DNA from: Halostella salina
GTDB taxonomy: Archaea; Halobacteriota; Halobacteria; Halobacteriales; Natronoarchaeaceae
DNA length: 64,000 nt
Assembly (NCBI RefSeq): GCF_003675855.1
Contig: NZ_RCIH01000004.1
Span: forward strand, 1 to 64,000
Direction: 5' to 3'
Shown: in pieces, positions 1 to 64,000 of the stretch
How positions within the stretch are numbered: the first letter of the stretch is position 1
How the letters are laid out: each line of letters begins with the position of its first letter
Notes under the pieces: generated by a model
Told to the model about the DNA's origin: nothing
Seen by the model: only the letters and a program-made list of their open reading frames with translations
Databases searched by the model: none
Program-made: the position numbers and the translations under genes

Positions 1-127
1 TCCGGGGTCGTAACCGGACGGCGACCGCTGACGCGGGACGCGAAAGCGTACCTCACCGCCGAGGAAACGCGTAACCTGAATATCCCCTTCGGGGAATCCC
101 ACCCCTTCAGGGGTGGGAGGAGGTCAA
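1..127 (+). mobile_element. Right end of an IS1341/IS200-605 type (TnpB) element, truncated by window edge
   Basis: The hairpin TCCCACCCC-TTCA-GGGGTGGGA (97-118) followed by GGAGGTCAAG is what I know as the right terminus of haloarchaeal TnpB elements; a smaller CCCC-TTC-GGGG hairpin (84-94) lies just upstream. In this family the right end also forms the 3' part of the omega-RNA that guides TnpB, the guide being the flanking DNA, here starting near 127. The tnpB gene itself would lie before base 1; a stop at 11-13 in one frame could be its end, but I cannot assign the frame. The exact boundary is inferred from the family pattern. Confidence 0.6.
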
Positions 128-249
128 GATGTTGGTGTGTTCTCCCTCGCCACGTCAGGTGGCCAGTCGCGGATCGCCCGGCAGGTGTCGCGTTTCGCCC
201 CCGGAAACTCGGCTGGGGGTTATAATGGCCGGCCCGGACTACTCTCCGT

Positions 250-360
250 ATGGACTGGGCCCTCAGGATCGGGAAGGACGTTCCGCCGTGGGTACTGAAA
301 GCCGTGCTGATCGCTGCTATCCTGTCGATCGCCGGACTGCAGTATCTCGATATCATCTGA
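250..360 (+). CDS. Possible 36-residue single-span membrane protein
   Basis: This short ATG frame encodes a basic/aromatic start (MDWALRIGK) then one hydrophobic stretch (residues 14-34, VLKAVLIAAILSIAGLQYL). A weak TATA-like TTATAATG lies about 28 bases upstream (around 220), which would fit leaderless transcription. It has no recognisable family. It sits between the transposon end and another small membrane protein, so it may be real or a remnant. Confidence 0.35.
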   Translation: MDWALRIGKDVPPWVLKAVLIAAILSIAGLQYLDII

Positions 361-505
361 GCGTCTCCGCGCTGGCCCAGCTACTGATCCGGTGAGTCAG
401 TGGGGAGGTTTGCAACTGTGGGGGGCGACACGCAGGCGATACGACAGCACGGGGAGCCGCCGCCGAGCATCAAAATAGTTACATTCCAACACGTGTCCCA
501 TCCGG

Positions 506-694
506 ATGATGCGCGGGAACTCCGTTCCGAAGATCGTCGTCGACGAGAACGTGGAGATCGCCGTGTCTCTGGCCGGGATACTGGCAGTCTGTGCTGCCAC
601 CTACTACGTGGGCGAGACGGGGAACTGGGAACCGCTGTCCGCGACGTCGTTCGGACTGGCACTCGTCGTCCTGTTCGTCACGTCCGAGCAGTGA
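506..694 (+). CDS. Small two-helix membrane protein, unknown
   Basis: This encodes 62 residues. A short charged start (MMRGNSVPKIVVDENVE) is followed by two hydrophobic segments (about 18-34 and 46-58) separated by a GETGNWEP loop. Two adjacent ATG codons (506 and 509) could serve as start. An AT-rich patch (CAAAATAGTTACATTCC, about 470-488) upstream could be the promoter. I do not recognise the family; size and layout resemble the many small haloarchaeal integral membrane proteins of unknown role. Confidence 0.55.
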   Translation: MMRGNSVPKIVVDENVEIAVSLAGILAVCAATYYVGETGNWEPLSATSFGLALVVLFVTSEQ

Positions 695-787
695 TCCAGC
701 AGCGCGAGCCTGGAACGTGCCGAGCCCTGCGTCGTTCACCGGTAACCGGTCGATACAGGGTACTCGCTTATCGGTCAGTACAGCGGA

Positions 788-1000
788 TCATTCCTCGAGT
801 TTGTCTGTTACCGTTTCGAAGAGCCGGTCTGTCCACGCTGGGAAGACGAGAGCAGCAAGGGTTCCAACGACGACACCAGCAACAATACCCTGTGTGATAT
901 CTTGGAGAACTGTCGTTCCGACTGCCGACCCGAACGTCACCCCAACCAGCATTGCGAAGACGAGCCGTTCTCCGGCAGTGTCGTCGGAATCCTCAGACAT
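788..1000 (-). CDS. Small glycine-rich membrane protein, unknown
   Basis: This encodes 70 residues: an acidic N-terminus (MSEDSDDTAGE), two hydrophobic helices (about 14-30 and 38-56) rich in small residues with repeated G/A spacing, and a charged tail (WTDRLFETVTDKLEE). The G-x3-G type spacing in GVTFGSAVG and GIVAGVVVG suggests helix packing in the membrane. Function is unknown. It is divergently oriented from the TFS gene. Confidence 0.6.
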   Translation of the reverse strand: MSEDSDDTAGERLVFAMLVGVTFGSAVGTTVLQDITQGIVAGVVVGTLAALVFPAWTDRLFETVTDKLEE

Positions 1001-1220
1001 CTGTCTCTGACAGACCTCCGGGAGGCAAAAATAACCCGGGGTAGCGTCGCGTGATCTGAAACGGCTGTTCGGTTCGCCCGTCTATCTAACAGACGATTCA
1101 GCGGTGATCGCTTGGGATCTGTCCGAGACTCCGTCGTCCCCCGATACTGGTGGATACAGCCATCGAATCGGCCGATACAGCCAGCATGGGCAGTCGCTCC
1201 AATCCACGACGGATCGGAAG

Positions 1221-1240
1221 TTAACACCTATATCCGACAA
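1221..1240 (+). promoter_or_regulatory. TATA/BRE-like promoter of the TFS paralogue
   Basis: TTAACACCTATATCC lies roughly 25-35 bases before the ATG at 1260, the spacing expected for a haloarchaeal transcript with little or no leader. Confidence 0.45.
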
Positions 1241-1259
1241 CCGTGGATTCCTACGTACC

Positions 1260-1577
1260 ATGCAATTCTGTGACGAGTGTGGTTCGCTGATGCACACGGA
1301 GGGCGACACGTGGGTGTGTCGCTCCTGCGAGAACGAGGAATCACGGGACTCGCAAGCGGAAGCGGCGATGGCGATTCAGGATGGACAGCGGGACGACGGG
1401 GCACCCGCCGTGGCCGACGCGACGCAGGACACCACCGAGACGATGCAGGAGCCCTGTCCGGCCGAGGACTGCGACAGCGACCGGGCCACCTCCGAGATGA
1501 TGCCGAAGCCGGGCGGCTCCTACGAGGTCCGGCTGTTCACCTGCGTCCAGTGCGGCCACAAGTGGCGCGAGTCTTGA
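1260..1577 (+). CDS. Transcription factor S family zinc-ribbon protein lacking the DE motif
   Basis: This 105-residue protein has an N-terminal zinc ribbon (C4, C7, C20, C23), an acidic linker and a C-terminal ribbon (C66, C71, C95, C98) ending CGHKWRES, the layout of archaeal TFS, which binds RNA polymerase and stimulates transcript cleavage. In active TFS the ribbon hairpin carries an Asp-Glu pair inserted in the polymerase active site; here that stretch reads MPKPGGSYEVRLF, with no DE. It is therefore likely a non-cleaving paralogue that modulates or inhibits RNA polymerase, as described for Sulfolobus TFS4, rather than the canonical factor. Start chosen at the first residue of the ribbon, matching the promoter. 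Confidence 0.85.
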   Translation: MQFCDECGSLMHTEGDTWVCRSCENEESRDSQAEAAMAIQDGQRDDGAPAVADATQDTTETMQEPCPAEDCDSDRATSEMMPKPGGSYEVRLFTCVQCGHKWRES

Positions 1578-1730
1578 CTCCCCGGTAACCCAAACCACTC
1601 AATTCGCAGGGTCGTTCTATTGGGTGGTTCACTCGACCGGGTGTGAAACTACCCGACTTATACATCGCCCTGCGATACCGCTGCCGGGGAACCTCTGGCG
1701 AACGGCGTGAGGATAGTTTATCACACACCA

Positions 1731-1862
1731 GCATACGCCGCCTCTGGCGGCGTTTCTCCGCCGGAGCGGGGTGGAACCCCGCGGAGGCGGCCTTTTTCAT
1801 CGAAGTTTTTGCACCGAGTGGTTCGCTCGCAGAGCGAGCGAACCCGAGGTGGAAAAAGTTCG
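1731..1862 (-). repeat. 3'-UTR structured repeat, copy A (downstream of engB)
   Basis: Read on the minus strand it begins directly after the engB TAA stop: CGAACTTTTTCC, an 11-bp stem with AGA/TCT loop (1820-1830 with 1834-1844), GCAAAAACTTCGATGAAAAA, GGCCGC, a long inner hairpin, then GAAACGCCGCC-nnn-GGCGGCGTATGC (1731-1752). The same skeleton recurs after the thioredoxin gene at 10717-10852. The T-run right after the stop is a likely terminator. On the plus strand the element ends the TFS transcript with a hairpin followed by TTTTT (1802-1806). Confidence 0.7.
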
Positions 1863-2480
1863 TTAGAAGAACTTGAACAGGTCGTCCCGTTCGGCCTCGT
1901 GGAGGTGGTGGCGGACGGCCTCGGTCAGCGCGTCGATGTCGCCGGTTTTGGCGGTGATCGGCGCGACCGTCTCCTGCCACTGCTGCCACGGGGGAAACAG
2001 GCCGAAGCGGTCGCAGATGGCGTCCAGCCGCTCGTCGCGGTCGTCGACCTTGTCCATCTTGTTGACGGCGATGACCGTCGGGATCCCGAGATCCTGCAGG
2101 AACGCGTACATGTCGATGACGTACGGCACCTCGTCCTCGCCGGAGTGGCGGTCGATGATGTCGACGGCGCTCTTGCCGTCCAGCACGAGCACGGCGACGA
2201 GGACGTTGTCGGCGCGGTCCTCCAGATAGCGCACGATGCCGTCCTTGGTGGCCTCGCGCTGTTCCTCGGCGACGCCGGACATGAAGCCGAAGCCGGGGAG
2301 GTCCGTGAGGACGAAGTCCTCGGGTGCCCAGTCGTAGTGGTTCGGCGAGCGCGTGACGCCGGGCTTGCGGCCGGTGTCGAACGTGTGGCCCGTCAACTCC
2401 CGCATCAGCGTCGACTTCCCGACGTTCGACCGGCCGAGGAAGACAACCTCGGCGTCGCGGTCGGGGCGCTCCTCGAACAT
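1863..2480 (-). CDS. engB: GTP-binding protein EngB (YihA/YsxC family)
   Basis: This 205-residue TrmE-Era-EngA-EngB-Septin-like GTPase shows G1 GRSNVGKST (about residues 17-25), G3 DLPGFGF and G4 NKMD, with the basic [11 protein letters not shown] switch I typical of EngB. In bacteria EngB acts in large ribosomal subunit assembly; archaeal members are presumed ribosome-related. Start chosen at MFEERPD because the open frame upstream reads as non-protein shadow sequence. It is transcribed away from the DUF389 gene that begins 90 bases upstream, so the region between is a divergent promoter. Confidence 0.9.
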
Positions 2481-2570
2481 GGCCGCCGGTAGCGCCCCGC
2501 CGCGGTTAAGCGTGCCGTCTGCCGGGCCGGCACCGGGCGTTATTTCCCGGCGGCACCCGAACGCCGCGAC

Positions 2571-3932
2571 GTGCGCCTCGTAGAGGTCATGATCCCGGCG
2601 GGCAAGCGCGAAGCCGTCCTGCGGACGCTGGACGACGAGGGGATCGACTACGCCGTCACCGACGAGACGAGCAGCCGCGAGTACACGGCCGTCGTCTCCT
2701 TCCCCCTGCCGCGCAACGCCGTCGAGCCGGTGCTGGACCGCCTCCGGGAGATCGGCATCGACGACGACAGCTACACCATCGTCATCGACGCCCGGACGGT
2801 CGTCTCGCGGCGGTTCGACGCCCTGCAGGAGCGCTACGACGACGAGGACGAGTCCGACCAGCGGATCGCCCGCGAGGAGGTCCGGACGGAGGCGGCGGAA
2901 CTGATGCCGGACCTGCGGACGTACCTGACACTGGCGGTCGTGAGCGCCGTCGTCGCCACCGCGGGGCTGTTGCTCGACTCGCCCGCCGTCGTCGTCGGGT
3001 CGATGGTGATCGCGCCGGTGCTCGGGCCGGCGATGGCGACCAGCGTCGGCACCGTGGTCAACGACGACGACCTGTTCCGGACCGGGATCAAGCTGCAGGC
3101 GGTCGGTTTCACCGTCGCGGTCGTCGCTGCGACGGCCTTCGCCGTGCTGGTGAAGTCGCTGTACCTCGTCCCGCCGGGACTCGACGTGACGGCGCTCGGG
3201 CAGGTGCAGGGGCGGCTCTCGCCGGATTTCCTCTCGCTGGCGGTGGCGCTCGGGGGCGGCATCGCGGGCGCGATGAGCCTCGCCGGCGGCGTGTCGGCGG
3301 CGCTGGTCGGCGTGATGATCGCCGCGGCGCTCATCCCGCCCGTCGCCGCCGTCGGCATCGGCGTCGCGTGGGGGCTGCCGAACGTCGTGCTCGACGCGAG
3401 CGTGCTGGTGTGCGTGAACCTGCTGTCGATCAACCTCACCGCGCTGGCGGTCCTCTGGTACATGGGCTACCGGCCGGAGCGGTGGTTCGAGGCCGACGAG
3501 GCCCGGTCGAAGACGCTCCGTCGGGTCGGGACGCTGCTGGTCGCCCTGCTCGTCCTCTCGGGCTTTCTCGCCGGCGTGACGCTCACCTCGTTCCAGACGG
3601 CGACCAGCGACCGGGAGATCCGCGACGCGGTCGACGGCGTCCTCGCGGAAGGGGAGTACGAGCGCCTCACGCTGCTGGACACCCGGATAGAGCGAACCGG
3701 CGGACCGATCGGGTCCGAGCCGGCCGCGGTGGTCGTCACGGTGGGCCGGCCGGCCGGCGAGTCGCACCCCGACCTCGCCGACCGGATCCGGGACCGGATC
3801 CGGGACCGGACGAGCGCGGACGCCACCGTGCAGGTGCAGTTCGTGGCCGTCCAGAACGCCGACGCGTCGTCGTCCGACCGGGTCGGGCGGGGGAGCATCG
3901 GAGCGGGGACGCCGCGCGTAGCACGAGCCTAG
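2571..3932 (+). CDS. DUF389/TIGR00341 family membrane protein, copy 1
   Basis: This 453-residue protein starts with GTG ([11 protein letters not shown]). Residues 1-85 form a soluble regulatory-looking domain with V-D-E/I-D-Y pattern; residues about 115-325 hold five to six membrane helices with the family signature [17 protein letters not shown] and [11 protein letters not shown]; a C-terminal extracytoplasmic domain follows. Function of DUF389 is unknown; the repeated membrane unit suggests transport or sensing. It is followed 91 bases later by a paralogue. A 12-base tandem repeat (3781-3810) encodes [10 protein letters not shown] near the end. Confidence 0.85.
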
Positions 3933-4023
3933 CGGTCGGGCGCGGCCGGTAACCGTCCGTTTCGCCGCGGACGCGTCGGTAACGACCCCGGGGGCTCTTT
4001 TGCCGCGGCGGCGTGGACGCCCT

Positions 4024-5379
4024 GTGCGTCTCGTTCAGATCCGCGTCCCCGACGACCGCCGCGGGGACGTGACCGACGCCCTCGACGACGAGCACGTCGA
4101 CTACGTCGTCCTGCGCGACGAGAGCGACGCCGGCGGCTGGGTCGTCGAGTTTCCCCTCCCGACCGACGCCGTCGGGACGGTCCGCGACCGCCTTCGGGAG
4201 GCCGGGTTCCCGGAGGACGGGTACACGGTGATCGGGTCGGCGGAGGCGGCGATGACGCCGCACTCGCAGGAGCTGGCGGACCGGTTCGCCGACGACTTCG
4301 ACCCGCTGACACCGCCGGAGCTCACGTCGAAGGCGAGAGACCTGAGCCGCGACCCGGGGTCGTACGTGGCGATGATCCTCCTGAGCGCCGTCATCGCCAC
4401 CGCCGGCCTGCTGGTCGACTCGCCCGCCATCATCGTCGGGTCGATGGTGATCGCCCCGCTCGTCGGGCCGGTGTTGACGACCGGGGTTGGGGCGGCGCTC
4501 GGCGACACGGAGATGTTCCGCAACAGCCTCTGGCTACAGATTGCCGGCGTCGTCGCCGCCGTCGCCGGAGCGTGGCTGTTCGCGTTCGCCCTTCGTGCCG
4601 GCGGCTTCGTCGCCGACGACCTCGCGGTCACGTCGATCGAACTCGTCGCCCTGCGCCTCTCGCCGAGCGTCTTCGCGATGAGCGTCGGCCTCGCGGCCGG
4701 GGTCGCGGCGGGGTTCGGGCTGACGACCAAGGGACCCACCTCGCTCATCGGCGTGATGATCGCCGCGGCGCTCATCCCGACGGCCGCGACGACCGGCATC
4801 GCGATGGTGTGGGGGTACTACGTCGTCGCCGTCGGGACGCTGTTCCTGCTCGTCGGCACCCTGATCGCGATCAACGTCGGCGTGTACGCGCTGCTGTGGG
4901 GACTGGGATACCGCTCCGGCGAGTGGCACACCCTGCTCTCGGCGGGGACGACGCGGGGGACCGCGGCGGTCGTCGCGACCGTGATGCTGGTCGTCGCCAC
5001 GGTCGGCGTGGCCGCCGTCGGCACCGGCCAGCAGGTCGCGTTCCAGCAGTCGACCACCGCCGCCGTGGAGGACGTGGTCGGGTCGGGGGAGTACGCGGAC
5101 CTGCAGGTCGTCTCGGTCCGGCCGGAGTACACCGGCGTCGGGTCGGCCGGGTCGCCCGAGACCGTCACCGTCGTCGTCAGCAAGACGAGCAACGAGTCGT
5201 ATCCGGGGCTGGCCGCCGACCTCCGGAGGGCCGTCGCGGCCCGCACCGGCGAACAGGTCACCGTCCGTGTCTCGGTACAGGCGTATCAGGTCGCCCGCGG
5301 CCCGGGCAACGCGACCCGGGAGGGCGTCGTGGTCCGCCCGGTACTCCCGACCGCGCTCAGTCGGGATGATGCGCGATAG
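4024..5379 (+). CDS. DUF389/TIGR00341 family membrane protein, copy 2
   Basis: This 451-residue paralogue of the preceding gene has the same order: N-terminal soluble domain ([11 protein letters not shown]), DUF389 helices with [17 protein letters not shown] and [11 protein letters not shown], and a C-terminal extracytoplasmic domain. I chose the GTG at 4024 over the in-frame TTG at 4000 because it aligns with the start of copy 1 (MRLVEVMIP against MRLVQIRVP). The tandem arrangement suggests gene duplication and possibly a hetero-oligomer. Function unknown. Confidence 0.85.
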
Positions 5380-5407
5380 CTCAAACGACCGTTTCACATT
5401 TCGTGGT

Positions 5408-5414
5408 CTATATT
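5408..5414 (+). promoter_or_regulatory. TATA box of the SIMPL lipoprotein gene
   Basis: CTATATT lies about 29 bases before the ATG at 5441, directly after the end of the second DUF389 gene, so the lipoprotein probably has its own promoter. Confidence 0.55.
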
Positions 5415-5440
5415 CTCCCGGGCGTCGGAGATCCGTTCGC

Positions 5441-6214
5441 ATGACACGCAAGCGACTCATCGCAACGCTCGCCGTCGCGACGCTGCTCGTTACGGCGGGC
5501 TGTCTGGGAGCGATCGGCGACTCGTCGGCCGACTCGCCGGCCGACACGACCGACGCCGCCGACGGCGTCGACGACCACAGCGACCACTCCGACCGAACCG
5601 TCAACGTCCGGGCGAGCGGCGAGGTGAGCGCGGACCCCGACCGCGCGATCCTCGACGTCGCGGTGCAGGCGACGGCCGACGACCCCGAGACGGCGCGGCA
5701 GCGTCTCAGTGAGAACGTCTCGACGATGCGGTCGGCGCTCTCCGAGGCCGGCATCCCCGACGACGGGATCGAGACCGCCCACTACGTCATCCGGCAGGAC
5801 CGCGAGTCCCGGCAGACGGAGGGCGTGACTCGCTACGTCGCGATCCACGCCTTCGAGGTCGAGACCGACGACGTGGACGGCGTCGGCTCCGTCATCGAAA
5901 CCGCCGTGAACAACGGCGCGACCGACGTGCATCACGTGGAGTTCACCCTCTCGGAGGAGGCACGGAACGACCTGCGCGAGGACGCGCTCTCGGCCGCCAT
6001 GGAGAACGCGCGTACCGACGCCGACATCCTCGCGGAGAACGCCGACCTGTCGATCGCGGGCGTCTCCTCGGTGTCGACCGGCTCCGTCGACGTGCGGCCG
6101 TACCACGCCGAGGCGATGATGGCCTCGGCCGACGCGGGCGGCACGAACGTCGAGTCCGGCCCGGTCACCGTCTCGGCGCAGGTGCAGGTGACGTACAACG
6201 CGACTGCGGCCTGA
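5441..6214 (+). CDS. SIMPL-domain (DUF541) lipoprotein
   Basis: This 257-residue protein has a signal peptide with hydrophobic core (LIATLAVATLLV) and lipobox TAGC at about residues 18-21, so it is predicted to be lipid-anchored outside the membrane. An Asp/Ser/Ala-rich linker (about 22-50) leads to a SIMPL domain (VNVRASGEVSADPDRAILDV onward, in part), ending with the typical VTVSAQVQVTYNA strand. SIMPL proteins form ring-like oligomers in bacteria; archaeal role unknown. Start chosen at MTRKRL, which begins the signal peptide and fits the TATA box. Confidence 0.85.
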   Translation: MTRKRLIATLAVATLLVTAGCLGAIGDSSADSPADTTDAADGVDDHSDHSDRTVNVRASGEVSADPDRAILDVAVQATADDPETARQRLSENVSTMRSALSEAGIPDDGIETAHYVIRQDRESRQTEGVTRYVAIHAFEVETDDVDGVGSVIETAVNNGATDVHHVEFTLSEEARNDLREDALSAAMENARTDADILAENADLSIAGVSSVSTGSVDVRPYHAEAMMASADAGGTNVESGPVTVSAQVQVTYNATAA

Positions 6215-6236
6215 CCGGCGTCGCGGCCGCGATTCG

Positions 6237-7196
6237 CTACTCGTCGAACGGCAGCTCCGGCTCGTAACCGATCGCTTCGACCGCCGCGTCGAGGACGCCC
6301 TCGACGTTCTCGTTCTCCGCGATGCTCATGTAGTGGTCGGCCGTCACGTCCCGCGAGCGGTCGGCCTTGTTGCAGACCGTGAGCAGCGGCACGTCGTCGA
6401 ACTGCGCCTCGACTGCGTCACGCAGTTCCAGCTGTGCGTCGAGCGGGTAGCCGCAGTCGCCGCTGGCGTCGACCAGGAAGAGCACGCAGTCGGCGAGGTG
6501 CTCCAGCGCGCTGACGGCCTGTGACTCGATGTCGTTGCGCTCGTCGGCCGGGCGGTCGAGCAGTCCCGGCGTGTCGACGATCTGGTAGCGGATCCGCTCG
6601 CGCTCGAAGTGGCCGACGCCGATCCCCTTCGTCGTGAACGGGTACGACGCCGTCTCGCCGCGGGCGTTGGTCACGTCGTTGACGAACGACGACTTCCCCA
6701 CGTTGGGGTAGCCCGCGACGACGATCGCCGGCTCGTCGGGGTCGATGTCGGGGAGCTTGCGGAGCTGTTCGCGCGCGTCGCCGAGGCGTGCGAGGTCGTC
6801 TGCGACCTCCTCGACCACGTCGGCCATGCGGGCGAACGCCTGCTTGCGCACCTTCCGGGCGGTGTCCGTGTCGCCGCGCAGGCGGCCCTGGTACTCCTCG
6901 CGGATCTCGGCGACCTTGCGGCTGGCCCAGGTCACTTCCGAGAGGCTCTGCCTGAGTTCGTCCACGTCGACCAGCGCGTGAGCGAGTTCGTAGTAGAACG
7001 GATCGATCTCCGCGAAGTCCGGCCACGCCGTGACGACGTTCTCCAGGTTGTCGGAGAGGATGTTCGACGCCGTCTGTAGCATCGACTGCTGGGCCTCGAA
7101 GCCGCTTTTCGCCCGGCCCGCCCGCGCCGCCCGCGAGAACGCCTTGTCGATGAGCTCCTCCGACGTGGGCGTCGTCGGGAGGTCCTCGAAAATCAT
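6237..7196 (-). CDS. NOG1-family GTPase
   Basis: This 319-residue protein has an N-terminal helical region (about 1-155; MIFEDLPTTPTSEELIDKAF) followed by an Obg/NOG-type G domain: G1 GYPNVGKSSFVN, switch SYPFTTKGIGVG, G3 DTPGLLDRP and G4 NKAD. This is the archaeal homologue of eukaryotic Nog1, which acts in 60S subunit maturation, so a role in 50S assembly is inferred. It is shorter than eukaryotic Nog1, as expected for archaea. It converges on the SIMPL gene with 22 bases between stops. Confidence 0.9.
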   Translation of the reverse strand: MIFEDLPTTPTSEELIDKAFSRAARAGRAKSGFEAQQSMLQTASNILSDNLENVVTAWPDFAEIDPFYYELAHALVDVDELRQSLSEVTWASRKVAEIREEYQGRLRGDTDTARKVRKQAFARMADVVEEVADDLARLGDAREQLRKLPDIDPDEPAIVVAGYPNVGKSSFVNDVTNARGETASYPFTTKGIGVGHFERERIRYQIVDTPGLLDRPADERNDIESQAVSALEHLADCVLFLVDASGDCGYPLDAQLELRDAVEAQFDDVPLLTVCNKADRSRDVTADHYMSIAENENVEGVLDAAVEAIGYEPELPFDE

Positions 7197-7331
7197 GTCG
7201 GGTCATACATGGTCACCGGGTAAAAGCGCGCGGATCCGGCCGTCTCGCCGCCGGCCGCGGCCGTCCGCTGCGGGCCGCCCGGCCCACCGACCGCAGGAAG
7301 GCACTTACCCGTCGGCGGCGTACCGGTCCCC

Positions 7332-7688
7332 ATGAACTGGCGTGCCGTCGGTATCGGCTTCGTGGTGGAGATCGTCCTCGGCGTGTTCGCCTTCGCCATT
7401 CCGGGCGTCGGCCACGCCGCGGCCGGCCTGATCGGCGGGTTCGTCGCGGGCTACATCGCCGGCGGCGGCCTGCTGTCCGGCGCGTGGCACGGCCTCGTCG
7501 CCGGGGCGCTCGGCGGGATCCTGATCGCGGTCACGCTCGGTCTCGGCGCGGGCGTCATCGGCACGATCGGGCTGGGACCGCTCGGGCCGTTCCTCGGCGG
7601 GACCGTCTTCCTCGTCGCGCTGGTCGTCGCGCTCCTGATGGCCATCGACAGCGCGATCGCGGGGGCGGTCGGCGGGCTGGTGGGATAG
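7332..7688 (+). CDS. DUF5518-type membrane protein
   Basis: This 118-residue, very hydrophobic protein has four predicted helices and repeated small-residue motifs (GLIGGFVAGYIAGG, GALGGILIAV, GAVGGLVG). The pattern of glycine-rich TM segments separated by GAWHGL matches what I recall of the haloarchaeal DUF5518 family; function unknown. It is divergently oriented from the NOG1 gene and stands alone, followed by the compositionally foreign HNH gene. Confidence 0.75.
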   Translation: MNWRAVGIGFVVEIVLGVFAFAIPGVGHAAAGLIGGFVAGYIAGGGLLSGAWHGLVAGALGGILIAVTLGLGAGVIGTIGLGPLGPFLGGTVFLVALVVALLMAIDSAIAGAVGGLVG

Positions 7689-7851
7689 GACACGGCCGGC
7701 GGTGGGGTGACTGCTGCCGAAGTCGTCGGTACTGATGCGTGGCGTCTCCGACATGCTTCAAGCGTTCTGACGGCGAACTGCCTGTGCAGTAGATCTGTCA
7801 GATTGGACGACGTGGCGAAGAGATAAAACCATTCCAACAGAGTGGACTATC

Positions 7852-8643
7852 ATGACAATAACTCAATCAACTCTCAAGGAACTCTGGGGGGCGTCAAAAA
7901 ATGAGTGTGCTCACCCCGATTGTGATATGCAACTTGCTGACCCAGACGGAGATGGTGTTATTGGGGAGATCTGTCATATCCAGGCCCAGAATGAGGGGGG
8001 ACCAAGGTATGATTCATCACTTGACGAGGAAGAGGTTGATTCAGCTTCAAATCTCATTCTTCTGTGCCCCACTCACCATACTGTAGTGGATAAAAATCCG
8101 GAGGACTACTCTTCGCGGGTACTTGAGAGTTGGAAAGAGGAACAACTCACAGAGGGTGATGTAGAAGTACCAGAAACCGATAGTTTGCTTAATGAGTTGG
8201 TCGCCAATACGGAGAGCATTAACGTCGAAGGTGGATCATTCATCGTCACCAATAATCAAATGGGTGGGCAGGTAGCAGATGAGATTACTAACATCGGCCA
8301 GCAACCCCGGCGAATTCCACCTGCAGCACGTCAAGAGATGGTTCAGCAATTGGCCCCGTATGACCCTGGGCCAGTTACTGTGACAGGAATAATGGGAGAT
8401 GGGGAGTCACTCAGATTGGCTGAAGAGATTATGGATGTTCTTGACGAGGCAGGCTGGGACGTAAGTGGTCCCAATCAGGTTGTCCTCAATAGAGCCGTTC
8501 AAGAGATTCAACTAAGGATACCAGAGGATACTGAAGCATTCCGGACACTCGGAAATCTATTTCTTCAGCTTGGATTTAGCTCTGCAGGATACCTTGAAGA
8601 AGAGAAGGAAGGTATCGAGGTTATAGTTGGCTCCAATATATGA
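7852..8643 (+). CDS. HNH endonuclease-domain protein with unknown C-terminal domain, AT-rich, probably acquired
   Basis: This 263-residue protein has an HNH fold at residues 10-95: C19-x4-C24, EICHIQA (H42), GGPRYD, NLILLCPTHH (N67, C72, H75, H76) and VDKNPEDYS, so zinc-ligand and catalytic residues appear intact. Residues 120-150 form a linker with NNQMGGQ and NIGQQ; 172-262 form an alpha/beta domain with MGDGES and DEAGWDVSG. Two 60-base lines counted by hand (8041, 8221) are 43% and 47% G+C, far below the neighbours, and codons end freely in A/T. It is flanked by core genes without tRNA or transposase. A lone defence nuclease is plausible; the C-terminal domain's role is unknown. Confidence 0.8.
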   Translation: MTITQSTLKELWGASKNECAHPDCDMQLADPDGDGVIGEICHIQAQNEGGPRYDSSLDEEEVDSASNLILLCPTHHTVVDKNPEDYSSRVLESWKEEQLTEGDVEVPETDSLLNELVANTESINVEGGSFIVTNNQMGGQVADEITNIGQQPRRIPPAARQEMVQQLAPYDPGPVTVTGIMGDGESLRLAEEIMDVLDEAGWDVSGPNQVVLNRAVQEIQLRIPEDTEAFRTLGNLFLQLGFSSAGYLEEEKEGIEVIVGSNI

Positions 8644-8726
8644 CTGATTGATTATTAGGCCGGCTGTATCTACCATCCAGCACGTACCGACTGTCGCGGA
8701 GGACGAACTGACGAACGGGTACCGGC

Positions 8727-9038
8727 TCAGCGCCGCGTCTCTAGCTCCGCCCGCAGGTCCGCGACGTCCATGTCCTTCATCGCCAGGAGCACGAGCAGGT
8801 GGTAGACGATATCGGCGCTCTCGTGAGCGATCTCCTCGCGGTCGTCGTCCTTCGCCGCGAGGACCAGTTCGGTCGTCTCCTCGCCCAGCTTCTCCAGCAC
8901 CTCGTTTTCCCCCTTCTCGCTGGTGAACAGCGAGGCGGTGTAGGAGTCCTCGGGCAGGCGCTCCTTGCGGTCCTCGATGACGGCGAACAGCTCGTCGACC
9001 ACGTCGTCCGCGCCGTCCGCGTTCGCGTCCCCGCTCAT
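8727..9038 (-). CDS. hisE: Phosphoribosyl-ATP diphosphatase
   Basis: This 103-residue all-alpha MazG-like enzyme performs the second step of histidine synthesis (PR-ATP to PR-AMP plus pyrophosphate). The motif KLGEETTELVLAAK and, downstream, HESADIVYHLLVLL supply the metal-binding Glu/Asp residues. It is a stand-alone HisE, not fused to HisI. Its ATG overlaps the TGA of the upstream bifunctional-nuclease-family gene (ATGA, 9035-9038), so the two are translationally coupled. Confidence 0.92.
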   Translation of the reverse strand: MSGDANADGADDVVDELFAVIEDRKERLPEDSYTASLFTSEKGENEVLEKLGEETTELVLAAKDDDREEIAHESADIVYHLLVLLAMKDMDVADLRAELETRR

Positions 9039-9484
9039 GCCAGCTCCGCCACCTCCCGGATGTCGTCGAGTTCGTCGAACTCCTCGCGCGGCTGGCGGCC
9101 GCTCTCGAACACCGACTCGTCGACGCTGACCGGCGCGTTCGTCCGGGCCGCGAGCGCCAGCGAGTCGCTCGGCCGGGCGTCGATCGTCGCCTCGCCGCGC
9201 GGCGTCTCGACGGTCAGGTCGGCGATGTACGTGCCGTCCTCGACCGCGCTGACGGTCACGTCCGCGACGCGGCCGCCGAGTTCCTCGATCACGTCGAGCA
9301 GCAGGTCGTGGGTCAGCGGCCGCCCGATGTCCTCGGCGTCCAGTCCGCGCGCGATGCTCGCCGCCTCGTCGAACCCGATGAAGATAGGGAGCACGTCGCG
9401 CTCGTCCTCGACGGCGAGAACGGCGACCGGCACCGGCCCGTCGGGTGTCCCGGCAACGCGCACGGCGTCGATAGTCGCGTCCAT
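9035..9484 (-). CDS. Bifunctional nuclease family (DUF151) protein
   Basis: This 149-residue protein has the family core: LPIFIGFDEAASIARGLD, RPLTHDLLLDVIEELGG and ARPSDSLALAART, in this order. Plant and Thermotoga members have been called DNase/RNase or hexapeptide-fold proteins; the biochemical role in archaea is unclear. It sits between pdxT and hisE on one strand and overlaps hisE by four bases. Confidence 0.88.
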   Translation of the reverse strand: MDATIDAVRVAGTPDGPVPVAVLAVEDERDVLPIFIGFDEAASIARGLDAEDIGRPLTHDLLLDVIEELGGRVADVTVSAVEDGTYIADLTVETPRGEATIDARPSDSLALAARTNAPVSVDESVFESGRQPREEFDELDDIREVAELA

Positions 9485-9519
9485 ACAGGAGGGTCGGGCC
9501 GCAGGGAGAAAAGTTTCCC

Positions 9520-10116
9520 TTACTGCGTCGCCGGCGGCTCGGCGAAGAAGGCGAGTTCGTGGATCCGGTCGTCGTCGGTCAGTTCGGGGTGGAAGGAGGT
9601 GCCGACGACGGGGCCGTCCCGAACGGCGACCGGGCGGCCGTCCCACTCGGCCAGCACCGCGGCGTCGCCCACGTCGGCGATGACCGGCGCGCGGATGAAC
9701 ACGGCGGGGAACGGTTCGTCGAGCCCGTCCACGTCCAGCGGCGCTTCGAAGCTGTCCTTCTGTCGGCCGAAGGCGTTGCGCTGGACGGTCACGTCGACCA
9801 GGTCCAGCGTCCGCACGCGCTCGTCGCCCGCGTCGGCCGCCATGACGATGAGGCCGGCACAGGTCGCCAGCACCGGCTTGCCGGCGGCAACGTGGTCGCG
9901 TATCTCGGCGGCGATCCCCTCGTCGTGCAGCAGGCGGGAGATGGTCGTCGACTCCCCGCCCGGGAGCAGGAGTACGTCGCAGTCCGGCACGATCCCGGCG
10001 TCGCGTATCTCCACGACCTCGGCCTCGCGGCCGCGGCGCTCGGCGGCGCGGCGGACGGCGTCCCCGTGTTCGCTCACGTCGCCCTGGACGGCGACGACTC
10101 CGGCGGTAAGCGTCAT
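9520..10116 (-). CDS. pdxT: Pyridoxal 5'-phosphate synthase glutaminase subunit
   Basis: This 198-residue class I glutamine amidotransferase supplies ammonia to PdxS for PLP synthesis. Visible motifs: GVVAVQGDVSEH at the start, LLPGGESTTISRLL, nucleophile Cys in PVLATCAGLIV, and the His-Glu of SFHPELT near the C-terminus. pdxS is not in the window. It is the middle gene of a minus-strand run Sec61-beta, pdxT, DUF151, hisE. Confidence 0.95.
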   Translation of the reverse strand: MTLTAGVVAVQGDVSEHGDAVRRAAERRGREAEVVEIRDAGIVPDCDVLLLPGGESTTISRLLHDEGIAAEIRDHVAAGKPVLATCAGLIVMAADAGDERVRTLDLVDVTVQRNAFGRQKDSFEAPLDVDGLDEPFPAVFIRAPVIADVGDAAVLAEWDGRPVAVRDGPVVGTSFHPELTDDDRIHELAFFAEPPATQ

Positions 10117-10166
10117 CGCTCCCCGCTACGTGTCCCGAGTAAAAAACCCGCTCGGCCCGCGGCCAG

Positions 10167-10328
10167 TCACCCGACGATCGTCAGGATCTGCACCAGGACT
10201 CCGAAGAGGACGCCGAAGGCGACGACTGTCTTCGGGTCGATGGTGATGGCGTTCCGGTCTTCCGCGTCGAAGTAGCGGACGAGTCCCGCGCTGGACATCA
10301 GCCCGCCGCTGTTCTCTCCGCTGCTCAT
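10167..10328 (-). CDS. Preprotein translocase subunit Sec61-beta
   Basis: This 53-residue protein, easily missed by gene callers, begins [20 protein letters not shown] and contains [19 protein letters not shown], the single transmembrane helix near the C-terminus. A Gly/Ser N-terminal tail, the AGLVRYFD motif and the D-P before the helix are characteristic of archaeal Sec61-beta, the non-essential third subunit of the SecYE-beta channel. Located just upstream of pdxT, a neighbour order I recall from other haloarchaea. Confidence 0.92.
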
Positions 10329-10446
10329 ACCCGCATGTCGGCAACGACTGGGCGTAAACCTTTCGCACCTGTGCCGCCTCTGTCGCCGGCGTACACGAGT
10401 GGGAAACCCTTATGCGAGACGCGCGGCAACCTATGCCGAGCGCAGC

Positions 10447-10716
10447 ATGACTGTAACACTCAAGGACTTCTACGCCGACTGGTGTGGCCCCTGCAAGACG
10501 CAGGACCCCATCCTCGAGGAACTCGAGGAGGACTGGGAGGGACGCTTCGAGGTCGAGAAGATCAACGTGGACGAGGAGCAGGACGTGGCCAACGAGTACC
10601 AGGTCCGATCGCTTCCCACGCTCGTCGTCGAGAACGACGACGGCATCGTCGAGCGGTTCGTCGGCGTCACCCAGCGCGACGACATCGAGTCCGCGCTGGA
10701 AAGCGCCGGTGCCTGA
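10447..10716 (+). CDS. Thioredoxin
   Basis: This compact 89-residue thioredoxin-fold protein has active site DWCGPCKTQDP near the N-terminus (Cys at about residues 14 and 17), the cis-Pro of RSLPTLVV and the GVTQRDDIESAL C-terminal helix. It is shorter than E. coli thioredoxin because the first strand and helix are trimmed. The ATG at 10447 is chosen because AAACCCTTATG (about 10404-10414) makes a promoter at about 35 bases and the upstream in-frame ATG lies in it. Immediately followed by 3'-UTR repeat copy B. Confidence 0.9.
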   Translation: MTVTLKDFYADWCGPCKTQDPILEELEEDWEGRFEVEKINVDEEQDVANEYQVRSLPTLVVENDDGIVERFVGVTQRDDIESALESAGA

Positions 10717-10852
10717 CGACCTTTTTCCCGGTCGGGTGTCCTCGCCCGCCTTCGGCGGGCTGCGGGCACCCTCCCGGCAAAAAGCTCGGCCAAAAAGGCC
10801 GCTCACTCGCTTCGCTCGTTCGCGGTGAAACGCCGCCTTCGGCGGCGTATGC
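10717..10852 (+). repeat. 3'-UTR structured repeat, copy B (downstream of thioredoxin)
   Basis: It starts directly after the TGA: CGACCTTTTTCC, hairpin GCCCGCC-TTC-GGCGGGC, GGCAAAAAGCTCGGCC, AAAAAGGCCGC, an inner hairpin (10799-10825), then GAAACGCCGCC-TTC-GGCGGCGTATGC. Blocks and order match copy A at 1731-1862, whereas the inner stem sequences differ, so structure seems conserved more than sequence. A further T-run (TTATTTTTTC) follows at 10853-10862. Confidence 0.7.
10799..10825 (-). repeat. GA-type hairpin inside 3'-UTR copy B
   Basis: On the minus strand: CCGC, GA, AC, GA, GC, GAA, GC, GA, GT, GA, GCGG. Watson-Crick two-pair blocks alternate with tandem G.A pairs around a GAA triloop. 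Confidence 0.55.
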
Positions 10853-10924
10853 TTATTTTTTCAACCATCAGCGATAGCGACCACCGCACCGTTCGCGACT
10901 GATGTGGTTTGAACCGTTTTGGTC

Positions 10925-10947
10925 ACCGATGTGGTTACCACATCGGT
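10925..10947. repeat. Near-perfect palindrome, possible operator
   Basis: ACCGATGTGGT, T, ACCACATCGGT: 11-bp arms around one base, with an extra half-site copy GATGTGGTT at 10901-10909 and a second GGTCACCG on the right. No gene start lies immediately downstream, so the role is unclear. Confidence 0.5.
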
Positions 10948-11077
10948 CACCGGATCGGTTACAAAACCACCGACAAGCGTAGCTACTCGGACATTGCCAC
11001 GCGGCCGCGCTGGCGTTTTATCGCCAGCGCACGGGGGAGGGCAGGCGCTCGAAGCGTGTCGCGGCGACCGCCGGCGT

Positions 11078-11100
11078 CTCCGTGAGCGAAGCGAACGGAG
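11078..11100 (+). repeat. GA-type hairpin H1
   Basis: CTCCGT, GA, GC, GAA, GC, GA, ACGGAG; near-copy at 11182-11204. The loop core GCGAAGC is the stable DNA mini-hairpin sequence. Confidence 0.55.
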
Positions 11101-11181
11101 GCTCGTGAGACCTCCGGTCTCACGGTGACTCGCGCAGACTAGCGGTCCTTAGCGAGAATCGCGCAGCGATTCTGGCGGCGT

Positions 11182-11204
11182 CTCCGCGAACGAAGTGAGC
11201 GGAG
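11182..11204 (+). repeat. GA-type hairpin H2
   Basis: CTCCGC, GA, AC, GAA, GT, GA, GCGGAG. Differs from H1 by paired changes (T-A to C-G, G-C to A-T) that keep both stems. Confidence 0.55.
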
Positions 11205-11258
11205 GCTCGGAGGGCGCGGAGCGTCCTCCGGTGGACATGAAAAGGGCGCAGCGAGTAG

Positions 11259-11279
11259 CGAGGAAGCGAAGCTTCCTCG
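11259..11279 (+). repeat. Perfect hairpin with GAA loop
   Basis: CGAGGAAGC-GAA-GCTTCCTCG, 9-bp stem, in the gene-free stretch between the thioredoxin and F420-reductase genes. Confidence 0.55.
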
Positions 11280-11341
11280 GACCGTTCGAGCGGGCCTACG
11301 GCCCGCGAGAAGAGCCTGCCAAGGCCGAGCAAGGGCTTTCC

Positions 11342-12010
11342 TCACTTGAACTCGACGCCCACGTCGTGCATCCCGTCGTTGTGCCGGGCGATGTTGATCA
11401 GGAGCGGCGTCACGCTCTCGACTTCGGCGGCGTTGGCGACCGGGCCGGCGTCGAGCGCCCGGATCCCCTCGATCGCCTCCGCGAGCATCGTGACGGTCTC
11501 CTTCGCGCCGTCGTCGTCGCCGACGACCAGCGTGTCCACGTCGAGTTCCACGTCGAGGTTGGCGAGGCGGTCGGCCGCGAGGTTGTGGAACGCGCCGACG
11601 ACCGGCACCTCGTCGGGGGCCGCGCCGGCGGCGACGGCGGTGACGCTGCCCGCGCCGGGCCGGTGGTAATGCATGCCGTCCTCGTCGCCTTTCATGCCGA
11701 CCGCCGGCGAGACGAGTATCGTGTCGTCGTCGAGCCGGTCCGCGACCGCCTCGACCGTGTCGGAGACGTGGTACGGCGGGACGGCGACGACGACCACGTC
11801 CGCACGGTCGGCGGCCATCCCGTTCTCGAACCCCTTGATCTCGCAGTCGACGCCGCGGCTGTCGAGTTCGGTCTCGTACTCCTCGGCTTTGTTGCGGGCC
11901 TTCTCCGGCTCCCGCGAGCCGATCAGCACCTCGTGGTTGGTGTCGTACGCCCAGCGGAGCGCGAGTCCCTGCCCGATGTCGCCGGTGCCGCCGAGTAGTG
12001 CGATTCGCAT
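11342..12010 (-). CDS. npdG: NADPH-dependent F420 reductase
   Basis: This 222-residue Rossmann protein moves hydride between NADP(H) and coenzyme F420. The N-terminus MRIALLGGTGDIGQGLALRW is the dinucleotide-binding loop; IGSREPEKA follows, where the Ser-Arg binds the NADP phosphate. AVPPYHVSDTV and ARHNDGMHDVGVEF near the C-terminus are typical of the archaeal family. It is the last gene of a minus-strand group with membrane proteins upstream. Confidence 0.92.
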   Translation of the reverse strand: MRIALLGGTGDIGQGLALRWAYDTNHEVLIGSREPEKARNKAEEYETELDSRGVDCEIKGFENGMAADRADVVVVAVPPYHVSDTVEAVADRLDDDTILVSPAVGMKGDEDGMHYHRPGAGSVTAVAAGAAPDEVPVVGAFHNLAADRLANLDVELDVDTLVVGDDDGAKETVTMLAEAIEGIRALDAGPVANAAEVESVTPLLINIARHNDGMHDVGVEFK

Positions 12011-12034
12011 ACGTGGGGGTCGGACGCTCGGGGA

Positions 12035-12628
12035 TTAAGCGTTGTGAGTCCGGGCGGCGTCGCCGCCGTTTCCGTCGCCCTCACGGTCCCCCGCCGAGCG
12101 GGCCGCCAGCGCGACGCCGACGGCCTGCGCGAGCAGGAACCCGGCGACGACCTCGGTCCGGGAGAGCGTCAGGCCGAGCGCCGTCGCGGCGGCGAAGCCG
12201 ACCGCGGCGACGGCGAGCCAGCCGCCGACCAGCCGCTCGAAGTCGCCGCCGTCGAGGCCGAGGCGGTCCAGCCCGCCGTAGAACGCCAGCCACGCGGCGA
12301 CCGGCGTCAGCGCGGACACCGCCGCCGGGAGGACGAGGGCGGCGGGGAGGCCGAGCAGCCGGTCCAGCGCCGCGAGCGTCGGGAGCAGTCCGTAGGGAAG
12401 GTACAGCACCAGCAGCCAGAAAAACGAGGTCGCGCCGTCCGGGTCCGCGCCGAGGCGCTCGTAGCCGGTCCGGTCGAGCCAGTCGGCCGCGAGCCAGGCA
12501 ACGACGGCCGCCAGCACCGCCACGGCGACGGTCGGAACGCCGGGCGCGGACAGCTCCCCGGCGAACGCGCCCGCCACGGCGAGCAGGTAGAGTGTGCTCG
12601 CAAACGTCGCCAGCCAGTTCCAGTCCAT
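12035..12628 (-). CDS. Polytopic membrane protein, unknown
   Basis: This 197-residue protein has about five to six hydrophobic helices: residues 8-25, 32-48, 68-88, 92-115, 135-155 and 160-175. It carries WLAFYGGLDRLG (about 111-122), which resembles WLAYYGGYDRIR in the next gene upstream, so the two may be distant paralogues or share a family. Start MDWNWLATF lies two bases after the upstream gene's stop, indicating an operon. Function unknown. Confidence 0.7.
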   Translation of the reverse strand: MDWNWLATFASTLYLLAVAGAFAGELSAPGVPTVAVAVLAAVVAWLAADWLDRTGYERLGADPDGATSFFWLLVLYLPYGLLPTLAALDRLLGLPAALVLPAAVSALTPVAAWLAFYGGLDRLGLDGGDFERLVGGWLAVAAVGFAAATALGLTLSRTEVVAGFLLAQAVGVALAARSAGDREGDGNGGDAARTHNA

Positions 12629-12630
12629 CG

Positions 12631-13008
12631 TCAGACAGCTTGCCGGATCCGGTCGTAGCCGCCGTAGTACGCCAGCCAGGTGGCAAAGAGGAACACGAGC
12701 GCGAACGCTACGCCGCGGAGCGTGAGCGCGAGTGTCTCGCCCGGCACGACGCGCTCGACCAGCCACAGCAGCGGCGCGCTGAGCAGGATCGTCCCCCAGA
12801 ACAGCGTCAACTCGCCCGGCCGGTCGTCGCCCTCGCTGATGCTGCGACCGAGGATCCGGGAGACGATCGGGTACGCGACGACGAACGCGAGGGCCGAACC
12901 GAGGAGGAACGACGCGGGACCGGTCCCGAGCGACGCCCCGGCGACGATCGCAGCCAGCAGCGAGAGGGCGGCGGTCCAGGCACGCCGTTCGAGCGTTGCG
13001 CTGTCCAT
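12631..13008 (-). CDS. Small polytopic membrane protein, unknown
   Basis: This 125-residue protein has four predicted helices and a C-terminal WLAYYGGYDRIRQAV, similar to a motif inside the following gene. The start MDSATLERRAWTAAL gives a short cytoplasmic amphipathic lead. It is tightly linked to the next gene (two-base gap). No function recognised. Confidence 0.7.
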   Translation of the reverse strand: MDSATLERRAWTAALSLLAAIVAGASLGTGPASFLLGSALAFVVAYPIVSRILGRSISEGDDRPGELTLFWGTILLSAPLLWLVERVVPGETLALTLRGVAFALVFLFATWLAYYGGYDRIRQAV

Positions 13009-13040
13009 ACCCCGTCTCGGGACCCGTCCCGGATAAAGGC

Positions 13041-13298
13041 TCAGGGAGCGTCCTCGTCGTCGGGGTTCGCGGCCGCCCCGTCGACGCCCGCGCCGTCGTA
13101 CGCGTCGCGCTCGCCGACCGCGCGGAGCCGCTGTTCAACGTCGGTCTCCAGGGCGTCGAGGCGGTCAGGGTCCGCGTCGCCGCGCTCCCGCAGGCGGCCG
13201 ATCTCGGCGCGGGCCGCTGTCAGCAACCGGCGAGCCTCGGCCTTGTCGGCCTCGGCGGCGCGGGCGAGTTTGGACTCCACGCCGTCGATGTCGGGCAC
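13041..13298 (-). CDS. Small coiled-coil protein, haloarchaeal family
   Basis: This 85-residue protein is mostly predicted helix: DIDGVESKLARAAEADKAEA onward, in heptad-like pattern through residue 60, then an acidic disordered tail (GAAANPDDEDAP). It matches the type of haloarchaeal protein I recall as DUF7553, without known function. It is in the same orientation as the membrane protein pair downstream. Confidence 0.65.
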   Translation of the reverse strand: MPDIDGVESKLARAAEADKAEARRLLTAARAEIGRLRERGDADPDRLDALETDVEQRLRAVGERDAYDGAGVDGAAANPDDEDAP

Positions 13299-13358
13299 GG
13301 GCGACCTGCGACGCGGAGCCGGAAAAGGATCGGGTCAAGCCGGGTCGGTCGGGAGCGG

Positions 13359-14225
13359 TCAGTCCAGCAGGTCGGGGAGGTCGTTGACGGAGTCGACCAC
13401 TGCGGCGGCCCCGGCGGTCTCGTACTTTTCGCGCCCTGAATCGCCGGTGAGGCCCCCAGTGAGGACGCCGACGCCGCGGTACTCGTGGTCGGGGTCGGCC
13501 GCGTCGGCGTTGACGGCGGTCCGCACGTCGTCCAGCGTGTCGCCGACGAAGACGACGCGTTCTGCGTCGAACCGCTCGGCGAGCGTCACGAGCGCCGCGG
13601 GGTCGGGCTTGCCGGCCTCCCAGTCGTCCATCGTGAACCGGTGGTCGGCGGGCACGTCGAGGCCGACCCGCTCCAGCGCGATGCTCGCCTCGGCCGCGGG
13701 GCGGCCCGTGAGCACGCCCACGTCGTAGCGCTCTGTCAGCGCGTCGAGGGTCGACGCGTCGGCGATGGTCGGCTCGTCGTGGATGAACCCCGCCGTCTCG
13801 ATGTCGAGCTCGCCGCCCTCGATGGCGCGGTACAGCTCCGCGCCGAGGTACAGCTGCTGGAAGACCTCGCGCAGGCGCTCGCGGTCCCAGCGCTCGCGGA
13901 CGCGCTCGGCCGCGTTCGCGCCCAGCGCGTCGACGACGACCGCCTCCGCGGCGTCGACGCCCCCGCCGCGCTCGGCGATGGCGTCGGTGTAAGCGTCGAG
14001 GCTGTCGCCGTACCCCTCGCCCGCCGCGAGCACGTACAGCGCCGCGGCGTCGGTAAGTTCCCAGTCGTTGTTGAACCCGCCGGCGTCCTTGAACCCCTGA
14101 ATCGCCGCCTTCGGGATCGTCCGGTCGTATACGTGCTCGATAGACTCGACGATGGCCCGGCGGTATGAGTCGGCCACGTCGACGAGCACCCCGTCGACGT
14201 CTAACACGACTGCGTCGGCGTTCAT
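13359..14225 (-). CDS. HAD-superfamily hydrolase, TIGR01548 type
   Basis: This 288-residue phosphatase-fold protein has motif [14 protein letters not shown] (nucleophile Asp and acid Asp), motif [10 protein letters not shown], motif III Lys in WEAGKPDP and motif [10 protein letters not shown]. The long helical cap (about 20-170) and [15 protein letters not shown] match the TIGR01548 family, whose substrate is not established. Start chosen at MNADAVVLD, which places motif I at the N-terminus. Confidence 0.85.
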
Positions 14226-14302
14226 GTCGGACGGCAGGCAGGGCGGGGATAAGGGCGTGTCGCTCGCGGGCGATACGGACGCCGGCGTCCGTGGCGGTCG
14301 GA

Positions 14303-14710
14303 TTACCGCGGACCATCCGGCCTGTCGACGGCGCGGTACAGCGTGTCGCCCGGGATCTGCTCCCGGTCGACGGGGACCGCCGGCCCGTCGCCGCCGAGCG
14401 TGGTGAACAGCAGGTCGGCGTCGGCCCGGTTGGCGGCGTCCCGCAGCGGGCGGTGCAGCTCCGGCGGCGCGTTCAGCGCGTAGACGGCGTCGGCGTCGGC
14501 GTACACCGTCGGGTCGGGGTCGGTCACGTCGTCGCGGACGAACGCGACGCCCTCGGGGGTCGGCCGGTCGTGGATGTCCGTCGCGACGACGGCGACGCCG
14601 CGGGCGGCGAGCGCGGCGGCCACGTCGGTCCGGCGGCCGATCCCCACCTCGACCACGCGGTCGTAGCGGGCCAGTCGACGGGCGAGGGCGTCGGTGGACG
14701 AACGGGTCAC
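14303..14710 (-). CDS. UPF0146 family protein
   Basis: This 135-residue Rossmann-like protein reads [40 protein letters not shown] and [12 protein letters not shown], the conserved order of UPF0146. The fold resembles a small methyltransferase, but the usual SAM-binding GxGxG is reduced to GIGR. Function unknown. It is divergent from the archaemetzincin gene with 40 bases between starts, sharing one promoter region. Confidence 0.85.
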
Positions 14711-14750
14711 GGGCGGGATGTTTATTGGCCACGCCGCCTAATGGCTGTTC

Positions 14751-15272
14751 ATGCTCGTTGACATCGTGCCGGTGGGGGACGTTCCTGCCAGGATCAAACG
14801 GCAGGCGTCCGAGGGGCTTCGGAACGTCTACGACTGCGACGTGAACGTCCACGAGCCCCAGTCCATCCCCAACGGCGCGTACGACAGCAACCGCAACCAG
14901 TACGGCGCGGAGGAGTTCATCAAACTCGCCTCCCGGGTCGGCGACGGCGAGAAGAACATCGCCGTCACCACCAAGGACCTGTTCTACCGGCGGCGCAACT
15001 ACGTGTTCGGTCTCGCCTACCTCGACGGCAACGGCAGCGTCGTCTCCACCTATCGGCTCCAGACCTCCAGCGACGGCGGCTTCTCGAACAAGGACGCCGG
15101 CGAGATCTTCGGCGACCGCGTCCGCAAGGAGATCGTCCACGAGATCGGCCACACGCTCGGCCTCGAACACTGCGACAACAACCGCTGCGTGATGAACTTC
15201 TCGCCCACCGTGCGCGAGGTCGACGTGAAGGAGGAGAGCCTCTGTGGCACCTGTCAGCGACAGGTGCTCTGA
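14751..15272 (+). CDS. amzA: Archaemetzincin metalloprotease
   Basis: This 173-residue protein has the extended zinc motif [15 protein letters not shown] (three zinc-binding His plus catalytic Glu), followed by [11 protein letters not shown] (Met-turn) and ESLCGTCQ; the four Cys (CDNNRC and CGTC) bind a second zinc. This is the metzincin-clan family AMZ; physiological substrate in archaea is unknown. ATG at 14751 begins [12 protein letters not shown], the conserved first strand. It converges with RLI, stops 18 bases apart. Confidence 0.93.
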
Positions 15273-15290
15273 CCGGTCCCGCGTCCCGCC

Positions 15291-17105
15291 CTACGGCGCG
15301 TAGTAGTACTCGCCGTCGCTTTTCTGCTGGCGGTCCAGCTGGCTGCCCGGCTTGTTGATCCGCGGCCGGCCGACCCGCTCGTCGCGCCGGAACGTGATCT
15401 CCAGGTTGGCGAGGAAGTCGTTCATCCCCGAGCGCATGTCCTGTGGCGTGCCGGCGTGGCCGTGTTCGGCCGGCTCGCCGTCGAACACCATCAGCCGGTC
15501 GGAGAGCAGGTCGATCATGTAGATGTCGTGGTCGATGACCAGCACCGTCGCGTCCTGACTCTCGGCGTAGCGCCGGATGGCACGCGTCGCCTGCACGCGC
15601 TGTTCCACGTCGAGGTGGGCGCTCGGCTCGTCGAGCAGGTACACGTCCGCGGTCTCGGAGAGGCAGGCCGCGATCGCGACGCGCTGGCGCTCGCCGCCCG
15701 ACAGGTCCGTGAGGTTCTGCTCCATGATCCGCTCCAGCTGGAGCGGCTGGGCGATCTCCGTGTTCCAGTACGACGAGCCGAACTGGTCGGTGATGGAGGA
15801 GAGGAACGCGTCGACCCGCATCGGCTGGTCGATCTCGACGTACTGGGGCTTGTAGGAGATGTCGAGCGAGAAGTCGACGTCCCCCTCGTCGGGTTCGAGG
15901 TCGCCCGTCAGCAGTTTGGCGAACGTCGACTTCCCGATGCCGTTGGGGCCGACGATGCCGAGCACCTCGTTCTCGCGGATCTCGCCGCCCTCGACCTCCA
16001 GCGAGAACTCGCCGTCGCCGTAGGACTGCGAGAGGTCGGGGTACTCGACGAGCGTGTCGGCCGCCGAGGCGGTCCGGGGGGCGTGCTGCTCGAACTCGAT
16101 GGCCTCCGGGCGGATCCGCATGTTCTCGTTGTCGAGGTAGCCCGCGAGGTACTCGTTGATCCCGTTCCGGACGGACTTCGGGGACGTGATGACGCCGTAC
16201 GCCCCGGGTTCGCCGTACGCGACGTGGAGGTTGTCCGCGAGCAGGTCCAGCACGGCGAGGTCGTGCTCGACGACGAGCATCGACTTGTCGCCCTCCTGGG
16301 CGAGTTCCTGAATGAGGCGGGCGACGGTGACGCGCTGGCCGATGTCGAGGTACGGCGTGATCTCGTCGAGGAAGTAGAAGTCGGCCTCGCGCGCGAGACA
16401 GGCCGCGATGGCGACGCGCTGAAGCTCGCCGCCGGAGAGGTCGTCGATGGCCTGGTCCATCACCGGGCCGATGGAGAGGCGTTCGACGAGGTAATCAAGG
16501 TCGCCGCGCTCGTCGGTCCGTTCGAGCAGCTGGCGGGTGTTGCCGTCGAACTGCGAGGGGATCTGGTCCACGTACTGGGGCTTGCGCGCGACGGTCACGT
16601 CGCCGGACTTCACGTCGGCGATGTAGTCCTGCAGTTCGGTGCCGCGGTAGGCGTCCAGCGCGTCGTCCCAGTCCGGGTCGGCCGCGTGGTCGCCGAGATT
16701 GGGGACCATCTCGCCCGCGAGGATGCGGACGGCCGTCGTCTTCCCGATGCCGTTCGGCCCGAGGATGCCCGTGACCTGACCCTCCTGGGGGACCGGCAGG
16801 CCGTACAGCGAGAACGCGTTCTCGCCGTAGCGGTGGGCCGGGTCGTCCTGCAGTTCCTGTGGCAGGTTGATGATCTCGATGGCGTCGAACGGGCATTTCT
16901 CGACGCAGATGCCACAGGACTCGCCCAGACAGATCTCCTCGCTGATGCGGACCTGGTCCGGTTCCCCTTCCTCCGTCTCGGGGCCGCGGAGCGTGATGCA
17001 CTCCTTCCCGGTTCGGTTCGGCGGGCAGTAGTTCTTGCACTCGTAGTTACAGCGGTCGGGCTGGCACCTGTCCAGATCGACGACCGCGATGCTGTCCTGG
17101 GCCAT
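15291..17105 (-). CDS. Ribosome recycling ATPase ABCE1/RLI
   Basis: This 604-residue protein splits 70S ribosomes after termination. The N-terminal domain has two 4Fe-4S clusters (CQPDRCNYECKNYC, then CLGESCGICVEKCPFD). NBD1 carries GPNGIGKTTAVR, signature DLSGGELQRV and YFLDEITPYLD; NBD2 carries GPNGIGKSTFAK, LSGGERQRV and YLLDEPSAHLD. A hinge joins them. Start at MAQDSIAVVDL, two bases after the stop of the EMC6-like gene, so they form one transcript. Confidence 0.97.
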   Translation of the reverse strand: MAQDSIAVVDLDRCQPDRCNYECKNYCPPNRTGKECITLRGPETEEGEPDQVRISEEICLGESCGICVEKCPFDAIEIINLPQELQDDPAHRYGENAFSLYGLPVPQEGQVTGILGPNGIGKTTAVRILAGEMVPNLGDHAADPDWDDALDAYRGTELQDYIADVKSGDVTVARKPQYVDQIPSQFDGNTRQLLERTDERGDLDYLVERLSIGPVMDQAIDDLSGGELQRVAIAACLAREADFYFLDEITPYLDIGQRVTVARLIQELAQEGDKSMLVVEHDLAVLDLLADNLHVAYGEPGAYGVITSPKSVRNGINEYLAGYLDNENMRIRPEAIEFEQHAPRTASAADTLVEYPDLSQSYGDGEFSLEVEGGEIRENEVLGIVGPNGIGKSTFAKLLTGDLEPDEGDVDFSLDISYKPQYVEIDQPMRVDAFLSSITDQFGSSYWNTEIAQPLQLERIMEQNLTDLSGGERQRVAIAACLSETADVYLLDEPSAHLDVEQRVQATRAIRRYAESQDATVLVIDHDIYMIDLLSDRLMVFDGEPAEHGHAGTPQDMRSGMNDFLANLEITFRRDERVGRPRINKPGSQLDRQQKSDGEYYYAP

Positions 17106-17107
17106 CG

Positions 17108-17437
17108 TTACACCGTGATCCCGAAGCCGGTTTCGAGCATGATGCCCCAGACGACGTACCACAGCGAGAAGGTCATGAACGCGATGAAGAGGTAGTCTTT
17201 CGCGCCGGGCCCGTCCTCGCCGTACACGCCCATGGCACGGTAGAGGGGGATCTGTACGAGAACCACCGCGAGGACGACGATCTGGGCGGGCTGGTACATG
17301 GCCGCCTCGTCCGGCGTCATGCCCGAGGTCATCGCGGAGGAGATCAACGCCGCCACGATCCCGCCGATCGACGCGAGCGACGTGACCGTGATAGAGCGGA
17401 GATGCGAATCCATCCCCTCGGCCTGTTCGGTCGACAT
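17108..17437 (-). CDS. EMC6-like membrane protein
   Basis: This 109-residue protein has three predicted helices (about 17-36, 51-68 and 86-106). The SLASIGGIVAALISSA, GAKDYLFIAFMTFSLW pattern matches haloarchaeal proteins annotated EMC6-like, distant relatives of the ER membrane complex subunit 6 that helps insert membrane proteins; the link to insertion is inference. I chose MSTEQAEGMDSH as start, which leaves a short cytoplasmic lead. Upstream of RLI in one transcript. Confidence 0.8.
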   Translation of the reverse strand: MSTEQAEGMDSHLRSITVTSLASIGGIVAALISSAMTSGMTPDEAAMYQPAQIVVLAVVLVQIPLYRAMGVYGEDGPGAKDYLFIAFMTFSLWYVVWGIMLETGFGITV

Positions 17438-17530
17438 ACGCGTTCGTCGGAGAGCCGCGGTGAAAAGCAGTTCGCTTGGCGACGCGGGCGGTCCGCGGTC
17501 GGAACCGAGCGACAAGCGGCTGGCGTCGAC

Positions 17531-17541
17531 AATCTTTATGC
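17531..17541 (+). promoter_or_regulatory. TATA box of the wHTH regulator
   Basis: AATCTTTATGC lies about 31 bases before the ATG at 17567 and points away from the EMC6-like/RLI transcript. Confidence 0.5.
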
Positions 17542-17566
17542 TACTGGGGACTTTCGAATCGTAACG

Positions 17567-17857
17567 ATGGCTGCCACAGACGAGGAGCTCGAAGACCTTC
17601 CGCCGAGCGCGAAGCTCGTTTTCAAAGTACTCGAGTACGACGGGCCGCTCACGCAGAAACAGATCGTCCAGGAATCGATGCTGTCGGCGCGAACGGTGCG
17701 CTACGCGCTCGAACGGCTCCAGGAGATCGGGCGAGTCGACGAGGACGTGTACTTCGCCGACGCCCGGCAGAGCCTCTACGAACTCACCGAGGCGGAGCCG
17801 GCCGTGGAAGCCGACGGCGGTGCGGAGGACGCCGAGCCGTGCTGCTGTGCCGAGTGA
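17567..17857 (+). CDS. MarR-type winged-helix protein with C-terminal CCC motif
   Basis: This 96-residue protein has a winged helix over residues 10-75: LPPSAKLVFKVLEYDGPLT, KQIVQESMLSARTVRYALER as recognition helix, then a wing (VDEDVYFADARQSLYEL). The tail is acidic and ends EPCCCAE, three consecutive cysteines that could bind metal or sense redox. DNA targets are unknown. Its TGA abuts the converging stop of the PIN-ATPase gene with no base between. Confidence 0.82.
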   Translation: MAATDEELEDLPPSAKLVFKVLEYDGPLTQKQIVQESMLSARTVRYALERLQEIGRVDEDVYFADARQSLYELTEAEPAVEADGGAEDAEPCCCAE

Positions 17858-19717
17858 CTAGTTCGACGCGACGCTGATCGCCCGCCGCTCGTCTATCGCC
17901 CGCTCTAACTCCTCGGCGATCGCCGACCCCCGAGTGACCTGTACGTCGCCGCCGCGGCCGACGGTCGCCGTGAACAGGTACTCGCCGTCGGCCTGCACCT
18001 CGACCGTCTCGCCGGCGTGCCCGTCGACCGGGATGACGATGTGGCGCGAGGTGACCTCGGGTTCGACGATCTCGCCGGGCTGGCCGCCGGCGTTGCCGCT
18101 GCCACCGCCGCTTCCGCCGCTACCGCTCCGGCCGCCGGGTTTCTCGTCGTGGGTGCGCACGTCGATGTCGATGCCCAGCCGGTTCTCCACGTCGGTGATC
18201 CGGCCGCCGCCCTTGCCGATGACCGACGAGATGTCGTCCTCCTCGACGTAGACGACGGCGGTGTCCTGGCTCTTGAGTTCCACGTCGACGTGGCCGCGGG
18301 CGATCGAGCGGATCTCCCGTTCGATCTCCTGGCGGGCGATGCGGTCGACGCCGCTCTCGGAGCCGTCCTCGTCGCCGAGCGGGACGGTGACGACCTGCCG
18401 GTTGAACGTGTAGATCTCGTACTCCGGCTGGCCCGTCTCGAAGTCGCGGATCATGATGACGGGGCGGGTGAGGTCCTCCTCGGTGAGGCCCTCGGGCACC
18501 TTCACCTCGGTCGTCACGTCGTACACCTTGGCGACCTCGCCGGCCTCGATGTACACGACGGTGTCGACGATCTGGGGGATCATGCCGAGTTCGACCCGGC
18601 CGACGAGGCGCTGGAGCGCGTCGATGGCTCGGGTCGCGTGGACGACGCCGATCATCCCGACGCCGGCCAGCCGCATGTCGGCGAACACCTCGAAGTCGTC
18701 GGTCTTGCGCACCTCGTCGTAGATGGTGTAGTCGGGCCGCACCATCAGCAGGGAGTCGGCCGTCTTCTCCATCTCCCCGCCGAGTTCGGTGTACTGGGTG
18801 ATCTCCGGGCCGACCTGCAGGTCGCGGGGCTTCTCCATCGTCTTGACCGCGAAGTCGTGGTCCGAGATGTACTCGGCGACGGCCTGCGCGAACGTCGACT
18901 TCCCCGCGCCGGGCGACCCGGAGATGAGGACGCCGCGCTTCGATTCGAGCAGGCGCTCTTTCAGTTCGTCGGCGAACTCGTAGTCCTCGATGTCGGTCTT
19001 GACGATCGGGCGGACGGCGGTGATCTCGTAGCCGTCCGCGAACGGCGGCTCCGCGACGGCGATCCGGTAGTCCCGGAACTGGACGATCGTCATCCCGTCC
19101 TCGGAGAGTTCGACGAACCCCTCGTTTGCCTGCTTCGCGCTCTCGATGACCTCCTGGGCGTACTCCTTCATCTCCGCCTCGGAGGTCGGCTCGTCGCCGA
19201 CCGGCTCGAAGTGCATCTCGCCGATCTCGCCGCGTTTCGCCATCGGCACCGCGCCCGAGCGCAGGTGGAGACTCATCGTCTGCTCGTCGACCATCTCCTC
19301 GAGGGAGAGCTCGCCCACGTCGCGGGTCCGAGGCGTGATGTACTCCACCGCGAGCCCCTTCGCCTCGGCCACCTCGCTCTGGACCACGTCGCTGGTGACG
19401 AACGTGGCGTCCAGGTCGGCGGCTATCTCGCGGATCAGCGCGTCGACCTCGCCCTCGCTGGCGTGGCCACGCTCGACCGCGTCGGGGCGCTCGCCGACGT
19501 ACTCCAGTTCGACCGTCCCCTCGTCGGCCAGTTCCGCGAGGCGCTGGAGCTCGGAGAGCCCGTCCCAGCCGCTCTCGATGCCGTCGTTGGCCTGTGCCTC
19601 CAGTTCCGCGACGACGGCCTCGGGGACCTGCACGGTCGCCCCCTCGAACTCGCCGCTCTCGATCCGCTCGGACACGCGGCCGTCGATGACCACGCTCGTG
19701 TCCGGAACAACGTTCAT
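17858..19717 (-). CDS. PIN-domain, PilT-like ATPase and KH-domain protein
   Basis: This 619-residue protein has three parts: a PIN nuclease-like domain (1-130; VPDTSVVIDGRVSE, FVTSDVVQ), a secretion-type ATPase (about 215-460; Walker A SGSPGAGKSTFAQA, YDEVRKTDDFEVFADMRLAG, GVVHATRAIDAL) and a KH domain (DDISSVIGKGGGRITDVE), followed by a Gly/Ser linker and a small C-terminal domain. This is the archaeal COG1855 architecture, presumed RNA-related. The start at 19717 fits the TATA box (minus TTATAAA, 19741-19747); an in-frame ATG at 19726 is the alternative. Confidence 0.92.
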   Translation of the reverse strand: MNVVPDTSVVIDGRVSERIESGEFEGATVQVPEAVVAELEAQANDGIESGWDGLSELQRLAELADEGTVELEYVGERPDAVERGHASEGEVDALIREIAADLDATFVTSDVVQSEVAEAKGLAVEYITPRTRDVGELSLEEMVDEQTMSLHLRSGAVPMAKRGEIGEMHFEPVGDEPTSEAEMKEYAQEVIESAKQANEGFVELSEDGMTIVQFRDYRIAVAEPPFADGYEITAVRPIVKTDIEDYEFADELKERLLESKRGVLISGSPGAGKSTFAQAVAEYISDHDFAVKTMEKPRDLQVGPEITQYTELGGEMEKTADSLLMVRPDYTIYDEVRKTDDFEVFADMRLAGVGMIGVVHATRAIDALQRLVGRVELGMIPQIVDTVVYIEAGEVAKVYDVTTEVKVPEGLTEEDLTRPVIMIRDFETGQPEYEIYTFNRQVVTVPLGDEDGSESGVDRIARQEIEREIRSIARGHVDVELKSQDTAVVYVEEDDISSVIGKGGGRITDVENRLGIDIDVRTHDEKPGGRSGSGGSGGGSGNAGGQPGEIVEPEVTSRHIVIPVDGHAGETVEVQADGEYLFTATVGRGGDVQVTRGSAIAEELERAIDERRAISVASN

Positions 19718-19740
19718 GTACCTCACTACGGCGCTCGGCG

Positions 19741-19747
19741 TTTATAA
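19741..19747 (-). promoter_or_regulatory. TATA box of the PIN-ATPase-KH gene
   Basis: On the minus strand the box reads TTATAAA, about 27 bases before the chosen ATG at 19717, which supports that start over the in-frame ATG nine bases upstream and suggests a leaderless mRNA. Confidence 0.6.
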
Positions 19748-19845
19748 GGGTGGCCCGGTGGTCGCTGGCATGGAAGCGGCGGTCGATTCCCGCCACTTGA
19801 GAACGCCCCCGAACACTTTCGTGTCGAACATATCATCTCGTCGGT

Positions 19846-21480
19846 ATGGATCCGTCGCAGGAGTTCGGACTCGGTGGCTTGAACCGGTTCGTCGAAGCGG
19901 ATAGTCTCACGGACCAGATCGGTCTCGACGCGGAGGAGATCGCCTGGCGCAAGGAGTTCATCGGCTTCGACGAGGACGACGCGGCGCGGCTGTCCGACCT
20001 GGAGCCGCTGCTGCGCGACAACCAGCAGGCGATCGCCGACGCGTTCTACGACAACCTGACGCAGTACGAGCAGACGATCGAGGTGATCAGCCGGTCGCCG
20101 AAAAACGTCGAACAGCTAAAGCGGACGCAGAAGGCGTACCTCGTGTCGCTGGCCACCGGCGACTACGACGAGGAGTACTTCGAAAACCGGGCGCTGATCG
20201 GCAAACTTCACGAGATACTCGACATGCCCCTCAAGCACTACGTGGGGCAGTACGGGCTGTACTACGACCTCATCCTCTCGCGGGTCGACGAGCGCGTCCA
20301 GCGGCAGGTCGTCGCGGCCATCGAGGAGTGGGTCGCCGAGCGCGAGGACGACGAGGGCGGGCTGGACCGCGTCGTCGGCGCGCTCCGCGGGCTGGGGAGC
20401 GAGGACGACGGCGAGGAGGGCCTCGACGACTCGCTGGAGGCGACGGTGCGCGACGCCATCCACGACGGGATGCAGGACGTGCTCGCGGTGTTGCGGATCA
20501 TCAACCTCGACCTGCAGGTTGCAAGCGACACCTACGTCGACTCCTACAGCCAGCGGCTCGAACGCGCGATCGAGAAGCAACAGGCGATCGCTCGGGAGGT
20601 CGAACAGGACGTGCAGCCGCCGGTCGTCCAGCTGAAACAGTCGTCCGCGTCGGTCGCCGAGAGCGCGTCGACGATCCACGACCACGCCGAGCGCCAGGCC
20701 GCGGGGGTAAACAGCGCCGCCGCCGACATCGAGGAACTCTCCGCCAGCGCCCAGGAGGTCGCCTCGGTCGCCGACGACGTGCGGGAGACCAGCGAGCGCG
20801 CGGTCGGCGTCGCCGAGGACGGCACCGAGGCCGGCGAGCGCGCGCTGGAGGCGCTGTCGGCCGTCGAGGAGACGACCGACGAACTGCTCGACGCCGCCGA
20901 GCGGGTGGAGGCCCGCGCCGAGGACATCGAGGCGGTCGTCGACCGCGTCGAGGACGTGGTCGACCGGACCGCGGTGCTGGCGACGAACGCGAAGGTCGAG
21001 GCGACGCGGGCGTCCGGCGACGGGCCCGCGGCGACCATCGCCGACGAACTGGAGACGTTCGTCGACCGGACGCGCTCGGACATCGAGGAGGTTGCCGACG
21101 CGGCCGAGGCCGTCCACGCGGAGGCCGCGGACACCCGCGCGGCCGTCGAGTCGGCGAACGAGCAGGTGCAGGCCGGCCGCGAGGAGGTCGCGGCCGCCGT
21201 CGACTCGCTCGACGACCTGGAGGGGACCGTCGAGGACTCCGCCGCCGGTATGCAGGAGGTGGCGGCCGCGGCCGACCAGCAGGCCCGCAACATAACGGCG
21301 CTGTCCGAGACCGTCGAGGAGCTCGCGGAGGCGGCCGACGCCGTCGCCGCGGAAGCGGAGACGGTCGCCAGCGCCAGCGAGCAGGGGGCGGCCAGCGCCC
21401 GCCACGTCGCCGAGGCGGTCGAGAAACTCGACGTTGACCCGATGGCCGAGGAGCAGAAGCGGCCGTACGAGCAGGTCTGA
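19846..21480 (+). CDS. Globin-coupled sensor/transducer (HemAT-like) with divergent signalling tip
   Basis: This soluble 544-residue protein has residues 20-170 as a globin-coupled sensor domain: EEIAWRKEFIGFDEDDAARL, LYYDLILSRVDERVQ, and the likely heme-binding proximal His122 in IGKLHEILDMPLKHY. After an acidic insert (175-200), residues 230-530 form a long coiled coil of the methyl-accepting type. The kinase-control tip is recognisable but altered: RTAVLATNAKVEATRASGDG instead of the usual QTNxLALNAxIEAARAGExG. Oxygen sensing is inferred from the family; coupling to CheA is uncertain. No che genes are nearby. Confidence 0.88.
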   Translation: MDPSQEFGLGGLNRFVEADSLTDQIGLDAEEIAWRKEFIGFDEDDAARLSDLEPLLRDNQQAIADAFYDNLTQYEQTIEVISRSPKNVEQLKRTQKAYLVSLATGDYDEEYFENRALIGKLHEILDMPLKHYVGQYGLYYDLILSRVDERVQRQVVAAIEEWVAEREDDEGGLDRVVGALRGLGSEDDGEEGLDDSLEATVRDAIHDGMQDVLAVLRIINLDLQVASDTYVDSYSQRLERAIEKQQAIAREVEQDVQPPVVQLKQSSASVAESASTIHDHAERQAAGVNSAAADIEELSASAQEVASVADDVRETSERAVGVAEDGTEAGERALEALSAVEETTDELLDAAERVEARAEDIEAVVDRVEDVVDRTAVLATNAKVEATRASGDGPAATIADELETFVDRTRSDIEEVADAAEAVHAEAADTRAAVESANEQVQAGREEVAAAVDSLDDLEGTVEDSAAGMQEVAAAADQQARNITALSETVEELAEAADAVAAEAETVASASEQGAASARHVAEAVEKLDVDPMAEEQKRPYEQV

Positions 21481-21551
21481 CCCCGCCGGCGGTCGGCGTG
21501 CCGTCGCCGTGCCGCCGTAGCCTCTTTGTGAGCCGCCACCCACGCCCGACC

Positions 21552-22631
21552 ATGGACGAGGTCGCCGACCTGACCCGCGAGCTGGTCTCGATCCCCTCCC
21601 ACGAGGACGAGGCGACCGCGGGCGACCGCATCGAGGCGTGGCTCCGGGCCGAAACCGAGGCCGATGTGCGCCGGGACGACGCCGGCAACGTGTTCGCGCG
21701 CCGCGGCGCAGGCGACCGGACGCTCGCGCTGGTCGGCCATCACGACGTCGTGCCGCCGGACGAGTCGCAGGTCGACGCCGACGGCGGCTACGTCGTCGCG
21801 GAGCGCGACGCCCGGATCTACGGGCGCGGCGCAGCGGACATGAAGGGCGCAGTCGCGGCCGCGATGTGTGCGTTCCGCGACGCCGAGCCCGCCTGCGAAC
21901 TCGTCCTCGCCAGCTTCGTCGGCGAGGAGGTCGGCGGCGAGGGCGCACGCCACGCCGTCGACGCGGGCTTTTCGCCGGACTGGGCGGTCGTCGGCGAGGG
22001 GTCGACGGGCTACTCCGCGCCGGGGGTGACCGACGTGGCGGTCGCCCACAAGGGCCGGCGCGGGTCGACGGTCGTCGCCCGCGGCGAGGCGGCCCACGCC
22101 AGCGAGGCCGAGGCCGGCGAGAACGCGGTGTACCGCGCCTGCGACGCCGTGGACCTGCTCCGCGAAATGGACGCGCCGTCCGTCGCGGTGGCGGGTGAGA
22201 CGGCGACCGGGAGCGTCGTCGTGACAGGGATCGACGGCGGCTCGGCGTGGAACGTGGTGCCCGAGCACTGCGAGGTCACCGTCGACGAGCGCACGGTCCC
22301 CGGCGAGCGCGCGCCGCTGGAGCGCGTCGAGGACGTGCCCGGCGTCGAGTGGACTGTCGATCAGGACCTCCCGCCGATGCGCTGTGGCGACGACGCCTTC
22401 GCCGACGCCGCGCTCGCGGCCGCAGCCGAGGCGCAGGACGGCGACCCCGAACGCGTCGTCAAGCCCCACGCAACCGACGCCGGGTGGCTCGCCGAGGCGG
22501 GCGTCGACTGCGTGGTCTGCGGCCCGGCCGAGCCCGGGGAGGCACACACCGCCGACGAGAGCGTCTCGGTCGCCGTGCTGGAGCGGTGTTACGAGATCTA
22601 TCGGCGGGTCGCCGAGCGCGATCCGGCGTGA
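21552..22631 (+). CDS. M20 family metallopeptidase/deacylase (ArgE/DapE type)
   Basis: This 359-residue enzyme has zinc-binding motifs GHHDVVPP (H63, D65), GRGAADMKGA (bridging D96) and GEEVGGEG (E125, E126), with a dimerisation domain about 165-270 (KGRRGSTVVARGEAAHAS) and the final zinc-ligand His in PGEAHTADE. M20 members hydrolyse amide bonds of acetylornithine, succinyl-DAP, acetyl-lysine or dipeptides. Haloarchaeal LysW-linked lysine genes are absent here, so the substrate cannot be assigned. Confidence 0.85.
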   Translation: MDEVADLTRELVSIPSHEDEATAGDRIEAWLRAETEADVRRDDAGNVFARRGAGDRTLALVGHHDVVPPDESQVDADGGYVVAERDARIYGRGAADMKGAVAAAMCAFRDAEPACELVLASFVGEEVGGEGARHAVDAGFSPDWAVVGEGSTGYSAPGVTDVAVAHKGRRGSTVVARGEAAHASEAEAGENAVYRACDAVDLLREMDAPSVAVAGETATGSVVVTGIDGGSAWNVVPEHCEVTVDERTVPGERAPLERVEDVPGVEWTVDQDLPPMRCGDDAFADAALAAAAEAQDGDPERVVKPHATDAGWLAEAGVDCVVCGPAEPGEAHTADESVSVAVLERCYEIYRRVAERDPA

Positions 22632-22708
22632 CGGCCGGCCGGTCCCGGCCCCTCGCGAGCCGGTAAAACACGGGATTGATAATCCACGACCGCTTTCGAT
22701 TCGTAACG

Positions 22709-24226
22709 ATGGCAACGGAAGCCGCCGCTGACGACGTTTCCGAGACGTACGAGCAGTTCCTCGCGAAGGTGAAACGGATCAACAACGTGGGCAACGCCAG
22801 CAGCGTCCTCCAGTGGGACCAGGAGGTGATGATGCCGGAGGGCGGCACGCCCGCCCGGTCCCAGCAGCTGTCGGCGCTGTCGGCGCTGCACCACGAACTC
22901 CTCACCGACGACGAGATGGGCGCGTACCTCGACGAACTCGAGGACGCCGACCTCGACGACGAGCAGGCCGCCGTCGTCCGCGAGGTGCGCCGCGAGTACG
23001 AGCGCGCGACGCGGGTCCCGACCGAACTGGTCGAGGAGATCTCCGAGACCACCTCCGAGGCGCTGCCGAAGTGGGAGCAGGCCAAGGAGGAGGACGACTT
23101 CTCGGTCTTCGCCCCGATCCTCGAGGATCTGGTCGAACTCAAGCGCGAGTACGCCGAGCACATCGACCCGGACGCCGACCCGTACGCCGTCCTCTTCGCG
23201 GACTACGAGCCGTACCTCGACCTGGAGACGGCCGAGGAGACGCTGACGCGGCTGCGGGAGGAGCTCGTGCCGCTCATCGACGAGATCCGGGAGAGCGACG
23301 CCGATCTGGCCTTCGACGCGTTCGACGGCGAGTTCGACGTGGACACGCAGGAGGAACTGACCCGCGACGTGCTCGACACGCTCGGCTACGACTGGGACCG
23401 CGGCCGACTCGACACCGCGCCCCACCCGTTCTCGACGGGGACGCAGTTCGACGCCCGCGTCACGACGCGGTTCGACGCGGAAGACCCCCTCGGCGCGCTC
23501 ACCTCGACGGTCCACGAGTTCGGCCACGCCACGTACACGCTCGGCCTGCCCGACGAGCACTACGGGACGCCGCTGGGCGAATCGCGTGACCTCTCGGTCC
23601 ACGAGTCCCAGTCCCGGCTCTGGGAGAACCACGTCGGTCGTTCCGAGGCGTTCTGGGAGCGGTTCCTGCCGACGATGAAAGAGCGGTTCCCGCAGCTCGA
23701 CGACGTGACGCCCGCCGAGGCGTTCGAGGCCGCAAACGAAGTGTACGAGGACAACCTCATCCGCGTCGAGGCGGACGAGCTCACCTACCACATGCACATC
23801 GTCGTCCGGTTCGAGATCGAGCGCGAACTCATCGAGGGCGACCTCGCGGTCGAGGACGTGCCCGAGGCCTGGAACGACAAGTACGAGGAGTACCTCGGCG
23901 TCCGCCCCGAGACCGACGCGGAGGGCTGTCTGCAGGACATCCACTGGAGCCACGGGAGCTTCGGCTACTTCCCGACGTACTCGCTGGGCAGCGTGCTGGC
24001 GGCGCAGCTGTACGCCACCGCCGACGCGGAGATCGACGACCTGGAGACGAAGGTCCGCGAGGGCGAGTACGAGCCGCTCCACGACTGGCTCACCGAGAAC
24101 GTGCATCGGCACGGCTGCCGGTACACGACGCCGGACCTCATCGAGGAAGCGACCGGCGAGGCCTTCACCGCCGACTACTTCCTCGACTACGTCACCGAGA
24201 AGTACGGCGACCTGTACGACCTGTAG
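22709..24226 (+). CDS. M32 family metallocarboxypeptidase (Taq type)
   Basis: This 505-residue, mostly helical enzyme removes C-terminal residues. The zinc motif HEFGHATYTLG (HExxH), the family signature HESQSRLWENHVGRS (third ligand Glu), the DPLGALTSTVHEFGH context and the C-terminal YFPTYSLGSVLAAQL are all present. Start at MATEAAADD, the first ATG with a normal haloarchaeal acidic lead. A 7-bp stem hairpin (24227-24247) directly after the stop may aid termination. Confidence 0.93.
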   Translation: MATEAAADDVSETYEQFLAKVKRINNVGNASSVLQWDQEVMMPEGGTPARSQQLSALSALHHELLTDDEMGAYLDELEDADLDDEQAAVVREVRREYERATRVPTELVEEISETTSEALPKWEQAKEEDDFSVFAPILEDLVELKREYAEHIDPDADPYAVLFADYEPYLDLETAEETLTRLREELVPLIDEIRESDADLAFDAFDGEFDVDTQEELTRDVLDTLGYDWDRGRLDTAPHPFSTGTQFDARVTTRFDAEDPLGALTSTVHEFGHATYTLGLPDEHYGTPLGESRDLSVHESQSRLWENHVGRSEAFWERFLPTMKERFPQLDDVTPAEAFEAANEVYEDNLIRVEADELTYHMHIVVRFEIERELIEGDLAVEDVPEAWNDKYEEYLGVRPETDAEGCLQDIHWSHGSFGYFPTYSLGSVLAAQLYATADAEIDDLETKVREGEYEPLHDWLTENVHRHGCRYTTPDLIEEATGEAFTADYFLDYVTEKYGDLYDL

Positions 24227-24247
24227 GCGGTCCGGACAGCGGACCGC
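24227..24247 (+). terminator. Hairpin after the M32 peptidase gene
   Basis: GCGGTCC, seven-base loop, GGACCGC immediately after the stop codon. There is no T-run, so terminator function is a guess. Confidence 0.35.
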
Positions 24248-24338
24248 ACCACAGCGGTACGAACGGCCACCGGTTATGAACCGTGATACCGCCGGAAAAC
24301 GCCGCATAACAAAACCCGAATGACCCGTCGCAGGGGGT

Positions 24339-24605
24339 ATGGGAGCCAACGAAGTCCGTACGACCGTTCGAGTGTGGTCCCGCAGAGCCAGGCTGGCGCT
24401 GTCGCTGGCGGCGGCGCTGCTCGGCGTCACAGTCGTCGGGATCGGTGCCGTGAGCGCCGTCCGGAAGATCCGGGCCGCCGGGAGCCTCGCCGAACTGGTC
24501 CCCGGTCCGGGCGTGGAGTACCTGCTCCTGCCGGAGGCCGGCCTGGCGTTTCTCGGGACGGCACTCGTCTACCTGGCGTGGATCGAGTCGCCGTTCGGCA
24601 GGTAG
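24339..24605 (+). CDS. Small membrane protein, unknown
   Basis: This 88-residue protein has a basic lead (VRVWSRRARL) and two hydrophobic helices (about 18-41 and 62-82), the second ending in LVYLAWIESPFGR. The positive charges before helix one predict a cytoplasmic N-terminus. No family recognised; standing alone between the M32 and cobalamin-binding genes. Confidence 0.6.
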   Translation: MGANEVRTTVRVWSRRARLALSLAAALLGVTVVGIGAVSAVRKIRAAGSLAELVPGPGVEYLLLPEAGLAFLGTALVYLAWIESPFGR

Positions 24606-24668
24606 TCGGTCCAGCCCCGCGGCTCCCGGTCCCCCACCGTTTAGACGGTTCGGCCCCAACGACGGCGC

Positions 24669-25586
24669 ATGAACGTCGTTACGCTGCTCCCGTCCGCCAC
24701 CGAGGTCGTCTACGCGCTCGGCATCGAGCCGGTCGGCGTCTCCCACGAGTGCGACTACCCACCGGCGGCGACCGAACTGCCGTCGATGAACCGGTCGCGG
24801 GTCGACCCCGAGGCCAGCAGCGCGGCGATAAACGAACAGGTCGTCGAGGCCGAGCGCGGCGACGGCGTGTACGAGATCGATGTCGCGGCGCTCGACGCCG
24901 CCGACCCGGACCTCGTCGTCACCCAGGGTATCTGCGACGTGTGTGCCGTCGACGAGATACTCGTCGAGCGCGCCGTCGAGGAGATCGACGCGAACCCCGA
25001 GATCCTCGCGAGCGACCCCCACAGCCTCGCCGACCTGTACGACGACGTGCGTCGCGTCGGCGAAGCGACGGGCCGGACGGAGCGCGCCGCGGAACTGGTC
25101 GACTCCCTGCAGTCCCGCGTCGCCGCCGTCGAGGCACGCGCCGCGGAGACGGCCGAGCGCCCCCGCGTCGCCGTGCTGGACTGGATGGAGCCGCCGATGG
25201 TGGCCGGCCACTGGGTGCCCGAACTCGTCGAGATCGCGGGCGGCGAGTACGGGCTGGCCGAGCGGGGCGAGCGGTCCCGGCCCCGCGAGTTCACCGAGGT
25301 CGCCGCGTACGACCCCGAGGTGCTCGTCGCGGCCCCCTGCGGGTTCGGGCTGGACCGGACGACCGCGAACGCGGCGGAGCTGACCGACCGCGACGAGTGG
25401 GACGAGGTCACGGCCGTCCGCGAGGGGCGGGCGTACGCGATGGACGGGAACCACTACATGAACCGGCCGGGCCCGCGGCTGGTCGACACGCTGGAACACC
25501 TCGCCGGACTGCTCCACCCCGAGGCGTTCGACCGCCCGCCGGCGGACGTGGCGACGGCGTTCCCGGCGGCCGCGCCGCGGCGATGA
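24669..25586 (+). CDS. Cobalamin/corrinoid-binding protein, BtuF-like
   Basis: This 305-residue helical-backbone-type periplasmic binding protein opens MNVVTLLPSATEVVYALG, followed by GVSHECDYPP, DLVVTQGICDVCAV, and LFxE-type contacts replaced by DWMEPPMVAGHWVPELVE and HYMNRPGPRLVDTLE. It has no signal peptide or lipobox, so the product is probably cytoplasmic, unlike true BtuF. Its TGA overlaps the ATG of the JAMM protease gene (ATGA, 25583-25586), implying coupled translation. Confidence 0.85.
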   Translation: MNVVTLLPSATEVVYALGIEPVGVSHECDYPPAATELPSMNRSRVDPEASSAAINEQVVEAERGDGVYEIDVAALDAADPDLVVTQGICDVCAVDEILVERAVEEIDANPEILASDPHSLADLYDDVRRVGEATGRTERAAELVDSLQSRVAAVEARAAETAERPRVAVLDWMEPPMVAGHWVPELVEIAGGEYGLAERGERSRPREFTEVAAYDPEVLVAAPCGFGLDRTTANAAELTDRDEWDEVTAVREGRAYAMDGNHYMNRPGPRLVDTLEHLAGLLHPEAFDRPPADVATAFPAAAPRR

Positions 25587-26041
25587 GCGACGGGCGGGAC
25601 CGGCAGCGCCTGATCCTCTCGCGAGCGGCGTACAACCGGATCGTCGAGCACGCCCGCGATGGCACTCCTGAGGAGGTCTGCGGCGTTCTCGGCGGCAGCA
25701 CGGATCCGGGCGGGGACGGCGACCAGAGGGGGACGCAACGCGTCGACACCGCCCTCGCCGTCGAGAACGTCGCCGACGACCCGCGGACGCGGTACGAACT
25801 CGACCCGAGCGAACAGCTCCGCCGGATCGAGGCGATCGAAGGCGACGGCGACGCAGTCGTCGGGTTCTACCACTCACATCCCCGGGGACCGGCGGGGCCG
25901 AGCGACACCGACCGCGCGCTGGCGACGTGGCCGGGCATGTCGTACGTCATCGTCTCGCTGGGCGACGGCGACCCCGAAGTCGGCTCGTGGCGCTGGACGG
26001 GCGAGCGGTTCGAGGCGGAGCAGGTCGCGGTCGAGGGGTGA
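25583..26041 (+). CDS. JAMM/MPN+ metalloprotease, probable desampylase
   Basis: This 152-residue protein has the complete JAMM zinc motif: catalytic E31 in PEEVCGVLGG, H97 and H99 in YHSHP, and S107-x2-D110 in GPSDTD. In Haloferax volcanii a small JAMM protein (HvJAMM1) removes ubiquitin-like SAMPs from targets; this protein is of the same kind and size range. It faces ubaA, the SAMP-activating E1 (31 bases between stops), supporting that role. Confidence 0.88.
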   Translation: MSDGRDRQRLILSRAAYNRIVEHARDGTPEEVCGVLGGSTDPGGDGDQRGTQRVDTALAVENVADDPRTRYELDPSEQLRRIEAIEGDGDAVVGFYHSHPRGPAGPSDTDRALATWPGMSYVIVSLGDGDPEVGSWRWTGERFEAEQVAVEG

Positions 26042-26071
26042 CGGGCGGTAGGGTGAGAGAGGGCTACCGCA

Positions 26072-26896
26072 TCAGTCCGCCGAGATGGCGCAGGTCTCGG
26101 CGTACTCCACGTCGTGCACGGAGTCGATCGCCGGAGCGTCGCCACACACCGGGCAGTCGGGGTTCTTCCGGAGCGGTATCTCGTCGAAGCTCATCTCCAT
26201 CGCGTCGTACATCAGCACGCGCTCGTCGAGCGTCTCACCCTTGCCGAGGATCAGCTTGACCGTCTCGGTCGCCTGGATACAGCCGACCGTGCCGGGGAGC
26301 ACGCCGAGCACGCCGGTCGTCGCGCAGTCGGGGACCGTGCCCGCCGGCGGCGCTTCCGGGAACAGACAGCGGTAACACGGCGACTCCTCGTCGCCCGGGA
26401 ACGTCGTCACCTGCCCCTCGAACCGGAAGATCGCGCCGTGGGAGAACGGGACTCCCGCGAGCGTGCAGTGGTCGTTGATCAGGTAGCGCGTGGCGAAGTT
26501 GTCGCTGGCGTCGACGACGTAGTCGTACTCGCCGACCAGATCGGCGACGTTGTCGGCCGAGACGCGCGTCTCGTGGGGGACAGCGTCCACGTCGGGGTTC
26601 AGCGTCTCGACGAAGTCGACGGCGCTGTCGGCCTTCGGGCGGCCCACGTCGGCGTCGCCGTGAACGACCTGTCGCTGGAGGTTGCTCCGCTCGACGGCGT
26701 CGTCGTCGGCGATCCCGAGCCGGCCGACGCCGGCGGCCGCGAGGTACTGGATGACCGGCGACCCAAGCCCGCCGGCACCGACGACGAGCACAGACGCGTC
26801 GAGGAGCCGCTTCTGCCCCTCCGGGCCGACCTCGTCCATGATGACGTGCCGGGAGTAGCGGTCCAACTGCGTCGCGTCCAGGTTCAGGTCGGTCAT
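26072..26896 (-). CDS. ubaA: SAMP-activating E1-like enzyme UbaA (ThiF/MoeB/HesA family)
   Basis: This 274-residue adenylyltransferase has RYSRHVIMDEVGPEGQKRL at the start, the ATP-binding VVGAGGLGSPVIQYLAAAGVG, arginine finger region ERSNLQRQ, zinc Cys pairs CYRC and CPVC, and the candidate thioester Cys in VPDCATTGVLG. It adenylates the C-terminal Gly of ubiquitin-like SAMPs for protein conjugation, and for sulfur transfer to tRNA thiolation and molybdopterin synthesis. Neighbours are the JAMM desampylase and a rhodanese, fitting the pathway. Confidence 0.92.
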   Translation of the reverse strand: MTDLNLDATQLDRYSRHVIMDEVGPEGQKRLLDASVLVVGAGGLGSPVIQYLAAAGVGRLGIADDDAVERSNLQRQVVHGDADVGRPKADSAVDFVETLNPDVDAVPHETRVSADNVADLVGEYDYVVDASDNFATRYLINDHCTLAGVPFSHGAIFRFEGQVTTFPGDEESPCYRCLFPEAPPAGTVPDCATTGVLGVLPGTVGCIQATETVKLILGKGETLDERVLMYDAMEMSFDEIPLRKNPDCPVCGDAPAIDSVHDVEYAETCAISAD

Positions 26897-27015
26897 GGCC
26901 GGACGTTGCGGGCCGGTGGGGATAAACCGACCGACGAACCGGCGCGGACGCACCTGACGGCGTCGTCACCTCGGCAGCGAAGACGTTTAGCGGACGGGTT
27001 CCCTACCGTGGGGCG

Positions 27016-27336
27016 ATGGTCGAGGAGATCACCCCGGCGGAGCTGGAAGCGAAGCTGGCGGCGGACGAGGACGTGCAGGTCGTGGACATCCGCGAGGAGC
27101 GGGCGTTCGAGGCGGGCCACATCCCGGGCGCGGAGAACGTGCCGTTCCCGGAGTTCACGAGCGCCGTCGCCGAGCGCGACTGGGGCGACGAGGTCGTGCT
27201 CGCCTGCCCCATCGGGCAGAGTTCGGTGCAGGCGGGGCGGCTGCTGGAGTCCCACGAGGGGGTCGACGAGGGGACGACCGTTGCCTCGCTCGCCGGCGGG
27301 TACGACGAGTGGGACGGCGACCTCGAAGACGCCTGA
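27016..27336 (+). CDS. Single-domain rhodanese (sulfurtransferase)
   Basis: This 106-residue protein has DIREERAFEAGHIPGAENVP, the active loop CPIGQSS with catalytic C64, and the terminal LAGGYDEWDG. Such proteins carry persulfide sulfur; beside ubaA it may feed sulfur to SAMP thiocarboxylates, but that partnership is inferred only from position (starts 119 bases apart, divergent). Confidence 0.9.
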   Translation: MVEEITPAELEAKLAADEDVQVVDIREERAFEAGHIPGAENVPFPEFTSAVAERDWGDEVVLACPIGQSSVQAGRLLESHEGVDEGTTVASLAGGYDEWDGDLEDA

Positions 27337-27444
27337 TCCCGGCGGTTCTCTCACCTGCGTGTAGCGATCGTGAACCGGTTGTGAGTTGCGACGTAGCGGC
27401 GAAATCTGTTCGACCCTCACGATTTATTAGGCTGGTGTGTCATA

Positions 27445-27459
27445 CCATACCGTGTATGG
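27445..27459 (+). promoter_or_regulatory. Hairpin covering the start codon of the zinc-finger gene
   Basis: CCATAC-CGT-GTATGG: a 6-bp stem whose right arm contains the ATG at 27456. As RNA it could hide the start; as DNA it could be an operator. TTTATTAGG at about 27423 is the TATA-like box. Confidence 0.35.
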
Positions 27460-27641
27460 CATCAGCTCCCGACGACTCCGGCGACGACGTGTTCGACCAG
27501 TTTCTCTCGCAGCGGGGCCACGAGACGGAGCGAGTAGACTGGGAGACATCATATAACAAGAAGCAGTGTCCGGAGTGCGGCGGGGTCCACGACGACGCGG
27601 CGACGGAGTGTTCCGTCTGCGGGTGGGGTCCGGGGCAGTAA
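27456..27641 (+). CDS. Small zinc-finger protein (HVO_0416-like)
   Basis: This 61-residue protein has an acidic N-terminal helix (DDVFDQFLSQRGHETERVDW), then SYNKKQCPECGG and ECSVCGWGP, giving a C-x2-C ... C-x2-C zinc knuckle. It resembles small haloarchaeal zinc-finger proteins named after HVO_0416, from memory. Function unknown; such proteins are thought to act in protein or nucleic acid interactions. Confidence 0.82.
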   Translation: MASAPDDSGDDVFDQFLSQRGHETERVDWETSYNKKQCPECGGVHDDAATECSVCGWGPGQ

Positions 27642-27710
27642 CGCGACCGCGCGCGGTTCGCAGCCGCGGCCGGTCTGTGACTGCGGTCCGAACGCGTCGG
27701 ACGGCGATAC

Positions 27711-27719
27711 AATTATAAC
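27711..27719 (+). promoter_or_regulatory. TATA box of the second small zinc-finger gene
   Basis: AATTATAAC is centred about 26 bases before the ATG at 27741, the classic spacing for a leaderless haloarchaeal transcript. Confidence 0.65.
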
Positions 27720-27740
27720 GAATTATTTCTTCAGGTAGCG

Positions 27741-27911
27741 ATGGAGATAGAAATGCCGGAATGTCAGAACTGCGGGGCGTTCGTCACGGAAGCGTACGCA
27801 CGAGTGTTCACCCCGCGCGGCGTCGACGACCCCCGCGTCTGTCCGGACTGCAAGGACAAGATACGCGACGGCAGCGAGGTACGCGAGGCTCGGTCCCCGC
27901 GCAACACGTAG
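27741..27911 (+). CDS. Small zinc-binding protein (DUF7563-like)
   Basis: This 56-residue protein, short enough to be missed, reads MEIEMPECQNCGAFVTEAY, then ARVFTPRGVDDPRVCPDCKD and a basic tail. C-x2-C pairs (CQNC and CPDC) form one zinc site. The MPECQNCG...VCP.C.DKIRDG pattern matches a haloarchaeal family I recall as DUF7563; function unknown. ATG 27741 is favoured by the TATA box, although the ATG at 27753 (MPECQNC) is possible. Confidence 0.8.
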   Translation: MEIEMPECQNCGAFVTEAYARVFTPRGVDDPRVCPDCKDKIRDGSEVREARSPRNT

Positions 27912-27981
27912 CGCCCGGCGGTCTCCGCGGGCGAGGCAGAACCCACGGGGCTTATATTCGTCGGGGGCATGAACTGCGACA

Positions 27982-29820
27982 ATGAGTCAGAGCGACACGG
28001 CCGTGACCCGGCTGTTCGGCGGTCCGGGAAGCGGGAAAACGACTGCCCTCCTCGACCGTGTCGAGGGCATTCTGGAGGACGATGACGTCGGGATGCGTGA
28101 CGTGCTCGTCGTCTCCTACACGCGTGCCGCCGCCGCGGAGGTCCGCGAGCGGCTGGCCGAACGGCTCGACGCGAACCCCCGGTCGCTGAAGGGGAACGTC
28201 TGTACGATGCACGCGAAGGCGTACGAACTGCTCGACCTCTCCCGGAGCGACGTGGTCGGCGAGGACGACAAACAGGAGTTCTGCGAGGAGTACGGCGTCG
28301 AGTTCGAGGACGAGTACGGCGGTGCCGGCCGCCGCACCGCCCGCTCGACCACGATCGGCAACAAGATCATCGCCACGAGCCAGTGGCTCCAGCGGACGAA
28401 CCGCGACGTGGCCGACTGGTACGACGTGCCGTTCCAGTGGGACGACGAGACGGTGCGCCTGCCGCCGGAGGTCGACGACCGCGCCCAGGAGGGCAACAAG
28501 TACACGCCGACCTGGCCCAGCGACGACGACCGGATCGACGTGCCCGAGACGATCCGTGCCTGGCGGTCGTACAAGGGCGAGCACGACCTGGTCGGCTTCG
28601 CGGACATGCTCGAACGCGTCCAGCAGCGCTCGCTCCAGCCGAGCGTCGACTACCTCGTCATCGACGAGTTCCAGGACATCACCCAGCTCCAGTACGAGGT
28701 GTACGAGGAGTGGAAACCCCACTTAGAGCGCGTGCTCATCGCGGGCGACGACGACCAGGTCGTGTACGCCTGGCAGGGTGCCGACCCGCAGCTCCTGCTG
28801 GAGGAGGGCGGCGAGGACGTGATACTGGACACCTCCTACCGCCTCCCCTCGAAGATCCTCCACACCGTCCAGCAGGAGGTCGGCCACATCGAACAGCGCC
28901 AGGAGAAGAACCTCTCGCCCCGGACCGAGGGCGGCACCGTCGAGGCCGTCGAGAGCCCGTCGATGCTCGACCTCGTCCGGAACGTCCGCCGGACGATAAA
29001 CACCGACGACGGGTCGATCATGCTGCTGTTCCGGGCGCGCTACCAGATGTTCCGGTTCATCGACGAGTTCATCACCGAGGGCGTCCCGTTCCAGTGTCTC
29101 ACCGACCAGCGGATGTGGACCGACCGGCTGGACCAGTACGTCACCGCCGTCGAGCGGATCGACGAGGGGAAGGACGTGACCGGACTGCAGGCCCGCCGGC
29201 TCGCGGACATGCTGCAGGAGTCGGCGTTCGGCACGAACGACCGCGACGACCTGTTCGACCACATCGACGAGCGCGAGGAGGCGGCCGACACCGACGACCT
29301 CGCGGAGATCATCATCGACTCCGAGGTGGTGAGCGACCACGTGCCGTTCATGCCCGGCCCGGCCTCGGCCTCGGACATGGTCCGGAAGGTCACCAGCTTC
29401 CAGACGAAAAGCATGCAGGCGTACTTCGCGTCCGGCGAGTACCGCGACATGGACCGGGACCGCCTCCGCGTCGGCACCATCCACAGCGCGAAGGGCCGCG
29501 AGGCCGACCACGTGTTCGTCGGCACCGACCTCACCGAGAAGGTCGTCGAGCAGATGGCCGCGACCGTCGACGACCCGACCGACGTGCCGGGCTGCGAGGA
29601 GTTCACCAAGACGACCAGCCCCGTCCCGACGCTGACCGACAACGAGCGCCGCGTCTTCTACGTCGGGATGAGCCGCGCCCGCGAGCGCCTCGTCCTTCTG
29701 GAGAACCTCGTCGACGGCGCGCCGACGCTCCCGGTCGACGTGTTGCTCCACAACGAGCCGACCGAAACCGACATCGAGGAACTCATCGACGAAGCCAAGG
29801 AGCCCCTAGAGGCGAAGTAG
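27982..29820 (+). CDS. UvrD/Rep-family superfamily 1A DNA helicase
   Basis: This 612-residue protein has motif I GGPGSGKTTALLDRV near the N-terminus, Ia VVSYTRAAAAEV, II DEFQDITQLQ, III AGDDDQVVYAWQGA, IV-like LFRARYQMFRF, V VGTIHSAKGREADHVFVG and VI VFYVGMSRARERLVL. It is compact, without nuclease domain. It probably acts in repair or recombination; not the RecB-type. It lies 3 bases before the M24-like gene, so they are likely cotranscribed. Confidence 0.92.
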   Translation: MSQSDTAVTRLFGGPGSGKTTALLDRVEGILEDDDVGMRDVLVVSYTRAAAAEVRERLAERLDANPRSLKGNVCTMHAKAYELLDLSRSDVVGEDDKQEFCEEYGVEFEDEYGGAGRRTARSTTIGNKIIATSQWLQRTNRDVADWYDVPFQWDDETVRLPPEVDDRAQEGNKYTPTWPSDDDRIDVPETIRAWRSYKGEHDLVGFADMLERVQQRSLQPSVDYLVIDEFQDITQLQYEVYEEWKPHLERVLIAGDDDQVVYAWQGADPQLLLEEGGEDVILDTSYRLPSKILHTVQQEVGHIEQRQEKNLSPRTEGGTVEAVESPSMLDLVRNVRRTINTDDGSIMLLFRARYQMFRFIDEFITEGVPFQCLTDQRMWTDRLDQYVTAVERIDEGKDVTGLQARRLADMLQESAFGTNDRDDLFDHIDEREEAADTDDLAEIIIDSEVVSDHVPFMPGPASASDMVRKVTSFQTKSMQAYFASGEYRDMDRDRLRVGTIHSAKGREADHVFVGTDLTEKVVEQMAATVDDPTDVPGCEEFTKTTSPVPTLTDNERRVFYVGMSRARERLVLLENLVDGAPTLPVDVLLHNEPTETDIEELIDEAKEPLEAK

Positions 29821-29823
29821 CCG

Positions 29824-30921
29824 ATGGCTCCGCTCGACACCGCCGTCCTCACGGCGGCTGTCGACGAGCGCGACGCCGCCGCGTTCCTCCACGCCGGTAT
29901 CGCCGCCGAGCCGACGCTCCGCTACTGTACCGGCACGCTCCCCGACTGCGAGGCAGCGTACGTGTACGCGGACGGCGAGGCGACGGTGTTCCTCCCGACG
30001 GCGGTGGCGAACTCCCCGGCGTTCGACGCGATGGTGACGGACGCGACGGTCCGAACGACTGACGGCCCCGTCGCGGAGCGGGCGGTCGCCGCCCTCCGTG
30101 ACCGGGGCGTCTCGGGGACGGTGTTGACGCCGCGCCACGTCCCCCACGACGCCGCGCTGTACGCCGAGCGCGCGGGCTACGAGGTGGCGTCGACCGACGC
30201 CGTCGAGCGCGCCCGGGCGGTCAAAACCCCGGCCGAGCGCGACCGGATCGCCACCGCGGGGGCCGCCGCCGAGGCGGGCGTCGAGCGCGCACGCGAACTC
30301 CTTGGGGTGGCGCGGGTCGTGGACGGCCGCCTGCGGTACGACGGGGAGCCGGTGACGCCGCGCCGCCTCCGGGGGGTCGTCGACGACGCGATCCGTGCCG
30401 GCGGCGCGTCCCCCGCGAACGCCACGCGCATCTCGGTCGCCGGGGACCGTCGAACCGCCGACGACCCGGTCGAAGCCGGCCGGACGGTCGTCGTCCGCGT
30501 CGCGCCGCGGGAGCCGAGCGGCTACCGCGCCGCGCTGACCCGGACGGTCGTCGTCGAGGGCGAGGGCGGGTGGGAGCGCCGCGCCCAGCTCGCCGTCGAG
30601 CGGGCGCTCGACTCGGCGCTGCGCGAACTGGAAGCCGGCGTCCCGGCGTCGACGGTCCGCGAGGAGGTCATGATCGAGTGTGGCGCGTACGGCTTCGCCG
30701 ACGACGCGCTCCCGGCGAGCGCGGGCCACGGCGTCGGGCTCGCGGCACGGGAACGCCCGGACCTGACTACGGACGCGTCGCTGTCGGCGGGAACCGTGCT
30801 GGCGATAACGCCGTCCGTGACCGACCCGTCGGGCGGCGAGGTGGCCCTTTCGGATCTGGTCGCCGTCACCGAGGACGGGTACGAGCCGCTGGCGACTGCC
30901 GAGCGGTCGCTGGAGCCGTAG
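29824..30921 (+). CDS. M24-fold (Xaa-Pro peptidase-like) protein, metal ligands mostly lost
   Basis: This 365-residue protein has creatinase-like N-domain (1-130) and pita-bread C-domain (135-350). It keeps the H302 region GHGVGLAARERP, but the two metal Asp of the DxGx...D motif are replaced (VVVRVAPREPSGYRAALTRT), and both Glu ligands are missing (AITPSV where IEPG is usual; ALSDLV where the second Glu sits). Four of five ligands are thus absent and peptidase activity is unlikely. Perhaps a regulatory or scaffold protein. Four-base spacing after the helicase gene suggests an operon. Confidence 0.82.
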   Translation: MAPLDTAVLTAAVDERDAAAFLHAGIAAEPTLRYCTGTLPDCEAAYVYADGEATVFLPTAVANSPAFDAMVTDATVRTTDGPVAERAVAALRDRGVSGTVLTPRHVPHDAALYAERAGYEVASTDAVERARAVKTPAERDRIATAGAAAEAGVERARELLGVARVVDGRLRYDGEPVTPRRLRGVVDDAIRAGGASPANATRISVAGDRRTADDPVEAGRTVVVRVAPREPSGYRAALTRTVVVEGEGGWERRAQLAVERALDSALRELEAGVPASTVREEVMIECGAYGFADDALPASAGHGVGLAARERPDLTTDASLSAGTVLAITPSVTDPSGGEVALSDLVAVTEDGYEPLATAERSLEP

Positions 30922-30927
30922 CCGGAT

Positions 30928-31164
30928 CTACTCCTCGTCGTCTTTCGCGACCGTCCCGGCGACGCGTTCGGCCGCCTCGGCCGGCAGGTCGCCGGGCGTC
31001 GTCAGGTACTCCTCGGCGGCCACCATGAGGACTGCGATGGCGAGAAACGCCGCGCCGAGCGCCGTCCGACCCGACAGCAGGAAGTCGGCACCGACGTAGA
31101 CGACGGGGATCGCGAAGACGAGCGTCGCGCCCAGCTGGAGCGTGCCGATGATGCCGCGACTCAT
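30928..31164 (-). CDS. Small membrane protein (DUF7533-like)
   Basis: This 78-residue protein starts MSRGIIGTLQLGATLVFAIP, has two helices (about 5-25 and 33-50) and then AEEYLTTPGDLPAEAAERV and an acidic tail. The RGIIGT start and EEYLTTPGD motif fit a conserved haloarchaeal family, recalled as DUF7533; function unknown. It converges on the M24-like gene with six bases between stops. Confidence 0.72.
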   Translation of the reverse strand: MSRGIIGTLQLGATLVFAIPVVYVGADFLLSGRTALGAAFLAIAVLMVAAEEYLTTPGDLPAEAAERVAGTVAKDDEE

Positions 31165-31268
31165 TCGCCCGGTCGTACTCCCCGGACGGGCAAAAGTCCG
31201 TCCGTCCGCGTCGAAGAGGCTCCGTCCGAGTCGGGAGGGTTTTGCCCTGGCGGCACCGACTGTCCGCC

Positions 31269-31865
31269 ATGTTCACCGGCATCGTCGAGGGGACGGGTGA
31301 GGTGCTGGCCACGGAGCCGACCGAAGACGGACTGCGCCTCCGGATCGGCACCGGGTTCGAGACGCTGGCACACGGACAGAGCGTCAGCGTCAGCGGGGCC
31401 TGCCTCACCGTCGAGGAACACGGCGACGGGGCAGACGGCCAGTGGTTCGAGACGTTCCTCGCGGCGGAGACGCGGGCAAAGACCCATCTCGGTGCGCTGG
31501 CGGCGGGCGACCGCGTCAATCTGGAGCGCGCGCTCCGGGCGGACGACCGGCTCGACGGCCACTTCGTGCAGGGCCACGTCGACACGACGACAGAGGTCGT
31601 CGACGTGCGCGAGGTCGGCGAGGACTGGGAGTTCGAGTTCGCGTTACCCGAGGACCACGGCCGGTACGTCGTCGACAAGGGGTCGGTGACGGTCGACGGG
31701 ATCAGCCTCACCGTCGCCGAGCGCGGCCCGGAGACGTTCACGGTCGCCGTCGTCCCGACGACGTACGACCTGACGACGCTGTCCGAGAAGGTCCCGGGTG
31801 ACCCCGTCAACGTCGAGGTGGACGTGATCGCGAAGTACGCCGAGCAGCTGGTCGACGGGTACTGA
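31269..31865 (+). CDS. ribE: Riboflavin synthase, bacterial-type alpha chain
   Basis: This 198-residue protein has two lumazine-binding repeats, each with a beta barrel: MFTGIVEGTGEV and SVSGACLTVEE in the first, GHFVQGHVDTT and VDGISLTVAERG in the second. It converts two dimethylribityl-lumazines to riboflavin. The barrel-opening MFTGIVEG fixes the start at 31269. This is the bacterial type, not the archaeal RibC found in methanogens, as is usual in haloarchaea. Confidence 0.95.
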   Translation: MFTGIVEGTGEVLATEPTEDGLRLRIGTGFETLAHGQSVSVSGACLTVEEHGDGADGQWFETFLAAETRAKTHLGALAAGDRVNLERALRADDRLDGHFVQGHVDTTTEVVDVREVGEDWEFEFALPEDHGRYVVDKGSVTVDGISLTVAERGPETFTVAVVPTTYDLTTLSEKVPGDPVNVEVDVIAKYAEQLVDGY

Positions 31866-31892
31866 CCCGGGCCCGACGGGCGAGGGACCGAC

Positions 31893-32897
31893 TCAGTCCC
31901 GGATCGACCCGTCGAACTCCGCGCGCTCGGGCGACGCGTCGGCGTCCTGCTCGGCCCCCGCGTCGAACGCCTCGTAGGCGGCGCGGTAGCGGTCGATCTT
32001 CCGGTAGAGGTAGTAGCCGGCCGCGCCGACGTAGAGGACGACGTACGCGACGAACGAGAGCCCCATCGAGAGGTCGGTCGCGTCGGCGATGATGCCCGGC
32101 GCGACGCCGACCGACGCGTTGTACGTGGCGTGGACGAACGCCGCGATCAGGATCCCCTTCACGACGATCGGCCCGGCCTGCTCGCGGTTGAACTTCGCCA
32201 GCCCGAGGTAGTAACCGGCGATGCCGGAGTAGACGACGTGGCCCGGTCCCGCCAGCGCCCTGACGAACGCGATGCTGAACACGCCGCCCTCCGCGAACCG
32301 GGCGATGTACAGCGCGTTCTCGATGGTGGCGAAGCCGAGGCCGGCGGCCGCCCCGTACACCGCGCCGTCGACGACGGAGTCGAAGCGGTCGCTCCGGTAC
32401 GGGTGGAGCCGGACCGCGAGCAGCTTCACCGTCTCCTCGACGGGCCCGACGACGAGGTAGAAAAACAGGACGCTACCCACGCCGAACGTCCCGAACTGGA
32501 CCGCCTGCAGGATGCTCCCGAAGTCGTTCAGGACCCCGGCGAAGCCGGCAAAGAGAACGCCGAGCACGAACGTCCCGAGCAGCAGTCCGACCGGTTCCTC
32601 GCTCGTCACGTCTATCCGCCGGAAGTACGCCGCGAGCAGCAGCGCCGGGACCGCCGACAGCAACACGAACCCCCAGACTGCCGGGTCCCGAACGTCCCCG
32701 AGCGCGCCGACTGCGACCAGCGCGATCAGCAACACCACGCCCAGCAGTATCAGTAGCCAGCGGCCGATGGGCCGGAGGCTCCCGTACACCGATACGGCGA
32801 GTCTGTCGACGGCCGTCCGCGGCTCCCAGCTTGCGATGTCGTACAGGTCCTGCGAACCGTCCGACGCGCGCTCGACCGGGTCGCGACCGGGTGGCAT
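31893..32897 (-). CDS. PrsW family intramembrane protease
   Basis: This 334-residue protein has eight or so helices. Conserved motifs GPVEETVKLLAVRL (Glu-Glu), FATIENALYIARF (Glu), GPGHVVYSGIAGYY (His) and FVHATYNASV (His) are the glutamic/metal-type active residues of PrsW, the protease that cuts anti-sigma factor RsiW in Bacillus. Archaea lack that target, so the substrate is unknown. N-terminal 40 residues are cytoplasmic. Confidence 0.88.
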   Translation of the reverse strand: MPPGRDPVERASDGSQDLYDIASWEPRTAVDRLAVSVYGSLRPIGRWLLILLGVVLLIALVAVGALGDVRDPAVWGFVLLSAVPALLLAAYFRRIDVTSEEPVGLLLGTFVLGVLFAGFAGVLNDFGSILQAVQFGTFGVGSVLFFYLVVGPVEETVKLLAVRLHPYRSDRFDSVVDGAVYGAAAGLGFATIENALYIARFAEGGVFSIAFVRALAGPGHVVYSGIAGYYLGLAKFNREQAGPIVVKGILIAAFVHATYNASVGVAPGIIADATDLSMGLSFVAYVVLYVGAAGYYLYRKIDRYRAAYEAFDAGAEQDADASPERAEFDGSIRD

Positions 32898-32936
32898 GCC
32901 CCGACGTACAACCGGAGGCCGTGTAACGTTTTGCCC

Positions 32937-32985
32937 CTTATATAATACGAATGTAATAATATACCATAATCTGTTTTAGGGTGGG
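32937..32985. promoter_or_regulatory. AT-rich promoter region with several TATA-like boxes
   Basis: TTATATAATACG, ATGTAATAATATACC and CCATAATCTG lie close together in an otherwise G+C-rich sequence, between the divergent PrsW gene and a small forward frame. More than one start point is likely. Confidence 0.55.
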
Positions 32986-33018
32986 GTTTAACAACGACGA
33001 TTCCGCAGAACCGGTACC

Positions 33019-33216
33019 ATGTTTAGCAATAGTAGGGGGATCCACTACACGTCGCCGCCGACAGCGGACGACGAGGACACAGCCGACGAGACGGCACGAA
33101 GCGACCGAGCCGACGAGCCGACCGACGCACCGACCGCCGACACCGCCCCGACTGCCGACACCGCCGTGACCGAGGCGGACGCGAACTGGACGGGCGACGT
33201 CCCCGCCGACGACTGA
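33019..33216 (+). CDS. Possible acidic low-complexity small protein
   Basis: This 65-residue frame begins MFSNSRGIHYTSPP and continues as Asp/Thr/Ala-rich low complexity (TADDEDTADET, TDAPTADTAPTADTAV), ending NWTGDVPADD. ATG lies 34-80 bases after the AT-rich promoter patch. The low-complexity, T/A/D repeats and no recognised family make it uncertain, but composition is typical of haloarchaeal disordered acidic proteins. Confidence 0.45.
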   Translation: MFSNSRGIHYTSPPTADDEDTADETARSDRADEPTDAPTADTAPTADTAVTEADANWTGDVPADD

Positions 33217-33340
33217 CACTTCGACCGTACGACCCAGCCGATAGCAGGACGCGGAGCGACGGCTGTAGCCAGCAGCTGGTTCCCGCCCGTCGTCGGCCAG
33301 CGCGCCGGACCGGTCCGCCGGTCGGGTCGCGTTCCGGACG

Positions 33341-33350
33341 GTTCAAATCC
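33341..33350 (+). promoter_or_regulatory. TATA-like box upstream of the DUF7532-like gene
   Basis: GTTCAAATCC is centred about 27 bases before the ATG at 33372. It resembles a tRNA T-arm by chance but no tRNA can be folded around it. Confidence 0.4.
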
Positions 33351-33371
33351 CTCGCCCGCCAACGCCGCGAT

Positions 33372-33749
33372 ATGCATTTCGACCAGCGAACGCAGCGGGC
33401 GCTCCGCGACGCCGGCCTCGACGACACGGCGCTCGCGGCCGCCTCGGAGGCGGTCGTCGACGCGACGCGCGAGGCCGCCGCCGACCTGGAGGCGTTCTTC
33501 GAGGACCGCGGGACGGTCTACTCCGACATGGAGATGGCCCACTCCGCGAGCGACTACCCCGAGCACGCCGTCGACTACCTCGACCTGACGACACACGCCG
33601 ACGAACTGCGCGGCTGGCTCCGCTTCGACTCCTGGGGTGTCTACGTCGAGGACGGCCGCGTGCTGGACGACGGGCTCGTCGAACTGACGCTCGGGCCGAC
33701 GGTCCACGACCGGGTTCGCTTCGCGGACTCGCGCGACCGCCTGCGATGA
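33372..33749 (+). CDS. Conserved haloarchaeal protein (DUF7532-like)
   Basis: This 125-residue protein is N-terminally helical (MHFDQRTQRALRDAGLDD, acidic helix to residue 45), then EMAHSASDYPEHAVDYLDL and a beta-rich tail (GWLRFDSWGVYVEDG). It overlaps the FAU-1 gene by ATGA (33746-33749), suggesting function with RNA processing. Family name from memory; function unknown. Confidence 0.75.
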   Translation: MHFDQRTQRALRDAGLDDTALAAASEAVVDATREAAADLEAFFEDRGTVYSDMEMAHSASDYPEHAVDYLDLTTHADELRGWLRFDSWGVYVEDGRVLDDGLVELTLGPTVHDRVRFADSRDRLR

Positions 33750-35164
33750 CGAGCGTTCGCGTCCGCGGCATCTACACCACCGCGCTGACCGAGCGCCTCC
33801 GCGGCGAGTACGACGTGGTGCAGGCGTCGCCGCCGATCCGCCGCCGCTTCGACGCCGCGTTCGAGGTGGCCCCGGCCGACGTTCGGATCGACACCACCGA
33901 CGACAGGCAGGGCGTGTCGGTCTCCGGCGCGCCCGACGCGGTCGACGCCGTCGCCGAGAACCTGGGCGCGGTCGGCCGCGACGCGTTCGCCTGGGACGAC
34001 ACCGCGGCGCTCGGTGCCGTGTTCGACGGCCGCGTCACCGAGACGCTGGGCAGCGGCGCGGTCGTCTCGCTCGACGGCGACCGGGAGGGGTTTCTCCCCT
34101 TCCGCGCCGTCGACGGCTACGTCGACGACGGCGACCACGTCCGGGTGCAGGTCCGTGAGCCAGCGCCGCCGTGGGGCGACGACCGGCCGCTGCTGGGCGA
34201 CGCGATGCGCGTTCCGGGCGGGCTCGTGACGCTCGCGCGGGACCGGGACGGCGTCTCGGCCGACGCCGCCGGCGAGCGCGCGACCGAACTCGTCCGGACG
34301 ACCGAACTGCTGTCCGCCGAGCCGCCGGACGGCTGGGGCGTCCGCTGGGAGCGGGCGGCCGCGGACGCCGACATGGACGCGCTGGGCGACGCGCTCGACG
34401 CCGCCGCGGACCGCGCCGACGCGCTGGCCGGGGACCTCGCCGACGCGCCGTCGCCCGGCGAGCAAGCGCCCGCGCTCGTCGCCGCGCCGTCCGCGACGCG
34501 GTGGGTGTGGTTCGGCCGCGAGTGCCGGTTCGAACTGGACGATGCCCGCCGGGCCGTCGAGACGACGATGCCGGGCCACCACCGGACGAAGGCCGCCCAC
34601 CGCGCCGCCAGCTCCGCGGTCGACTTCGTCGAGAGCGTCGTCGACGCCGACGACCTTGCGAACCGCGAGTTCCCGTTCGACGCCGTCGCCGAGCAGTACG
34701 GGCCGGCGGCGGGCGACGATCTGGCCATCGTCCACGGCAAACCCGACGGCCGCTGCTACACCCTCGGCGAGGGCGAGGTAACGGACTTCGACCCGGACGG
34801 GAAGCTGACTGTCAAACGGACGATCCGCGGCAGCGGCACGTACGACGCGCTCGGCACGGAACGCGAGCGCGGCGACGCCGCCATCACGAAGATCACCGAG
34901 GGCCGCTGGTGGTACCCGACCGTCTACCGCGGCGAGGACGGCGAGCGGAAAGGAACCTACGTCAACGTCTGCACGCCGGTCGAGGTGTTCCCCGACGGCG
35001 TCCGCTACGTCGACCTGCACGTCGACGTGATCAAACGTCCCGACGGCGAGGTGACGGTGGTCGACGAGGACGAACTCGACGCCGCGGTCGCGGCCGGGAA
35101 CGTCTCCGAGGCGCTGGCTGAGAAGGCGAGAAGCGTCGCGAAGGCGGTCGAGAGCGCGCTATAG
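33746..35164 (+). CDS. Probable ribonuclease FAU-1 (RNase E/G-like with DUF402 domain)
   Basis: This 472-residue protein has an N-terminal domain, an S1-like OB region (about 85-130; GAVFDGRVTETLGSGAVVSL) and C-terminal DUF402 domain (GTYDALGTERERGDAAITKI, GRWWYPTVYR, YVNVCTPVEVFPDGVRYVDL). Pyrococcus FAU-1 binds AU-rich RNA and processes pre-5S rRNA. Coupled to the preceding gene by ATGA. It ends in the shared CTATAG with nifU-like gene, which converges. Confidence 0.88.
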   Translation: MTSVRVRGIYTTALTERLRGEYDVVQASPPIRRRFDAAFEVAPADVRIDTTDDRQGVSVSGAPDAVDAVAENLGAVGRDAFAWDDTAALGAVFDGRVTETLGSGAVVSLDGDREGFLPFRAVDGYVDDGDHVRVQVREPAPPWGDDRPLLGDAMRVPGGLVTLARDRDGVSADAAGERATELVRTTELLSAEPPDGWGVRWERAAADADMDALGDALDAAADRADALAGDLADAPSPGEQAPALVAAPSATRWVWFGRECRFELDDARRAVETTMPGHHRTKAAHRAASSAVDFVESVVDADDLANREFPFDAVAEQYGPAAGDDLAIVHGKPDGRCYTLGEGEVTDFDPDGKLTVKRTIRGSGTYDALGTERERGDAAITKITEGRWWYPTVYRGEDGERKGTYVNVCTPVEVFPDGVRYVDLHVDVIKRPDGEVTVVDEDELDAAVAAGNVSEALAEKARSVAKAVESAL

Positions 35165-35536
35165 GTGGTCCTTGCCGGGGTTGGACGACCCCCAGTCGCC
35201 GCGCCCGCCTTCGGTCCGGTCGACGCCCATGATGCTCTCGGCCTGGTCGACGCCGAGGGTCTCGCCGGATTCGGGCACCCGCACCGTCACGTCCTCGACC
35301 TCCGGCCACTTGAGCAGGTCCGCCTCGATGTTGCCCGAGGTCACCTCGCTCACGTCACAGCCCGAACAGCCGCCGCCGAGTTCGACGACCACCTCGCCGG
35401 TCTCGGGGTCGGCCTTCCGGACGGAGCTCGTCCCGCCGTGCATCTGAATGATCGGCATCTGCTGGACGAGCCACGTCTCGATCCGCTCCGCGAGGGGTTC
35501 CTCGGAGTCGGGGTCTTCGGGTGAGCCGATGGTCAT
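35159..35536 (-). CDS. NifU-domain iron-sulfur scaffold protein
   Basis: This 125-residue protein matches the C-terminal NifU domain: RIETWLVQQMPIIQMHGG, then VVELGGGCSGCDVSEVTSGN with the C-x2-C that binds an Fe-S cluster, and PEVEDVTVRVPE. It probably hands clusters to apo-proteins. Its last codons share a six-base palindrome (35159-35164) with the converging FAU-1 gene: both end Leu (CTA)-stop (TAG). Confidence 0.9.
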   Translation of the reverse strand: MTIGSPEDPDSEEPLAERIETWLVQQMPIIQMHGGTSSVRKADPETGEVVVELGGGCSGCDVSEVTSGNIEADLLKWPEVEDVTVRVPESGETLGVDQAESIMGVDRTEGGRGDWGSSNPGKDHL

Positions 35537-35646
35537 TGCTCGCGAGTACGTACTCCAGGTACGGGAAGGTTTGGATCCCGGTGGGCGGATTTCGGGAACG
35601 ATCGTGAGGGTTCGGGCCTGACGCGGCCGGTTACGGGGCCGGCGGG

Positions 35647-37197
35647 TCAGTCCCGGCGGAGACGACGCAGGCCGAGGCCGAGGCCGGCGAGCGCCGCACC
35701 GACGCCGAAGCCGGGCATACCCCCGCCGTCGCTGTCGTCGCTGCTGTTGTCGCTGCCGCCGTCGCCGCTTCCGTCATCGCTGCCGCCGCTCCCGTCGCCG
35801 TCAGCGGTGGTACCGTCGTCCATCGCGGTGGTCGTCTCGTCCATCCCCGTCGTCGTGGTGCCGTCGTCCATCGCGGTGGTCGTAGTCGTCGTGGTCGACT
35901 CGGACCCGGATCCGGACCCGTCCTCCATCAGCGACGGCGGGTCGGACTGTTCGCCGGCCTCGTCGGGGAAGGTAAACACCGCGGCGACATCCGTGTTCTC
36001 CAGCCCCGTCCCGAGGCTGGTCGCGGCGAAGAACTCGCCCTCGACGCCCGCCTGGGCCGTCCAGAAGCTCGTCTCGTCGGGCATGCGCCACCACGACAGC
36101 TGTTCCGGGTTCGCGGGGTCGCTCACGTCGAACAGCTTGACGCCGCCGTTGTACCACGACGTGTACAGCCGGTCACCGACCCAGTCGAAGTTGTGGGAGG
36201 TGGTCCACGTGCCGCCCTGGTAGGCGTTGTTCCCGGACTCCTCGGGTTCGATCGTCGACACCTTCTCGGGCGACTCGGGGTCGGAGATGTCCCAGAAGTC
36301 GATCCCGCTGGGACCGCCCGAGCCGTTGTTGTTGATGTCCCAGGTCTCGGCACCGACGGCGACCATGGTGCCGTCGGCGTTGGGCTGGACGTAGTGGGAG
36401 TTCCCCAGCGGCTCGAATCCGGCGAGCTGGGAGCCGCCGCCCTGCAGATCCGACAGGCTGTAATCGCCGAAGTGGGTGATGTATTCGGGGTTGGTCGGGT
36501 CGCTCACGTCGAGCACCCAGGTCCCCGAGTCCCAGTGTGCGAGGTACGCCCGGTCGTCCTGCACGTAGATGTCGTGGAGCGACCGCCGGCCGGCCGGCAC
36601 CTCTGCCCACGCCGAGTCGTATTCGAGCTGCGACCAGCGTGCGATCTCCTCCTGGGACTCGATGTCGACGACGACCATCGGGTACGCGCCCTCGTCGTAG
36701 GCGGTCAGGTACGCGTGACTCCCGTGGAGGAAGGAGTTGTGGATCGGGAACTCAGTCGGGTAGAACTCCTCGATGGACGCGTCCGTCGGCGAGCTGATGT
36801 CGACGGTGAAGAAGCCGGAGACCTGGCCGCTGTTGGCCGGCCCGACGACGATCATGTGGTCGCCGTCCTGCTTCACGTCGTAGATCTGTCCGAGCGGGCC
36901 GTTCTCGCTGTCGGGCTGTAGCCCGCGCTCCTCGATGAGCAGTTCCGGGGACGCCGGGTTCGAGAGGTCGAACACCGCGAAGCCGTCGGTGAGCGCGACG
37001 TAGGCAGTCGTGCCGTCGTCGCCCATCACCAGTTCCTTCGCGTTGGGGATGTCGTACCGGCCGATCGGTTCGTAGCCGTCTTCCTGGGTCGCGGTGCTGC
37101 CCGACGCCGCCGCGGGAACAGCCGCCGCGAGTCCGGCCGCACCCGTCGCCTTCAGCACGCTCCGCCGGAGGACACTCCGCTCGTCTGGGGACTCCAT
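35647..37197 (-). CDS. Secreted LVIVD-repeat beta-propeller protein with PGF-CTERM anchor
   Basis: This 516-residue protein has a Tat-like signal (SVLRRSVLKATGAAGLAAAV) at the N-terminus. Residues 45-425 hold repeats of the form ...YVAL.DGFAVFDLSNPASPE, LDVSDPTNPEYI and KLFDVSDPANPEQL (LVIVD). A Ser/Thr/Asp/Gly-rich linker with AMDDGTTT repeats, perhaps O-glycosylated, leads to the PGFGVGAALAGLG helix and RRLRRD, a PGF-CTERM substrate of archaeosortase. Ligand unknown; surface display is predicted. AAs include no catalytic site I recognise. Confidence 0.87.
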   Translation of the reverse strand: MESPDERSVLRRSVLKATGAAGLAAAVPAAASGSTATQEDGYEPIGRYDIPNAKELVMGDDGTTAYVALTDGFAVFDLSNPASPELLIEERGLQPDSENGPLGQIYDVKQDGDHMIVVGPANSGQVSGFFTVDISSPTDASIEEFYPTEFPIHNSFLHGSHAYLTAYDEGAYPMVVVDIESQEEIARWSQLEYDSAWAEVPAGRRSLHDIYVQDDRAYLAHWDSGTWVLDVSDPTNPEYITHFGDYSLSDLQGGGSQLAGFEPLGNSHYVQPNADGTMVAVGAETWDINNNGSGGPSGIDFWDISDPESPEKVSTIEPEESGNNAYQGGTWTTSHNFDWVGDRLYTSWYNGGVKLFDVSDPANPEQLSWWRMPDETSFWTAQAGVEGEFFAATSLGTGLENTDVAAVFTFPDEAGEQSDPPSLMEDGSGSGSESTTTTTTTAMDDGTTTTGMDETTTAMDDGTTADGDGSGGSDDGSGDGGSDNSSDDSDGGGMPGFGVGAALAGLGLGLRRLRRD

Positions 37198-37292
37198 ACC
37201 CCCACATGTGGCCGACCTGTAATAAAACTGTGTTGTACGAACCTCGAAAACGGGACTATCGCGTTGCCGTGCGGCGGTCATTAGTCTCCTGT

Positions 37293-37405
37293 GCTGGCAC
37301 TGGCGCGGTCCCTCAGCGCCGCATTCGGGACCGGTCACCGGTTCCTAACGCTGGCACTGGCGCGGAGCCTCAGCGACGCATTCGGCTCCGATCGCCAGTA
37401 CCAGC
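37293..37405. repeat. Two 36-base direct repeats with an inverted partial copy
   Basis: 37293-37328 and 37350-37385 share GCTGGCACTGGCGCGG, CCTCAGCG and CGCATTCGG in order with three mismatches, 57 bases apart. CGCCAGTACCAGC at 37393-37405 is the inverse (12 of 13) of the start of copy two, so it can pair with 37350-37362. The second copy overlaps the 3' end of glucokinase. Not CRISPR: only two copies, no spacer regularity. Possible terminator. Confidence 0.65.
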
Positions 37406-38344
37406 GGTCATCGCGCTTGCGACCGCCCCCCGAACCACCACGTCGTCGCCAAGCGTCGTCAGCGACACGTCCGGCAGGTTGGTAAACACCATGTCGTCCA
37501 GCCGTTCGCGGATCGGGTCGAGGACGAGTTCCTCGTTGTTGAGCGCGACGGCTCCGCCGACGTAGATGACCAGCGGGGCGTACGCGTGGATGATGTTGGC
37601 GACGCCCATGGCGTTCCAGTGGGCGACCTGGTCGATGACGTGGTCCGCGAACGTGTCCTCGCCGGCGTGGGCGAACACGTCCGCCGCCGAGAACTCGGGG
37701 TCGTCGATCGGCAGGGCGGTGTCGACCGGATCCTCGTCGTGGAGGAACCGGGCGTACCGCGGGATGTTGTTGCCCGAGCAGTACGCCTCCCAGTGGCCGT
37801 CCTTGCCACAGCCGCAGGTGAGATGGCCCTGCGGGTCGACGACCATGTGGCCGACCTCGCCGGCGTTGCCGTCCCAGCCCGAGAGGACGTTGCCGTCGAC
37901 GGTGACGCCCGCGCCGATGCCGCTGGAGATGGTGAGGTAGGCCATGTCGTCGGGGTTGCGGTCGCTGTGGAACCGCTCGCCGATGACGCCCGCGATGGTG
38001 TCGTTGTGGAGGTACACCTCGTCGTCGTCGATCAGCTTTCCGACCGGCCCCGTCAGCGGGATCGTGTCGATGGTGTCCGGCAGGTTCGCCGGGTTCTCGA
38101 CGGTCCCTTCGGCCAGGTCGAGCGGCCCGATCGAGCCGATCCCCGCCGCACGGATGCTCGTCGGGTCGACGGCGGCCTCCTCGCAGGCCGTCCGCAGGGC
38201 GGAGAGGACGGCCTCGGTGACCGCGATGCCCGTCGGCCCCTGTGGGGTGTTCTGCCGGTGCGCGCCGATGATCGTCCCCTCGTCGTCGGCGACGACCGCC
38301 CGGACGTTCGTCGCGCCGAGGTCGACGCCCGCGTAGTTACCCAT
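37370..38344 (-). CDS. ROK family glucokinase
   Basis: This 324-residue protein has ATP-phosphate loop VDLGATNVRAVVAD, sugar-binding region NDTIAGVIGERF, TISSGIGAGVTVDGNVLSG, EVGHMVVDP and the ROK zinc motif CGCGKDGHWEAYCSGN, with IIHAYAPLVIYVGGAVALN near the end. It phosphorylates glucose with ATP, feeding haloarchaeal glucose use. The last residues fall in the 37350-37385 repeat, which may have altered the C-terminus. Confidence 0.92.
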   Translation of the reverse strand: MGNYAGVDLGATNVRAVVADDEGTIIGAHRQNTPQGPTGIAVTEAVLSALRTACEEAAVDPTSIRAAGIGSIGPLDLAEGTVENPANLPDTIDTIPLTGPVGKLIDDDEVYLHNDTIAGVIGERFHSDRNPDDMAYLTISSGIGAGVTVDGNVLSGWDGNAGEVGHMVVDPQGHLTCGCGKDGHWEAYCSGNNIPRYARFLHDEDPVDTALPIDDPEFSAADVFAHAGEDTFADHVIDQVAHWNAMGVANIIHAYAPLVIYVGGAVALNNEELVLDPIRERLDDMVFTNLPDVSLTTLGDDVVVRGAVASAMTAGTGDRSRMRR

Positions 38345-38402
38345 TCTGGTAGGGAAGGGAACGCGCCGCCACTTAATTAGACCGTTCGGCGTCGCGGCGG
38401 TC

Positions 38403-39113
38403 CTACCCGAACGAGAACTGGACGCCGTCGTCGTCGCCGTCGCCGCCGGACGGGAGCTGCGGGACGAGCCACGAGAGGAACGCGTCCTGACTGCGCGACT
38501 GCAGCCAGACGGTGCCCTGACCTTCGAACTCGCAGACCAGCCCCTCGCCGCTGAACAGCGTCGACTTCAGCCCGCCGACCTTCCGGACGTCGAAGGAGAC
38601 CTGGTCCTCGAACGCGACGATGTGGCCGGTGTCGACGACGTACCGCTCGCCGGGGTCCAGCGTGACGGGTTCGACCGCGCCGTAGCTCGACAGGAACGCA
38701 TCGCCGGTCCCCGTCAGCCGCAGGAGGAACAGTCCCTCGCCGCCGAAAAAGGTCTTTCCGCCGCCGAACTCGGTGTCGAGGTCGATATCCCTGTCGGCTG
38801 CGAGATACGACCCCGACTGGACGTACAGCGTCTCGGACTGCAGCTCCTGGTGGACCACGTCGCCGGGAAGCGGCGGGGCCAGCGTGACGTTCCCGGGGTC
38901 GGTCGCCTCGAACGTGTTCCGGAAGAAGGATTCGCCGCCGAACACCGAGCGCTTGACCGAACTGAGGAGCCCGCTGTCTCCCCTGTCGGTCGTGATATCG
39001 ATCCCGTCTGAGTGGGACACCATCGCACCCGCCTCCGCGGTGATCGACTCGCCGCGGTTCAGCGATACGTCGAGGAGGGCAAAGGACGGCCGGTGGCGCA
39101 CTTCGTGCTCCAT
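38403..39113 (-). CDS. AIM24/TIGR00266 family protein
   Basis: This 236-residue beta-helix-type protein reads PSFALLDVSLNRGESITAEA, GAMVSHSDGIDI, GGESFFRNTF, FGGEGLFLLRLTGTGDAFLS and VDTGHIVAFEDQVSF, the TIGR00266/DUF124 pattern. Mitochondrial AIM24 and TRAP-like members have unclear roles. It sits upstream of glucokinase on the same strand with 58 bases between. Confidence 0.85.
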   Translation of the reverse strand: MEHEVRHRPSFALLDVSLNRGESITAEAGAMVSHSDGIDITTDRGDSGLLSSVKRSVFGGESFFRNTFEATDPGNVTLAPPLPGDVVHQELQSETLYVQSGSYLAADRDIDLDTEFGGGKTFFGGEGLFLLRLTGTGDAFLSSYGAVEPVTLDPGERYVVDTGHIVAFEDQVSFDVRKVGGLKSTLFSGEGLVCEFEGQGTVWLQSRSQDAFLSWLVPQLPSGGDGDDDGVQFSFG

Positions 39114-39204
39114 ATGTGACCATCCGTGTCGACCGGCTTAAACGTCCGGGCGAGGCTGGACGCCCGCCCCGACAGCTATCAGGTATAATACCGTATCACA
39201 CTGT

Positions 39205-39603
39205 ATGGACGACGAGATCCCCACCACCGACCGGGTCAGCGATTCGGAAGCGGCGGCCGCCCACGAGGTCGAACTCGCGCTGGAGTGGCTGCAGCGCGCA
39301 CGGGGCCGCTTCGTCGAGTTCCATCACGCGACCGGGCACGCGCTGGACCACCTGCACGACGCCGAGGCGGCGCTCCGGGACTGCGGGTACGACGACCTGG
39401 CCGACGAGATCCGCGACGAGCATCTCCCCCGTGGCGTGTTCGAGGACCGCTGGACGTACGACCTGCTGGAGGAGTACGAGGAGGCGTTCCTCGCGCCGTA
39501 CGAGGAGTTCGAGGAACGCGCTCGCGAGGAACTCGCCGACGGCGTCCGGCACGTCCGCGAGCGCCGGCAGGAAGCCGAGTGGAAGGAGCGTGCCGACCGG
39601 TAG
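39205..39603 (+). CDS. Conserved helical haloarchaeal protein
   Basis: This 132-residue protein is nearly all helix and very charged: HEVELALEWLQRARGRFVEF, HHATGHALDHLHDAEAALRD, GYDDLADEIRDEHLPRGVF and a long C-terminal coiled coil (EEFEERAREELADGVRH). GHALDHLHDA and HLPRGVFEDRW look conserved. A TATA-like TATAATACC is at about 39184-39192. No function assigned. Confidence 0.68.
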   Translation: MDDEIPTTDRVSDSEAAAAHEVELALEWLQRARGRFVEFHHATGHALDHLHDAEAALRDCGYDDLADEIRDEHLPRGVFEDRWTYDLLEEYEEAFLAPYEEFEERAREELADGVRHVRERRQEAEWKERADR

Positions 39604-39611
39604 CCGCTAGC

Positions 39612-40061
39612 TCACTCGTCCCGGACGAACGTCACCGGGCAGGGCGAGGAGAGCATCACTTCCTGTGCGACGCTCCCGAACACGGCCTTGCCCGTCGGCG
39701 AGCGCTGGCGGCCGCCGACGACCACGCGGTCCGCGCTCACGTCCTTCGCGAGGTTCACGATGGTCTCGCCGTGTTCGCCGACGGCACCGCGGGTCTCGTA
39801 CTTGACCCCCGCCGCGTCCAGCAGCGACGCGATCTCCCGGATGGTCGCGTGGCGCTCCGCAACTTCGTCCGGCGACACCTCGCCGTCGGGGTCGAAGTCG
39901 AGTCGGTCAAGCACCGTGTCGTACTCGTCGTCGGTGAACACGTGTGCGAGGACGACGGTCGCGCCCGTCGGCCCGGCCACTTCCGCGACCGCGTCGGCGA
40001 GTCGTTCGGCCCGCTTCTCGTCCTTCGCGCCGACCGCAAGGAGAATCGTGTCGAGTGTCAT
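39612..40061 (-). CDS. Universal stress protein (UspA family)
   Basis: This 149-residue protein begins MTLDTILLAVGAKDEKRAER, then TGATVVLAHVFTDDEYD and the nucleotide-binding signature DRVVVGGRQRSPTGKAVFGSVAQEVM, with PCPVTFV at the end. The G-x2-G-x9-G(S) loop is intact, so ATP binding is plausible. It converges on the 39205 gene with 8 bases between stops. Role: stress-related, unknown in detail. Confidence 0.92.
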   Translation of the reverse strand: MTLDTILLAVGAKDEKRAERLADAVAEVAGPTGATVVLAHVFTDDEYDTVLDRLDFDPDGEVSPDEVAERHATIREIASLLDAAGVKYETRGAVGEHGETIVNLAKDVSADRVVVGGRQRSPTGKAVFGSVAQEVMLSSPCPVTFVRDE

Positions 40062-40185
40062 ATCCGCCGGGTACACAGCGCCGCGACAAAAGCCTACGGG
40101 GGAGCGCAAACGTTGGCGGCGATGGTTTGGCCGTGTGTCGAGTGCTGGCGACTGCGCAGTTCGGGGCGACGGGCACGTCCGCCAA

Positions 40186-40761
40186 TCAGTGGTCCTGTAT
40201 CGAGTCTATGACCATCGCCGCGGCGACGATCGGTTCCTTCGGCACGTCGCTCGTGTCGTCGATGACGATCTCGTAGGTGTCCCGGAGCGACAGTTGCCCG
40301 TCGATGTTGCCGACGTGGTCGCCGTTCCGGTCGGTGATCTCGTACTTGTGCGGGATGATCTCGCCGAACGGGAGGAGGTTCCGGGCGAGCGTCGTCATCG
40401 CGCCCCGGGAGGTTATCTTCGCCAGGCTCTCCTCCGTGTCGGCGTCCCGGATCGTCCAGGTGTCCTGGAAGATCGAGTAGTCGTTGTCGAGGACGACGAG
40501 GTCCTCGCCGGTTCGCGAGTCGGTGAGGACGTAGTTGCCGGCCACGTCGATGATGCCGCCGGCTTTCACCGTGAACACGTCCTCGCCGTCGGCGTCGACG
40601 AACGGGAACTCCTCTTTCATCTTGAACATCTTCTGCTTGCCGCGGAGGACGACGTTCCCGGCGGCGTCGGTCGCCTTGTACTTGTTCCGGACCAGCGACT
40701 GGTCGACGGTGTAGCGGTCGTCCGTGAGGTCGATCCCGGAGATGTCGTAGTCGTCGCGCAT
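40186..40761 (-). CDS. LURP1-like (LOR/Tubby-like) domain protein
   Basis: This 191-residue beta-barrel protein has repeated antiparallel strands: YTVDQSLVRNKYKATDAAGN, VVLRGKQKMFKMKEEFPF, VFTVKAGGIIDVAGNYVLTD, FQDTWTIRDADTEESLAKI and HKYEITDRNGDHVGNIDGQ. The pattern is the LURP-one-related / phospholipid-scramblase-like fold. Function unknown. Start at MRDDYDISGID; divergent from uvrA. Confidence 0.8.
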   Translation of the reverse strand: MRDDYDISGIDLTDDRYTVDQSLVRNKYKATDAAGNVVLRGKQKMFKMKEEFPFVDADGEDVFTVKAGGIIDVAGNYVLTDSRTGEDLVVLDNDYSIFQDTWTIRDADTEESLAKITSRGAMTTLARNLLPFGEIIPHKYEITDRNGDHVGNIDGQLSLRDTYEIVIDDTSDVPKEPIVAAAMVIDSIQDH

Positions 40762-40916
40762 GTCCGGAGGGTCTCGTCGGGGATTGATAAACGCCGGCGG
40801 ACCGTCTCCGAGCGCGAAACAGCGCTCCGGCGACGAGCACCCGCCGAACGGCAACCGCCGGTCCGGCGCTCCGGAACCGACAGCGTTTCACGCCCCTGGT
40901 CCCTGGCAACGCGTAG

Positions 40917-43868
<2,952 letters not shown>

Positions 43869-43875
43869 ACGGTGT

Positions 43876-43898
43876 CCGCGCGAGCGGAGCGAGCGCGG
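43876..43898 (+). repeat. GA-type hairpin after uvrA
   Basis: CCGCGC, GA, GC, GGA, GC, GA, GCGCGG, eight bases after the uvrA stop; possibly the transcript's 3' end structure. Confidence 0.5.
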
Positions 43899-44026
43899 GC
43901 TCGTCGGACCGTGTCCGACGGTGCCGAGTGGGTCGGTGGACCCCGAGGGACCGCAGTCTCGTCCGGACAGGCGACGACTGAACAGGAACTTTCAGCTCCC
44001 TTTCAGGAATGCGCTTCAGGATAGCT

Positions 44027-44033
44027 CTTTATC
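44027..44033 (+). promoter_or_regulatory. TATA box of the BNR-repeat gene
   Basis: CTTTATC is centred about 26 bases before the ATG at 44056. This decides the start against earlier in-frame codons. Confidence 0.6.
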
Positions 44034-44055
44034 CGGATGGGACATAGCCACGCTC

Positions 44056-45048
44056 ATGCCAACCGTCTACGCCGCGATGCGGGACGCGCTCGTGATCGCC
44101 ACCCGCGAGGGCGGGGAATGGACCGACAGCCGGCGGCTCGACGGCCGCGACCTGGAGTGTGTCGCCGCGTCGCCCGCGGGCCCCGACCGGGCGTTCGTCG
44201 GGACGTTCCGCTCCGGTCTCCAGCGGACGAGCGACGGCGGCGAGACGTTCGAGCGCGTCGGCGCGGACGCCATCGACCAGGACGCCGTCCTGTCGGTGGC
44301 CGTCTCCCCGCACGACCCCGACGTGGTGTACGCCGGGACGGAGCCGTCGCGGATCTACCGCTCGACGGACGGCGGCGACTCGTGGACCCACCTCGACGGG
44401 CTGGTCGACCTCCCGTCGGCCGACGAGTGGTCGTTCCCGCCGCGGCCGGACACGCACCACGTCAGGTGGATCGAGCCGGACCCGCACGACGCCGACCGGC
44501 TGTACGTCGGCATCGAGGCGGGCGCGCTCGTGCTGACCGAGGATGGGGGTGAGACCTGGCACGAACGCCCGGCCGGGTCGCGCCGCGACAACCACACGCT
44601 GGCGACCCACCCCGACGCGCCGGACCGCGCCTGGAGCGCGGCGGGCGACGGCTACGCGGAGACGACCGACGGCGGCGAGACGTGGGACCACCCGCAGGAC
44701 GGCCTCGACCACCGCTACTGCTGGTCGCTCGCCCTGGACCCGGCAGATCCGGGGACGGTGCTCATGTCCGCCGCGAGCGGTGCGTACTCGGCCCACACCG
44801 CCTCGCGGGCCGAGTCGTACCTCTACCGGAAGCGCGGCGACGAGTGGGAACGGCTGACCGACTTCCCGGCCGGCGACGGCGTCGTCCGCGCGGTGCTGGC
44901 GTCGGGCACCGAGGCCGGCGAGTGCTTCGCGGCGACGAACCGCGGGCTGTACCGGACGCCGGACGCCGGCGATAGCTGGGACCGGCTCCCGCCGTCGTGG
45001 GAGCGGTTCGCCGACGACACCTGTCGCGGACTGGCCGTCGTCGCCTGA
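44056..45048 (+). CDS. BNR/sialidase-like beta-propeller protein
   Basis: This 330-residue cytoplasmic (no signal) protein has at least four Asp-box repeats S/T-x-D-G-G-x-T/S-W/F: RTSDGGETFERV, RSTDGGDSWTHL, LTEDGGETWHER, ETTDGGETWDHP, and a last RTPDAGDSWDRL. Such repeats form six- or seven-bladed propellers (sialidase, sortilin/Vps10, photosystem II Ycf48-like). The catalytic Arg triad of sialidases is not evident, so an enzyme role is unsure. Confidence 0.85.
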   Translation: MPTVYAAMRDALVIATREGGEWTDSRRLDGRDLECVAASPAGPDRAFVGTFRSGLQRTSDGGETFERVGADAIDQDAVLSVAVSPHDPDVVYAGTEPSRIYRSTDGGDSWTHLDGLVDLPSADEWSFPPRPDTHHVRWIEPDPHDADRLYVGIEAGALVLTEDGGETWHERPAGSRRDNHTLATHPDAPDRAWSAAGDGYAETTDGGETWDHPQDGLDHRYCWSLALDPADPGTVLMSAASGAYSAHTASRAESYLYRKRGDEWERLTDFPAGDGVVRAVLASGTEAGECFAATNRGLYRTPDAGDSWDRLPPSWERFADDTCRGLAVVA

Positions 45049-45106
45049 CGGGGCCGTGGCAGTTCGGACCGGGAAGGATTTAGCCTCCGCCGTTCACGTC
45101 CCGGAC

Positions 45107-46186
45107 ATGTACGACTTCGTCGTCGTCGGTGCCGGTCCCGCCGGCTCCCGGTTCGCGCGCCGGGCGGCCGAGGCGGGCCACGACGTACTCGCGCTGGAGC
45201 AGGGGACGGTCGGCGAGCCGCTGGCCTGCTCCGGCCACGTCAGCACCGACCTCTGGGAGTACGCCGGCCCGGACGCGCGCGACGAACTGCTCCAGAACGA
45301 GGTCCGCGGCGCGCGCTTCCACGTCGGCGGTCCCGACAGCGATGCCCACCGGTTCTACAAGCGGGAGGCGGTGTCGAACGTCATCGACCGCGTCGGGCTG
45401 GACCGGCATCTGGCCGACCTGGCAAGCGACGCCGGCGCGGACCTGCGCGAGGAGCACACCGTCACCGCCGTCGACGAGTACCACGACCGCGTCGAGGTGA
45501 CGGCGCGTGGCCCCGACGGGACGGAGACGTTCACCGCGCGGATGGTCGCCGGCTGTGACGGCCCGCGGTCGCGTGTGCGGGACGAGCTTCACCTGCCGAA
45601 ACCCGACGAACTGCTTCACGGCGTCCTCGGCTTCGACGCGGCGGCCGACGACGGCGCGTTCGTCGACGTCCACCTCACCGCGCCGCGGTTCTTCGCGTGG
45701 CGGATCCCCCGCGGCGACGCCGGGGTCGAGTACGGGCTGGCCGCACCGCCGGGCGACGACGTGGGCGCGCGGTTCGACGCGCTGGTCGAGGGGTACGGCG
45801 CTTCCACCCACCGTCGCTGTTCGGGCGCGATCCCGATCGGGCCGCCGGACCGGGTGACGAGCACCCGCGGGTTCCTGGTCGGCGACGCCGCCGCCCAGAC
45901 CAAGCCCTTCACCGGCGGCGGCATCCTCTACGGGATGACCTGCGCTGACCACGCCGTCGAGGAGATCGACCCGACCGAGCCGTCGACGCTGCAGGACTAC
46001 GAACGTGCGTGGCGCGACGACCTGTCCCGGGAGATCCGGCTGGGCCACTGGCTCCGCCGGGCGTACTCCCTCCCGGAGCCGGTCCAGCGGGCGGGGCTGG
46101 GGGCGCTGTCGGGCGAGATCGGCGTCCACATGGACCGCCCCACGTCGCTGTTCTCGCGGGAGCACCTCCGGGCGCTGCTGTCGTAG
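45107..46186 (+). CDS. Geranylgeranyl reductase family FAD oxidoreductase
   Basis: This 359-residue flavoprotein has N-terminal FAD loop VVVGAGPAGSRFARRAAEAG, GxxxD-like ACSGHVSTDLWEY, VAGCDGPRSRVRDE and GFLVGDAAAQTKPFTGGGILYG, the family hallmark. In archaea these enzymes saturate isoprenoid chains of archaeol lipids; paralogues abound in haloarchaea and substrate cannot be assigned here. The start MYDFVVVGAGPAG fixes the N-terminus at 45107. Confidence 0.88.
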   Translation: MYDFVVVGAGPAGSRFARRAAEAGHDVLALEQGTVGEPLACSGHVSTDLWEYAGPDARDELLQNEVRGARFHVGGPDSDAHRFYKREAVSNVIDRVGLDRHLADLASDAGADLREEHTVTAVDEYHDRVEVTARGPDGTETFTARMVAGCDGPRSRVRDELHLPKPDELLHGVLGFDAAADDGAFVDVHLTAPRFFAWRIPRGDAGVEYGLAAPPGDDVGARFDALVEGYGASTHRRCSGAIPIGPPDRVTSTRGFLVGDAAAQTKPFTGGGILYGMTCADHAVEEIDPTEPSTLQDYERAWRDDLSREIRLGHWLRRAYSLPEPVQRAGLGALSGEIGVHMDRPTSLFSREHLRALLS

Positions 46187-46300
46187 GGGCGAACAGGCGG
46201 TCGGCATCGATCGCGGAGCGGTTGACCGCACACCCGCCTCACCGCTCCGCGGCGACTGGTCAGGGCACGGCGGCGCTGGCCGCGGCTTGAAATAAAAACC

Positions 46301-47383
46301 TCAGTACGTCGGCAGCCGCGCGGAGCGGTCGCTCCTCTCGACGAACGGCAGTTCGACCCGCTCGGCGGGGACTTCTTCGCCGTCGACGCGAACTGTCAGC
46401 CCCGCCTCGGGGGCGTCGAACTGGACCAGCGCGAGCGCCACCGGGGCGTCGAGCATCGGGCTCTCCTCGGCGCGGGTCACCTCGCCGACCGCCTCGTCGC
46501 CGGCGAACACGGCCGCGCCCGAGCCGGGGAGCGCGTCAGGGCGGAGACCGACGAGCCGCTTGCTCGGCCGGCCGCGGTTCTCGACGCGGGAGACGACCTC
46601 CTGGCCGACGTAACACCCCTTCTCGAAGTCGAGCGCGTTCCGGAGGCCGACGACGTTCGGGATGTTGCCGGCCAGTTCAGTCTCGAACAGCGGCGTCCCG
46701 GCTTCGAGCGTGAGCGCCTCCCACGTCCGCCGGCCGAACGGGGCGGCGTTCAGCCCGTGGTTGACGAGCGTGTCGAACACGTCGGCGGCGTCGCCCGCGG
46801 CACAGATGACCTCGTACCCTTCCTCGCCCGTGAGTCCGTCGGTGCGAACGACCGTGACGCCCGCGTCGCCCATCGACCCGCGGACGAAGGTCAGCGACTC
46901 GTCCGGGCTGGCCGCGCCGTTGAGGACGCTGGCGACCTTCTCGGTCGCCTTGGGGCCGTGGACGCCGAATACGCCGAACTCGTCGGTGGCGACGGTGATC
47001 TCCACGTCCTCGATGAACACCTTCTCCGACCACTCCTCGGCCAGCGGGCCGGCGCGGCCGGGCGGCGTGAACAGGAGCAGCCTGTCGCCGGCGTTGTACG
47101 CGTACATCGTCGTCTCGATGCCGCCCTGCGGGTCGAGCAGGAGCGCGTAGACGCCTTCCCCGTCCTCCGACGGGACCCGGTTCGAGACCGCGTTGTCGAC
47201 GTAGTCGACGCGGTCGTCGCCGGTCACGACGACGACGCCGTACGCCATCTCCGTCACGCCGACGACCTTGCGGACGGCCCGGTGTTCCCGCTCGCGGCGG
47301 CCGTACTCCAGCGCGACGCGGCGGCCGCCGTGCTCGCCGAACGTCGCGCCGTGGTCCGCGTGGACCGACTCGATGACCGTCAT
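46301..47383 (-). CDS. Folate-binding YgfZ/GcvT-like protein
   Basis: This 360-residue protein with the aminomethyltransferase fold lacks the catalytic context of GcvT but contains the YgfZ signature FEKGCYVGQEVVSRV (KGCYxGQE). YgfZ/IBA57 proteins help repair or assemble Fe-S clusters of radical-SAM and related enzymes with a folate. The LTGEEGYEVICAAGDA region and LRPDALPGSGAAVF are also characteristic. Position downstream of the DUF6432 gene (87 bases). Confidence 0.87.
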   Translation of the reverse strand: MTVIESVHADHGATFGEHGGRRVALEYGRREREHRAVRKVVGVTEMAYGVVVVTGDDRVDYVDNAVSNRVPSEDGEGVYALLLDPQGGIETTMYAYNAGDRLLLFTPPGRAGPLAEEWSEKVFIEDVEITVATDEFGVFGVHGPKATEKVASVLNGAASPDESLTFVRGSMGDAGVTVVRTDGLTGEEGYEVICAAGDAADVFDTLVNHGLNAAPFGRRTWEALTLEAGTPLFETELAGNIPNVVGLRNALDFEKGCYVGQEVVSRVENRGRPSKRLVGLRPDALPGSGAAVFAGDEAVGEVTRAEESPMLDAPVALALVQFDAPEAGLTVRVDGEEVPAERVELPFVERSDRSARLPTY

Positions 47384-47470
47384 ACCTCTCCGTGGGGGCG
47401 GGGACCGGAAAAGCCTCCCTATGCCCCGCTGTCCGCGCCGGGGCGGCTCCGCGGCGGCCGTCGGTTCCGG

Positions 47471-47770
47471 TCAGAACGGGAGGCGGTCGCGCACCCGGTC
47501 GACCAGACTCTCGTCCTCGGTGACGGTTTCGCCGGGATCGGGCACGACGCGCTCGTCCGGCATGATGACCGTCCGGTCGCCGTTCTCGTCGACGTGTATC
47601 AGTCCCGCCTCCTTCAGGGTCGCGAGCGCCCCCTCCAGTTCGTCGATGTCGGCCTCGACGTGGGACCGGAGTTCGAACACCGTCATCCCGTCCTCGCTCC
47701 GGTCGACGAGGGCGTCGAGTACCGAGACCTCGACCGCGTCCCGGTCGCGGTACTCCCGCTTTGCTCTCAT
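47471..47770 (-). CDS. DUF6432-type winged-helix-like protein
   Basis: This 99-residue protein reads MRAKREYRDRDAVEVSVLDA, LVDRSEDGMTVFELRSHVEA, DIDELEGALATLKEAGLI and a beta hairpin wing (HVDENGDRTVIMPDERVVP), like a small winged helix. It matches haloarchaeal DUF6432 from memory. The start at MRAKREY is supported by the minus-strand TATA box near 47794-47804. Probable transcription-linked role, unproven. Confidence 0.78.
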   Translation of the reverse strand: MRAKREYRDRDAVEVSVLDALVDRSEDGMTVFELRSHVEADIDELEGALATLKEAGLIHVDENGDRTVIMPDERVVPDPGETVTEDESLVDRVRDRLPF

Positions 47771-47793
47771 GGGTCCTTCTTCGCGTGGGTGGG

Positions 47794-47804
47794 ATTTACT
47801 ATTA
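47794..47804 (-). promoter_or_regulatory. TATA box of the DUF6432 gene
   Basis: On the minus strand ATAATAGTAAA lies about 28 bases before the ATG at 47770. The DUF7093-like gene starts in the other direction at 47861, so the patch serves a divergent promoter. Confidence 0.55.
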
Positions 47805-47860
47805 TCCCCTGACCCCCCCAAACAGTAGCCTTTTCAGCCCCGGTTGGATATGGAGTCACA

Positions 47861-48796
47861 ATGGGTCTCAGGTGTTCGCTGCTCGGGCACGACTTCGCGG
47901 AGACCGAGGTCGAACGCGAGCGCGAGGAACAGGGGAGCGAGGTGATAGAGACCGTCCGCGAGGTCGAGGTGTGTGCCCGCTGTGGCGAGACGACGCTCGT
48001 CAGCGAGAACACGAACGTGACGACGCTGGACGCGGGGGACACGGCATCCGGAGCGGCGTCCGACGCGGCCGCCGTCGACGAACCGGCGGCGGACGACGCG
48101 ACAGAGGGGACGCCGGCTGACCCGGCGACGGCCGACTCGTCGCCCGATCCGGCCGATAGCACGCCCGACGACGCGGCGACCGGCGACCCGGCTGAGCCGG
48201 TCGGCGACGGCGAGGACGCCGAAATCATCGACGAGACGGCGGCCGAACCGGACGCGGCCGACAGCGCACGAACCGACACCGCCGAGGATGTGGTGACGGA
48301 TGCCGAGGGTGCAGCTGGGCCGGAACCCGAGGCTGCCCCCGAGGAGGACGACGGCGTCATTCTGGACGAGGACGACGAGCCGGCGGCCGACCGCGAGTAC
48401 GGCCAGTGGCCGGACGCCGACGACACGGGCGAACCGGAGGGCAGCGAGCGGTCGACGGCGTGGCCCGAACAGGAGGGGGAAGACAGGGGGTACGACGCCG
48501 AACTGAGCGACGAGGAGGCCGACGTGGAGTTCGGCGGCGGACTCACGCCGGAGGCGGACCCGGACGCCGCGCCGGCCGACGGCGAGGAGACGGTCGGCGG
48601 CGGGACCGAGGAGACGGGGATTACCAGCGCCGCCACCGCCCCGCCACCCGATGCACCAGCTGACACCACCGAGGTCGACACCGAGTTCTTCTGTCCGGAG
48701 TGCGGGCAGGTCACGCCGGCCGCGCGCTCGTCGCTGCGGGCGGGCGACATCTGCCCGGAGTGCAAGCACGGCTACATCACCGAGCGCGAGCGCTAA
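47861..48796 (+). CDS. Zinc-knuckle protein with long acidic disordered linker (DUF7093-like)
   Basis: This 311-residue protein begins MGLRCSLLGHDFAETEVE with CxxxGHxF and VCARCGETTLVSEN (zinc-type N-terminus), then about 200 residues of Asp/Ala/Glu/Pro-rich low complexity, and a C-terminal zinc ribbon (FFCPECGQVT and ICPECKHGYITERER). The two folded ends joined by an acidic tether are the main visible feature. Haloarchaea-only as far as I know; function unknown. Confidence 0.78.
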   Translation: MGLRCSLLGHDFAETEVEREREEQGSEVIETVREVEVCARCGETTLVSENTNVTTLDAGDTASGAASDAAAVDEPAADDATEGTPADPATADSSPDPADSTPDDAATGDPAEPVGDGEDAEIIDETAAEPDAADSARTDTAEDVVTDAEGAAGPEPEAAPEEDDGVILDEDDEPAADREYGQWPDADDTGEPEGSERSTAWPEQEGEDRGYDAELSDEEADVEFGGGLTPEADPDAAPADGEETVGGGTEETGITSAATAPPPDAPADTTEVDTEFFCPECGQVTPAARSSLRAGDICPECKHGYITERER

Positions 48797-48836
48797 CGCG
48801 AAAAGGGTAAACCTCCCCCTGTGTATCACTTCAGGC

Positions 48837-49229
48837 ATGAAGGAGTACAAGATGCGTCGCGGCGAGTATCTCGACGAACGGGTGCCGGACATGGAGTCGA
48901 CCGTCGAGGACTACTTCGGCGAGATCACCGGCACCGAGGAGTACGAGGGCGACGACCTCTACGTCGTCGGCGACCCGGACAACCCCGTCTTCGACCGGAT
49001 CGTCGTCGGCGCGTCGACGTACGGCAGCAAGAAGGACAAGCTCGCCGTCCACTTCGAGGAGCGCGACGCCGAGGACGTGATCGCCGAGGGCAACGCCGAG
49101 GCCGCGGCCGACGCCGTCGACGCGAAAAACGACTTCCTGCTCGAAGCGACGGGCCGGGACGCCAAGTCCCGCCGCGAGTCGATGAAGCGCGCGGTCGAGG
49201 ACGACCCCGACCACGACGTGGACGCCTGA
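48837..49229 (+). CDS. DUF5611 family protein
   Basis: This 130-residue protein reads MKEYKMRRGEYLDERVPDME, DDLYVVGDPDNPVFDRIVVG, ASTYGSKKDKLAVHFEERDA and NDFLLEATGRDAKSRRESMK, with conserved start KEYKMRRGE. It is a haloarchaeal protein family of unknown function (DUF5611 by memory). Located 41 bases after the acidic zinc protein; may be cotranscribed. Confidence 0.85.
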   Translation: MKEYKMRRGEYLDERVPDMESTVEDYFGEITGTEEYEGDDLYVVGDPDNPVFDRIVVGASTYGSKKDKLAVHFEERDAEDVIAEGNAEAAADAVDAKNDFLLEATGRDAKSRRESMKRAVEDDPDHDVDA

Positions 49230-49306
49230 CCGGTCCGGCCGGCTTCCCGTCGAGCCGAGTTCTCTAGCGCCGGTACGGAGCGAACGCCGTCGCCCGGCGA
49301 GGTGCC

Positions 49307-49666
49307 CTACCGGACGCCCAGTTTCTCACGGCTGATCTGCACGCCGGTCGGCGTGACGATGATCCCGTCGTCGCCCTTCTGGACGATGTCGCCGCCGACC
49401 TCCTCGGCGACCTGCCGGAGTTCGTCGATGATGTGCTCGGCGGTCGGGTCCTCGGTCCGGAGCCGCGTGATGTCGGCGATGACCAGGTCGCCGTCGTAGA
49501 CGGCGTCTTTGATGTCCATCACGTCCTCCTTCCCCGAAATTTCGGCGATGTGTACCGACATCGCCGCCTCGTTCGCGCCCGCGTCGAAGTCGGCGGGGTC
49601 GAGTTCGACGTAGTCCCCGGTCGAGCGGCTGTCGTTGCTCCCGAGGATCTTGCTCATCAGTCCCAT
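49307..49666 (-). CDS. sepF: Cell division protein SepF
   Basis: This 119-residue protein starts MGLMSKILGSNDSRS, the amphipathic membrane-binding helix, then DYVELDPADFD and the SepF core SVHIAEISGKEDVMDIKDAV, GDLVIADITRLRTEDPTAEH, IIDELRQVAEEVGGDIVQKG. SepF anchors archaeal FtsZ2/FtsZ1 at midcell in Haloferax. No fts genes are close. Size matches archaeal SepF. Confidence 0.92.
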   Translation of the reverse strand: MGLMSKILGSNDSRSTGDYVELDPADFDAGANEAAMSVHIAEISGKEDVMDIKDAVYDGDLVIADITRLRTEDPTAEHIIDELRQVAEEVGGDIVQKGDDGIIVTPTGVQISREKLGVR

Positions 49667-49758
49667 AGGGGTACGTCACCGGCGGAGCGAGTATAGTTCT
49701 TGCGTCAGACAGTTCCGGGAGGCGGGGCTTTTTGCGCCACAGCGCCCAGGGATCCCCC

Positions 49759-50484
49759 ATGACGTTCAGCATCTGCGTCCGGGAGCGGTACACGGACGAC
49801 GAGGGCGAGGAACGGACGCGCTTCGGCGTCGCCGTCACGACGCGGCTGCCGGGCGTCGGGACGCTGTGCCCGTTCGCCAGCGAGCACGGCGCGGTCGCGA
49901 CACAGAGCCTCGTCAACGTCGACCTCGGCCGGAAGGGGATCGAGTATCTCGACGACGGGCTTGCGGTCGACGACGCGCTGCAGTCGCTGCTGAACGCCGA
50001 CGACGGCGCGCCCCAGCGCCAGCTTCACGGCGTCGGCGCGGACGGGACGTTCGCGTTCTCCGGCGAGGAGTGCAACGGCTGGTTCGGCCACGTCGAGGGC
50101 GACGGCTACACGGTCGCGGGCAACCTGCTCACCGGCGAGAAAGTCGTCGACGCGACGGCGGCGGCGTACGAGGCGAGCGCGCCGGGAGACGGCGAGAACG
50201 CCGACGCGCCCCTCGCCGAGCGCCTGATCGACGCGCTGGCCGCGGGCCACGCCGAGGGCGGCGACAAGCGCGAGGAACTCCACGTCCAGAGCGCGGCCCT
50301 GCTCGTCGAGTCCACCGAGGACCCGCCGGTCGACCCGTACTACAACGACCTGCGGGTCGACGCCACGGAGACGCCGGTGGCGGACCTCCGGGAGACGTAC
50401 GAACACGCCGTCGAGGGGTACGAGATGGCGATGGAGCGCTACGAGGACGCGTACGACGAGGACAGCATGGACGAGGCGGAGTAG
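49759..50484 (+). CDS. DUF1028 family protein (Ntn-hydrolase-like)
   Basis: This 241-residue protein shows family motifs TFSICVRERYTDDEGEERTR, FGVAVTTRLPGVGTLCPFAS, GAVATQSLVNVDLGRKGIEY and the C-terminal YTVAGNLLTGEKVVDATAAA, AGHAEGGDKR. DUF1028 resembles Ntn hydrolases; a Thr/Ser near the N-terminus after processing is usual, but no clear nucleophile is seen. Start at MTFSICVR. Substrate unknown. Confidence 0.88.
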   Translation: MTFSICVRERYTDDEGEERTRFGVAVTTRLPGVGTLCPFASEHGAVATQSLVNVDLGRKGIEYLDDGLAVDDALQSLLNADDGAPQRQLHGVGADGTFAFSGEECNGWFGHVEGDGYTVAGNLLTGEKVVDATAAAYEASAPGDGENADAPLAERLIDALAAGHAEGGDKREELHVQSAALLVESTEDPPVDPYYNDLRVDATETPVADLRETYEHAVEGYEMAMERYEDAYDEDSMDEAE

Positions 50485-50524
50485 CGAACGGGCGACTGTT
50501 GCTGACCGGGACAGGCGACGACCG

Positions 50525-51004
50525 TCAGGCCGTGAACTCGTAGAGGTCGTCGCCGACGTGGTGGATCGACTCGACGACCTTGCCGCTGTCGCCGACCATG
50601 TCGTCGCCGTCGGTTTTCGCGCGGCCGATGGCGAGCACCTTGCCGTGGGACTCCTCGGCGATCGCCACGAGGTCGCCGCTCCCGATGTCCGCGTCGGCCT
50701 TGACGATGCCGGGGCGCATTACGTCCGCGCCGTCGCTGACGAAGGAGACCGCGCCCGCGTCGACGGTGACGACGCGGTTCTCCGGCGGGTACTCGTTTGC
50801 GCCCCGCACCGTGAGAAACGGCTCCTCGTCGACGTACAGCACGGCCGGCTCGCCGTCGACGAGGACGAGCTCGTCGTCGCTGTCCTCGAACTCGACGAGT
50901 TCGTACGCGTCGCCGTCGACCGCGACGTCCAGCTGGGCGGCGACGTGGTCCTCGATCTCGTCGATCTCGTCGCTCCGGAGGTGGTGCCGGGACTTGACCT
51001 GCAT
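50525..51004 (-). CDS. PUA-domain RNA-binding protein (MCT-1/Tma20-like)
   Basis: This 159-residue protein starts MQVKSRHHLRSDEIDEIEDH and has a pre-PUA domain to about residue 70, then PUA: VVTVDAGAVSFVSDGADVMR, PGIVKADADIGSGDLVAIAE, GKVLAIGRAKTDGDDM. Archaeal proteins of this type (distant from MCT-1, and tgt PUA) bind tRNA or ribosome; role in translation reinitiation is inferred. Divergent from the 51165 gene. Confidence 0.87.
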   Translation of the reverse strand: MQVKSRHHLRSDEIDEIEDHVAAQLDVAVDGDAYELVEFEDSDDELVLVDGEPAVLYVDEEPFLTVRGANEYPPENRVVTVDAGAVSFVSDGADVMRPGIVKADADIGSGDLVAIAEESHGKVLAIGRAKTDGDDMVGDSGKVVESIHHVGDDLYEFTA

Positions 51005-51164
51005 GGACGGGGAAAACACCGCGGCGCGCATAAATCGCCCGTTCCGGCGCGGGGTCGCCGACGGACCTGCCCGCCGACGGTCGCCGGTCGGTGGCGTCGG
51101 CCGGCCGGTCGTGTCACGGCGGACCCCGAAAAGGGCTAAGTACGATCCCGCCCACAGTACTGGT

Positions 51165-51461
51165 ATGTGGTCCTCCCGGAAAGACCGGGACGAGATGGAG
51201 ACCTGCATCGCCTGCGGGGACTCCGTCCGTCGGTCCGACGCGCGGGAATACGACAAGCACGGCGACCGGTGGGAGCGCGAGGGCAAGGAGTTCGAGTACC
51301 TCTGCAAGCCCTGTTACCGCGACCTCTGTCACCAGCCGCGGGACGAACTGGAGGAGCTCCTGATCGACGTCGAGGCCGGCGAGCGCGACCGGGAGGCGTT
51401 TCTGCAGTGGTACAGCGCGACCGTCGAGGATCGGTACGGCGAGCTAGAGGAGGAGCAGTAG
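51165..51461 (+). CDS. Small zinc-finger protein (DUF7562-like)
   Basis: This 98-residue protein has zinc motif CIACGDSVRRSDAREYDKHG and CKPCYRDLC (C-x2-C ... C-x2-C) and a helical C-terminus EELLIDVEAGERDREAFLQW. The start MWSSRKDRDEME precedes the zinc site. Function unknown. The RNB ribonuclease gene begins 64 bases downstream, so the two might be cotranscribed. Confidence 0.75.
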   Translation: MWSSRKDRDEMETCIACGDSVRRSDAREYDKHGDRWEREGKEFEYLCKPCYRDLCHQPRDELEELLIDVEAGERDREAFLQWYSATVEDRYGELEEEQ

Positions 51462-51525
51462 CCGGGCGGTCGCGCCGGACCCGCGTACCCGATAGGTTAA
51501 CTGTCCGACCCGCGTACGGCCGGGC

Positions 51526-52803
51526 ATGAGCGACTCGCAAGCCGAGGCGGGCACCGCCGAGGCGCAGGGACCCGTCGAGATCGACGAGGAGATGGCCCGC
51601 CACCTGGAGAACAAGCGGGAGGAACTCTTCGAGAAGTTCGAGATCCCCGACGGCTTCCCCCCGGAAGTGCTCGAGGAAGCGGAGGAACGCACCGAAGGGA
51701 TCACCCAGGAGATCCGGGAGGAGGTCGACGAGCGCGAGGACCTCCGGGAGATGACGACGTGGACGGTCGACCCGATCGACGCGCAGGACTTCGACGACGC
51801 CATCAGCGTCGAGGAGCGGGACGACGAGTTCGTGCTGTGGGTCCACATCGCCGACGTGACCCACTACGTCAACCCCGACACCGCGATGTGGGACGAGGCC
51901 GTCGAGCGCGGCAACACCGTCTATCTGCCCGGCTACACCGTCCACATGCTCCCGCCGGTGCTGGCCGAGACGGTCTGCTCGCTCGTGCCCAACGAGGACC
52001 GCCTGGCCCACACCGTCGAAATGCACCTCGACAAGGAGACGCTCTCCTACGAGACGATCGATATCTACAAGTCCGTCATCGAGAGCGACGAGCGGCTCAC
52101 CTACACGCAGGCCGAGGACCGGCTCGACGACCCCGACTCGCACCTCCACGACGAGATCTCGCTCGTCTTCGAGCTCGCCGACCGGATGCACGAGCAGCGC
52201 AAGGAGGACGGGAGCCTCGTGCTCAACCCCCGGCGGGACCGCGCCCACACCATCATCGAGGAGTGCATGCTGAAGGCGAACAAGGCCGTCACGCACGAGC
52301 TGATGTGGGACCGCGGCGTCGAGGCGATGTACCGCGTCCACCCACAGCCCAGCCCCGGCGAGTGGGACGAGGCGCTCCGGGAGATCCAGGACTTGAACGG
52401 CGTCTCCGTCCCGGGCGAGGCGTGGGACGACCCGCGGAAGGCCGTTAACGCGACGCTGGAGGAGGCCCCCGACCGCCAGCTCGACAAGATCCAGTGGGCC
52501 GTGATGAAGGTGATGCCACGCGCGAAGTACATGAACGACCCGTTCGGCGGCCACCACGCGCTGAACTTCGAGATCTACGGCCACTTCACCAGCCCCATCC
52601 GCCGGCTCTCGGACCTGATCAACCACTGGATCGTCTACACCAACGACGTGCCCGAGGACCTCGTCGCGCTCTGTGACCGGGCCTCCGACCGGCAGAAGGA
52701 GGCCGAGTCCTGCGAGCGCGAGTACAAGGACTTCCTCCAGGAGGTCGGCCTCGACCCCGACGCGGTCAACAGCCGCGGGATCGAGGTCGTCGACGACGAG
52801 TAG
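51526..52803 (+). CDS. RNB-domain 3'-5' exoribonuclease (RNase R/II-like), minimal form
   Basis: This 425-residue enzyme has the RNB catalytic motif DPIDAQDFDDAISVEERD with the clustered Asp that bind magnesium, HIADVTHYV, GNTVYLPGYTVHMLPP, LKANKAVTHELMWDRG and HHALNFEIYGHFTSPIRRLSD. It lacks the N-terminal cold-shock and C-terminal S1 domains of bacterial RNase R. Haloarchaeal RNase R-like proteins degrade RNA without an exosome. Helical N-terminal region (20-75). Confidence 0.92.
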   Translation: MSDSQAEAGTAEAQGPVEIDEEMARHLENKREELFEKFEIPDGFPPEVLEEAEERTEGITQEIREEVDEREDLREMTTWTVDPIDAQDFDDAISVEERDDEFVLWVHIADVTHYVNPDTAMWDEAVERGNTVYLPGYTVHMLPPVLAETVCSLVPNEDRLAHTVEMHLDKETLSYETIDIYKSVIESDERLTYTQAEDRLDDPDSHLHDEISLVFELADRMHEQRKEDGSLVLNPRRDRAHTIIEECMLKANKAVTHELMWDRGVEAMYRVHPQPSPGEWDEALREIQDLNGVSVPGEAWDDPRKAVNATLEEAPDRQLDKIQWAVMKVMPRAKYMNDPFGGHHALNFEIYGHFTSPIRRLSDLINHWIVYTNDVPEDLVALCDRASDRQKEAESCEREYKDFLQEVGLDPDAVNSRGIEVVDDE

Positions 52804-52988
52804 CGCCGCGGGATCGCGGTCGTCGGGGCGGGTAAGGCGGGCTTTCCGCCCGACCTCCACGGGCCGATAGTTCTCAGCGCTCGCCGCCGAGCGCCGCGGC
52901 GGGCCGTAACCGCACTCCGGCATCTATATCAGGAATATTACTAACGCGCAATCACAACCGTCGTTCCCGATATCTGGCACGTGGCAAC

Positions 52989-52995
52989 AATATTA
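52989..52995 (+). promoter_or_regulatory. TATA box of the first sulfatase-fold gene
   Basis: AATATTA is centred about 33 bases before the ATG at 53025 in an AT-rich stretch (52921-53000). The spacing favours this ATG rather than the GTG at 53001. Confidence 0.45.
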
Positions 52996-53024
52996 TCCGT
53001 GTGGTTCTCACATCTGATAACGAC

Positions 53025-54482
53025 ATGGGTGGGGGGACGAACGTGGTGCTCGTCGTCGCGGACACGACGCGGTACGACGACGCACTGCGACCGGACGTGG
53101 CACCGACGATAACCGACCTGCGGGAGACGGGGGCGACGTACGCGAACGCGGTCGCGCCAGCACCGTGGACGCTCCCGTCTCATGGATCGCTGTTCACCGG
53201 ACAGTACCCGTCGAAACACGGCGCACACGCCGGTCACGAGCGACTGGACGAGGGCCCGCCGACGCTGCCGGAACTGTTCCGGGCGGCAGGGTACGACACC
53301 GCCGGGGTGTCGGGCAACACGTGGATCAGCCGCGAGGGCGGGTTCGCCCGCGGCTTCGACGAGTTCCACCAGACCTGGCAGTACGTCCAGGCCGACACCG
53401 CGATGGGTGAACTCGTCGAAGTGACCGAGGAGAGCCGACTCCGCGCGGTGGGCCGGAAGCTCTTCGACGGCAACCCGCTGGCGAACGCGGCCAACGCGGT
53501 TTACCGGACGCTGGTTCGCGACCGGGGCGACGAGGGGGCAGCGCGGGCGACGGCGTGGGTCGAGGACTGGCTCGCCGACCGGGAGCGCGACGACCCGTTT
53601 TTCCTCTTCGCCAACTACCTCGAACCGCATCTGGAGTACCGGCCGCCGAAGCATCTCGCCGAGCGCTTCCTCCCGGACGGGATGAGCTACGAGGCGGCGA
53701 TGGACGTGCCCCAGGAGCCGTGGGAGTACCTCGCCGGCACCGTCGAACTGACCGACCGCGATTTCGCGGCGCTCCGCGCGCTGTACCGCGCCGAGATCGC
53801 CTACCTCGACGAGCACCTCGCGCGGCTCAGGCGGGCGCTCGTCGCGGCGGGCGAGTGGGACGACACCGTGTTCGTCCTCGTCGGCGACCACGGCGAGAAC
53901 TTCGGCGAGCACGGGCTGATGGACCACCAGTACTGCCTGTACGACACGCTGCTCCACGTCCCACTCGTCGTCGCCGGCGGCGCGTTCGACGGCCGCGGCG
54001 AGGTCGACCGCCTCGTCAGCCTCGTCGACGTGCCGGCGACGTTGCTCGACGCCGGCGGGGTCGACGCACCGGCGGCCCGTACCGAGTTCCAGGGACGGTC
54101 GTTCCACCCCGGTTCGGACGCCGACCCCCACGAGCACGTGTTCGCCGAGTACCTCGAACCGCAGCCGTCGATGGCGGCGCTGGAGGAGCACGTCGACGAC
54201 CTGCCGCCGCACGTGTACGAGTACGACCGCTCGCTCCGGGCCGTCCGCACGGCCGACCACAAGCTGATCCGCGGATCCGACGGCTCCCGGGAGCTGTACC
54301 ACGTCGCGGACGACCCCGGCGAGGAGAACGACCTGACGCGGTCGCACCCGGAGCAGGCCGAGCGGCTCGAAGCCGTCGTGGACGAGTGGCTCGCCTCGTT
54401 CGACGCGGCCGACACGGACGAAGCAGTCGACATCGACGGCGCGCGGCAGCAACAGCTCGAACAGCTCGGCTACCTGCAGTAG
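53025..54482 (+). CDS. Sulfatase-fold enzyme with Thr at the nucleophile position
   Basis: This 485-residue alkaline-phosphatase-superfamily protein has NVVLVVADTTRYDD (metal Asp), GDHGENFGEHGLMDH and a C-terminal half with SLVDVPATLLD. At the nucleophile site it reads WTLPSHGSLFTG, so T49 replaces the Cys/Ser (CxPxR/SxPxR) needed for formylglycine. Thr nucleophiles occur in phosphodiesterase/phosphotransferase-type members, so phosphate-ester chemistry is more likely than sulfatase activity. No signal peptide: cytoplasmic. Followed by DUF1450 and a second sulfatase gene. Confidence 0.87.
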   Translation: MGGGTNVVLVVADTTRYDDALRPDVAPTITDLRETGATYANAVAPAPWTLPSHGSLFTGQYPSKHGAHAGHERLDEGPPTLPELFRAAGYDTAGVSGNTWISREGGFARGFDEFHQTWQYVQADTAMGELVEVTEESRLRAVGRKLFDGNPLANAANAVYRTLVRDRGDEGAARATAWVEDWLADRERDDPFFLFANYLEPHLEYRPPKHLAERFLPDGMSYEAAMDVPQEPWEYLAGTVELTDRDFAALRALYRAEIAYLDEHLARLRRALVAAGEWDDTVFVLVGDHGENFGEHGLMDHQYCLYDTLLHVPLVVAGGAFDGRGEVDRLVSLVDVPATLLDAGGVDAPAARTEFQGRSFHPGSDADPHEHVFAEYLEPQPSMAALEEHVDDLPPHVYEYDRSLRAVRTADHKLIRGSDGSRELYHVADDPGEENDLTRSHPEQAERLEAVVDEWLASFDAADTDEAVDIDGARQQQLEQLGYLQ

Positions 54483-54558
54483 CGGCGGTTCGTGGGGGTA
54501 AACTCCCGCCGTAGCAGCTGGTAAGTACGCTTTTGCGACGCGCCGTGGTCGCTCGACC

Positions 54559-54750
54559 GTGATCGAGTACTGCCTCCGCAACGTGGACGGCGCGGCCCGC
54601 GAGCGACTCCGTCGCAGGGACGACACCCGGGAACGGGTCTGCCTCGACCGCTGTGGCCGATGCTACGCCGGGCCATTCCTCGTCGTCGACGGCCGCGTCG
54701 AGACCGCCGAGTCACACCGTGCGCTCCTCGACGCGGTCGATCGGCCATGA
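54559..54750 (+). CDS. DUF1450-type small Cys-rich protein
   Basis: This 63-residue protein reads IEYCLRNVDGAARERL, RVCLDRCGRCYAGPFLVVDG and RVETAESHRALLDAV, like bacterial YuzB-type DUF1450 proteins (thioredoxin-like 2Fe-2S ferredoxin relatives) with C5, C28, C32 and C35. GTG start at 54559. The last codons overlap the next sulfatase ATG (ATGA, 54747-54750), so it is coupled to that enzyme. Possible redox or metal-binding partner. Confidence 0.78.
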   Translation: MIEYCLRNVDGAARERLRRRDDTRERVCLDRCGRCYAGPFLVVDGRVETAESHRALLDAVDRP

Positions 54751-56297
54751 ACGTCCTCCTGCTGTCGATCGACAGCCTGCGCCGGGACTTCCTCACGGCG
54801 TACCGCGACGACCCCCGGTGTCTGGACCACGCCGTCGAGACGGACAACATCGATCGCTTCGCCGAGCGTGCGGCGACGTTCGAGACCCACTACGCCGGAA
54901 GTCTCCCCTGTATGCCGGCCCGCCGGGAGTGGCTGACGGGGACCCGGGAGTTCCTCTGGCGGCCGTGGGGGCCGACCGAGGCGTTCGACGAGACGATCCC
55001 GGAACTGGCCCGGCGCGAGGGCGTTCTCACGCACCTGATCACCGACCACTACCACTACTTCCAGCACGGGAGCGGCGGCTACTACGAGGACTTCAACGGC
55101 TTCGATTTCCTCCGGGGCCACGAGTACGACGCCTGGCGCACCGCGCCGCGGGAGCCGGACGACCGCCTCGTCGCCCAGTCGCTGGACCGCGAAATCGACG
55201 ACCTGCGCGACGTTGGCTACGTCAACCGGGCCGCCTACCCCCGGAACGCCGCGGCGCTGGGACTGGACGACCCCGACGCCGACGAGTCGGAGTTCTTCGG
55301 GCCGCGCGTACTCTCCCGGACCGCAGAGTGGCTCGGCGACCACGGCGACTGGGACGACTGGTTCTGCTACGTCGACAGCTTCGACGTCCACGAGCCGTTC
55401 CACTGCCCCGAGCCGTACGCCTCCATGTACACCGACGAGGACCCCACGGATCCGGAGCTCCCGTTCTGGCCCTACTACGGCCCCGTCGACGAAGGGCAGA
55501 GCGAGCTGTCCGAGCGCGAACTGGAGTTCGTCCGTGCGCAGTTCGCCGGAAAGGTGACGATGGTCGACCGCTGGTTCGGCCGCGTGCTCGACGCGCTGGA
55601 CGACGGCGACCTGTGGAACGAGACGATGGTCGTCGTCACCAGCGACCACGGCTTCTTCCTCGGCGACCACGGCTGGGTCGGCAAGAACGAACCGCCCTGC
55701 TACGACGTGCTCGCCCGAACGCCGCTGTTCGTCTGGCATCCCGAGAGCGAGCGCAACGGCGACCGGATCGAGTCGCTCACGTCCGCCGTGGACATCTACC
55801 CGACCGTGCTGGACGCCCTCGACGCCCCGGTCCCGGACGGGACCCACGGTCGGACCCTCCGCCCGTTGCTCGCCGGCGACGCCGACGAGGGGCGCGACAG
55901 CGCGCTGTACGGCTACTGGGGCTCGGCGGTCAACGTCACCGACGGCCGGCACACCTACCTCCACCCCTGCGACCCCTCCGTCGACGCCGACTGCTTCTCG
56001 ACCGGCATGCTGAACGCCCGCGGCTTCCCGCTGCCGCGCGACCCGAAGACCGACGCCGACGCCGGACAGTTCCTCCCGTACACGGACTCGCCGGTGTGGC
56101 GATACGCCGCGCCGTCGTTCTCCCAGACCGACGAGCCGCTGCTGTTCGACACTCGCGAGGACCCCGGACAGACGACGAACCTCGCGGACGACGGCGGCGG
56201 CCCCGCGGCTGTCGACCGAATGCGCGGCCTGCTCGTCGACGCGCTGGACGACCTCGGAGCGCCCGACAGCCAGTACGCACGACTCGGACTGGACTGA
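54747..56297 (+). CDS. Sulfatase family enzyme (formylglycine-type motif)
   Basis: This 516-residue protein has N-terminal MNVLLLSIDSLRRDFLTAYR, and the formylglycine-type signature C55-M-P-A-R59 followed by REWLTG. Metal-binding SDHGFFLGDHGWVGKNEPPC and a SAVDIYPTVLDALD region complete the fold. Cys would need oxidation to formylglycine by FGE or an anaerobic enzyme; neither is in the window. The DUF1450 protein is coupled upstream. No signal peptide is seen. Substrate unknown. Confidence 0.88.
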   Translation: MNVLLLSIDSLRRDFLTAYRDDPRCLDHAVETDNIDRFAERAATFETHYAGSLPCMPARREWLTGTREFLWRPWGPTEAFDETIPELARREGVLTHLITDHYHYFQHGSGGYYEDFNGFDFLRGHEYDAWRTAPREPDDRLVAQSLDREIDDLRDVGYVNRAAYPRNAAALGLDDPDADESEFFGPRVLSRTAEWLGDHGDWDDWFCYVDSFDVHEPFHCPEPYASMYTDEDPTDPELPFWPYYGPVDEGQSELSERELEFVRAQFAGKVTMVDRWFGRVLDALDDGDLWNETMVVVTSDHGFFLGDHGWVGKNEPPCYDVLARTPLFVWHPESERNGDRIESLTSAVDIYPTVLDALDAPVPDGTHGRTLRPLLAGDADEGRDSALYGYWGSAVNVTDGRHTYLHPCDPSVDADCFSTGMLNARGFPLPRDPKTDADAGQFLPYTDSPVWRYAAPSFSQTDEPLLFDTREDPGQTTNLADDGGGPAAVDRMRGLLVDALDDLGAPDSQYARLGLD

Positions 56298-56310
56298 GGC
56301 CAGCGCCCGG

Positions 56311-56973
56311 TCAGACCGATCCGGCCGCCGCTTCCGTGGCGAGCGCCCGGAAGTTCTCGAACACCCGGTCCGTGGTCGCGTCCGCGAACGACAGCGCGGT
56401 CCGCTCCCACCCGAAATCGTCGACCAGCCGGTCGCGGTGCTCGGCCCCGAACTCGGGGTGGAACTGGACCGTCCACAGCGGCGCGTTCCGGTGTCGCGTC
56501 CCGAACGCGTCGGCGTGGGGAGCCGACGCGATCACTTCCATCCCCTCGCCCGGTTCCGTGACGGCGTCGCCGTGGACCGCCGGCACGACCGACTCGACAG
56601 CCTCGAACAGTGGGTCCTCGTCCAGGTCGGCCTCGACGAGGCGGGCCGTCGTTCCGACCCGCTCGACGGTGCCGCCGAGCGCCGCGTTTGCGATCTGGTG
56701 GCCGAAGCAGACGCCGAGCGTCGGGACGGACAGGTCGACGAGTTCGCGGACCAGCGCCGCCTGGTCGTCGATCCACGGCCGGTCGCCGGCCTCGTACACG
56801 CCGGCCGTGCTGCCGGTGAGCACGACGGCGTCCGCGTCAGCCGGCTCGAACCGCTCGCCCGCCGCGAAGTCAACCGCCTCGGCGTCCGGAAAATGCGAGA
56901 CGAGCGCGTCGCAGTGATACTCGCAGTCGGCGTCGACCTCGTTGCGGACGACGTACAGCGTCGGCGACTCCAT
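56311..56973 (-). CDS. Class I glutamine amidotransferase-like protein
   Basis: This 220-residue protein has nucleophile C89 in LGVCFGHQIANAALGG, VQFHPEFGAEH (His-Glu of the triad) and VVLTGSTAGVYE early. It resembles stand-alone GMP-synthase-like GATases acting on unknown acceptors; no synthetase domain lies nearby. It converges on the sulfatase gene (13-base gap). Confidence 0.88.
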   Translation of the reverse strand: MESPTLYVVRNEVDADCEYHCDALVSHFPDAEAVDFAAGERFEPADADAVVLTGSTAGVYEAGDRPWIDDQAALVRELVDLSVPTLGVCFGHQIANAALGGTVERVGTTARLVEADLDEDPLFEAVESVVPAVHGDAVTEPGEGMEVIASAPHADAFGTRHRNAPLWTVQFHPEFGAEHRDRLVDDFGWERTALSFADATTDRVFENFRALATEAAAGSV

Positions 56974-57077
56974 GCACGTTGCTACAGCGCTTGCGGCGAA
57001 AACCTGTCGGTGAGCCGGATGGCATCCGTGGCCGACGATTCGCGCCGCTTGCGGAGTTGCTCACGGCGCAGGAATCA

Positions 57078-57152
57078 TGGACTCGGCGGGACCGAGCAAA
57101 CTGACAGTTTGCGAGGGTCGGCGAGGGAACGAGACGAACGAAGTGAGTCGAG
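57078..57152 (-). other. tRNA 3'-flank with partial duplication and hairpins
   Basis: 57078-57091 (TGGACTCGGCGGGA on plus) repeats the last bases of the tRNA gene 75 bases away (57153-57166) with one mismatch. Between them GCAAACT-GAC-AGTTTGC (57096-57112) forms a perfect 7-bp stem and 57130-57152 a GA-type hairpin. It may be the tRNA terminator/trailer or an old attachment remnant. Confidence 0.45.
57130..57152 (+). repeat. GA-type hairpin beside tRNA-Ala
   Basis: C, GA, GAC, GA, AC, GAA, GT, GA, GTC, GA, G, ending one base before the tRNA gene's 3' end. Confidence 0.5.
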
Positions 57153-57224
57153 TGGACTCGCCGGGATTTGAACCCGGGGCCTACACCTTGCGAAGGTGTC
57201 GATCTGCCACTGATCTACGAGCCC
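57153..57224 (-). tRNA. tRNA-Ala (anticodon CGC)
   Basis: The minus strand folds as a cloverleaf: acceptor GGGCUCG with CGAGUCC, containing the G3:U70 pair that identifies tRNA-Ala; D arm with GUGGC; anticodon stem ACACC-GGUGU around loop UUCGCAA (anticodon CGC, reading GCG); T arm GGG-UUCAAAU-CCC; discriminator A. CCA is not encoded. 72 bases, no intron seen. Confidence 0.95.
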
Positions 57225-57248
57225 GCATCAACACGTAGCCCGGCGTGG

Positions 57249-57872
57249 TTATTTGTAGGTTGTGTTTTCCCGGCGGCGTCCGGCGACGGGCGGGGCGTCG
57301 AGAACGCCGAGCCGGCCGGCGACGAGTCCGATCAGGAAGCCGGTGAAGTGGGCGATGAGGGCGACTCCCGGGGATCCAGTGGCGACCGTAACGACCGCCG
57401 CGAGGCCGGCGAACCCGGCCAGTTGCACGCCCGGGCTGGGGTCGATCCGCGCCAGCAGGCCGCTGGCGAGTCGGTTTCCGGTCAGGACGTAGCCGAGCAT
57501 GGCGAAGACCGCGCCGCTTGCGCCGAGTACGGGTACCGGCTCGGCGACCAGGCTCTTCGTGAGGACCTGCACGACGCCGGCTGTCGCGCCGCTCCCGAGG
57601 AAAAAGAGGTGGAAGCGAAACGGGGTGGTCGTCCGTTCGAGGGGGAGGCCGACGAAGACGAGCGCGACGCTGTTGGCGAACAGGTGCGAGAGGTCGTCGT
57701 GGGCGTACACGCTGGTGACGACGGTCCAGGGGCGGACATCGAGCGGCGGCGCGAGCGCGAACAGCCCGACGGCAGTCGGAACGAACGTCTCGACCAGTCG
57801 CTGGGCGAGAAAGACGGCGACGAAGACGAGCAGGAGGTCGACGGTGGGACTCTTCGCGAGGGGCTTCCGCAT
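57249..57872 (-). CDS. Rhomboid family intramembrane serine protease
   Basis: This 207-residue protein has six predicted helices. Motifs: HLFANSVALVFVG (H63, N67), catalytic S119 in GASGAVFAMLGY and H175 in ALIAHFTGFLIGL, the Ser-His dyad. Start MRKPLAKSPTV gives a basic cytoplasmic lead. Archaeal rhomboids cut transmembrane proteins, target unknown here. It is the last gene of a minus-strand group following uS10. Confidence 0.9.
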   Translation of the reverse strand: MRKPLAKSPTVDLLLVFVAVFLAQRLVETFVPTAVGLFALAPPLDVRPWTVVTSVYAHDDLSHLFANSVALVFVGLPLERTTTPFRFHLFFLGSGATAGVVQVLTKSLVAEPVPVLGASGAVFAMLGYVLTGNRLASGLLARIDPSPGVQLAGFAGLAAVVTVATGSPGVALIAHFTGFLIGLVAGRLGVLDAPPVAGRRRENTTYK

Positions 57873-57964
57873 ACCGTATGGAAGGACCCGGCGATACAAA
57901 ACGGTACGCGACGCTACCGGGGCGAGCTGCCGAAAACGAAGGTCCGAACGGCGTTAGACTGGCG

Positions 57965-58273
57965 TCAGTCCTCGAGAACGATCTCGATGCTGACGTCGTT
58001 CGGCACCTGGATGCGCATGAGCTGGCGGAGCGCGCGTTCGTCCGCGTCCAGATCGATCAGGCGCTTGTGAACGCGCATCTCCCAGTGCTCCCACGTCGCG
58101 GTCCCCTCGCCGTCGGGGGACTTGCGGGTCGGGATCTCCAGCGTCTTCGTCGGGAGCGGGATCGGACCGGACATCGAGACGCCGGTCTTGTTCGCGATCT
58201 CCCGGACGTCGGCGGTGATGTCGTCCAGGTCCTCGGGGTTCGTGCCCGCGAGGCGGACGCGTGCCTGCTGCAT
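57965..58273 (-). CDS. rps10: 30S ribosomal protein S10 (uS10)
   Basis: This 102-residue protein reads [60 protein letters not shown] and [13 protein letters not shown], matching archaeal uS10. It sits two bases after the EF-1A gene's stop in the conserved tuf-rps10 order, part of the archaeal str-like operon. Confidence 0.98.
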
Positions 58274-58274
58274 C

Positions 58275-59543
58275 TTAGCTCTCGTTGACGCTCAGGACCT
58301 TGCCGGCGGCGATGGTCTGACCCATGTCGCGGATGGCGAAGGAGCCGAGCTCCGGGATCTCCTGGGACGACTCGATGCTGAGCGGCTTCTGCGGGCGCAC
58401 CGTGACGATGGCGGCGTCGCCGCTCTGGATGAAGTCGGGGTTCTCCTCGGCGACCTCGCCGGACGACGGGTCCATCTTCTTGTCGATGGACTCGATCGTA
58501 CAGGCGACCTGCGCGGTGTGGGCGTGGAACACCGGCGTGTAGCCGGCCGTGATCACGCTCGGGTGCTGCATGACGATGACCTGGGCCTGGAACGTCTCGG
58601 CGACCGACGGCGGGTCGTCGGCGGGGCCACAGACGTCGCCGCGGCGGATGTCGTCCTTGCCGATGCCGCGGACGTTGAACCCGACGTTGTCGCCGGGGCC
58701 GGCCTCGGGCACCTCCTCGTGGTGCATCTCGATCGTCTTGACCTCGCCGCCCTCGTCGCTGGGCTGGAAGGAGACGTTGTCGCCGATGTTGAGCATGCCG
58801 GTCTCGACGCGGCCGACCGGGACCGTGCCGATCCCGTCGATGGTGTAGACGTCCTGGATCGGGAGGCGGAGCGGCGCGTCCGTCGGCGGCTCCGGCTCCT
58901 CGAGGCCGTTGAGGGCCTCCAGCAGGATCTCGCCGTCGTACCAGTCCGTGTTCTCGCTCTCCTCGGCGATGTTGTCGCCCTCGAAGGCGGAGATCGGGAT
59001 GAAGCTGGCGTCCTCGGTGTTGAACTGGACCTGCTTGAGGAGGTCCTGCACCTCGGAGACGACCTGCTTGTACTCGTCCTCGCCGTAGTCGACGAGGTCC
59101 ATCTTGTTGACGCCCACGATGAGCTCGTTGATGCCGAGCGTGCGGGCCAGGAACACGTGTTCCTGGGTCTGGGGCGCGACGCCGTCGTCCGCGGCGACGA
59201 CGAGGACGGCGTTGTCGGCCTGGGACGCGCCCGTGATCATGTTCTTCACGAAGTCACGGTGGCCCGGACAGTCGACGATGGTGAAGTAGTACTCGTCGGT
59301 GTCGAACTCCTGGTGGGCGATGTCGATGGTGACGCCGCGCTCGCGCTCCTCGGCGAGGTTGTCCATCACGTAGGCGAACTCGAAGCCGCCCTTGCCCTTC
59401 TGCTCGGCCTCTTCCTTGTGCTGCTCGATGACGTGCTCGGGAACGCTTCCCGTCTCGTAGAGGAGTCGCCCTACGAGTGTGCTCTTGCCGTGGTCGACGT
59501 GGCCGATAATGGCCAGGTTCTGGTGGGGTTTGTCTTCGCTCAT
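58275..59543 (-). CDS. tuf: Translation elongation factor EF-1A
   Basis: This 422-residue GTPase has G1 [19 protein letters not shown], switch [12 protein letters not shown]3 [21 protein letters not shown]4 NKMDLVD and the two beta-barrel domains (VPVGRVETG..., [19 protein letters not shown]). It brings aminoacyl-tRNA to the ribosome. The minus-strand TATA-like GATATAACG (59562-59572) lies about 25 bases before the ATG. Acidic composition typical of haloarchaea. Confidence 0.98.
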
Positions 59544-59564
59544 TGGTATCTCACGCGCAGAGGC

Positions 59565-59571
59565 GTTATAT
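59565..59571 (-). promoter_or_regulatory. TATA box of the EF-1A/uS10 transcript
   Basis: Minus-strand ATATAAC centred about 25 bases before the tuf ATG at 59543; another AAAGATACC lies further upstream. Strong leaderless promoter expected. Confidence 0.6.
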
Positions 59572-59716
59572 CGGTATCTTTCGGCGGAAGCAGTTAAAAC
59601 CATTTCGATACCGTACGCCCCCCATACCGACGCCGTCCGGCGGTTTGGTGACCCGTCACACGGATGGACGGTTCGCCGCCTCCGGCGTCACTGTCGGACG
59701 ACGCATCCGGATCGGC

Positions 59717-60667
59717 TCAGCCGTCGAGTCGTCCCACGTCGGCGAGCACCGCGGTCGCCGTCTCCGGGCCGCCGGCCCCGCGGCCGCTGACGTTCAGCCG
59801 GCCGGCGTGTTCGGTCTCCAGTTGGACGATGTTGCGCGTGCCCGTCACCGCGAGCGTGCCGTTCGCGGGGACGAGCCGCGGTCCGACCCGGACGCCGTCG
59901 GCCGAGGCCTCGCCGATGAGCCGCACGGTACGGCCGTCCTCGGCGGCGAGGTCGAGCGCGCTCCCGGGTACGTCCGTGATCCCCTCGACTGCGGCGTCGT
60001 CGAGCGAGTACTCGACGTCGTCGTCCGAGAGCACGTTCGCCAGAATGACGCATTTCAGCGCCGCGTCCGTCCCGTTCACGTCGAAGGCAGGGTCTGCCTC
60101 TGCGACGCCTAAGTCCTGGGCCTCCGCGAGCACGTGCTCGTAGTCCAGTCCCTCGGCGGCCATCCGCGACAGGACGAAGTTCGCCGTCCCGTTCAGCACG
60201 CCGCGGGCGGCGGTGACCTTCGACGGGCCGAAGTCCGCGATCGTCGACAGCACGGGGATCGCGCCGCCGACGGTCGCCTCGAACAGCACGTCGCCCGCGC
60301 TCTCGCGTTTGAGCGCGCGGAGGTCGCCGTAGCGCTCCGCCACGGGCCCCTTGTTCGCCAGCACGACGTGCCGGTCCCGCTCCAGCGCCGCCCGGACGTG
60401 GCCGAAGCCGGGCTGTGCGTCGTCGAGCGTCGTCGGCGTCGCCTCGACGAGCGCGTCGTACTCCGCGGCGAGCGCATCCTCGGGTGCGGCGTCGCCGACG
60501 ACGCCCTCCCGCTCCTTCCGGTCGACGACGGCCGCCGCGTCGAGCCCGTCGGGGTCGACTGCCGCAGTCCCGGAGTCGGCGACTGCAGTGACGGTGTGGC
60601 CGTACTCGCCGGCCAGTTCGACGACGGAGCGACCGACTGCTCCCGCGCCGAGCACCGCGAGCTTCAC
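59717..60667 (-). CDS. hom: Homoserine dehydrogenase
   Basis: This 316-residue NAD(P)-enzyme makes homoserine from aspartate semialdehyde, for threonine and methionine. N-terminal MKLAVLGAGAVGRSVVELAG, substrate region EATVGGAIPVLSTI, GVLNGTANFVLSRM and AQDLGVAEADPAFDVNGTDA with active-site Lys in ALKCVILANV. No C-terminal ACT domain: it is provided separately by the coupled upstream gene (ATGA overlap 60664-60667). Confidence 0.94.
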   Translation of the reverse strand: MKLAVLGAGAVGRSVVELAGEYGHTVTAVADSGTAAVDPDGLDAAAVVDRKEREGVVGDAAPEDALAAEYDALVEATPTTLDDAQPGFGHVRAALERDRHVVLANKGPVAERYGDLRALKRESAGDVLFEATVGGAIPVLSTIADFGPSKVTAARGVLNGTANFVLSRMAAEGLDYEHVLAEAQDLGVAEADPAFDVNGTDAALKCVILANVLSDDDVEYSLDDAAVEGITDVPGSALDLAAEDGRTVRLIGEASADGVRVGPRLVPANGTLAVTGTRNIVQLETEHAGRLNVSGRGAGGPETATAVLADVGRLDG

Positions 60668-61257
60668 GCGGTCTCACCTCCGCCCGTCAGCGGCTCGATG
60701 ACGCGCAGTTCCTTGTCCTCGGCCACCGCGCGGATCCCCGCCAGCACGTCGTCGACCCGGCCGGACTCGACGGCGAGCCGGAGCCGCGCGGACGACGCGT
60801 CGGCGGTCCCCTCGGGCGACGACAGCGAGATGTCCGCGACGGACGCGCCGGCACACTCCTCGATCCGGTTCAGCGTGTCCGACAGGTCCGTGTCGATGAG
60901 GTGGCCGGCGAGCAGGACGGTCATCTCCTCGCTGTACTGCTCCGCGCCGGCCTGAATCACGTTGACGCCGGCATCGCGCAGCGCCGCGACCACGTCGTCG
61001 AACCGGTCGGGCGTACACTCCAGGTCGACCTCGACGGGGATGTGCCCCCGGGGCGTGAGGTTGCCGCGTTCGTGGAAGATCGAGAGGAGGTTCCCGCCGT
61101 TGTCGGCGATCGGCTGGAGCGCCCGGAGCAGTTCGCCCGGTTCGTCGACGAGCTCCAGCCGGACGGTGTACGACCGGACGCCGGCGACGTGGTCGTCGCC
61201 GTCCCCCCGCCGACCGCCGTCGGCGCTGGCCTCGGCCTCATCCGTCACGGGGACCAC
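60664..61257 (-). CDS. ACT-domain amino-acid-binding protein, partner of homoserine dehydrogenase
   Basis: This 197-residue protein has two ACT-like halves: SYTVRLELVDEPGELLRALQPI, NGGNLLSIFHERGN and GHIPVEVDLECTP, then MTVLLAGHLIDTDLSDTLNR and ASSARLRLAVESGR. It overlaps hom by four bases, so it likely provides the allosteric amino-acid sensor missing in that enzyme. Start GTG at 61257 or at 61248; no ATG is available in frame. N-terminal 25 residues acidic and disordered. Confidence 0.85.
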   Translation of the reverse strand: MVPVTDEAEASADGGRRGDGDDHVAGVRSYTVRLELVDEPGELLRALQPIADNGGNLLSIFHERGNLTPRGHIPVEVDLECTPDRFDDVVAALRDAGVNVIQAGAEQYSEEMTVLLAGHLIDTDLSDTLNRIEECAGASVADISLSSPEGTADASSARLRLAVESGRVDDVLAGIRAVAEDKELRVIEPLTGGGETA

Positions 61258-61410
61258 CCCGCACAGCGACGTGCGTGTTCATGTGCTACCTCTCTCTGTC
61301 CCGCCGGCTAAAGAGTTCATCCATTCGCAATTCTCTCCGACGACGGGGGAAACGGGCGCTGCGCGGCGGGGACACGCGCCACCGCCGCCGGGCCGACCCG
61401 AAGCCGACAC

Positions 61411-61420
61411 TGTATACTCC
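61411..61420 (+). promoter_or_regulatory. TATA box of the small forward membrane gene
   Basis: TGTATACTCC lies about 27 bases before the ATG at 61442, on the plus strand, against the surrounding minus-strand genes. Confidence 0.55.
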
Positions 61421-61441
61421 CTCCCGTCCCAACCGTCGGGC

Positions 61442-61660
61442 ATGTCCGCACTCAGGCAGCTACTGGACGTGCTGGTCGCCGGCCTGATCGCCGGGAGTTC
61501 GACGTTCGCCGTCAGCGCGGTCGCGCCGGGCTACGCGGTCACCATCGGCACCGTCCTCGCGAGCATGTACTACTTCTCGCGGTACCCGTGGGGGATGGAG
61601 GGTGGTGCCCGGTACAACGAACGGATCGACGCGTTCTACGACCGGGTTCTCCCGGGGTGA
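61442..61660 (+). CDS. Small membrane protein, unknown
   Basis: This 72-residue protein has two hydrophobic helices (about 8-24 and 31-46), then an aromatic/charged tail YYFSRYPWGMEGGARYNER, DAFYDRVLPG. ATG 61442 fits the TATA box. No family recognised. It stands alone between minus-strand genes. Confidence 0.6.
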   Translation: MSALRQLLDVLVAGLIAGSSTFAVSAVAPGYAVTIGTVLASMYYFSRYPWGMEGGARYNERIDAFYDRVLPG

Positions 61661-61700
61661 GCGGCGGGACACGCGCCCGCGCCACGGCGAGGGTACCCGT

Positions 61701-62750
61701 TCAGAACCGCGGCGATTGCGACTCGACCACGTCGACCGCGGCCGACAGTTCGCCGCCGAGGACGACCAGCACGTCGTCCAGCGAGAGGATCCCCGACAGC
61801 CGGCCGTCGTCGTCGACGACCGGCACCCGGCGGACCTCGTGGTCGCGCAGGGTCCGGATCGCGTCGAACAGGTCCGTGTCGCGTCCGACGGTGACGGGGT
61901 TCTCGGTCATGATCTCCTCGACGGCACGCTCGGTCAGGTCGGGCCGTTCCTCCAGCGCGAGCGCGATGTGTCGGTCCGTCACGATCCCCACGGGTCGGTC
62001 GTCCTCCGCGACGACCACCGACCCGACGTTCCTCTCGGCCAGCGTGGCGACCACCGTCGCGACCGGCGTGTCCGGGTCGGCCGTGACGATGTCGTCGGTC
62101 GCCAGCCGGTCGACGCCGACCGGCTGGATCGGGATGTTCCGCGCTGGCTGTGCAGCCGCGGGCTGGGACGTCTCGGGCGGCTGCCCGGGACCGGCCGACT
62201 GCGCCCCCGGCTGCTGGCCGCCGGCCGCCCGTTCGCTGCCGTGCGGGTCCTGCCCGCCGCGTGACTGCCGGCCGCCGTGCGGTTCAGTCACGCCCTGACT
62301 CGCACCGCCGGCTTGCTGTGTCCCGCCACGTCGGGTCCCCTGCTGTGCCCGTCCGGTGCCCTGTGATCCCCTGCCCGACTGCCGGCCGCCGCCTTCCGGT
62401 TGCCGGTTGCTCCGCTCGGCCCCGCGGCCCCGGGACTGTCTGCCCTCCGTCCTCGCTGGTCCGGGCTGCGGCGACCCGAACTCGGACTGTCGGTTCGGTG
62501 GGGGCGAGACGCTCTCGCCACCTCCGCGTTGTGGCGCGCCACTCCCCCGGCGGCCGCCCTGCTGCTGTCGGCCGGCGGCACCCTGCTGTCCGCCGGCACC
62601 CCGTCGCTCGTCGACGTTCGGCGGTCGCTGGTTCGGCGGCTGTCCTCCCTGCTGTGGTGGCTGTTCGCCCCGGAACGACCGGCGGTCCGGGTCGGCTCGT
62701 CGGTCCGGTTCTCCCGTCGGTCGGCGGTCCGGCGTGTTGGTGTCTCTCAT
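61701..62750 (-). CDS. CBS-domain pair with long Q/G/R/P-rich disordered N-terminal tail
   Basis: This 349-residue protein ends with two CBS domains (about 218-275: PIQPVGVDRLATDDIVTADP, GSVVVAEDDRPVGIVTDRHI; and 280-340: VEEIMTENPVTVGRDTDLFD, RRVPVVDDDGRLSGILSLDD). The first 205 residues are low-complexity Gln/Gly/Arg/Pro/Ser, with many QQGG, RRGS and GGRQS patches and few acidic residues, unusual in a halophile. CBS pairs bind adenosine nucleotides. Start at MRDTN; in-frame ATG at 62756 and GTG at 62759 are alternatives. Confidence 0.85.
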   Translation of the reverse strand: MRDTNTPDRRPTGEPDRRADPDRRSFRGEQPPQQGGQPPNQRPPNVDERRGAGGQQGAAGRQQQGGRRGSGAPQRGGGESVSPPPNRQSEFGSPQPGPARTEGRQSRGRGAERSNRQPEGGGRQSGRGSQGTGRAQQGTRRGGTQQAGGASQGVTEPHGGRQSRGGQDPHGSERAAGGQQPGAQSAGPGQPPETSQPAAAQPARNIPIQPVGVDRLATDDIVTADPDTPVATVVATLAERNVGSVVVAEDDRPVGIVTDRHIALALEERPDLTERAVEEIMTENPVTVGRDTDLFDAIRTLRDHEVRRVPVVDDDGRLSGILSLDDVLVVLGGELSAAVDVVESQSPRF

Positions 62751-62920
62751 GAACATCACCGCTGGCCCAGGCGCGGGCAGCGACAGGCGGGGCCACGACT
62801 CTCCCGCGAATAAACCCCGTCGACCGTTTCGGACCCGGCGGGACGAAACGGGTGGTAAGCACGCGTTAGCGAGCGGTAAGCGCGGCTATCGGGTGCGGAA
62901 AGCGGAGAGAAGGTGCCACG

Positions 62921-64000
62921 TTAGAAGTAGTCGATCGACTCGGGCAGCTCCATCTTCATCCCCTTGCGCTCCCGGATCTCCATGATCTGGTCGCGCTGGA
63001 GGTTGTCGGCCATGACCTGGAACCCGGCGTTCTCGGTGTTCCAGGAGGCACGGCCCTCGGTGGCCGAGCGGATGTCGCTGGAGAAGCCGATCATCTCCTC
63101 GACGGGCGCGACGCCCTCGACGACCATCAGGTCGCCCTCCTGGTACATGTCGTCGACGCGGCCGCGGCGACCCTGGATCTCGCCGGAGGCCGAGCCCATG
63201 TACTCGTTGGGCACGTCGATGCGGACGTCCTGGATCGGTTCGAGCAGGCGGACCTCCGAGCGGATGAGCGCGCGGTGGACGGCCTCGCGGACCGCGGGGA
63301 TGACCTGCGCGGGACCGCGGTGGATGGTGTCCTCGTGGAGTCGGGCGTCGTGGAGGCGGATGAGCGACCCCTGGACCGGCTCGTTTGCCAGCGGGCCGTC
63401 GTCGAGTGCCTCCTCCAGCCCCTCGATGACGAGCTCCATCGTCTCGTTCAGGTGCTGGATACCCTTCGTGTCGTCGATGAGGATGTTCGTCCCGTGGATG
63501 TGCTCGACGTTCTGGGACGTGTCCTTGTCCATGCCGGCGTCCTGCAGGGCCTCGCGGCGCTCCTGCTCGGGCATGTTCATCGACACGTCGCCGAGCTGGA
63601 TCTTCTCGACGATCTCCTCGTTGAGCGGCTGGAGCGAGATGTAGAAGCGGTTGTGGCGGTTCGGCGAGATCCCCTCGACTTCCTGGGTCGGCTGCTGGGG
63701 CGCCTCGCGGAACACGACGATCGGTTCGCCGGTGTTGACCGGGATGCCCTGGTTGCGCTCGATGCGCTGGGTCTGGACTTCGAGGTGGAGTTCGCCCTGC
63801 CCGGAGATGAGGTGTTCGCCCGTGTCCTCGTTGATCTCGATCTGGATCGTCGGGTCCTCCTTGGACACCTGGCGGAGCGTCTCGATGAGCTTCGGCAGGT
63901 CGTCCATGTTCTTGGCCTCGATGGACTTCGTGATGACCGGCTCCGAGATGTGCTCGATGGACTCGAACGGCGTCATCTCGACGCTGGACACCGTCGAGCC
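62921..64000 (-). CDS. fusA: Translation elongation factor EF-2 (C-terminal part, cut by window edge)
   Basis: The visible 360 residues (about half of a ~730-residue EF-2) cover domains [60 protein letters not shown] and [24 protein letters not shown] holds the histidine (codon at 63320-63322) that archaea modify to diphthamide. Promotes translocation on the ribosome. The GTPase domain lies beyond base 64000. No downstream T-run is seen. Confidence 0.97.

Follow-up and report, generated by a model that had tools for sequence, protein, structure and literature searches.

The window analysed here, a 64,000-nucleotide stretch from the haloarchaeon Halostella salina, contains an open reading frame (ORF) whose product joins an N-terminal HNH nuclease to a C-terminal domain of about 114 residues. 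We give about an even chance to the reading that this ORF is a horizontally acquired one-gene sensor-effector nuclease devoted to antiviral defence. It is a new domain combination built on a known kind of effector, and the uncurated C-terminal domain is its more novel part.

A foreign gene between DUF5518 and hisE

A sequence-only reading of the window had singled out this ORF as the only gene with foreign base and codon use, and the figures agree. Its GC content at third codon positions (GC3) is 41.4%, against 86.8 ± 10.8% in the other likely genes of the window, a comparison set picked crudely as long acidic ORFs rather than taken from a curated annotation; the next-lowest value among them is 66%. 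This second most unusual composition is that of an ORF at 749-1054, contained in a lower-GC stretch (about 60%) covering about positions 1-2000. The AT-rich block, at roughly 7750-8700, separates DUF5518 (7332-7688, plus strand) from hisE (8727-9038, minus strand), two convergent genes whose 3′ ends face it. Within it, the ORF opens on an ATG at 7852 and its stop codon ends at 8643 (Table 1). The candidate TATA-like box sits about 25-30 nt upstream of the ATG, a position that would fit leaderless transcription.

Table 1. Coordinates of the features described, in positions of the window.
Feature	Position	Strand	Basis or remark
Inserted segment between the DUF5518 and hisE stop codons	7689..8726	.	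congener comparison
Possible archaeal TATA-like box, GAGATAAAAC	7818..7831	+	read from sequence
ORF, 263 aa: HNH nuclease and uncurated C-terminal domain	7852..8643	+	GC 47.5%, GC3 41%
HNH effector domain, residues 1-103	7852..8160	+	PF13391 2.1e-5; PADLOC; PDB
Linker, residues 120-149, two short predicted strands, NNQMGGQVADEI	8209..8298	+	low-confidence model secondary structure
Uncurated C-terminal domain, residues 150-263	8299..8640	+	profile match

In two congeners (G001 and G003) DUF5518 and hisE are separated by just 71-90 bp that hold no gene, and in two genomes of the sister genus (G180 and G244) the order pdxT, hisE, DUF5518 is kept and the interval from hisE to DUF5518 contains no evident gene. 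This empty site in relatives indicates that the source lineage gained the gene, at a place open to insertions. The ORF is a recent insertion and is not vertically conserved at the genus level, so that the single-gene island proposed earlier stands, and the vertical conservation that would have spoken against it is not seen in the relatives checked. A low-GC haloarchaeon, virus or plasmid would fit as the donor, given the 47% GC of the gene.

Other congeners carry different material at this place. In the closest one (G002), the gap between DUF5518 and hisE is about 2.2 kb wide and holds two different ORFs, while in G004 the contigs break in the gap at IS200/IS605-like ends, identified by eye. 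The G002 ORFs (on L023, G002:C1:974000-981000) encode an unassigned 143-aa product (2676-3107) and a 468-aa product with a Tat/lipoprotein-like start (3270-4676). The G004 ends are those of the end of G004:C6 and the start of G004:C1 (L031 and L016). A site with such varied inserts, IS200/IS605-like ends included, could also house a nuclease working for a mobile element, be it in transposition, in competition between elements or as a toxin, rather than for host defence. We find this improbable: no transposase, integrase, terminal repeats or clear target-site duplication was found beside the ORF, no direct or inverted repeats resembling element ends were seen flanking it, and its HNH subgroup is that of defence effectors. 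No partner gene or recognised defence gene adjoins it either.

An HNH domain of the antiphage effector family

Their profile matches place residues 1-100 in the family of HNH effectors that antiphage systems use (CBASS Cap5, ABC-3C, Shedu fusions). HNH_2 (PF13391) matches residues 37-77 with 24.7 bits, above the Pfam gathering cut-off of 21, and the nuclease identity is therefore not a matter of chance. Several PADLOC models match residues 2-100 and end there, namely those of CBASS HNH effectors, HNH-SAVED, SduA and PDC-M68A; E-values against these defence effectors range from 2e-29 (PDC-M68A, the best) to 1e-9. The same stretch is matched by solved Cap5-type HNH-SAVED chains in the PDB, as well as by 9om4 (435 aa), deposited as “HNH endonuclease.” The sequence-only reading had called the gene a candidate defence nuclease with an intact HNH site. 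The PADLOC and Cap5 matches speak for the former, and all the residues that it listed (C19, C24, H42, N67, C72, H75 and H76) are present, with H42, N67 and H76 assigned from sequence as catalytic. In four haloarchaeal HNH proteins, this one included, these residues are invariant except for H75, which is a Cys in one of them. The Cys suggests a zinc-binding role for position 75 and makes H76 the likely third catalytic residue; C19, C24, C72 and H75 would then be the probable zinc ligands.

The nearest HNH relative found is, by sequence identity (about 60%), the effector of a haloarchaeal Avs2. The protein in question, P0003 (1347 aa), is matched by Avs2 models over residues 94-958 (E = 0) and carries its HNH at residues 1-110, which is 61% identical to that of the ORF over 103 aa (55% over 119 aa). 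Within the class, HNH matches occur in 5 of the 391 sampled genomes, the source genome counted, and the two best outside it (G089 and G232) lie in open frames of 1354 aa, P0003 being one of the two. The Avs2-like proteins that carry this HNH at their N-terminus are seen at L026:6750-10793 (G089) and in L027 (G232). The source genome encodes a second HNH protein (L028:6979-7737; G000:C2, around 433035), whose HNH is 50% identical and whose C-terminus is different and unnamed; that C-terminus is common to a protein of G214 (L029:6317-7123).

The plasmid search with the whole protein matched 252 records, centred on the HNH, none of which covers 80% of the query, and full-length relatives were found neither there nor in the viral contigs, the bacterial and archaeal genome contigs or the phages searched. 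One relative, on an Arthrobacter plasmid, joins the HNH to the ABC-3C domain CTD10 within an ABC-3C operon; this operon (L006:4938-10642) lies about 3 kb from an annotated Shedu nuclease gene. A Blastomonas relative also has its HNH in an ABC-3C operon, and a third, on an Enterobacter plasmid, has no evident partner gene but a restriction-modification pair nearby. As the same HNH comes with many different C-termini, it is an exchangeable effector: the comparison shows modules being swapped, in the pattern of one effector paired with interchangeable regulators.

Each known system resembles the ORF only in part. Avs2, an antiviral STAND NTPase, has a similar N-terminal HNH followed by an NTPase and sensor of roughly 1200 aa, where the ORF has its small unrelated domain; the whole protein is 263 aa long and its PADLOC matches include no Avs2 model. 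CBASS Cap5 (HNH-SAVED) shares the HNH family and the C-terminal placement of a regulator, and the SAVED_HNH model matches the ORF at 7.7e-19, but SAVED_HNH models match residues 2-99 only, no Pfam family matches the C-terminal part, and no CD-NTase stands next to the ORF among the flanks and conserved neighbours checked, DUF5518 and hisE keeping their order in relatives. The ABC-3C HNH-CTD10 protein has a similar layout, with an HNH followed by a small C-terminal domain in 262 aa, yet the ORF has no CTD match and its flanking genes are neither a middle component nor an ABC ATPase. The Shedu SduA model matches through the HNH part alone (model positions 18-115 of 326), and the Pfam scan found no DUF4263, the Shedu nuclease domain. 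Finally, the PADLOC candidate PDC-M68A is of similar length (253 positions), but only profile positions 5-106 match and the C-terminal halves differ.

That many HNH relatives work within multi-gene systems such as ABC-3C, while this ORF stands alone, could mean that the effector it encodes depends on a partner from another locus, or is left over from a multi-gene system, and has no activity in the source genome. This seems quite unlikely to us. The frame is intact, with all HNH residues and a full C-terminal domain of its own, and the Enterobacter plasmid relative is likewise without an evident partner.

A C-terminal domain shared with bacteria

Searched against Pfam, PHROGs and NCBIfam, residues 118-263 gave no match of meaningful score, and thus neither a known sensor domain nor the housekeeping family that would have weakened the case for defence; NCBIfam matches to prefoldin and TATA-binding protein were rejected as far below the cut-off. 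The domain carries the motif PR(I/L)...GDGExxxxAxxxxxxLxxAGW...VGS. A DNA pattern built from GDGExxxxAxxhxxxhxxAGW (h, loosely hydrophobic) was confirmed on the window and scanned over the collections, where it recovered relatives in Eisenbacteria (L070), Acidobacteria (L068) and two viral contigs (L064 and L067). L049 is a possible further member. Most matches of a relaxed pattern in viral contigs are to an unrelated phage protein, and an ad hoc consensus of the bacterial domain matched no plasmid; only retrieved sequences serve as evidence here.

A profile of three pattern-found relatives led to L079 in Pseudomonadota, the one true relative in 398 genomes; other profile matches (L080-L082, A2 profile) were rejected as unrelated proteins, Nudix-like or ribonucleotide-reductase-like. 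A five-member profile then added about eleven members in Acidobacteriota, where 9 of 347 genomes match, that of L068 among them. Outside the window, the members are L064, L067, L068, L070, L079 and L085-L095. The domain had been likened to one that recurs in bacterial proteins with other N-terminal parts, and such recurrence is what is found: in the relatives from bacteria and phage contigs it lies at the C-terminus, preceded by a membrane segment at the N-terminus and, in most cases, by a coiled coil. The bacterial members thus share residues 150-260 of the ORF, but membrane segment and coiled coil replace the HNH. In two members (L086 and L093), Asn/Thr/Gly-rich stretches (PGSVQNTGDNVTINQ) directly precede the domain and resemble the linker of the ORF. 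The charges flanking the membrane segments indicate no clear side for the domain, and no evident defence islands surround the membrane-anchored members in the few contexts read by eye.

As the pattern that had selected L068, L070, L064 and L067 came from the window itself, a separate profile was built of members found only through other members, leaving out the window and the pattern-selected sequences. It is only partly independent, since the profiles that found its members included pattern-selected ones. Against the window protein its score is 38.4 bits over residues 150-260 (E 5.5e-14, Z=1), where the best of 2000 shuffles reaches 6.2 bits; masking of the 21-residue search motif lowers the score to 9.0 bits, which is still above the best of 3000 shuffles (5.8). 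Homology of the C-terminal domain to the uncurated bacterial domain is well supported by these profile scores. The profile search found the domain in no other genome of the class among the 391 sampled; a weak match in G174 overlaps a prefoldin-beta-like gene and was set aside as chance.

The domain of the ORF is acidic (16% D/E, 6% K/R, net charge -15), while most bacterial members are not. This composition fits the haloarchaeal cytosol and would suit long residence there rather than a fresh transfer from bacteria.

These features also bear on another possibility, a lone restriction-type nuclease that senses no signal: its C-terminal domain would recognise DNA by modification or sequence, and its HNH would cleave that DNA. 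HNH restriction enzymes that act alone are known, and some of the plasmid HNH relatives lie near restriction-modification genes. We nevertheless hold this to be unlikely, as the C-terminal domain matches no DNA-binding family and its other contexts, behind membrane segments, would be odd for DNA recognition. Its strong acidity points the same way, although haloarchaeal proteins are generally acidic.

Predicted structure of the C-terminal domain

The AlphaFold2 model of the domain, made from a six-sequence alignment, has a mean pLDDT of 61.6, higher in the core, and a pTM of 0.59. It runs helix, strand, helix, strand, short strand, helix, strand, and a second run gave the same order; the full-length model (mean pLDDT 51.5) was too poor to be of use for the HNH part. 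With modest confidence, the C-terminal domain can be described as an alpha/beta fold resembling LytR_C. The best VIA match is Rv0431/VirR (2m5y; Z 5.2, rmsd 3.5, 84 residues aligned, query mean pLDDT 61.6) and the second an orthologue of Rv2700 (Cei) (6q10; Z 5.0, rmsd 3.2, 88 aligned), both Z-scores falling below the level of the tool for clear matches. Rv0431/VirR and Rv2700 are both solo LytR_C proteins (PMC11832169). The order of strands and helices in LytR_C (PF13399) is similar to that of the model, but LytR_C is extracytoplasmic and has no significant sequence match to the domain: PF13399 reaches E 0.02 in 1 of 16 domain members and does not match the window protein. The predicted likeness to LytR_C is a lead only.

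Foldseek found nothing in the PDB that matches the model at E < 0.001. In BFVD there is one strong match, the viral protein A0A516ME84 (188 aa, no known name; E 6.8e-7, probability 1.00, TM 0.62), by which the domain is probably also present in at least one viral protein; A0A516ME84 was not located in the phage collection.

A putative one-gene sensor-effector

In the defence reading favoured here, the HNH would be an exchangeable DNA-cutting effector, as used by CBASS Cap5, ABC-3C and Avs2, and the C-terminal alpha/beta domain would take the place of the sensor of those systems. By analogy with Cap5, the likeliest task of this domain would be to sense a cytosolic signal or to drive assembly. 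At rest it would keep the nuclease silent; binding of a cytosolic signal, or oligomerisation through the domain, would activate the HNH, which would then cut invader DNA or the infected cell's own. A comparable arrangement has been proposed for Cap5, whose HNH dimers would stay off until the neighbouring domain binds its ligand and the nuclease is rearranged (PMC8568899). Both the regulated degradation of DNA and the antiviral role are expected from what is established for these effector families. A broader proposal, which we put forward tentatively, is that the C-terminal domain is an unrecognised cytosolic sensor or signal receiver that this ORF has in common with phage proteins and with the membrane-anchored coiled-coil proteins of bacteria, and that the ORF founds a new single-gene type of archaeal HNH defence.

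The ORF joins an effector known from defence to a domain missing from the curated libraries searched (Pfam, NCBIfam, PHROG). It marks the DUF5518-hisE gap as an insertion site in the genus, and is a further case of HNH effector swapping among haloarchaeal defence proteins. Its fusion to a cytosolic nuclease implies that the domain can work in the cytosol; if the fusion is functional the domain would need to do so, which would hint at the role of its membrane-anchored relatives in bacteria.
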